In this document: positions 1-25,859 of the stretch, piece by piece
How the letters are laid out: the number at the start of each line of letters is the position of its first letter
Numbering within the stretch: position 1 is the first letter of the stretch
Virus record (IMG/VR): IMGVR_UViG_3300007234_000084
Coordinates: 1 to 25,859 of that record
Strand: one strand, 5' to 3'
DNA: 25,859 nucleotides
Origin: a virus
The notes under the pieces: model-generated
Told to the model about the DNA's origin: nothing
Databases searched by the model: none
The model's input: the letters and a program-made list of their open reading frames with translations, nothing else
Made by a program: the position numbers and the translations under genes

Positions 1-299
1 CGGATGTATTTCTCCCCAACCTCGTAATAGTCGGCCAGAAACGGCACGCTTGAGATGGCGGCCTTGACCTCTTCCAGGGACGATTCATCAAGGGAGTTGA
101 GATGTTCACGGGCGCAGAGAATTATACCTTCTCGCCCTTCCATGCCCCACTGGTAGCCCCTGACCGCTGTCATCATGGCAAAGGTTCTAGTCTTACCTGA
201 ACCCCTGCCGCCATAAGCACACCGATACCTGGCGTCTCCCTGGAACACAGGGACCAGCTTAGTCGGTATCTGTAGCCGACTCTGGCGTGATTCCCTCAA
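1..299 (-). CDS. terL: Terminase large subunit (TerL), N-terminal part, cut by window edge
   Basis: ATPase/nuclease motor subunit that pumps DNA into the prohead through the portal. About 99 N-terminal residues are visible. They contain a clear Walker A P-loop, GGRGSGKT, near residue 30, preceded by a segment reading IPTKLVPVFQGDARYRCAYG, which is typical of the N-terminus of P22-like and related large terminases. The nuclease domain lies beyond the left edge. The frame opens inside the 3' end of the TerS gene. No ATG precedes the P-loop: the nearest in-frame candidates are TTG at 299 and GTG at 332, neither with a convincing Shine-Dalgarno. I took the TTG, so the start is uncertain. Translation may be coupled to TerS termination. 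Assignment as TerL is firm from the P-loop context and the TerS neighbour. Confidence 0.88.
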   Translation of the reverse strand, partial: MRESRQSRLQIPTKLVPVFQGDARYRCAYGGRGSGKTRTFAMMTAVRGYQWGMEGREGIILCAREHLNSLDESSLEEVKAAISSVPFLADYYEVGEKYI

Positions 300-654
300 G
301 GATGATGTGGGTTGGTCTAAGTGAGTTGTCACTGGAGGTGACGTCTTGCTCGATCTTATCGCTGTATCCATGCTTAGTTAGCATCAGTTTAGTTATTGTT
401 GAATTGAAATCGCCCATAAGGCCTGAGTTGACAAGGGTTTTAGCCTGGGTTGCCAGAATTCCCTCTAAGATGTCCGAAAATTCAGTTGATTCATCCCGCC
501 ACTTGTAGATAGAAGACCTGGCAACACTGAGACAAGCAGCCAGCCCCTCAATTGTGGGTATGACTTCGTTGTGACCAATGTAGCCGCCCCCAGCATATTC
601 CGCTGCAGCAGCTAATACTTCATCAGTTAATTTACTTGGTCTTCCTACGCTCAT
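259..654 (-). CDS. terS: Terminase small subunit (TerS)
   Basis: DNA-recognition subunit of the packaging terminase, 131 aa. The N-terminus (MSVGRPSKLTDEVL) and the segment around residues 35-57, ending SIYKWRDES, look like a helix-turn-helix that reads the packaging site. The middle part, NSGLMGDFNSTITKLML, followed by a G/S-D-K element, is the oligomerisation region typical of the gp3/Terminase_5-like small terminases that accompany P22-type portals. It sits directly upstream of TerL and overlaps its reading frame. Its ATG shares an ATGA with the stop of the preceding 71-codon ORF, which suggests translational coupling. Length is normal for the family. Confidence 0.85.
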   Translation of the reverse strand: MSVGRPSKLTDEVLAAAAEYAGGGYIGHNEVIPTIEGLAACLSVARSSIYKWRDESTEFSDILEGILATQAKTLVNSGLMGDFNSTITKLMLTKHGYSDKIEQDVTSSDNSLRPTHIILEGITPESATDTD

Positions 655-826
655 CCATCGTTATCCCGTGCGCTCTTTCTATTATCCTGGCTACCCTGTA
701 CACCACTTCCATGAACTTTTCCTGGTGTGTCGGGTAACCGCTTCTGTCCATCAGGCTCTCTATTTCCATCCTCGTCAAAGGTACAGGGTCCGAATATTCT
801 TTCCCAGTTTCGTTTGAACTCGCCAT
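632..826 (-). CDS. Small phage protein nested out of frame in its neighbour
   Basis: A 64-aa ORF (MASSNETGKEYSDPVPL...) in a different frame from the 71-aa ORF at 651-866, overlapping it for 176 bases and overlapping the start of TerS by 23. The C-terminal half, EIESLMDRSGYPTHQEKF then VYRVARIIERAHG, has an amphipathic helical pattern and natural composition, resembling short phage proteins with an arginine/alanine-rich C-terminal helix. I do not recognise a function. Translation may start at ATG 826 or at an internal ATG near MEIESL. Either this is a true nested gene, or it is the continuation of the upstream frame after a frameshift. Confidence 0.5.
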   Translation of the reverse strand: MASSNETGKEYSDPVPLTRMEIESLMDRSGYPTHQEKFMEVVYRVARIIERAHGITMDERRKTK

Positions 827-866
827 GAGATATTGACCTCGGTCTTTGGTTCGATCCTTTGCTCAT
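651..866 (-). CDS. Small conserved phage protein of the MSKGS...RIFG type
   Basis: A 71-aa ORF whose N-terminus (MSKGSNQRPRSISHGEF, then NWERIFG) resembles a short phage protein seen next to terminase or replication genes in many podoviruses and siphoviruses; its function is unknown. In those proteins the conserved part usually ends soon after the IFG, which is at about residues 25-27 here. The remaining 45 residues are low in hydrophobics and rich in D, G and R, and look like a shadow of the nested ORF at 632-826. The start codon shares ATGA with the previous gene's stop, and the stop shares ATGA with TerS, so both ends look like genuine gene junctions. Confidence 0.55.
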   Translation of the reverse strand: MSKGSNQRPRSISHGEFKRNWERIFGPCTFDEDGNREPDGQKRLPDTPGKVHGSGVQGSQDNRKSARDNDG

Positions 867-1000
867 AATATCACCACCGTTCTGGTTCTACCACATGCTA
901 GACAGATGACCCGCTCATTCTCTTCACAGCCATATGGAATGTCGTATATGTCCTTATGACCCTTAAATATACACTTAATTCTGTTTAGTAATTTTATCAT
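863..1000 (-). CDS. Small zinc-knuckle protein, DUF1660-like
   Basis: A 45-aa ORF translated from ATG 1000 with an AAGGGA ribosome site about seven bases upstream. The sequence runs MIKLLNRIKCIFKGHKDIYD, then a linker, then ERVICLACGRTRTV. The pattern C-x4-H followed by C-x2-C-G-R is that of small phage zinc-binding proteins such as DUF1660. Likely ligands are Cys10, His15 and the two cysteines of CLACG. The stop overlaps the next ATG (ATGA), and the start lies within the 3' end of the HTH ORF upstream, as expected for a packed phage operon. The biochemical role is unknown. Family assignment rests only on the motif pattern. Confidence 0.6.
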   Translation of the reverse strand: MIKLLNRIKCIFKGHKDIYDIPYGCEENERVICLACGRTRTVVIL

Positions 1001-1136
1001 TGTATTTCCCTTTTATTATATCTAGCACTGTATAATATGGTATACCAGTCATCTTGTATATTTTAATAGGCATTCTACCGTCTTCGTAATACAAAGCCTT
1101 AACCTTACGCAGATTCTTTAGCGATACTTTCAACAC
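975..1136 (-). CDS. Small helix-turn-helix protein
   Basis: A 53-aa ORF with a proposed GTG start at 1136 inside the 3' end of the methyltransferase gene; a GGGGAG ribosome site lies roughly ten bases upstream. The core, YYEDGRMPIKIYKMTGIPYY followed by TVLDIIKGKYND, matches the small homeodomain/sigma-r4-like HTH found in many phage micro-proteins, in which a residue pair such as G-[IV]-x-Y-x-T-V starts the recognition helix and W/Y near the end closes it. It is probably DNA-binding. It overlaps the methyltransferase by 32 bases and the next ORF by 26, consistent with coupled translation. A shorter form starting at the internal ATG (MPIKIY) is also possible. Confidence 0.6.
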   Translation of the reverse strand: MLKVSLKNLRKVKALYYEDGRMPIKIYKMTGIPYYTVLDIIKGKYNDKITKQN

Positions 1137-2355
1137 CTTGTATTCTCTCCCCTATCCACTTCATTACAGGCACTGCCATACTGTTTCCCATAGCCTTGTA
1201 CCTTGGGCCATCAGGGCAGTTTTCTGCTGGCTTGCCCCGGTACGGTATCTTTGTGAAATCATCAGGGAACCCTTGGAGCCTTTCGCACTCCACTGGAGTT
1301 AGTCTGCGAACCTGCGTCCCTTGTCTACAAGCCTGATAACCTTGCCCCGGTTTACCCCCTGCTGTAGCCAGCGAGCTCGTCACATCAGCTTCCCATACAG
1401 CACCCTGCTGGTTTTCTTTGATTGCTACTCCATGAACATCCAGACAATTAGTGGTAAAGCAAACTTCTTCATTCCAGCCCGATTCTTGCGAGTTTTGGCT
1501 GGTCTTGCCAGCTCCTTGAAGGGCGTATGCTACACAAGGTTCCCTCTGACCACCGCCCATAGTGTTCAGCGTAGGACATACATCTTTGGAAATTCTTGGC
1601 ACTCCGTCAGGTGAGCGTGGTTCAAAACATAAAAGATTCCTGTTGTGGACTATTTGTGTACTAACAGTAGCGTGCGATTCCTTTGAAACATACCCATTGT
1701 AAGCATCAACAGCCATAGGAATCATGTCAGATGAGCCTGATTGATACTCTCCTGTAGTGCCAACTCCAGTGTCTCCGGCAGCTTCTTCCCCCGCTTCTCG
1801 GCGCGGCGTAGGATGCCCTGACAGGCTGTGTCGCTCAAACAAAACCGCTGCAGGTGGTCGCCAGTTTCCAAGATATCCGACAACAAACACGCGTCTCCTT
1901 CGCTGTGGAACTCCGAAGTATTGAGCGTCAAGAACTCGGTAGGCGAACCCATACCCGATTTCCCCCAGCCCTCCGAGAAAGGCTCCAAAGTCCCGTCCTC
2001 CGTTACTTGACAGGACGCCAGGGACGTTCTCCCAAACCACCCATGTGGGGCGTGTGCGTTGAGCAAGTTTAAGGAATTCGAGTGCCAAGTTTCCACGGTC
2101 ATCTGCCATTCCTTTTCTAAGTCCTGCGATTGAGAAAGACTGACAGGGGGTTCCTCCGACAAGAAGGTCAATTGGCTCATAATCATTTTCTCCGATGGTT
2201 GTGAAGTCACCATGTAGCGGTACTTCTGGATAGTGATGTTTTAAAACTGCACAGGGAAATGGCTCAATCTCCGAAAAGAATGATGGTTCCCAGGCCATGT
2301 GATGCCACGCCATTGTGGCGGCTTCTACACCACTACAAACTGATCCATACCTCAT
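1105..2355 (-). CDS. C5-cytosine DNA methyltransferase (Dcm family)
   Basis: Transfers a methyl group from S-adenosylmethionine to C5 of cytosine in a specific DNA sequence, 416 aa. Motif I is at residues 3-12 (YGSVCSGVEA), the catalytic PCQ of motif IV at 70-72, motif VI ENVPG at 109-113, motif VIII QRRRR at 151-155, motif IX RRLTPVECERLQGFP from about 350, and motif X GNSMAVPV at 390-397. The long stretch between about 175 and 345 is the target-recognition domain, so the enzyme looks intact. The ATG has a GGGAGG ribosome site. No restriction endonuclease is adjacent, so it is an orphan methyltransferase, most plausibly protecting phage DNA from host restriction or marking it for packaging or replication. 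The target sequence cannot be read from the gene. Confidence 0.95.
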   Translation of the reverse strand: MRYGSVCSGVEAATMAWHHMAWEPSFFSEIEPFPCAVLKHHYPEVPLHGDFTTIGENDYEPIDLLVGGTPCQSFSIAGLRKGMADDRGNLALEFLKLAQRTRPTWVVWENVPGVLSSNGGRDFGAFLGGLGEIGYGFAYRVLDAQYFGVPQRRRRVFVVGYLGNWRPPAAVLFERHSLSGHPTPRREAGEEAAGDTGVGTTGEYQSGSSDMIPMAVDAYNGYVSKESHATVSTQIVHNRNLLCFEPRSPDGVPRISKDVCPTLNTMGGGQREPCVAYALQGAGKTSQNSQESGWNEEVCFTTNCLDVHGVAIKENQQGAVWEADVTSSLATAGGKPGQGYQACRQGTQVRRLTPVECERLQGFPDDFTKIPYRGKPAENCPDGPRYKAMGNSMAVPVMKWIGERIQGVESIAKESA

Positions 2356-2366
2356 AAATCCTCCCG

Positions 2367-2552
2367 TTATTTATGAATAAATTTTTTGTTAAATGTCTTT
2401 AATGATTTCTCAGCTACTTGATCACCGTTACTAAATACTTTTATGGCACCGCCGGCCTCAAGATAAGCCTGTACATCTTTAGCTATCTCCTGCCGTAGCT
2501 TCTCCTTCTCGAACTCCTTCGCGGCTCCTGGCCAACCTGTATCTATGAACAT
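2367..2552 (-). CDS. Small phage protein of unknown function
   Basis: A 61-aa ORF (MFIDTGWPGAAKEFEKEKL...). Its central part, EIAKDVQAYLEAGGAIKVFS, resembles small phage proteins with an I-x-x-[FY]-L-x-x-G-G-x-[IV]-x-[KV] core followed by a basic tail. The last residues are KKFIHK. It overlaps the 3' end of the CHC2 zinc-finger gene by 74 bases in another frame, and ends 11 bases before the methyltransferase start. The composition looks like real protein. No enzymatic motif is visible. Confidence 0.55.
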   Translation of the reverse strand: MFIDTGWPGAAKEFEKEKLRQEIAKDVQAYLEAGGAIKVFSNGDQVAEKSLKTFNKKFIHK

Positions 2553-2877
2553 CTGTAGCCTTTATTCTTTGCCCTTCTCTTTTTGCTTTTTCGTAGATTG
2601 AGATAAACAGCTTATCTTCAACCCTAGTCTTGTCCAATTTGTACTGTAACTTGTCGAAATCATTGGAATTGTCCTTGAAAATGACTGAAATTGGAAGACC
2701 CAGGGCCTGCATTATCTCTGGACCCTTAGCCTGGCATGAAAAGCAGTAGGCCAGTATCTTATCTCCGACATCTTTAATCGTCATGCTGGGGTTCTTATCG
2801 TCATGTACCGGGCAGCATGCTACATACCCGTCACCCTGTTTCCGTACCTTGTCAAGCCGCTGCAGTATCTGTTCCAC
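2479..2877 (-). CDS. Stand-alone CHC2-type primase zinc-finger protein
   Basis: A 132-aa protein whose first 55 residues match the zinc-binding domain of DnaG/P4-type primases: the ligand set is C22-P-V-H25 followed by C45-F-S-C48, with the hallmark HDDKNPS between them. In full primases this domain recognises the template trinucleotide where the primer starts. There is no TOPRIM polymerase domain in this gene or its neighbours; the remaining 75 residues are charged and helical with no motif I know. The start is GTG at 2877, 26 bases inside the helicase gene, which implies coupled expression and a joint role with the helicase at the fork. It may recruit host DnaG or act with a polymerase encoded outside the window. 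Confidence 0.8.
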   Translation of the reverse strand: MEQILQRLDKVRKQGDGYVACCPVHDDKNPSMTIKDVGDKILAYCFSCQAKGPEIMQALGLPISVIFKDNSNDFDKLQYKLDKTRVEDKLFISIYEKAKREGQRIKATDVHRYRLARSREGVREGEATAGDS

Positions 2878-4321
2878 TCTTAGCCCTCTTTATTCTTAAG
2901 TATGTAATATAATTTTTTACTTCCTGGTCTAGCTTTGTTGCTGGTCTTGGCCAGTTTTCAGGCGGCTCTACCTTAAACTTTTCTTTAAAGGTGTGATATA
3001 TAAACCCTCTCTTGTAGCCTTTCTCATGAGCGTACAACTGTAATCCTGCCAGGAACTTCTCTTGTGCCTTTGACTGCTCTATTTTCTTTAGGGTTTGGGT
3101 GTCAGTGAGTATCTGCTTGAGCTTGGGTCTTTCGTACCCACACAAGCACTTAACCTTAAACAACCTGGTGCATTGCGGGCAGGTTGCTGGCTCAATCTCT
3201 TTGCGCTCCTTTACCAGGCGCTTCTCTTGATAATTCCTTTCACCGGTGTCCAACCTGGATGGTATCAGGTCTTCTGGGAAAGCACCCATCCTGCTAATGT
3301 TCCCGGCGTGGTCCAAGTAGATGCCGCGCTCTTTGCCTGGTGCGGTCCTCCATACCCTACCAGCCACCTGTATATTTCTAATTAAACTTTTACTTGGGGT
3401 GATATCAATAATTATTTCAATGCCAGGATCATCAAAGCCGTAAGTGCATAGCTTTGAATTGCACATAACCTGGTATAACCCATCCTTGAAATCGTCATAA
3501 ATTGCCTTTCTCAACTCAGAGTCCATAGTTCCATCAATATGGACAGCTGGAATCCCTTGCTCATTAAACTCCAGGCACATCTGTTTTGAGTGGGCTACCG
3601 AGGGGGCGAACAACAGCGCACGTTTACGCTGAGATCCGCTAACCCGCCGGTAGTTCTCTATAATATCACCTGCCAGCAATTTATCATTCATAAGGGTTTT
3701 TTCTAATGACTTCTCATCATACTCAACTCCACCACTGGAAAGTCGTTTTAGTTTTACCTGTGAAACATCTGGCGTTCTTCCCCCATAGTAATCTGTAGGT
3801 GCCAAGTAGCCACCAGCAATAAGATCCCTGGGCGTTGCCGGCGTTACCAGGCTAGAAAACACGTTGCCTAATGATTTTGTAAAAGGAGTCGCACTGAGAC
3901 CTATATGCGGCACAGCATTCAGTCGCTTCATTTGCTCCGCCATTGATTTATGAATCGTATGGCATTCATCAATAATCGCTAAATCATAATCCATTTGGTT
4001 TCTTCTGGCTGCGGTCTGAATTGATACAACCTGGATAAGCTTGTCGGGATCATACAACCAAAACTGATCGCCCTGGCGCACCGAGTAGTCGAGGCCCATC
4101 GCGTCAAGAGTATCAGTGGTTTGAGAAATCAGTTTGTTGCGATCTACAAAAAAAACACTTTTCTTGTTGTTAGCTGCAGCCCTCCTCATGATTTCACACG
4201 CAATGAACGTCTTGCCCATTGAGCATGGTGCAGCCAGGACGGGATTTAAACTTCCTCTTTTAATCTCCGACCGTAACTGAGTGATGGCTTGCTCCTGATG
4301 GGGTCTAAGCTGCAGGCTCAA
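2852..4321 (-). CDS. Superfamily 2 DEAD/DEAH-type DNA helicase
   Basis: ATP-driven DNA translocase/helicase of 489 aa. RecA-like domain 1 has a Q-motif-like start (LRPHQEQA), a Walker A APCSMGKT at 31-38, DECH at 118-121 and motif III SAT at 143-145. Domain 2 ends in motif VI QVAGRVWR at 318-325. After it comes a four-cysteine zinc site (C381, C384, C392, C394) and a basic helical C-terminus. This is the architecture of the SSL2/RAD25-like helicases common in phage replication modules. The start is TTG at 4321, sharing TTGA with the upstream stop, and the gene overlaps the CHC2 zinc-finger gene downstream. Together they probably form the phage helicase-primase contribution. The Walker A core C-S-M-G-K-T is slightly unusual but functional in this family. 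Confidence 0.92.
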   Translation of the reverse strand: MSLQLRPHQEQAITQLRSEIKRGSLNPVLAAPCSMGKTFIACEIMRRAAANNKKSVFFVDRNKLISQTTDTLDAMGLDYSVRQGDQFWLYDPDKLIQVVSIQTAARRNQMDYDLAIIDECHTIHKSMAEQMKRLNAVPHIGLSATPFTKSLGNVFSSLVTPATPRDLIAGGYLAPTDYYGGRTPDVSQVKLKRLSSGGVEYDEKSLEKTLMNDKLLAGDIIENYRRVSGSQRKRALLFAPSVAHSKQMCLEFNEQGIPAVHIDGTMDSELRKAIYDDFKDGLYQVMCNSKLCTYGFDDPGIEIIIDITPSKSLIRNIQVAGRVWRTAPGKERGIYLDHAGNISRMGAFPEDLIPSRLDTGERNYQEKRLVKERKEIEPATCPQCTRLFKVKCLCGYERPKLKQILTDTQTLKKIEQSKAQEKFLAGLQLYAHEKGYKRGFIYHTFKEKFKVEPPENWPRPATKLDQEVKNYITYLRIKRAKSGTDTAAA

Positions 4322-4512
4322 ACCAGGTCCCTCGCACCGTAGATCTTGGACGACAGCTTGCCCAGCGTGTCAGCCTTAAGGGTCTCCCTTGTGCATCCTT
4401 CATCGTTGCCAATCTGCGCGTTTAGCACGGCACTGTCCAGGGCCTCTTTTTCTGCGTGGTAAAGTGCGTTGCAAATAATGCGCTGCTCTTCAATGGTTAT
4501 ATCAATCTTCAT
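4318..4512 (-). CDS. Small phage protein of unknown function
   Basis: A 64-aa protein from ATG 4512 (MKIDITIEEQRIICNALYHA...). Upstream codons in this frame look non-coding and duplicate the frame of the 41-aa ORF, so I chose the internal ATG, which has a GGAG/AGAG ribosome site. It is an acidic, all-helical protein with an EEQRIICNALYHAEKEALD helix and a C-terminal KLSSKIYGARDLV helix. The ATG lies within the last codons of the previous ORF, and the stop overlaps the helicase start. No recognised domain. Its position suggests an accessory role in replication, but that is inference. Confidence 0.6.
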   Translation of the reverse strand: MKIDITIEEQRIICNALYHAEKEALDSAVLNAQIGNDEGCTRETLKADTLGKLSSKIYGARDLV

Positions 4513-4627
4513 CTCTATACTCCAGGTCTGCCTCTCGCTCTTGGTGTTCCCAATAGTCTTGGATCTGCTGCTCACTGCTGCCGTACGTTTCCTGCCAATC
4601 TCGCTCTAGTTCTGCATATTCATTCAT
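4502..4627 (-). CDS. 41-residue acidic small protein
   Basis: A short ORF from ATG 4627 to TGA 4502, reading MNEYAELERDWQETYGSS followed by EQQIQDYWEHQEREADLEYRDED. A GGGAGAG ribosome site lies about eight bases upstream. It is strongly acidic and helical. The 3' end overlaps the next start by 11 bases, which fits the packing of this operon. Function unknown. It is too short for an ORF-length cutoff alone; I include it because of its ribosome site, junction and sensible composition. Confidence 0.5.
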   Translation of the reverse strand: MNEYAELERDWQETYGSSEQQIQDYWEHQEREADLEYRDED

Positions 4628-4647
4628 AATGTATCTCTCCCGGTTGA

Positions 4648-4665
4648 TGCCCCCCGTAGGGGGCA
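4648..4665 (-). other. Intercistronic hairpin with UACG tetraloop
   Basis: Perfect 7-bp stem (TGCCCCC / GGGGGCA) closing a four-base loop. On the minus-strand transcript the loop is UACG closed by C-G, a member of the very stable cUNCGg class. It lies between the stop of the 84-aa gene (4673) and the ribosome site of the 41-aa gene. No T-run follows on either side, so it is not an intrinsic terminator; it more likely blocks exonucleases or marks an RNA processing boundary. The short repeat CATCAAC flanks it on both sides. Confidence 0.65.
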
Positions 4666-4672
4666 GTTGATG

Positions 4673-4927
4673 TTAGCCTTGAATTATTTCGTAGGTGTGA
4701 AGGGCTTTGCCGTGGAAATTATTTTTTTCTTCTTTAAGTTCCTCTTCAACAGCTTCCACTGCGTCAGCCATTGTGTTGAAAGACATGTACAAAAAGAAAC
4801 TTGCACCTAATTTAACGTGTTCTTCAGAAGTAGTCTGGCGATAAACGCGAATTGGTAAAGTAGGTTCATAATTTCCAGCTTTAATGCGGCTTTCAGTTCT
4901 TGCTATGCTTTCGTGAATGTTGTTCAT
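4673..4927 (-). CDS. Hypothetical protein, 84 aa
   Basis: Starts at ATG 4927 with a GGGAGAG ribosome site. The sequence begins MNNIHESIARTESRIKAGNY and continues with a predicted beta-alpha pattern (PIRVYRQTTSEEH, ASFFLYMSFNTMADAVEAVE). The run FLYMSFNTMADAVEAVEEEL resembles a strand-helix hairpin in which a helix follows an aromatic strand, ending with a second strand (ALHTYEIIQG). No catalytic motif or known family. It follows the zinc-ribbon gene and precedes a stable intercistronic hairpin. Confidence 0.6.
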   Translation of the reverse strand: MNNIHESIARTESRIKAGNYEPTLPIRVYRQTTSEEHVKLGASFFLYMSFNTMADAVEAVEEELKEEKNNFHGKALHTYEIIQG

Positions 4928-5006
4928 TTTTCTCTCCCGTTTGGCAGACTGTGTGTCTCGCCCATGTGTGTATATTATCTATCTGGCAGAAGAAAACAAG
5001 CTTTTG

Positions 5007-5189
5007 TCATGTTTTTTTATAAATTATTTCTCTGCCTACCGCTTTGTCAAAATTTTTGCAGCTTGGGCAGTACCATCCGGCCCGCGTAGGAGTCACCGGC
5101 TCACCGTCTCTGGTAACCCTAATCACCTGGTCCATTATAGCGCCGCACTGGCAGTTTTTTTCTTTTAAATTTTCCAATACTCCCTCCAT
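5007..5189 (-). CDS. Small zinc-ribbon protein
   Basis: About 60 aa from ATG 5189; TTG at 5204 (behind AAGGG) and TTG at 5177 (behind GGAGGG) are alternative starts, so the N-terminus is uncertain. The protein holds two cysteine pairs, CQCG and, about 25 residues later, CPSC, separated by a beta-rich stretch (VIRVTRDGEPVTPTRAGWY). That is a zinc-ribbon-like fold, likely nucleic-acid or protein binding. It follows the hairpin-rich non-coding interval and is the first gene downstream of it on the minus strand. Exact family not recognised. Confidence 0.55.
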   Translation of the reverse strand: MEGVLENLKEKNCQCGAIMDQVIRVTRDGEPVTPTRAGWYCPSCKNFDKAVGREIIYKKT

Positions 5190-5204
5190 TTGTTTTAGGC
5201 ACAA

Positions 5205-5631
5205 TTCACCCTTTTCCCCCGGAAGGCCATGAGTCGATAGCTACTCAATGGATCCGCCTGACATATGTCAAAGGTCCGTAGACCTGGTACTTAGTCTTCC
5301 GTCCAGCCTCGCGCTGAATCGGTCCCCCGCCCACTTCTGTGGGATGCTATCACCTTGCCAGCGGCTCCCTTTCGGGCTTCCGGTTGCCTGTTGTCAGTGG
5401 CACGACAGCGCAGGACATTTTGCTGGTTCGGTCTTCACCTCGCGGCAGTTGGTTTTCTAGGTGTCAACTCACCATAAGCCAGAGTTGCGGTCAGGCTTTG
5501 CCACACCGAGGGAATACACAATATGTTGTGTTTATGGACGGGAGGTCGTACAATATAGACCGTAGACGTCCAGTGAGGGATTTTCCCCTTTCCCCTTGCT
5601 GCTTGTAGCCCCCCACACCAGGGGGGTTTTT
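5205..5631. ncRNA. Candidate large structured RNA (or origin-like hairpin region), strand uncertain
   Basis: This 427-bp interval has no convincing minus-strand ORF and looks more GC-rich than its surroundings. In plus coordinates I see hairpins at 5227-5251 (8 bp, one bulge), 5272-5285 (5 bp), 5330-5343 (5 bp), 5362-5382 (3+3 bp with internal loop), 5392-5407, 5460-5473, 5516-5531 (6 bp), a long-range stem 5535-5540/5567-5572 enclosing 5544-5547/5558-5561, and a possible stem 5358-5361/5423-5426. Read on the minus strand, loops include GAAA and cUACGg and one internal loop is purine-rich, which favours that strand. The terminator at 5609-5633, and two G-U wobbles extending the 5392-5407 stem, favour the plus strand. 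I could not match it to tmRNA, RNase P RNA, or group I or II introns. A replication origin is the main alternative. Confidence 0.5.
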
Positions 5632-5633
5632 TT
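5609..5633 (+). terminator. Strong intrinsic terminator on the plus strand
   Basis: Six C, a six-base loop (ACACCA), six G, then seven T: a textbook Rho-independent terminator for plus-strand transcription. All annotated genes are on the minus strand, so this terminator serves either a plus-strand RNA running through 5205-5608 or blocks antisense transcription. Its T-run overlaps the stop codon of the 56-aa minus-strand gene. On the minus strand the same hairpin has no following T-run. Confidence 0.8.
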
Positions 5634-5802
5634 AATGTACTACTTCTTCACTAACTTCCACACCGCTCATAATCGTTTCAATATCTTGTTCTAAGGTGCG
5701 GGCAAGAATTTTCTCCTGAATTGAAGAATCTTGCAACTCCGTTTGCAATCTTATTTTTACAAAACCATCAATCTCTTCAAAAATAATTTCAACCTTTGCC
5801 AT
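5632..5802 (-). CDS. Hypothetical protein, 56 aa
   Basis: Starts at ATG 5802 behind a perfect AGGAGG ribosome site and overlaps the 3' end of the phosphoesterase gene by 14 bases. Sequence begins MAKVEIIFEEIDGFVKIRLQ and continues with an acidic helix (EKILARTLEQDIETIM). The first half looks like two beta strands (VEIIFEEI, FVKIRLQT) and the second like one or two helices. It is the last gene before the hairpin-rich interval, and its stop overlaps the plus-strand terminator. Function unknown. Confidence 0.65.
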   Translation of the reverse strand: MAKVEIIFEEIDGFVKIRLQTELQDSSIQEKILARTLEQDIETIMSGVEVSEEVVH

Positions 5803-6988
5803 TCAACCTCCTGACACCCACCTTGTATCGCAGCTCTTCGCCGTATTCTTTGTGAAGTACCACGCAGGTCATCGTTCTCATCGACTCCGTTTGGGTGTAC
5901 ATGGCGTCTGCTGCCCAGGCATCGTTAGGCGGTAAAACATTCCATCGCTCAAAATTCATTCCACCTAAGTCCAGGGCAAGCTTGCTATGCAAGTGTCCTG
6001 TCCAACAGACTCTATAAGATGTCTCACCCCACTCCTTACTGAGATTAGCTGTAATAGCCTCGTAGAGCCTCTGTGGCTGGACCCTATCGCCGTGGTGCAT
6101 CGTGACCAGGCATTGTCCCCACTTTTTCCACAGGAACTTTGAATAGTTGTCCACAACAGTGACCCTGGGATCCTTTTCGTAATACCCTTGTAGCAACAAG
6201 TTCAGCATCATTGAAACGTCTGGGTCGTGGTTGCCCCTTACATTAAAAATAGTCACATGCTTATGTCTTTTTAACATCGTTGTGACCATGCGCTTGTAAA
6301 GCCGTGCTGCTACCCTGATGACACGCCCAAAACGCCCATCGGTATCTAGCAAATTTTTTGAGGCCGGAGTCAAACTGGTTGTGTCGTTTGCGTGCGTAAA
6401 ATCACCCAAATTTATAAGCCATCCGTGTTCGCTTTTGATTGATTGCGCGTCAACCAGCCTTTCAACGGCATCAGATAGCACTTTTTCTGCGATATCAGTG
6501 TCGTAATCATCGCCGCCTGTTTCCTCTGCCCAGGCATACATCCCCAAGTGGTGATCGCCAATCAAATAGCAACTAGCATAATCGCTGTCTGTGCTTTTTG
6601 GCGCTTTTGTAGGCTTGTGTACACCACGCATCTCATCAGTGTAAGACTCAACGAATTCGGCCAGTAGCTGGTCAATTTGGCGCTTTTCTGGCTCTTGAAT
6701 GTGCCACTGGGTAGTTACCTCGCCTTTTGCGTTGTAGAGTGTAGAAACCCGTTTTGTGGCAAATCCTGGAGCTGTTGGGTGATTTAAGTCGTATTCTGGC
6801 GCGTTTCCACGCACCGCAGCCCTGGCGGCCAAAGCTTTGATATCCCTCCCCACATTTGATATTTGCCTACCCTGGCTGTCGGCAATCTCAGAAACCGATT
6901 GACCAGCATCATATTTAGCGGCCAGGTCCATCTGCATCTTTGTCTGCGCATATGGAAATAATTTTACAGTAGCCCTTTTGTGTTTCAT
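5789..6988 (-). CDS. Calcineurin-like metallophosphoesterase with N-terminal HTH
   Basis: A 399-aa protein. Residues about 15-55 look like a helix-turn-helix (KYDAGQSVSEIADSQGRQIS). The catalytic domain carries the full two-metal phosphoesterase set: GDHHLG 144-149, GDFTHAN 195-201, GNHDP 252-256, HHGD 298-301 and GHLH 331-334. Such proteins hydrolyse phosphodiesters or phosphomonoesters; phage versions sit in recombination modules and may act as SbcD/Mre11-like nucleases, but no Rad50/SbcC partner is visible here. Its start shares ATGA with the end of NinG. The DNA-metabolism neighbourhood and the N-terminal HTH suggest a DNA substrate. Substrate and exact reaction are inferred. Confidence 0.88.
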   Translation of the reverse strand: MKHKRATVKLFPYAQTKMQMDLAAKYDAGQSVSEIADSQGRQISNVGRDIKALAARAAVRGNAPEYDLNHPTAPGFATKRVSTLYNAKGEVTTQWHIQEPEKRQIDQLLAEFVESYTDEMRGVHKPTKAPKSTDSDYASCYLIGDHHLGMYAWAEETGGDDYDTDIAEKVLSDAVERLVDAQSIKSEHGWLINLGDFTHANDTTSLTPASKNLLDTDGRFGRVIRVAARLYKRMVTTMLKRHKHVTIFNVRGNHDPDVSMMLNLLLQGYYEKDPRVTVVDNYSKFLWKKWGQCLVTMHHGDRVQPQRLYEAITANLSKEWGETSYRVCWTGHLHSKLALDLGGMNFERWNVLPPNDAWAADAMYTQTESMRTMTCVVLHKEYGEELRYKVGVRRLNGKG

Positions 6989-7392
6989 GCGCCTATCCTT
7001 TTTTCGTGGTAACGAATTCTTTCTCTGAAATCACTTAGCATTTCTTCGTAATCTTTTTTGTAAAGTTTCAAAGGTAACTTTTTGCAGTCTAACATGTTTT
7101 GGACGTAATCCTTTCCATAGTAGTCCTGCATCCAAATGGTATATGCCTGGGACGCCGTGCCGTGGCGCATGCCGAACATGTTGCAACCTGGACACTGTGG
7201 GTGGACATTCTCTTCCCGCAGCGCCCAGTAGCTGCTATTACCTTTCGGAATGAAGTGACCCCCTTGCATATCTTTGTAGTGGTCTTTCTTTCCACACGAC
7301 ACACACTGGACCCAGCCATGATCATCTGCAGCTGAAATCCTCGCTAAAAGTTGCAGCGCCTCTAGGCACTTAGTCCTGGGGGTCTTTTTCAT
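6985..7392 (-). CDS. ninG: NinG-type recombination nuclease
   Basis: A 135-aa member of the lambda NinG/Rap family, HNH-like zinc nucleases that cut branched recombination intermediates. Visible features are the first cysteine pair C30-V-S-C33 after GWVQ, then QGGHFIPK with His46, then NVHPQCPGCN with His64, Cys67 and Cys70, the usual zinc and metal ligands. Length is close to other phage NinG-like proteins, shorter than lambda NinG. It lies in the ERF/exonuclease recombination operon, overlapping both neighbours by four bases, which supports a role in resolving annealed recombination products. Confidence 0.85.
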   Translation of the reverse strand: MKKTPRTKCLEALQLLARISAADDHGWVQCVSCGKKDHYKDMQGGHFIPKGNSSYWALREENVHPQCPGCNMFGMRHGTASQAYTIWMQDYYGKDYVQNMLDCKKLPLKLYKKDYEEMLSDFRERIRYHEKRIGA

Positions 7393-7709
7393 TGCATGTT
7401 CATCTCTGCCCGGAGGGTTGCTTGCTTAGTCCTCCAGGTCTCAAATTTAATTTTCAAAACTTCCATCTGGAACTTAAGCTTTAATGCTTTTTCGGTAGCT
7501 ATTTTTAGCGCATCAATCAGCTCCAGATATTCTTCGTGTGCGTATGCTTCTCTCTCCTGGCCAGCAGTTGTCTTGACGGTCGGCTCAACCATTTTCATGA
7601 TGATCGCCTTCTTGCTTTTTTTAAACTCAGTCAGGTAAACGCGCTGCGCTTCTGCCTCAGCATAATCACTTGCCATCTTTTCCAGCTCGGCGAACTTTTC
7701 GTAACTCAT
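7389..7709 (-). CDS. Hypothetical coiled-coil protein in recombination operon
   Basis: About 106 aa from ATG 7709 (MSYEKFAELEKMASDYAEAE...), chosen over an in-frame start 15 bases upstream because GGAGAT lies at the right distance. The protein is long, charged and helical, with YLTEFKKSKKAIIMKMVE in the middle and a C-terminal KFETWRTKQATLRAEM helix. Similar small proteins with an E-x-W-R-x-x-[QR]-A/S end occur in phage ERF/RecT modules, and their function is not established. It ends by overlapping NinG. It may be a recombination accessory or mediator protein; that is inference from position. Confidence 0.6.
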   Translation of the reverse strand: MSYEKFAELEKMASDYAEAEAQRVYLTEFKKSKKAIIMKMVEPTVKTTAGQEREAYAHEEYLELIDALKIATEKALKLKFQMEVLKIKFETWRTKQATLRAEMNMQ

Positions 7710-7738
7710 AGGTAATCTCCACATGCTTTTTTACTAAA

Positions 7739-7996
7739 TCACGCAGGTGGGGAGGAACCTTCTCCAAGGCCTCCCTCCTCTGCTCCCTCGTCTTCATCGA
7801 CAAAATATTCGCTGCATAATGTCTCGGCGCCACTTACTATCTCCAAAATCTTTTCGTTGGTGACAAGCTTTAAAGGCATCACGCCAAAATAAGGATGGTT
7901 ATCAACAATCGCAAATTTACCCTTGTAAGTTTTGGCCGAAAATTCAGCCTCCTCCAGCGCCCAGGTCCAGGCGCTAAATTGCTGCGTATCATTCAT
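7739..7996 (-). CDS. Hypothetical acidic-tailed protein
   Basis: About 85 aa from ATG 7996 (MNDTQQFSAWTWALEEAEF...); the ATG overlaps the last codons of the HTH gene, so I preferred it to an upstream in-frame start. The first 60 residues look folded (KTYKGKFAIVDNHPYFGVMP as strands), the rest is a disordered acidic, glycine-rich tail (DEDEGAEEGGLGEGSS). Acidic tails of this kind often contact DNA-binding partners or mimic DNA. No family recognised. About 30 bases separate it from the next gene. Confidence 0.6.
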   Translation of the reverse strand: MNDTQQFSAWTWALEEAEFSAKTYKGKFAIVDNHPYFGVMPLKLVTNEKILEIVSGAETLCSEYFVDEDEGAEEGGLGEGSSPPA

Positions 7997-8195
7997 CTCT
8001 AGCCCACTCCACAAAATTCTTTATGTCGATATCCAGGGCATTACAAATTTTGTCGCACAACTTTAGTGTCGCATTATCTTTAGATCGCCACACCGAAACC
8101 TGCTGCGGGTAAACGCCCAGTTTTTTTGCCAGGGTGACGTTACTCACCCCAGCATTTATCTGTGCATGCCGTAAAGCTTTTCCGAAATTAACCAT
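7989..8195 (-). CDS. Cro/XRE-type helix-turn-helix regulator
   Basis: About 68 aa from ATG 8195, which has GAGGTG five bases upstream; an earlier in-frame TTG is less likely. The sequence MVNFGKALRHAQINAGVSNV followed by TLAKKLGVYPQQVSVWRSKD is a standard HTH_3 fold: helix 2 TLAKKLGV, turn, recognition helix QQVSVWRS. The end, ICNALDIDIKNFVEWA, is the usual helix 4-5. Single-domain phage proteins of this type act as transcriptional repressors or anti-repressors at early promoters. It is embedded in the early operon rather than divergently placed, so it may control the promoter near 10019-10047; no operator is proven. Confidence 0.82.
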   Translation of the reverse strand: MVNFGKALRHAQINAGVSNVTLAKKLGVYPQQVSVWRSKDNATLKLCDKICNALDIDIKNFVEWARDE

Positions 8196-8203
8196 AGCGC
8201 ACC

Positions 8204-8437
8204 TCAAAAAGGAAGATCTTCATCGAAATCATCTGTTACAGGCGCAGGCTTCTCTACAGATTCTTTTTCTGTCACTGCCAGGGACATGAACTTTGTGCCT
8301 TTTTTGCTTGTCTTCAGCCACGCGGAAATCCAGTAATCCACACCGTTCACGTTGATATCGCCACGGTAGTCCGGGTGCTTTTCAGACTTCTTGTCGTTGC
8401 GGAACAGTGCGCCTGAGTTGGTGTTGTCATAAGTCAT
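8204..8437 (-). CDS. Small protein with SSB-like acidic C-terminal tip
   Basis: A 77-aa protein. The middle, HPDYRGDINVNGVDYWISAW followed by LKTSKKGTKFMSLAVTEK, resembles small phage DUF736-like proteins predicted to form a five-strand OB-like barrel. The last residues, DDFDEDLPF, closely copy the SSB tip (DDDIPF type) through which single-strand DNA-binding proteins recruit helicases and nucleases. It lies between the nuclease and the HTH gene in an ERF operon. A role as a phage ssDNA-binding protein or SSB mimic fits all of this. The fold is inferred; the tip is seen directly. Start shares ATGA with the nuclease stop. Confidence 0.7.
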   Translation of the reverse strand: MTYDNTNSGALFRNDKKSEKHPDYRGDINVNGVDYWISAWLKTSKKGTKFMSLAVTEKESVEKPAPVTDDFDEDLPF

Positions 8438-9189
8438 ATGGTTACTCCTGATTTATATTTTTTTGATAGCTGCCAATAAATGAGCAGCGCCTGAAACATA
8501 CCTAGATGCCTGACATGCGTATCCTCTTCCCACACATGGGCCAAGACTATTTCGGTATCATCTCTGTCCACAAAGACAGATATTCTTTTTGGTGATTCTA
8601 TTCCTAAGCCAGCAGCGTACGCTGATAGCTGCATACCATGCTCGTCATAAACTAGTTTGGCTGGGTCTTTGCCTTCCAGGTTGTCTTTTGTCTTAAAATC
8701 GACAACCCACCCATCTGGGTGATAAAGGTCAACTTTCCCGCCATACCCATACTCATGGCAAAAACTATCTTCTGCAACCCAACCATCGGGAATGCCTGTC
8801 AAGGTCACCAGCTGATCCTGAACAGCAACGTAGGTCTTTGAAATAATTCCCTGAGAAAACCCCGACTCAATATAGGCATGAATCTCGGTTCCTCTTTTTG
8901 CTGCTTTAGTGGACTGCTCTTTAGCATCCTTTTTGGCACGCTTCATAAAATCGTCTAGGGATTCGTCTTTTTCCCTTGGCAGGGTTAGTGCAGAAAGCAG
9001 TGCCTGGTCTATCTTCCAGTTCTCAAGACCTGGCTTTGCGGCAACTCCCATCACACTTGTGACGCTGGGTACATACCCGTGTTCACGCGCATCTCGGATG
9101 GTAGTGCTGCGCTCTCGGCCATTCTTGCCGACTATCGTATATCGGGGATTGCCGTCCTGGTCGTACCAATGGGTTGATTCTTTGATCAT
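8434..9189 (-). CDS. PD-(D/E)XK exonuclease (RecB/Cas4/lambda-Exo-like)
   Basis: A 251-aa nuclease with the PD-(D/E)XK core: RGTEIHAYIE near 99-108, GKVDLY with Asp154, VVDFKTK with Asp164 and Lys166, and QLSAYA at 187-192. In phages it resects double-strand ends to give single strands for the annealing protein next door. The gene starts at ATG 9189, sharing TAATG with the ERF stop, and this exonuclease-annealase pairing is the classic phage recombination unit. It lacks the N-terminal cysteine cluster of Cas4. Length matches stand-alone phage exonucleases. Confidence 0.88.
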   Translation of the reverse strand: MIKESTHWYDQDGNPRYTIVGKNGRERSTTIRDAREHGYVPSVTSVMGVAAKPGLENWKIDQALLSALTLPREKDESLDDFMKRAKKDAKEQSTKAAKRGTEIHAYIESGFSQGIISKTYVAVQDQLVTLTGIPDGWVAEDSFCHEYGYGGKVDLYHPDGWVVDFKTKDNLEGKDPAKLVYDEHGMQLSAYAAGLGIESPKRISVFVDRDDTEIVLAHVWEEDTHVRHLGMFQALLIYWQLSKKYKSGVTI

Positions 9190-9782
9190 TAGAAAGGCGC
9201 CCCCAAGTTCTCAATTTCTTGTCTCAGGTCATCGGACAGAGAGTATATTTTGGTGATTTCATTAATTAGATCGTCAGGGATAATATTTCCACTATTAAAT
9301 AGCTTAATCCACTCATCCCTGTTTGCCGCAACCTGCTTGGCAGTGTACTCAGGCTTTGCTTCCGGCTTGGGGCTTTTCTTTTGCGCCTGTTTGGATTCAT
9401 TGTGGAACTCATCGGTATCAGCGTCTTTGGTATCGTCAATTGCAAAAAGACCATTTAGAGCATACTTCCTGGCGTAGGATGAAGCTGTGCCGGTCATCTG
9501 GCTATCATCCATACCTTTCTTTTCCTGCGACTCTCTTGCAAATCCATTAGCACTAAACTTGACAGCGCCATCACTGTCAACAAGCTGTACTGTGGCCTTG
9601 ATGTATGCGTTTCCAGCAACACCGACAATTTTATCTGACAGAATCAAAGAATATCCATATGCATTCAGCAGTGGCTTAACCGCCTCCAATATGTCTTCGC
9701 AGCTGCGATATTTATATTTACCAAAGCTATTGGTGCGTGCTTTCGGCACATTTAGTTTCTGCTGTATCTCAATAAGACTCAT
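9189..9782 (-). CDS. erf: ERF-family single-strand annealing protein
   Basis: A 197-aa recombinase that anneals complementary single strands, as P22 Erf does. Typical ERF features are the N-terminal KYKYRSCEDILEAVKPLL, the central strand-rich YSLILSD and YIKATVQLVD, and the hallmark SSYARKYALNGLFAIDDTKD around residues 101-120. After residue 125 there is a Lys/Ala/Pro-rich linker and a small helical C-terminal domain. It overlaps the downstream nuclease, with which it would form a recombination pair, and the upstream small protein. It is the second gene after the early promoter candidate. Confidence 0.92.
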   Translation of the reverse strand: MSLIEIQQKLNVPKARTNSFGKYKYRSCEDILEAVKPLLNAYGYSLILSDKIVGVAGNAYIKATVQLVDSDGAVKFSANGFARESQEKKGMDDSQMTGTASSYARKYALNGLFAIDDTKDADTDEFHNESKQAQKKSPKPEAKPEYTAKQVAANRDEWIKLFNSGNIIPDDLINEITKIYSLSDDLRQEIENLGAPF

Positions 9783-9988
9783 TTCATCATCCCCCTTTCT
9801 TTAAACCAGCTGTTGTTTTTTTCTAGCATCTCGGCAGCTGCATAGCCTCTGCCAAAACCGTCTTGATATTCCTGTGACGCAGTAGCAGGGCAATCGTCAC
9901 CCTTCTGGCCGGCCAGGAATCCGTTTTCCCAATCTTGATTTTTAGGTCCACCGATGAACTCGGCAACCCTTTGTATATTTAGTTCCAT
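9779..9988 (-). CDS. RMF-like small protein, first early gene
   Basis: A 69-aa protein from ATG 9988 with a GGGAGG ribosome site. The stretch WENGFLAGQKGDDCPATAS followed by QEYQDGFGRGYAAAEM follows the pattern of ribosome modulation factor and phage RMF-like proteins: G-[FY]-x-A-G-x-x-G, a CP, then a second G-[FW]-x-x-G-[YW] helix. RMF proper dimerises 70S ribosomes into inactive 100S particles in starved bacteria. The phage role is not established; slowing host translation is one possibility. It is directly downstream of a good promoter and overlaps ERF by four bases. Family match is by pattern only. Confidence 0.6.
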   Translation of the reverse strand: MELNIQRVAEFIGGPKNQDWENGFLAGQKGDDCPATASQEYQDGFGRGYAAAEMLEKNNSWFKERGMMK

Positions 9989-10018
9989 TTTTGCCTCCCG
10001 TGGTTGAATGGAAAGGCG

Positions 10019-10047
10019 ATTATAATGGCTATTTGTTTATAAAACAA
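10019..10047 (-). promoter_or_regulatory. Sigma70-type promoter for the early operon
   Basis: On the minus strand TTGTTT (10047-10042) is followed by exactly 17 bases and a perfect TATAAT (10024-10019). The -10 lies about 31 bases upstream of the first early start codon, at 9988. It is the best promoter match I found by eye in the window, and it sits where a transcription unit should begin, just after the lysis genes. The spacer is AT-rich. The -35 box matches at three of six positions, so an activator is possible. Confidence 0.75.
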
Positions 10048-10129
10048 CACATTTGAGTATTTTTGATAGCAGGGGAAATTGGTATTATTGTTTTGCAGCA
10101 GTACCTCCCGTACCCACCACATGCTGCGG

Positions 10130-10157
10130 CCCTCGGAGAACCTCTCCTCTCCGGGGG
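10130..10157. repeat. Imperfect inverted repeat in the late/early intergenic region
   Basis: Ten-base arms, CCCTCGGAGA and TCTCCGGGGG, separated by eight bases. Read on the plus strand all ten positions pair with one G-U; on the minus strand one position is an A-C mismatch. It lies between the terminator-like hairpin and the early promoter, upstream of the promoter by about 80 bases. It may be a protein-binding site or an attenuator. The rest of 9989-10261 contains no plausible gene: the 60-codon frame at 9979-10161 lacks a proper ribosome site and spans the promoter. Confidence 0.45.
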
Positions 10158-10182
10158 TCACTCCTCTTTTGCAATATCTTTG

Positions 10183-10206
10183 AAAAAATAGCCGTACAAC
10201 CGGGCT
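10183..10206 (-). terminator. Probable intrinsic terminator after the lysis genes
   Basis: Minus-strand stem AGCC(C)G / CGGCT with a one-base bulge and six-base loop GTTGTA, followed after one A by six T. It stands about 55 bases beyond the endolysin stop and would end the late/lysis transcript before the early promoter. The plus strand has eight T six bases beyond the same hairpin, so weak bidirectional activity is possible. The stem is short (five pairs), so efficiency is uncertain. Confidence 0.6.
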
Positions 10207-10261
10207 GATAGGTTTTTTTTGCGGAATAATAGGCGGGGGTTTTTACCGCAGACAAATGCGG

Positions 10262-10633
10262 TTAGTAGGACCAGATGGCTGTGCGGTCGTCAGTGTCCAG
10301 GTGGATAAATCTAGCATTACCTTTCTGATTGATTCCAACGCCTTTGATTCTGCCATCATTTAGAGCCATTTTAAGCAGTTCTAAGGCGCGTTCTCGGTTG
10401 ACCCCTATATCCACCGCTAGCCCCCTGGAATGCGCTCCAGGAGTCGATTTTCTGGCTTCTATGGGGTGATTTGGGCATCTGTACCCAGAGGTGATGGGGA
10501 AGGGGAACCCCAGGGCAGTTCTGAAGTTCTGGACAGCCTGGAGGATAGAGTCTTGCATCTCGGACCCGTCAGAGTCGCACCCGCACTTACAGGCAAACTC
10601 AGCCAGGGTGAAGTTCTTAAGATTTGCGGTCAA
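10262..10633 (-). CDS. Endolysin, peptidase M15 family (L-Ala-D-Glu or D-Ala-D-Ala type)
   Basis: A 123-aa murein peptidase that cuts the peptide part of peptidoglycan at lysis. Family signatures are SGYRCPNHP at 49-57, the zinc site GAHSRGLAVDIG with His68 and Asp75, and the third ligand in RFIHLD, His111. It has no signal peptide or cell-wall-binding domain, so it depends on the holin to reach the wall. No ATG fits; the start is TTG at 10633, inside the last codons of the holin gene, with AAAGG upstream. The single-domain length is typical for M15_3 phage endolysins. Confidence 0.88.
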   Translation of the reverse strand: MTANLKNFTLAEFACKCGCDSDGSEMQDSILQAVQNFRTALGFPFPITSGYRCPNHPIEARKSTPGAHSRGLAVDIGVNRERALELLKMALNDGRIKGVGINQKGNARFIHLDTDDRTAIWSY

Positions 10634-11018
10634 CTTGTTTTACCTTTTCAACTGTCCTCATGGCGCCCAACCCTAACATGCCAAGCAAAACCGGCAAAAG
10701 GGTTTCCATGTCGATTAAAGGCAGCGCAACGTCATATCCTGCAATTTCCAGAATCATGTTGGTAAAAGGTATCGTTATAAAGTTGCCGGCCATTCCAAGG
10801 GCGCAGATCCAACCGATTGCTGGTCTCCATCCTGAGACAAAAAGAGACGGGCTTGCGGCCTCAATCTTATTCACCTCAATCTGAGCCATAACCTGTTCCT
10901 GGGTATGCTTCTCAGCCATCGTGGCTATCTCATGCGCCAGGGCGGCCTTCTGGTCCTTGTCCTCGATTACCTTGTCAAGCAGCTGGCTGACAGGACCGAT
11001 TAGTGAGCTTAGATTCAT
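10617..11018 (-). CDS. Holin of the GTA 3TM-type family
   Basis: A 133-aa membrane protein that would form lesions in the inner membrane at lysis time. The N-terminal 55 residues are an amphipathic helical region; then SPSLFVSGWRPAIGWICALG begins the first membrane span (about 65-90), a hallmark of the GTA_holin_3TM family. A second span runs about 103-122 (ETLLPVLLGMLGLGAM), and the protein ends in a lysine-rich tail. It overlaps the endolysin gene by 17 bases, the classic lysis-cassette arrangement. The family often shows three spans; I see two clear ones plus a possible weak N-terminal one. Confidence 0.85.
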   Translation of the reverse strand: MNLSSLIGPVSQLLDKVIEDKDQKAALAHEIATMAEKHTQEQVMAQIEVNKIEAASPSLFVSGWRPAIGWICALGMAGNFITIPFTNMILEIAGYDVALPLIDMETLLPVLLGMLGLGAMRTVEKVKQVDRKS

Positions 11019-11152
11019 ACAACCACGGCCACGACTAAAATTAAAACGAAAGCCGCAATGCCTATAACCAGGTGCTTTGGATCCTGCTCTTGAACTTTTT
11101 GTTTTATGTAATTTCCAGCCTGTGTAACAGCGGCGATCAGTTTGTCGTTCAT
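11015..11152 (-). CDS. Small single-span membrane protein in the lysis cassette
   Basis: 45 aa from ATG 11152, which overlaps the previous stop (TAATG) and has a GAAGGTG ribosome site; the longer upstream frame duplicates the neighbour in another frame and is not credible. Sequence: MNDKLIAAVTQAGNYIKQKV, a charged linker, then HLVIGIAAFVLILVVAVVV, a strong C-terminal membrane anchor. The topology, with one span at the extreme C-terminus, is that of small lysis helpers or antiholin-like proteins, but no family is recognised. Adjacent to the holin, so a role in lysis is inferred. Confidence 0.65.
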   Translation of the reverse strand: MNDKLIAAVTQAGNYIKQKVQEQDPKHLVIGIAAFVLILVVAVVV

Positions 11153-11391
11153 TATTTCACCTTCATATAAGCCGATGCGGCCAGAGCCACTAAGATGGCG
11201 GTCGTTACCCATCTTGCTATGGTCTGGCCTACCGTTTTTTTTGTGTCTCGCCAAGCCTCCAAAAGACCTCGCAATTCTCTGACATCGTCATAGGCGCTTT
11301 CATCTGAAAGACCTATTTTTAGTAATGCCTTCTCAGCAGCACGCTCTGCACACTTTTCAATCAGGACCTCAATCTCTGCTTCCGTCATCAC
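11152..11391 (-). CDS. DUF6127-like membrane protein
   Basis: About 79 aa; GTG 11391 or ATG 11388 are both possible starts. The N-terminal part (TEAEIEVLIEKCAERAAEKA, then IGLSDESAYDDVRELRGLLE) and AWRDTKKTVGQTIARW leading into the C-terminal span VTTAILVALAASAYM match the small phage protein family DUF6127, whose hallmark is D-[IV]-R-[ED]-L-R-x-L-L-[ED]-A-W-R. One membrane span near the C-terminus. These genes usually sit near holins and endolysins; the function is not known, but a lysis or membrane-scaffold role is likely. It overlaps both neighbours. Confidence 0.7.
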   Translation of the reverse strand: MMTEAEIEVLIEKCAERAAEKALLKIGLSDESAYDDVRELRGLLEAWRDTKKTVGQTIARWVTTAILVALAASAYMKVK

Positions 11392-11551
11392 TAAATTCCA
11401 ATGCTACTATTTTTAAGTCGGGTCTTTCCTGTTCCTGCATTTCTTCTAAAATATATTCATAAAATGCAACAACGTCATCAATACACCACCTACCCTTAGT
11501 ATACGCCACAATGGATAGTAACAGCTGCGCATATTGATTTTCTTCGTTCAT
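11369..11551 (-). CDS. Hypothetical protein, 60 aa
   Basis: Starts at ATG 11551, sharing ATGA with the stop upstream. Sequence begins MNEENQYAQLLLSIVAYTKG and is acidic and helical with a hydrophobic core (WCIDDVVAFYEYILEEM). It ends within the start region of the membrane protein gene. No known family or motif. The tight junctions on both sides and the natural composition support it as a real gene. Confidence 0.6.
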   Translation of the reverse strand: MNEENQYAQLLLSIVAYTKGRWCIDDVVAFYEYILEEMQEQERPDLKIVALEFSDDGSRD

Positions 11552-11826
11552 TGTCCCCTAACAAGCAAATTCTTGTAGTCTGGGTCTGCAAGTTTTTTCT
11601 TAATGTATTGTGCGTATTCTTTCGTGCCAATTGCTGCACCGCATTCCCTGGACCACTCCTCGGCCATTACCAAGGGGATAGATCCTACCCACCTTGTGCG
11701 GTCCTGGCCTGAATGCCTGGGCGCAAGTTCTCGCATTTTCTTCAAGGTTTTTAGTAGACCAGCGCAATCCTGCTCCCTAACAACCTGAATCTTGCCATCT
11801 TCCTCTACAATCTTTTCGGTAATCAC
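11548..11826 (-). CDS. Conserved small phage protein, 92 aa
   Basis: Starts at GTG 11826, sharing GTGA with the previous stop. The part WVGSIPLVMAEEWSRECGAA followed by IGTKEYAQYIKKKLADPDYK is strongly reminiscent of a conserved protein found between coat and lysis genes in marine and P22-like phages, where the pattern S-I-P-x-[VL]-[IV/M]-A-E-x-W-x-x-E-C-G is kept. Function unknown to me. Its place behind the coat gene and two lysine-rich proteins suggests a virion or assembly role. It is soluble, with no membrane segment. Confidence 0.65.
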   Translation of the reverse strand: MITEKIVEEDGKIQVVREQDCAGLLKTLKKMRELAPRHSGQDRTRWVGSIPLVMAEEWSRECGAAIGTKEYAQYIKKKLADPDYKNLLVRGQ

Positions 11827-11975
11827 TTCTTCTTTTTCCTTTTTACAGTCTTTGCTGCCTGCTTAAACGCTTTAGCGGTGGGCGCACCTTTAGTTCCAGG
11901 CTTTCTCATTTTCTCTTTTGATCCGGCCTTGATCCGTTTACGTTTTTTGTGAATGTTGGAGTATAGCCCTGGCAT
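11823..11975 (-). CDS. Lysine-rich 50-residue protein
   Basis: MPGLYSNIHKKRKRIKAGSK, then EKMRKPGTKGAPTAKAFKQA, ending AAKTVKRKKKK. Start ATG 11975 shares one base with the preceding stop (TAATG), and the stop overlaps the next GTG. Very basic, no hydrophobic core: likely binds nucleic acid. The core SNIHKKRKRIKAGSKEKMRK with PGTKGAPT resembles very small proteins common in marine phage virion operons. A role as DNA-condensing or minor virion protein is inferred. It is too short for ordinary ORF cutoffs and easily missed. Confidence 0.7.
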   Translation of the reverse strand: MPGLYSNIHKKRKRIKAGSKEKMRKPGTKGAPTAKAFKQAAKTVKRKKKK

Positions 11976-12154
11976 TACTTCCACCCATTCCTAGCTTTAG
12001 CCTGAGCGGTTTTTGATAAATCGCCAAAGTGGTAAATTCTCTTGGACCGCTTAGACATTTTAGAACCTGTCATGAGAGTGCCGTCAGGATGTTTGTGCAT
12101 TGATCCTTTGTGAACCTTGCCATCCTTGAAGTAGTGTTTGACACCCATACCCAT
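11975..12154 (-). CDS. Basic 59-residue small phage protein
   Basis: MGMGVKHYFKDGKVHKGSMH, then KHPDGTLMTGSKMSKRSKRI, ending YHFGDLSKTAQAKARNGWK. The pattern V-K-H-Y-x-x-D-G-x-x-H-x-G-x-x-H-x-x-x-D-G-x-x-M-T-G is one I recognise from small proteins of marine and enteric podoviruses; function unknown. Its start ATG overlaps the stop of the 12-codon ORF (TGATG), so translation is probably coupled. A second ATG two codons in is an alternative start. Lys/His-rich, no membrane segment. Confidence 0.7.
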   Translation of the reverse strand: MGMGVKHYFKDGKVHKGSMHKHPDGTLMTGSKMSKRSKRIYHFGDLSKTAQAKARNGWK

Positions 12155-12192
12155 CAGTATGGTCTTCCCTTCTTCTTTTTACCTTTCTTCAT
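12154..12192 (-). CDS. 12-codon micro-ORF MKKGKKKKGRPY
   Basis: A tiny ORF with an optimal AGGAGG ribosome site (12202-12197) five bases before ATG 12192, directly after the coat terminator. The stop overlaps the ATG of the 59-aa gene, which has no ribosome site of its own. It is therefore either a leader that brings ribosomes to the next gene, or a real very basic peptide. Whether the peptide accumulates cannot be judged from sequence. Confidence 0.5.
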   Translation of the reverse strand: MKKGKKKKGRPY

Positions 12193-12202
12193 AAGTCCTC
12201 CT

Positions 12203-12237
12203 AAAAAGGGTAAGGCGGCCCCGAAAGACCGCCCTAC
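12203..12237 (-). terminator. Intrinsic terminator after the major capsid gene
   Basis: On the minus strand an 11-pair stem (GTAGGGCGGTC / GGCCGCCTTAC, with two G-U type pairs) encloses a six-base loop TTTCGG and is followed by CC and five T. It starts ten bases past the coat stop and ends next to the ribosome site of the micro-ORF. Partial termination here would set high coat expression over the small and lysis genes behind it. Confidence 0.8.
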
Positions 12238-12246
12238 CTACTCTTC

Positions 12247-13209
12247 TTAGCTTACGTCAGCTACTACACCGTGTGCAGCTTCGTTGTCGATCTGCAGGCC
12301 ATACTCGACAGAAATCAGCCTGCGCTCCGCGTGACCTGTGCGGGCAAGTTCTTTCTGTGAGGTAGGCTTCAGATATGCAACGCGGGCGTAGTTCGGGTCA
12401 AGGACCAGAACGTCACGGCTACGGCTGAAACGCGAAGGCACAATGGTAAGTTCACCAAAGTCTGATACATAGACGTCAATCGCGGCAGACAGAGTCTTGT
12501 CGCTGATGTCTTTGTACTTGGTAGCATTACCAGTAAAGGTTGAGATTGTCTGCTTCTGTGAAGATCCACAGAGAACAATTGAAGGCTCTGCACCCTGGTC
12601 CCAGCAGTCAGCAATAACTGACTTCAACAAGGCCTCAGTTACAGTACGCTGTGTACCGTCAGTGGCGGCAGCATCAACGTAACCAGCTGTGCCAGTACCG
12701 GAAGTAGTACCATCAGCACCACCAGTTCCACGATCAGCGTTAGTACGCAGGAACGCGGGCAGACCAGCAGTCTGACGAGCAGTACCGGAAGCACCAGCAG
12801 AAGCAGCCACGTTAGCAGTCAACATGGTTTCCATGTCACGCTTCAGTTCCTTCAGCTTGTATGCAACCTGCTTGGCAGTAGTCTGAGCATTACCAGCACC
12901 ATTTACGGCGTTAGCGGTGTCAGATACTTCAACTACTTTGTCAGAGATCTGAGTGTAGTTAGCCTGGCGAATTGCGTTAGTAGCAGCGTCATTGCCTGGG
13001 GCTGATTCACCTTCAACAACACGGTTGGCGCTGTCAGCAGATGCAAGTTCTACAACGCCCCATTCAAAGTAAGTGTTATCGACACTTTTACGTCCGATAG
13101 CAGTCATGAAAGGAGTGTCAGTTGGAGAAATGCTAATCAAAGCATCCTGGAGATCCTCGCGGATCGTTGAGACGTCATATGTCTCGTTAGTATTTGTATT
13201 AACGGCCAT
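12247..13209 (-). CDS. Major capsid protein (SU10/BPP-1 type, DUF5309)
   Basis: 320-aa coat protein forming the icosahedral shell, HK97 fold. The N-terminus has the signature TYDVSTIREDLQDALISISP then TDTPFMTAIGR, typical of the SU10-like major capsid family; the glycine- and alanine-rich stretch GTGGADGTTSGTGTAGY (about 167-183) is a probable exposed loop. The C-terminus (AERRLISVEYGLQIDNEAAH) ends in the expected strand. It follows the scaffold gene, is preceded by AGGAGC and is closed by an intrinsic terminator, as usual for the most abundant virion protein. There is no protease-type prohead gene near it, in agreement with a separate scaffold. Confidence 0.9.
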   Translation of the reverse strand: MAVNTNTNETYDVSTIREDLQDALISISPTDTPFMTAIGRKSVDNTYFEWGVVELASADSANRVVEGESAPGNDAATNAIRQANYTQISDKVVEVSDTANAVNGAGNAQTTAKQVAYKLKELKRDMETMLTANVAASAGASGTARQTAGLPAFLRTNADRGTGGADGTTSGTGTAGYVDAAATDGTQRTVTEALLKSVIADCWDQGAEPSIVLCGSSQKQTISTFTGNATKYKDISDKTLSAAIDVYVSDFGELTIVPSRFSRSRDVLVLDPNYARVAYLKPTSQKELARTGHAERRLISVEYGLQIDNEAAHGVVADVS

Positions 13210-13226
13210 GATAGGCTCCTAGTTAG

Positions 13227-14210
13227 TTAGCTTAATAAAAATTTGGCAATATCTTCGACATTACCGGTTTTTTTCATCCGAGCTTGAATTTCCTGTGACC
13301 GCTTCTGAGAGGTTGCGCGGCTAGATTTCTTGGCGCCTGGTTTAACAACTGGTCTGGCATTACTAACTTTCTGTTTTGCCTTGCCCTTACTTCCCTGCAA
13401 GTCATCCCATAGTTTAGCTTTGTGCAGAACCACGATAGCACGGTGATCTGTGACACCGCCTAGTTCCGCTTCAGAGTATCCTAGTCGCGTACCATAACTA
13501 ACCAAGTCTTCCTTTAATTTGCCTCCTTTTTCTGGGTCGGCAAACTCCGGTATAACCTGTGCCAGCTTGCCCATCTCTTGTTGCAGATTGGCTTGCTGTG
13601 CGAATTGCATGCGCTGTGCCTGTTGAGCTTGAGCCTCGGCAATTACTTGCTGCTGGTTATCAAAATCAATCTTGGCCGCGTCATACTCTGCTTTCTTCTC
13701 CATGTATCCGATAGGGTCAGTCTTTACTAACTCACTATTAGGCGGTACTGGAGCCTTAAGCATTTCGCCACTTTGCAGCTGGTTCAAAAGCTGTGACATT
13801 TGTTCACGCTCTTGAAGGAGTGCGTGGTATACCTCTTCCGCTTGTTTCTTTTGCGCAGCGGCATCCTGCATTCCTTTCTGGATGTAAGCTTGGCCCGAAT
13901 AGGATTGCTTAAGATCATTGAGGGTTACTTCGCGTTCTTCTCCGTCTACTTTGACGGCGTAAAGTTCCTCCTGACCGGCTTCCTCATGGTCTTGCTCTTC
14001 ATCCTGGTCCTCCACCTCTTCATCGGTTTCATCGGTTTCATCCGACTCATCGGTTTCGGGGTCTTCCAAAGCCTCTTCCGAGTCTTCAATTGCCTCTGGT
14101 TCTTCCAGGTCGGCAGCCTCATCTTCAGGCTGTGGATTTGAAATTAGTGTATTTGCGACACTATCAACAGTGCCGTCATTATCTATAACTATCTCATCAG
14201 TCGATGTCAC
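13227..14210 (-). CDS. Capsid scaffolding protein
   Basis: 327 aa, the internal template on which coat subunits assemble. The first 95 residues are an extremely acidic, disordered tail (repeats of DET/DES and EE). Next comes EELYAVKVDGEEREVTLNDL, then KQSYSGQAYIQKGMQDAAAQ, a widely seen scaffold segment. A long coiled coil (about 125-215) follows, and a basic C-terminus (VKPGAKKSSRATSQKRSQEI) that would bind the inner coat surface, as in P22 and T7 scaffolds. It lies between portal and coat, the standard position. Confidence 0.85.
   Translation of the reverse strand: MTSTDEIVIDNDGTVDSVANTLISNPQPEDEAADLEEPEAIEDSEEALEDPETDESDETDETDEEVEDQDEEQDHEEAGQEELYAVKVDGEEREVTLNDLKQSYSGQAYIQKGMQDAAAQKKQAEEVYHALLQEREQMSQLLNQLQSGEMLKAPVPPNSELVKTDPIGYMEKKAEYDAAKIDFDNQQQVIAEAQAQQAQRMQFAQQANLQQEMGKLAQVIPEFADPEKGGKLKEDLVSYGTRLGYSEAELGGVTDHRAIVVLHKAKLWDDLQGSKGKAKQKVSNARPVVKPGAKKSSRATSQKRSQEIQARMKKTGNVEDIAKFLLS
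14021..14056. repeat. Four 9-bp units encoding an acidic repeat
   Basis: CATCGGTTT occurs at 14021, 14030 and 14048, with the variant CATCCGACT at 14039. On the minus strand the units encode Asp-Glu-Thr or similar triplets in the disordered acidic tail of the scaffold. Copy number changes by slippage would alter tail length without breaking the frame. Confidence 0.7.
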
Positions 14211-14221
14211 GGTCCTGACTC

Positions 14222-14458
14222 CTATTTACGCTTTTTGAGGATTTTCTCATCAGTAATAGCTGACTCTAAATGTGCCTCAATTTTATTTAATGCACTCATC
14301 ATTGAGTACGCCTCTTCCCTCAACTCAGTATCGCTAGGTGCTGAATTGAAGAAAATTTCTGTTTGCCGTTGCCTCAGTTCCTGCATCAGGGTTCTGAAAT
14401 TATCATCGGCAAGAAGGGATCGCGCTTTTGATGCCCTTATCTGTATATCATCCGTCAT
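14222..14458 (-). CDS. Small phage protein between portal and scaffold
   Basis: 78 aa (MTDDIQIRASKARSLLADDN then FRTLMQELRQRQTEIFFNSA). The arrangement A-x-x-L-L-x-x-[DE]-x-F-x-x-L-x-x-x-[RL]-x-x-x-x-x-x-x-F followed by S-x-[DT]-x-x-x-R-E-E-A-Y and L-N-K-I-E-A-H-L is found in small proteins next to portals of many short-tailed and other phages. It is all-helical and may form a dimer. Position suggests a role in head assembly or DNA packaging. Function is not established. Confidence 0.6.
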   Translation of the reverse strand: MTDDIQIRASKARSLLADDNFRTLMQELRQRQTEIFFNSAPSDTELREEAYSMMSALNKIEAHLESAITDEKILKKRK

Positions 14459-16516
14459 TTATTGCCTTGGAGCGTTCTGCGCCCTCTTTATATCTGCAAC
14501 ATCCACAGCGGTTCCGTACTTACCTAAAACCTCTGCAGCCTTAACAATTAAATCTTGATCCATTTGGTCTCGCTTCAGGTCATCGTCAGCAGCGGCCTTC
14601 TGTGCATCTAGCTGTAGCTTCATCATGTCTGTCTGTGCTTTCGTTTGGGCCTTCATTTGTTCAGCCGCCAAGAATGCCTGGTTCGGGTCCTGCTGGCCCT
14701 GTGCCGCTTGCTGCTGCGTCATCTGAGCCTGCTGCATTAGCATTTGTTCAGTCTGTGGATCCATCGGCATGAAGTACCTGTCGGAGTTCCTTACTCCGCT
14801 CAAGGCTAACATATCCGCCATAGTATTGCGTATCTGTGTCATGGATACTAGCCCATTGGCAGGACCGTAGTTTTGCCATATCTGCATCTGCATAGTCAGG
14901 GCTTGATTTAACGCGGCCATCTTCATGTCTTCCTTGCCAGTGCCAAGGCCCACATTAATTTGGACGTCCATTGAGGTATTCCAGACCCTGGGGTCAATAG
15001 GTACGAACTGCCCATTTAGACGCATGTGAACCTCGTCTGTGGAGTTCTTAATCATCTCCTCCAGCATCAGTTTAAACATGCGCTTCATACCACCCTCGGC
15101 AAAGTTTCTTGCGATAACTTCAACCTGGCCGGCGGCAGCCTGCATAGTTGTGGCAACAGCAGTAGCGGTAGCATTCTGCAGCGCGTCAGGATCTAGTCCC
15201 ATTGACGCCCTGGATACTCCGGTCTTTTCCTGTACCTGTTGGTCCATGTACTGTAAAGCCGGCAGTGTAGTGCCAGCAATAAACGGTACGGGATTTGCCT
15301 GGATAGCACCTATCTGCTTCATCCTACGGATAGCGCCTATCTCATTATTGAGTACGTCATCCATATTTACCAGGTCTTCTACCACATCAATTGCAGGGTT
15401 GTTCGTTAGTGCTACGTTGTCCAAAACACCTCTAAGCATAGCTGTAGATGCGTCCTGGTCATTCATGATTAGGTCAGCGATAGACCTACCAAAGAACGCA
15501 TGCGGTTCAGGGTCGCACTCAAAAATAGCGAATGGAACATTGTCACAAGATTCCATATCCAGAATTTTATAACCAGTGCCTGCCGTCACAAACTTGTACA
15601 TCATGGGGACGCCAGAACCCTCAACGTCCATTTTCATGTAAGCCTCTGTGACAAGAACTATCTTCATGGAAGGGTCCTTAGAATCTGCTTCATCCGTGTC
15701 CCGGCTATACCCGGTCCTGGCATAGACTTCCTCATCTACTAGTGTGTCGTTTTCTGTAATTCCAGCCAGGTCGATAACATCGTCAAAATCATATCCCATT
15801 GCTACTAGGTCACCAACGCGCATCTCTGCCCGGTGTGCAACAATATAAGCATCTTCAACAGACCTGGCGTTACGGTCCACAAAAAACTCCTCAGGGGGAA
15901 CTGACTCAACGCATAATTTGCCACCTGTGGCACGCTTAATTACCTTGATGTCATGGCTCTTATTCTCGATCTCCATGCCCATCTGATCCATAGACATCTC
16001 TATAGACTCAGAGTGTTCTATAACGTCAATAGAATCTTCATTAACTATAAGAGCAAACTCATCGTCATTTAGATTGGTAAAGGTGTATGTTTTACCAACT
16101 TCATAGTCTTCCCAATATACTTTTACAATGCCGGTCTTTTTTACCAATGCGTCATGAAAGGCATCATTGAGAATCTCGTATCCACCCATCTCGCTGAATT
16201 TCCAGTGCATGTATGAGTTCGCCTGCTCTGCGCCAGCAAGATCCTCTGGGCCTTTAGGAGTGTACTCAACAGGGCGCTCAGTGGACAAAAATACCCTCAT
16301 AAGACTAGGTTTGATCTGCCTGATTATGTCCCTTACTTTTGTTGAGACAACCTTGGACCTTCCTTCCTCATAGCCAATGTCTACCTCGCCATCAAAGTAC
16401 CGCTGCGACTTGACACGTTCATCAGATATCTCAGACTCAACAAAATCTACAGCGTCTTCAATGGCGTCTGCCACGATCTGCTGTATATCGTCTTCTGTCA
16501 TTCGTTTCAGTTTCAT
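14459..16516 (-). CDS. Portal protein (P22-like)
   Basis: 685 aa, the dodecameric ring at the unique vertex through which DNA enters and leaves. The N-terminus (VADAIEDAVDFVESEISDER, then QRYFDGEVDIGYEEGRSKVV followed by STKVRDIIRQIKPSLMRVFL) is a classical P22-portal-family start. ENVEYTP-like ERPVEYTPKG and the H-x-x-x-x-K-x-x-x-G pattern with a trailing KVYWEDY follow. Two segments near 230-330 look like the wing. The C-terminus beyond about 590 is a Gln/Ala-rich helix (AQMTQQQAAQGQQDPNQAFL) resembling the P22 barrel. Length agrees with the family. It starts three bases after the upstream gene stops. Confidence 0.88.
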   Translation of the reverse strand: MKLKRMTEDDIQQIVADAIEDAVDFVESEISDERVKSQRYFDGEVDIGYEEGRSKVVSTKVRDIIRQIKPSLMRVFLSTERPVEYTPKGPEDLAGAEQANSYMHWKFSEMGGYEILNDAFHDALVKKTGIVKVYWEDYEVGKTYTFTNLNDDEFALIVNEDSIDVIEHSESIEMSMDQMGMEIENKSHDIKVIKRATGGKLCVESVPPEEFFVDRNARSVEDAYIVAHRAEMRVGDLVAMGYDFDDVIDLAGITENDTLVDEEVYARTGYSRDTDEADSKDPSMKIVLVTEAYMKMDVEGSGVPMMYKFVTAGTGYKILDMESCDNVPFAIFECDPEPHAFFGRSIADLIMNDQDASTAMLRGVLDNVALTNNPAIDVVEDLVNMDDVLNNEIGAIRRMKQIGAIQANPVPFIAGTTLPALQYMDQQVQEKTGVSRASMGLDPDALQNATATAVATTMQAAAGQVEVIARNFAEGGMKRMFKLMLEEMIKNSTDEVHMRLNGQFVPIDPRVWNTSMDVQINVGLGTGKEDMKMAALNQALTMQMQIWQNYGPANGLVSMTQIRNTMADMLALSGVRNSDRYFMPMDPQTEQMLMQQAQMTQQQAAQGQQDPNQAFLAAEQMKAQTKAQTDMMKLQLDAQKAAADDDLKRDQMDQDLIVKAAEVLGKYGTAVDVADIKRAQNAPRQ

Positions 16517-18613
16517 CTATTGGTTCTCACCGTAAGGGGTACCGCTCAGTATACCCTGACCACCCTGTATAACTTGCTGGCCCGCTCCGGTTGGCAGACC
16601 GCCACCCAACCTCTCAGCAATCCTTGACACGCTGGAAGGCACCATGCTCATATTTGCTAACCCTGGAGATATTGTTGACGCCATGCTGGCAATTTTGCGC
16701 CTAAGTTGATCCATGACGTTTTCATTTACCATTGCCTTAACAAGCATCTCTGGATCTTCACTAACCAATATGTTTGCAATAGTAGTTCTGTCTGCCTGAC
16801 TAATTTCAACATCTCCCAACATTGAGCCTACTGCCTTTTTGGCAACATTGATCATCGCCACTGGATCGCCGGCCACTGCGGCTCTTATTTCTTGCGCTGT
16901 TACAGGTAGAGCGGCTTCTCTCTGTCTCTGCCTTTGCAACACTGCCGTTTGACTTCCTGCTCTTTGTGGGGCGGCCTGAGCAGTTCTTCTTGCTTCAGCT
17001 GCTATATTTAGAGTTCTATCAAGCTCATCAAGGGACTCTTCTGGAGCAATAAGTCTAAGCAGCTCGCCAAGCTTTTCATCTTCATTAGCTAAATTAGTAA
17101 TTGTGCGGGTTTTGGATGTGCGCAATTTGTCGCGTATAGCAGCAAATACGCCAGCCCTAAAGGCCATCTGCTCTTCTGCATTGTATTTACGCAAAGCTCT
17201 ACGAGTCACATCTAAGTTCTTGCCTAGTGACTTTAGCCCTGCATCAAATGCATCCTGCTGCTTAAATTGCTGTGAATAATTGGCTCTTGTTTGCGCCAGG
17301 TCTTCGTATGTGTTGTCCAAATTATTTTTAAGTTTTTCAGCATACTCTTTGTAAACTTCACCCCTGGTTCCAGAGCCAGCAACGTATAACTTGTTTCCTT
17401 CATCTCTAAGAACTCTGTACGCAATATCAGCGTCCTCAACAGACGGGGCTCTTACTAACCTTATTGCGCCATTTTCGTCCATGGCAAATAAAGGCACCAA
17501 ATTCCTGGCAGTATAAATTTTCTCAAGTTCATCTCTAACTTCAGGGAATCTTTTTAATATCGTTTCTACATTGTCATATATTTGCCCAGTGACCTGCTGG
17601 TTGTCCGGATTTTTAAAAACAATGTCATAGGCTTGCGACTCCCTCTCACGGAGCCTATCAATATCATCAAGATATGAGTTCAAAACATCATCTGAGCGTC
17701 CTGGCGCCAATGCAGCCCTAACTGTTGAAACAGCCTCGCCAGTTGTATTTTTCGCTCTATCCCTAATGTATTGCAATAAAATGTTAGCGCCTTCACCGCC
17801 TTCCCTAATAAAACTGATTACCGCGGCATTTGCTGTTTCGTTATCGGTAACCATTTTGCCTTCAGCAATGTCCGCGACAATATCATCTACTGATTTGCCC
17901 ATTTGCTGCGCGAGTGAATTCAGATATGCAGACACAGTGTCGCTATACCTTGTGCCGAACTTCTCAGATACGAAATTGCTAACCTTTTCGAATATACCTA
18001 TAGCCGCCCTAGGACCACCGACAATGGCAAGTGGAGCCGCAGCACCAATAGCAGTCGCTGTCCCAACATCTACAGCTGTTTGACCTATACCTTCCCTTTC
18101 TGAGGTGCCAAGGCCATATATACCGCCCTCTGTCGCACCTACGCCCATGAGCCTTGGCATAGTGGTTTTTGCTAATTGCCCGGATCTTACTGCGGCAACG
18201 CCAGGTATAAGGTTAGTGGTCATGGCGCCAACAATTTCTGCTGTTATAGCTGTTCCAGGATATGCTTGTCTAAATGATCTTATCTCTTGCCTTAACTGAT
18301 CCCTGGCTTGCTCATACTCAGGACCGCCTGGCATTGCAGAGCGAATCATAGCCTCGATTTCTTCGCCAAAGCCGAGTGTAAGACCTTGTGCGCCAGCCCT
18401 TAACGTACCCGATAGCGGGGGATAATTACCGCCCTGATACAAGTTTGCGTCCTGAATACTCGTCAAATTACTATTTGCAGTGGTCGGCTGATATTTATCT
18501 ACAATACGGCGCTGGCCTTCCGTCAGACCGTCAGTGGCAGGCGCAGGACCACCTTCATATTTTTGAAGTATGGCTAACTGCTTCGGCGTAAGCTGTTCTT
18601 GTCTTTCAGCCAT
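16517..18613 (-). CDS. Large internal virion / DNA ejection protein candidate
   Basis: 698 aa. The first 45 residues hold a repeated LTPKQ...LQKY and LTEGQ...VDKY type element. Next comes GTLRAGAQGLTLGFGEEIEA, a motif I associate with large phage ejection proteins, followed by an alanine/glycine-rich stretch (about 135-215, including TAIGAAAPLAIVGG) that could insert in membranes. The rest is long charged helices. Its position just upstream of the portal, with three further Ala/Gln/Gly-rich proteins, matches the P22 gp7/gp20/gp16 or T7 gp14-16 set that forms a trans-envelope channel for DNA entry. No lytic transglycosylase motif was seen. The role is inferred. Confidence 0.65.
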   Translation of the reverse strand: MAERQEQLTPKQLAILQKYEGGPAPATDGLTEGQRRIVDKYQPTTANSNLTSIQDANLYQGGNYPPLSGTLRAGAQGLTLGFGEEIEAMIRSAMPGGPEYEQARDQLRQEIRSFRQAYPGTAITAEIVGAMTTNLIPGVAAVRSGQLAKTTMPRLMGVGATEGGIYGLGTSEREGIGQTAVDVGTATAIGAAAPLAIVGGPRAAIGIFEKVSNFVSEKFGTRYSDTVSAYLNSLAQQMGKSVDDIVADIAEGKMVTDNETANAAVISFIREGGEGANILLQYIRDRAKNTTGEAVSTVRAALAPGRSDDVLNSYLDDIDRLRERESQAYDIVFKNPDNQQVTGQIYDNVETILKRFPEVRDELEKIYTARNLVPLFAMDENGAIRLVRAPSVEDADIAYRVLRDEGNKLYVAGSGTRGEVYKEYAEKLKNNLDNTYEDLAQTRANYSQQFKQQDAFDAGLKSLGKNLDVTRRALRKYNAEEQMAFRAGVFAAIRDKLRTSKTRTITNLANEDEKLGELLRLIAPEESLDELDRTLNIAAEARRTAQAAPQRAGSQTAVLQRQRQREAALPVTAQEIRAAVAGDPVAMINVAKKAVGSMLGDVEISQADRTTIANILVSEDPEMLVKAMVNENVMDQLRRKIASMASTISPGLANMSMVPSSVSRIAERLGGGLPTGAGQQVIQGGQGILSGTPYGENQ

Positions 18614-19788
18614 TATTTACGCCCTTCATTAAAAAATTCGACTTTTTCATCCCTTGTAAATTGATCCCATATTGCAGGACTTACCAGGAAGTTGCCTTCC
18701 ATATCCTGCGGGGGAACCAGCGGAGTGTGCGGTATACTCTTGATATAATCGGAATACAAAACATCGCCAGATGAAAGTGTTTCGGCAATCTTTATATATT
18801 CATCGTAAAGCTTCTGACTTGCAGCAAGTCTCCTTCTCAGATCTTCCTGCAATTCTGCAGGTGGCAGAGACAAGTCTAAACCTGTTGAAAGCGCAAGATT
18901 TAACTCTGTTGCACTGAGAGCGCCAAATGTCGCGCTATTTATAATATCTATACCAAGCAAACTGCCGAGCCTTCTTAGTTGAGCTGTTTGTGCGTCTAAC
19001 GCAGGAAGAAATTGACGGATGGCTCCGCTCTGAGCCCCGCTTTCTGAAGCTTTTAACGCTTGTATGTATTTTTCGACATTTCCTTGCAATATATTTGCAG
19101 CGCCCATCGCTTCTACGCCGCGGCTCATGGCTGTTTGCCTGTCTTGCAGTGTAAGCTGAGCTTGCAGTTCTCTCTGACCTTCTGTCTCAGGTGTTTCGCC
19201 AAATTGCCCTGTCTTTAATATTTCAACTTCACCTGTTGGCGTGACGCGGGTTACATAGTATTCCCCAGTTTTCGGATCCATTTGAGGTGCGTATGTGTTT
19301 CCTGCTCTAAACTCGGGAGCCAAAACCGTTGATGCTAACTCAGGATTCCTCTCTACTAATGCTGCCTCGGCATGCCTGCCTCGACCCCTTAAATACTCCG
19401 CAATATCAGCAGCGCTAGCTGTAGCTAAGTCCTGCTCCTGAAGACCCTTTATCTGCGCAGCATTGGATGTAATCAGAGCCTGGTTAGGATTCAGCGTCAT
19501 AGCCGCAAAAGCATTCTGCCTTCTAAGCCTAGTGATTTCGTCATCGCCATAGATTGCGCGTGAAGCTTGCTGTAGTCCAGGACCAACGGCGCGGCCAAGC
19601 CCACCAAGAAGCCCACCAATAGCGCCAACTATGCCCTGTCCTCTGGTGCGAACCGGCGATTGACTTACCATAGCTTGCTGCTCTGGAGTAACGGAAGGGA
19701 ATGATGGTGGGCTATATCCGCCACCAAGTAAACCGCCCTGCGATCCACCCTGCGCCATCATCATCTGTAGATATTCTTCTTCTGTCAT
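18613..19788 (-). CDS. Probable virion/ejection protein, 391 aa
   Basis: Begins MTEEEYLQMMMAQGGSQGGL with a glycine/serine/proline-rich disordered region, then a hydrophobic glycine-rich segment (IVGAIGGLLGGLGRAVGPGL, about 54-73) that could be membrane-active, then long helices and an EYYVTRVTPTGEVEILKTGQ strand pair. The C-terminal half includes QREL-x-A-Q-L helices typical of internal virion proteins. It shares its stop region with the start of the 698-aa gene. I do not recognise a precise family; its place in the row of Ala/Gln/Gly-rich proteins suggests DNA ejection. Confidence 0.6.
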   Translation of the reverse strand: MTEEEYLQMMMAQGGSQGGLLGGGYSPPSFPSVTPEQQAMVSQSPVRTRGQGIVGAIGGLLGGLGRAVGPGLQQASRAIYGDDEITRLRRQNAFAAMTLNPNQALITSNAAQIKGLQEQDLATASAADIAEYLRGRGRHAEAALVERNPELASTVLAPEFRAGNTYAPQMDPKTGEYYVTRVTPTGEVEILKTGQFGETPETEGQRELQAQLTLQDRQTAMSRGVEAMGAANILQGNVEKYIQALKASESGAQSGAIRQFLPALDAQTAQLRRLGSLLGIDIINSATFGALSATELNLALSTGLDLSLPPAELQEDLRRRLAASQKLYDEYIKIAETLSSGDVLYSDYIKSIPHTPLVPPQDMEGNFLVSPAIWDQFTRDEKVEFFNEGRK

Positions 19789-19796
19789 TTTGCTAC

Positions 19797-20105
19797 CTAC
19801 CTAAATAAATCTAGTAATCCTGAGCCAACAGCTTTACCAGCTTCCATAATATTTCCAGGGACCGCCATTATGTTGCTAGGTATTTCTTTAAGTCTCTCAC
19901 CAGCTACTTGAATCCTCATATCCGGTGTTATTTTATCTGTTGGACCTAAACCCAATCTTCTTCGTATTTCTTCATCAGACACGCCCATATCTGTGTAACT
20001 GGCGCTCATATCAGGAACCTGTAGTAATCCTGCAGTAGGTAGCTGTAGGAGTCCCTGTGGCGCCTGGTACTGCTGCGCCATGACCATAGCGTCCATTGGG
20101 TTCAT
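19797..20105 (-). CDS. Small hydrophobic-tailed virion protein candidate
   Basis: 102 aa (MNPMDAMVMAQQYQAPQGLL then QLPTAGLLQVPDMSASYTDM). It contains a predicted acidic turn (SDEEIRRRLGLGPTDKI) and a C-terminal NIMEAGKAVGSGLLDLFR that is amphipathic. The ATG 20105 overlaps the previous gene's stop. No known family. Same amino-acid style as its neighbours, so it may be a minor virion or ejection component. Confidence 0.55.
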   Translation of the reverse strand: MNPMDAMVMAQQYQAPQGLLQLPTAGLLQVPDMSASYTDMGVSDEEIRRRLGLGPTDKITPDMRIQVAGERLKEIPSNIMAVPGNIMEAGKAVGSGLLDLFR

Positions 20106-21028
20106 TATGCGAACGATGCTCCAAGTTGGAGATAATCAAATAGACCAGGTTGTTTAGCGGTGGTCTGTGTCTGTTCGCCGGTCTGAGATCCTGCATATGC
20201 ACCCAGCTGCGTATTTAGAGCTGTCTGTGGTGCGCCTACAAACCCACCGTATTGTGTCTTAGCCGAATCAATAAGCGCCTGCTGTATTGCTTGCTCAAGC
20301 ATGCCCTGCTGCATCAGATCCTGATTGACATCACGAACCATACCGAAGCCTAAATTACCCAAAGACCCTAGCTGACTAGCAGCAGATAACCTTTGCTGAG
20401 ATCCTGCCAATCCTGCCTGCTGGTTGGCCTGTTGTGCGGCAAGCATGTTAGCAGCGTTCTGCATAGAAGCCTGGTTGTACGCACCAGCACCAAACTGAGA
20501 TGCCATGTTTTGTGCAGCAATATCCTGCAACGCTACATTCTGTGCTTGCTGGAAGCCTTGCTGGCGTAATCCTGCAGATGACTGTGCTAGTTGCTGCAAG
20601 ACGTCACGGCCTAGTTCTGCCTCTGTGACAGCCTGCCTAGACCCACCAAACGCCCTGGCTGCTTGTGCCTGTGCGCCTAGCTGGTTTAACCCCATAGTAG
20701 CGCCCCTAAGAATATCGCGCTCATTACCCCTTATAACCTGTTCGGTGTACGGGTTCATGTAAGGGTCCATTGATGTGCCGGCCAGTTGGCTTGCCTGGTA
20801 GCCGGTTGCTTGTGCCATCGGCGCCCCGATCTGACCTGGCTGATAACCCATCTCAGTGGCTGCACCACGCATAGACTCAGCTATACCACCGGCCACACCA
20901 CCCATTGGGCCGTAATTATTAAACCTTTGCTCAATTCTGTTAGCTGAATAGGGGTTAGCTGCACCCATGCCGCCTGCGGCTGTTGTCATAGGCGCTGGTA
21001 TTACTGGTGTACCTGGAGAGCCTGCCAT
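20105..21028 (-). CDS. Ala/Gln-rich internal virion protein candidate
   Basis: 307 aa, dominated by Ala, Gln, Gly and Met. The segment MDPYMNPYTEQVIRGNERDI, then LRGATMGLNQLGAQAQAARA followed by FGGSRQAVTEAELGRD, is one I know from marine and other podovirus genomes (N-P-Y-x-x-x-V-I-x-x-x-x-x-D-I-x-R and A-F-G-G-S-R). C-terminal residues form long helices rich in Gln and Ala, often seen in ejected proteins. It precedes the ejection-like genes, and its start overlaps the stop of the 268-aa gene. Role in the tail tip or ejection complex is inferred. Confidence 0.65.
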   Translation of the reverse strand: MAGSPGTPVIPAPMTTAAGGMGAANPYSANRIEQRFNNYGPMGGVAGGIAESMRGAATEMGYQPGQIGAPMAQATGYQASQLAGTSMDPYMNPYTEQVIRGNERDILRGATMGLNQLGAQAQAARAFGGSRQAVTEAELGRDVLQQLAQSSAGLRQQGFQQAQNVALQDIAAQNMASQFGAGAYNQASMQNAANMLAAQQANQQAGLAGSQQRLSAASQLGSLGNLGFGMVRDVNQDLMQQGMLEQAIQQALIDSAKTQYGGFVGAPQTALNTQLGAYAGSQTGEQTQTTAKQPGLFDYLQLGASFA

Positions 21029-21834
21029 TATATGTACCTGTCAATTACTGATTCTTCGTAGGGTAGAATTGCGGCCAGCTCACCAGCTGTTAAACCAGTT
21101 TGGTTGGCCATATCAACTACCCGCTCTATTTTTTGCTGCGCGGATAGAGATTTCCAATCTGGCGCACTTCTTAAGGATGCTACAGCCGCCTCAGCTGTTA
21201 CTTGCTGCTGCTGCGGTTGTTGTGGTTGCTGTGGTTGCTGTGGTTGTTGTTGCTGCGTTACTGATGCGTTGTAATCTGTTTGATATTGAGCAAGTTGAGC
21301 TGGATCAGATAAATTGTATACCCTGCCATCCAAAACAATATTGCTTTGGGCTGGAGCCTGCGGACTATATGTGCTTGCATAACTTTCTACGCCAGGCGTA
21401 TTTGTTGATGATGGCATCACTGGCTGAGATAGGTAGCTTGAATATCTATCCTGTGGAGCGCCGCCGGTGTATGGATCCACGAAATTTTCCATCATCTTGC
21501 TATACTGGCCAGGCCTTCTGGCAGCCAATTCTTGTACAGCCTGATCGTAAAGACCTCCAGATGAATATCCTGATATACCTCCAGCGTACTGCGTAGGCTG
21601 TGGTAGTGCTGATTCTTGCAGGCCTTGCATACCGAAAGCTTGAGCAAACTGGCCTATATTTGACCTGGCAGCCTGCTGGGTGGGGGTTAATGCTGCAACA
21701 TCTGGACCATAATAAGGTGTGTATCCAATCTTAGATACATCCCTACCCTGAGCCAGGTTGGCCTGTGCTGCGTTTGACAGCCATTGTGGGATTTCTACTT
21801 GTGTCGTCTGGCTACCGCCTTTTCCACCGCTCAT
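21028..21834 (-). CDS. Low-complexity virion protein, 268 aa
   Basis: Begins MSGGKGGSQTTQVEIPQWLS, followed by NAAQANLAQGRDVSKIGYTP and YYGPDVAALTPTQQAARSNI, a segment typical of the first protein of the ejection cluster in many marine podoviruses. It has Gly/Tyr/Ser-rich middle parts and then a Gln/Pro tract (about 194-211) coded by tandem CAG/CAA/CCA codons. The last 55 residues form a compact helical end (KSLSAQQKIERVVDMANQTG). Function not proven; likely a virion component acting with the overlapping 307-aa gene. Confidence 0.6.
   Translation of the reverse strand: MSGGKGGSQTTQVEIPQWLSNAAQANLAQGRDVSKIGYTPYYGPDVAALTPTQQAARSNIGQFAQAFGMQGLQESALPQPTQYAGGISGYSSGGLYDQAVQELAARRPGQYSKMMENFVDPYTGGAPQDRYSSYLSQPVMPSSTNTPGVESYASTYSPQAPAQSNIVLDGRVYNLSDPAQLAQYQTDYNASVTQQQQPQQPQQPQQPQQQQVTAEAAVASLRSAPDWKSLSAQQKIERVVDMANQTGLTAGELAAILPYEESVIDRYI
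21202..21255. repeat. Gln/Pro-coding triplet and 9-bp tandem repeat
   Basis: Eighteen codons, minus strand, giving QQQQ, four PQQ units and QQ. The inner units recur as 9-bp repeats (about CCACAGCAA on the minus strand). It is an expansion-prone tract within the 268-aa virion protein and probably a flexible linker. Confidence 0.75.
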
Positions 21835-21835
21835 A

Positions 21836-22195
21836 TCAGATCTCTTTTGATAAATTAACTAGCTGTAGCTTCCAGCCAAACTTCTCTAATGCCTTGGACC
21901 ATCCCCGCCTTCCTGACAGCGTTAAGGCGGAACAGTCCTGCTGCTTTGCCCACTTAATGACATCATCGTGCATATCAGTCAGCTGGTCTAATTCACCGCC
22001 TGCAAGAAATATGTGTAACACCTTTTTTCTAGGGTACACCAATATTTCAGTAACTAAACAGCCCTTTTCTGTAGGCCATAGTTGCATGCGCCCTTCGAGT
22101 ATAGCATGGAAAACATCATCTATGTTGTGTGTGCCGCCACTATATGCCAGGGCAGCCTCAATCCATTCTTTGCATTTAACTAGATTATCAACCAT
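21836..22195 (-). CDS. GNAT-like small protein
   Basis: 119 aa. The order of elements, with HNIDDVFHAILEGRMQLWP at the front, then VTEILVYPRKKVLHIFLAGG, then DDVIKWAKQQDCSALTLSGR followed by RGWSKALEKFGWKLQLVNL, matches a minimal GNAT fold: the strand E-I-L-V-Y-P, a helix with G-x-x-x-x-L in place of the usual acetyl-CoA loop, and the G-[RW]-x-x-x-x-x-x-x-G-[WF] end. Similar proteins sit among the tail genes of T7-like and other podoviruses. The Q/R-x-x-G-x-G/A acetyl-CoA loop is not obvious, so catalysis is uncertain. A virion-assembly or host-modifying role is possible. Confidence 0.6.
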   Translation of the reverse strand: MVDNLVKCKEWIEAALAYSGGTHNIDDVFHAILEGRMQLWPTEKGCLVTEILVYPRKKVLHIFLAGGELDQLTDMHDDVIKWAKQQDCSALTLSGRRGWSKALEKFGWKLQLVNLSKEI

Positions 22196-22844
22196 GTATT
22201 CTTGTTATAGATAAAGTCACCGCTGGCGTGGATGGGGCAAATGCAGTGGAAAGGGCGTTGCTTAAGTATCCGCTTGTAGAATCTACAGCCCACATAGCCT
22301 CTACATAGTCGTTTTCTTCCACAGTAAACAAGGCGGCCCTAGATACCACGGTGGTAGAGTTATTTTGGTGTAAAGATGACTTTATGGTGCTTCCAGTAAC
22401 ATCTACACCGTTCTTGCGTGGCCAGAACCAAAAATTAACAGTGCTAGATGATGTAGATGCAATCTGTGCTGTAAAGCTCAAAAGGTACTCTCCCGCCTCT
22501 GAAAACACTATTCTACTGGCTGGTGTCCCTAATGATATTCCCTTGGCATTTGTAGGAGTGTCAAATGTTAATGGGTATGCAGTATTTACTAGGGCTGCGG
22601 TGACGTCTGCAGATATGCCTAAATCAGCATGTCCATCTTCCAGGATAATTTGTACATATTCCCCATCCCTGGATACTACTGGGTACTTCTTGTCCCTGTC
22701 CCATAATATAAGACCGTCATCAGACGCTGACTCATCTACTGTCTTTTGCCTTAGCTTTGACCTTATTTGCGCCAGGTACTTGTTAAGGCTATTAGCCCAT
22801 GTCTGCCAGGTGTTTCCGCCTGGCTGTGGGATGTATTCGCTCAA
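22188..22844 (-). CDS. Beta-rich fibre-like or head-decoration protein, 218 aa
   Basis: The first 40 residues (MSEYIPQPGGNTWQTWANSL, then NKYLAQIRSKLRQK) look like an anchoring helix. The following 170 are beta-rich: PLTFDTPTNAKGISLG, then RIVFSEAGEYLLSFTAQIAS, NFWFWPRKNGVDVTGS, ending in ALSTAFAPSTPAVTLSIT. This resembles a C1q/TNF-like jelly roll as in phage fibres and decoration proteins. It sits next to the gp10-like tail gene, so it may bind at the tail or head. Trimerisation is expected but not shown. It overlaps neighbours at both ends by a few bases. Confidence 0.6.
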   Translation of the reverse strand: MSEYIPQPGGNTWQTWANSLNKYLAQIRSKLRQKTVDESASDDGLILWDRDKKYPVVSRDGEYVQIILEDGHADLGISADVTAALVNTAYPLTFDTPTNAKGISLGTPASRIVFSEAGEYLLSFTAQIASTSSSTVNFWFWPRKNGVDVTGSTIKSSLHQNNSTTVVSRAALFTVEENDYVEAMWAVDSTSGYLSNALSTAFAPSTPAVTLSITRIHG

Positions 22845-24322
22845 CGCCTACCTCCGGCCACTATTTCTACCCTATTAACACCAACACGCCAATCAGCGAG
22901 TCTTTGACCCTCCACCCGCATTCTGACCTGCCTACCTGTAAATCTCATGCTTGTTGGGTTCGACATAGAAAAAGGCCCATGAGATGTTTCTGTGTCGTTT
23001 GGATAAAACCTGGTCTTAAATGTCACATTAACATCACCCTGGGTTTTTTCATCAGGAATCATTTCAGTAATACTTGCTACCTGCTCACCATCCCCAATAC
23101 TAATTGGACCCGACTCTGCAAATGGCGTTAAATTGTCATAAACAAAGCCCTTCTCATGATCGTAAAAATGGTTATCAGATGCTGCAGCATATAACGGGTA
23201 TCTGAATGCGCCCTGGTCTACACCGGCGGTCCTGTCTAGCTGCCCTATGGACCAGGTGTTTTCTAAATAGTTAAAAGAGACGTACCTATTACACTCTGTA
23301 GCATCTTGCGATGGATAGAACCACCAGACCTCTGAATACCTAGAATTGGTTACAGCAAAAGCCTTACTTATTTGGGATTCATTAATATCCGAAAAAACAT
23401 AATCTGATACGTCTGACTGTATCCTGGAAACAGCACCACCGGAATAGGTGAAGAATGCCTTCTTGCCCATCCATAGTGCGCCAAAATCTGTGTTGGCTAC
23501 AGCTTTTTTAGATGCTATGCCACAAGATGTCCCAACTCGCTCAAAACCATACACATACGGTGGTCCCTGGTAAGTAGCAGAATGAGCATCTATATCTGTC
23601 AGTATTAGAGTCTGGCCTTTTACTTTAATACCGCACATTATGTTGCCGGCTGTCTGTAGCAATATGTCACCAGCTTCATTAGTTGCTGAAGGAGTCCAAT
23701 CCGTATTGTTTTCTCTATCACACCACTGGACCTTCCTGGGGTCACCAGATGCCCCTAGTGCAAAAATAAACCTTTCATCTGTTACAACTATGCCAACATT
23801 ACCAGTTGGTGCGTTGCTCACAATATTAGCAGTGTAGGCTGTGTCAATTTCCCACTCATAGATCTTTCCATCGTCTGATGAACACGCAACCAGGTACTCT
23901 CCCCAGGTGTCTAAGGACCAGGTAGTGGCAGGGTCTATAGTTGTTATATCTTGCCTGCCAACACCATACTCATCATACCCATAGGCGCCAGAACCATAAC
24001 CCGTGTAGGCATTTGCGTCCTCTCTGCCAGCAGTAAACCCAGCAGGGGTTATATCGTACCGTGTCCCTGCAGCGTTATAAGCGTAGAGGTTTGCATAAGT
24101 TCCTGCAGCCACAAACCGCACATCTGAATTCGTTGTCCAGGTAAGCAGTCCACGGATTTTGTTATCAGCGGCAATAACAGATCTTCTCTTCCATCCACCT
24201 ACCGGCTGCATAGTGTTGTCTACCCACCGAACCAGGTTCGAATCGCGCCACCTACTTGACTGCTGTAGGTCCGTGCCATTTCTATATATACCTGGGGGTA
24301 TTTCTAATGGTACTAATGCCAT
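22841..24322 (-). CDS. P22 gp10-like tail hub / DNA-stabilisation protein
   Basis: 493 aa. It begins MALVPLEIPPGIYRNGTDLQ, then SSRWRDSNLVRWVDNTMQPV followed by GGWK, the motif of tail proteins in P22-like and other podoviruses that assemble under the portal (gp10-like). The body is a series of W/F/Y-rich strands consistent with a beta propeller, and residues 106-121 form a tyrosine/glycine patch (TGYGSGAYG, YDEYG). The end, WRVGVNRVEIVAGGRR, is a typical final strand. P22 gp10 closes the portal to hold packaged DNA and carries tailspikes. The family is seen only by pattern. Confidence 0.72.
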   Translation of the reverse strand: MALVPLEIPPGIYRNGTDLQQSSRWRDSNLVRWVDNTMQPVGGWKRRSVIAADNKIRGLLTWTTNSDVRFVAAGTYANLYAYNAAGTRYDITPAGFTAGREDANAYTGYGSGAYGYDEYGVGRQDITTIDPATTWSLDTWGEYLVACSSDDGKIYEWEIDTAYTANIVSNAPTGNVGIVVTDERFIFALGASGDPRKVQWCDRENNTDWTPSATNEAGDILLQTAGNIMCGIKVKGQTLILTDIDAHSATYQGPPYVYGFERVGTSCGIASKKAVANTDFGALWMGKKAFFTYSGGAVSRIQSDVSDYVFSDINESQISKAFAVTNSRYSEVWWFYPSQDATECNRYVSFNYLENTWSIGQLDRTAGVDQGAFRYPLYAAASDNHFYDHEKGFVYDNLTPFAESGPISIGDGEQVASITEMIPDEKTQGDVNVTFKTRFYPNDTETSHGPFSMSNPTSMRFTGRQVRMRVEGQRLADWRVGVNRVEIVAGGRR

Positions 24323-24326
24323 AGTT

Positions 24327-24605
24327 TTACCATTTTACCTTGTCGGCCCAATATGCCGCGCTCATCTTGCCTTTAGATATATTCTTAGCGTGCCTAGCCT
24401 TAAACGATTTGCGTCTAGCCTTTTCCTTTTCTGTTTTAGGGCTACTACCTGCTCCCTTAACTCCCTGCTGCCCAAAACGAATCGTTTTAACTTTATCCCC
24501 CTCTTTCGCTACAACAACGTGCGACTTGGTTGGATGCTTTGGAGTTCTTTTGGGCTTGTTATAACCACTAACACCTGCTTTTTCTAATTTTGAGTCTTTA
24601 GCCAT
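24327..24605 (-). CDS. Small basic protein, DUF6321-like
   Basis: 92 aa. MAKDSKLEKAGVSGYNKPKR then TPKHPTKSHVVVAKEGDKVK, TIRFGQQGVKGAG, and RRKSFKARHAKNISKGKMSA ending AAYWADKVKW. The patterns H-P-[TK]-K-S-H-x-V, F-G-[QE]-x-G-V and R-x-x-x-F-x-x-R-H-x-x-x-I-x-x-x-K-x-S-x-x-Y-W match the DUF6321 family of very small marine phage proteins. It is strongly basic. Role unknown, probably virion-associated or DNA-binding. Confidence 0.7.
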   Translation of the reverse strand: MAKDSKLEKAGVSGYNKPKRTPKHPTKSHVVVAKEGDKVKTIRFGQQGVKGAGSSPKTEKEKARRKSFKARHAKNISKGKMSAAYWADKVKW

Positions 24606-24607
24606 AA

Positions 24608-25105
24608 TTAAATATACAACTCTGGATTTGCACTAACCTGAGCAATAAATCCTATCATTACAAAAACCATTGCGACAGACACCCCAAGACCTAATGCTAT
24701 CATAACGATATCTTGAACATCTGCTTTTCGCCTTGCATCAATCCTAGCCTGCTCAAGCTTCCTGGTTTTTAGTATACGTCTTTGTTTTAGCATCTCCCTA
24801 TATACGTCCCCATTATTGGTGTATATAAGAAGCATCTTTAGCTCTTTCTCGTAGGTCTCCATCTTTTTTTTGGCCATTGCAATTTCCAGGGCCTGCTCTT
24901 CAATAGATTTACCTGCGATAAGCCTGGCTGTTTTTGATCTTTCCCGACTCGCAACATTAGCTTCTGATATCTGCTCCTGGGCTGTAAAAAACTTACCCAG
25001 GGTCGCGCTCATATCATTAAGGTCTTTCCCTCGCTCAATAGCGGTCTTGATAGTTTTATATGCTTTATCAGCCACACCTAGAGCAAGAGTTATTTCACCT
25101 ATCAT
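24608..25105 (-). CDS. Coiled-coil protein with C-terminal membrane anchor
   Basis: 165 aa. A helical charged part (about 15-130, with ERSKTARLIAGKSIEEQALE and AMAKKKMETYEKELK) precedes one strong membrane span at about 132-156 (DIVMIALGLGVSVAMVFVMI). Between them is a basic cluster (RIDARRKADV). It sits among tail genes between the fibre-assembly protein and the small basic protein. Such proteins recur at this place in marine podoviruses but I know no function; ejection or membrane-anchored assembly are possible. No signal peptide. Confidence 0.6.
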   Translation of the reverse strand: MIGEITLALGVADKAYKTIKTAIERGKDLNDMSATLGKFFTAQEQISEANVASRERSKTARLIAGKSIEEQALEIAMAKKKMETYEKELKMLLIYTNNGDVYREMLKQRRILKTRKLEQARIDARRKADVQDIVMIALGLGVSVAMVFVMIGFIAQVSANPELYI

Positions 25106-25106
25106 G

Positions 25107-25700
25107 CTATGCGCCTATGGTTATCCAGCCAGTTGTATTGTCTGCTTGGTAAGCCTCTTCATCCCAAGACGCTTCACCTTCTGGTTTAGGCAGTGGGGCG
25201 TTCCAGACAAAGTTAGTGCTGTCGTATGTCCAAGAGGCGTATGGTGACTCGTCAGGGCTTTCAGGCAGTGCGTTATCTGGGAAGCCAGCCTGTGCAGGTA
25301 CATCGCGTAGAGCTGCACGGTAGTTCTCGTAGACAGTCTTGTCATCAGTTGACAGTGGGCTATCAGGAAGAACCGCCCAATCTGTTCTAGACAGCTTGTC
25401 ATTACGCTGGATTCGTACATTAGCTTTCTTGTTAGCCAGTTCTGATGCAATCTTCTCTGCCGACTTAGCTACCATCGTGTAAGTCTGATAAGCAACGCCA
25501 TCGCGTACTTCTATGACACCTTCAATAACCTTTTCGGTAGCTGAGTCATAGGCTGGCTTGGTGTCGTCTGTCAGTCTGACCAAGTCAAAGGCTGTGAGTG
25601 TCGCGTCACTGAAGGGTAACGCAAATGAAGTGTTAGGATTGGCTTTTATTACTTGCCTCTCACTAACTACTGTTGATGTTTCTGTGTTGTAGTATTTCAT
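25107..25700 (-). CDS. Tail fibre assembly chaperone-like protein
   Basis: 197 aa. The middle contains RNDKLSRTDWAVLPDSPLST and VYENYRAALRDVP, the hallmark of tail-fibre-assembly chaperones of the DUF4376/Phage_TAC type (R-x-x-x-L-x-x-[ST]-D-W-x-x-L-x-D, then Y-R-x-x-L-R-D-[IV]-P). The C-terminal block with SYASWTYDSTNFVW-like pattern (ASWTYDSTNFVWNAPLPKPE), rich in W and P, is the usual end of the family. The N-terminal 100 residues are beta-rich (TLTAFDLVRLTDDTKPAY). It lies right after the tail-fibre-like gene, as expected of a dedicated chaperone or, in some phages, a fibre part. Confidence 0.7.
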   Translation of the reverse strand: MKYYNTETSTVVSERQVIKANPNTSFALPFSDATLTAFDLVRLTDDTKPAYDSATEKVIEGVIEVRDGVAYQTYTMVAKSAEKIASELANKKANVRIQRNDKLSRTDWAVLPDSPLSTDDKTVYENYRAALRDVPAQAGFPDNALPESPDESPYASWTYDSTNFVWNAPLPKPEGEASWDEEAYQADNTTGWITIGA

Positions 25701-25708
25701 TATGTTAC

Positions 25709-25859
25709 CTATCGTGCGTTTGCGTATTTGAAAGGATTCTCTGCGAATGCCATGTAGATGTATGTACCGCCTGACGTATTTATACCGTTTGCTGACCCTC
25801 TTATTTTTATACCATTGCTTAAAAAATCAAGTTTTCCTGTAGAACTTCCTGTGGTTTCA
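25709..25859 (-). CDS. Tail fibre-like protein, C-terminal end (partial)
   Basis: Only the last 49 residues are inside the window: ETTGSSTGKLDFLSNGIKIR, then GSANGINTSGGTYIYMAFAE, ending NPFKYANAR and TAG at 25711-25709. The G-x-Y-I-Y-M-A-F-A-E-x-P-F end is well known from phage tail fibres of the DUF7483 type and related fibres. It precedes the assembly chaperone-like gene. The rest of the protein lies outside the right edge. No start is visible. Confidence 0.7.
   Translation of the reverse strand, partial: ETTGSSTGKLDFLSNGIKIRGSANGINTSGGTYIYMAFAENPFKYANAR

Follow-up and report, generated by a model that had tools for sequence, protein, structure and literature searches.

The question raised by this locus is what, if anything, is encoded in a gap of 427 bases between two genes of the minus strand. 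The window, i.e. the whole stretch of DNA that was analysed, is a virus record of 25.9 kb whose genes lie on the minus strand and include those for an SU10-type major capsid protein, a portal protein, a helicase, a DNA-repair-type exonuclease and a cytosine methyltransferase. We consider it very likely that the minus (gene) strand of the gap encodes a conserved, folded RNA, although there are no transcript data. The RNA has a conserved core of about 320 nt and is probably about 400 nt long in all. Within Rfam and the literature searched, it most likely belongs to a previously uncatalogued family, apparently a new class of viral RNA.

The gap in the window and its visible elements

The upstream gene extends to 5632, and the start codon of the next lies at 5189 (ATG) or 5204 (TTG), so that the gene-free interval at 5205-5633 reported in the initial annotation is confirmed by the ends of the flanking genes. 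The elements around the gap are as follows:

5607..5635, plus strand: intrinsic terminator immediately beyond the stop codon of the upstream gene; the relative L008 has one too
5007..5189, minus strand: first gene after the RNA, 60 aa, zinc-ribbon-like (CxCG...CPSC), without a Pfam match
2852..4321, minus strand: DNA helicase of the phrog_16 family, downstream of the RNA and in the same direction
2479..2877, minus strand: CHC2 zinc-ribbon primase-type protein (PF01807, E 8.5e-12), which adjoins the helicase and thus points to a replication operon

Most of what had been noticed by eye in the gap held. The hairpins named there with GAAA and UACG loops are present on the minus strand as CCC-GAAA-GGG (5367-5376) and C-UACG-G (5276-5281), the proposed long-range stem exists in the sequence (TGGACG at 5535-5540 with CGTCCA at 5567-5572), and the perfect intrinsic terminator pointing the other way lies on the plus strand at 5607-5635. 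The surprise expressed at the density of hairpins was weaker than claimed, as the folding energy of the gap is ordinary on both strands, with z values of -1.43 (plus) and -0.99 (minus), neither of which is unusual. Because folding energy does not set this stretch apart, hairpin density judged by eye is not evidence, and the beyond-chance status of the structure rests on conservation and covariation in relatives.

Relatives, covariation and modular architecture

Related viral contigs were fetched using the neighbouring exonuclease and helicase of the window. Over about 317 bases of DNA, the RNA core is 89.9% identical to the window in L008 and 83.3% in L006, as opposed to 70% and 63% for the exonuclease genes and 72% and 59% for the helicase genes. 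Among these three sequences, which form the window clade, the stretch 5186-5508 is conserved and 5509-5606 is divergent. Their consensus fold contains 10 doubly changed pairs, and the order of its elements matches that of a larger group of relatives, type A: closing helix, hairpins a and b, AGUACC, hairpins c and d, and GGGAAAAGG...UGCCUAAAA. The elements of the RNA in the window, all on the minus strand, are as follows:

5186..5508: conserved RNA core, i.e. the 3' body of window type 'W', defined by identity to L008 and L006 and by the consensus fold with 10 doubly changed pairs; its 5' end lies near 5508 or further upstream and its 3' end at about 5191
5191..5348: match of the type-A 3'-domain covariance model R1 (20.8 bits), which was built without the window
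5509..5600: probable 5' extension, with little sequence conservation (alignment A1, read by eye)
5377..5383: 5' arm CCGGAAG of the helix closing the 3' domain, with its partner CUUCCGG at 5219-5225 (A5 consensus fold); invariant, so that covariation is uninformative
5330..5343: hairpin a, CCCAC-AGAA-GUGGG, corresponding to hairpin a of type A, which covaries
5299..5322: hairpin b, with a C-G to A-U exchange
5286..5291: AGUACC, the motif that separates hairpin b from hairpin c, invariant in type A too
5272..5285: hairpin c with its UACG loop
5227..5251: hairpin d, with several compensatory changes among the window, L008 and L006
5191..5220: 3' terminal motif GGGGGAAAAGGGUGAAUUGUGCCUAAAACA, with the consensus GGGAAAANGNNGNNNNNUGYCYAAAAYA across types W and A; found as a pattern in 52 viral-contig stretches

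In L008, the stem in the extension is replaced by TTGGA/TCCAA (alignment A1, read by eye), and in L006 the place corresponding to 5509..5600 is taken by a type-A 5' domain.

Starting from the 3' motif common to the window and L044, a region of about 390 nt was traced that precedes the helicase in many contigs, and all 52 viral-contig stretches matching the pattern drawn from both groups are members or window-type relatives. Five matches of this pattern in bacterial genomes were rejected as chance, with no RNA context around any of them. Evidence for an evolved structure comes from the 30 non-redundant members of type A. Their fold has 17 helices with 72 pairs, and 96.7% of the cells are paired. 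Half of these pairs (36) have changed on both sides, with 325 compensatory cells in all as opposed to 101 in shuffled controls and 18-42 when the structure was slid along the alignment. Likewise, the covariation score of the 30 relatives is 0.438, compared with 0.146 (shuffled) and 0.047-0.057 (slid). In helix b, outer d and inner d, every pair is doubly changed. Pairs are also held via G-U (for example G-U 27, A-U 2, G-C 1), the UUCG, UACG or UUAG loop of type-A hairpin c is swapped with the GNRA loops GUAA and GCAA, and the opposite strand folds worse than the gene strand. Since the G-U pairs and the exchange of UNCG and GNRA loops fit the gene strand only, the RNA is assigned to that strand, which is the minus strand in the window.

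The link between the window and type A is further supported by the R1 model, which finds the window site with an E-value of 0.0018 over 414 kb and 40 loci, outscored only by undisputed type-A members; within the window alone, the site ranks first with E 1.1e-4, and the next match has 0.056. By the tool's own statement, the E-values of R1 and of the second model, R2, are rough, and the alignment of R1 to the window rests mainly on AGUACC/hairpin c and the 3' motifs, with the inner hairpins skipped.

A second pattern, drawn from the 5' domain, matched 95 viral-contig stretches, 80 of which were listed. The profile of this domain yields 82 distinct sequences. Body A is present in 62 of them, body C in 10 and body B in 4, and the remaining six are either truncated or come from L006 and L007. 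The one 5' domain occurs with at least three 3' bodies, which are exchangeable. L006 combines a window-type body (83% identical) with a type-A 5' domain, which R2 matched with E 4.6e-7 when L006 was left out of the model. The type-A 5' domain consists of a helix P1, a hairpin P2 and a pseudoknot, which shows 77% paired cells with some double changes and is probably real, although not proven. A further pairing between GCAAC and GUUGC of loop b, formed in only 73% of cells and thus below the nested alternative, is not claimed.

Bodies C (L131-L137, L151, L232, L233) and B (L147, L164, L168, L030-L032) take the same position ahead of the helicase, joined to the same or a related 5' domain. Compensatory pairs are present in body C, which folds better on the gene strand, while the alignment of type B is too gapped to judge compensatory pairs. 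About a dozen other phages have body D before the helicase, in an RNA of about 450 nt; its 5' architecture is similar with different letters in P1 (GUGUUGG/CCAACAC or GAGUCGG/CCGACUC). It has compensatory pairs too, and its strand is not decided by folding alone. Two of these phages, L155 and L156, carry SU10-type capsid genes. In the relatives, the RNA is about 390-490 nt long, and there is one copy per phage record in the records tested. A linker of variable length, made of repeated ACTAGTCA-like units, was observed only in the RNAs of L112, L113, L118, L171 and L173 (A3 columns 132-205, before the central hairpin).

Taken against the initial annotation, its proposal that the gap holds a large structured RNA of unknown family, whose hairpins stand out most clearly on the minus strand, is supported by homologues, covariation, strand-specific G-U pairs and the exchange of GNRA and UNCG loops. 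Of the checks it had suggested, the Rfam search of the window was run and matched no family, and the hunt for viral-metagenome homologues with covariation was run and found both. Beyond its view lay the position of the RNA at the head of a replication operon, the modular combination of a 5' domain with exchangeable 3' bodies, and the wide occurrence in uncultured aquatic phages.

Genomic position and comparison with named RNAs

The helicase lies downstream on the same strand in 24 of the 25 loci found by the RNA alone and in 67 of 68 in all, at 357-2444 nt from the start of the RNA, and is followed by the CHC2 zinc-ribbon protein in the window and L044. At the 5' end of the RNA, a sigma70-like promoter site (a -35/-10 pair with 16-18 nt spacing and a score of 8 of 12 or more) was recognised in 69 of 81 loci, compared with 3.8% of random positions; no promoter of equal quality was recognised in the window itself. 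In the relatives, the 3' end of the RNA lies about 10-60 nt before the ribosome-binding site and start codon of the next gene, with no terminator seen between them. This first gene varies between many unrelated families, including the helicase itself and small CxCG zinc-ribbon-like proteins. Small CxCG proteins without a Pfam family come first after the RNA in L138, L112, L118, L123, L125, L145, L171, L173, L247 and the window, and it is conceivable that such a protein is a partner of the RNA. Upstream of the RNA, an intrinsic terminator opposite to the genes was observed right after the stop in the window (5607-5635, plus strand), L008 (near 9364) and L044 (about 3664-3690).

With Rfam 15, neither the window nor L006 nor the members searched of types A, B, C and D matched any family, and a permissive search of the window stretch and L140 gave only chance matches. 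ARAGORN detected no tRNA or tmRNA in the window or 13 member loci; two minus-strand tRNA genes are present in the body-D contig L166 (739-902), over 1 kb from its RNA. A tmRNA was rejected on the negative ARAGORN and Rfam results, the criteria of a tRNA-like domain and a tag frame being unmet; for RNase P RNA and group I and II introns, no conserved core was recognised by the Rfam models, and GOLLD, ROOL and OLE gave no covariance-model match at the gathering score. The RNA was not found in a sequence search of 50,697 phage records, a pattern search of 84,980 bacterial and archaeal genomes yielded no genuine member, and direct DNA searches of plasmids gave no match. The literature searched contains no description of the RNA; subscription journals and most preprints were outside this search, and a prior description is not excluded.

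Nearest in kind are GOLLD and ROOL, which likewise occur in phages and prophages, are large and intricately folded with pseudoknots, and have no known function. Homo-oligomeric assembly of RNA alone is a further trait of GOLLD, ROOL and OLE. In contrast to these, the phage RNA described here is shorter and matches neither Rfam model. GOLLD and ROOL often, but not always, lie near tRNA islands, whereas the RNA here lies beside helicase and primase-type genes. GOLLD has one conserved and one variable end (PMC12286853); here, the 5' domain is constant and the 3' body is exchanged, a layout unlike that of GOLLD and ROOL.

Nearest in place are the put leaders of phage HK022 and the EAR-type leaders, which act in processive antitermination. 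Like the RNA here, they lie immediately behind the promoter, where the operon transcript begins, and the genes that follow them vary. Such a position was seen in the relatives (69 of 81 sites) but is not established for the promoter of the window itself. A put site is a short RNA with two stems and fewer than 100 nt, a description that does not fit an RNA of about 390-490 nt with 17 helices in type A. With 320-490 nt, pseudoknots and several bodies, the RNA here differs from put and EAR, and antitermination is only inferred.

Candidate functions and rival explanations

The function we favour is inferred and lacks transcript, probing or genetic data. The minus-strand RNA would form the 5' end of the transcript of a replication operon that comprises the small zinc-ribbon gene, the helicase and the CHC2 primase-type protein. 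It would be transcribed with the operon and act chiefly in cis: as a leader, it would modify RNA polymerase or the fate of the transcript in such a way that the replication genes are expressed, by analogy in the manner of put or EAR antitermination and perhaps after processing. Because the first gene varies while the RNA and the operon stay, control of a single gene is unlikely and a role at the level of the operon is indicated. Against a leader speaks that 320-490 nt with pseudoknots and near-invariant primary sequence are far larger than known antitermination leaders, and the missing terminator between the RNA and the gene is also compatible with processing to a free RNA. The cis mechanism is preferred to its rivals, but the evidence falls a little short of making it the probable one, and the account as a whole, a structured RNA serving as the cis leader of a replication operon, could as easily prove wrong as right.

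The most serious rival, which remains possible, is an RNA or RNP acting in trans, cut or terminated near the UGYCUAAAA end and working on its own or together with a protein of the phage or the host. It might, for instance, redirect a nucleic-acid machine of the host while the phage replicates, a mode of action presumed for GOLLD and ROOL. This rival is supported by a primary sequence far more conserved than the neighbouring genes, the pseudoknot and tetraloops, the single copy per phage record, the lack of a fixed following gene, and the different 3' bodies borne by one 5' domain. However, no terminator is seen at the 3' end of the RNA, and the place and strand before the helicase operon are nearly constant, which a free RNA would not need. 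An origin-linked RNA, in which the origin would be marked by the promoter and the RNA, and the DNA would be primed or opened by the transcript for the adjacent helicase/primase, is unlikely. In its favour, the RNA adjoins helicase and CHC2 primase-type genes, and the temperate phages PS-1 and YA3 have gaps of 0.5-0.6 kb with cro or regulators on one side and a helicase of the same family on the other. On the other hand, no iterons, notable direct or inverted repeats or skew turning point were found, and strand-specific pairing with RNA tetraloops is unexpected for a plain origin. The absence of iterons and of a skew turning point also leaves the palindrome-rich replication origin, offered as an alternative in the initial annotation, unsupported.

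A structured antisense RNA on the plus strand ending at 5607-5635 is very unlikely. The perfect plus-strand terminator is present in the window, L008 and 7 of 78 other loci, but is missing from most relatives, the promoter lies on the other strand and side, and the G-U pairs and tetraloops fit the minus strand only. A missed or decayed protein-coding gene is all but excluded. The gap does contain two short plus-strand open reading frames (5248-5460 and 5339-5608), but their frames are not conserved: 8 single-base indels separate the window from L008 over 318 aligned bases of about 90% identity, and therefore there is no reading frame. The compensatory changes likewise argue against coding.

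Whether the favoured leader or a trans-acting RNA proves correct, a wider grouping can be considered, namely a new superfamily with a constant 5' domain and exchangeable 3' bodies that would serve as an RNA machine and a core part of the replication module in many uncultured aquatic phages, in cis or as an RNP, unlike known classes; we see the arguments for and against it as balanced. Few families of large structured phage RNAs are known and their functions are open, and the definite place of this one at the head of a helicase/primase-type operon makes its role directly testable. The combination of one 5' domain with several bodies and a conservation above that of the replication genes suggests that selection is strong and tied to a shared partner, perhaps a host factor. 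Surveys based on isolates would miss the RNA, since it was not found in the phage records (by sequence) or in the bacterial and archaeal genomes (by pattern) searched.

The gaps without annotated genes in the temperate Pseudomonas phages PS-1 (L264:2878-3492) and YA3 (L265:2759-3231), which lie between cro-type regulators and the helicase, gave no Rfam family, no R1 or R2 match and no sequence similarity to the RNA. They were not joined to the family for want of a model or sequence match and may be analogous only. The two gaps share conserved pieces with each other, with 84% identity over about a fifth of the stretch.
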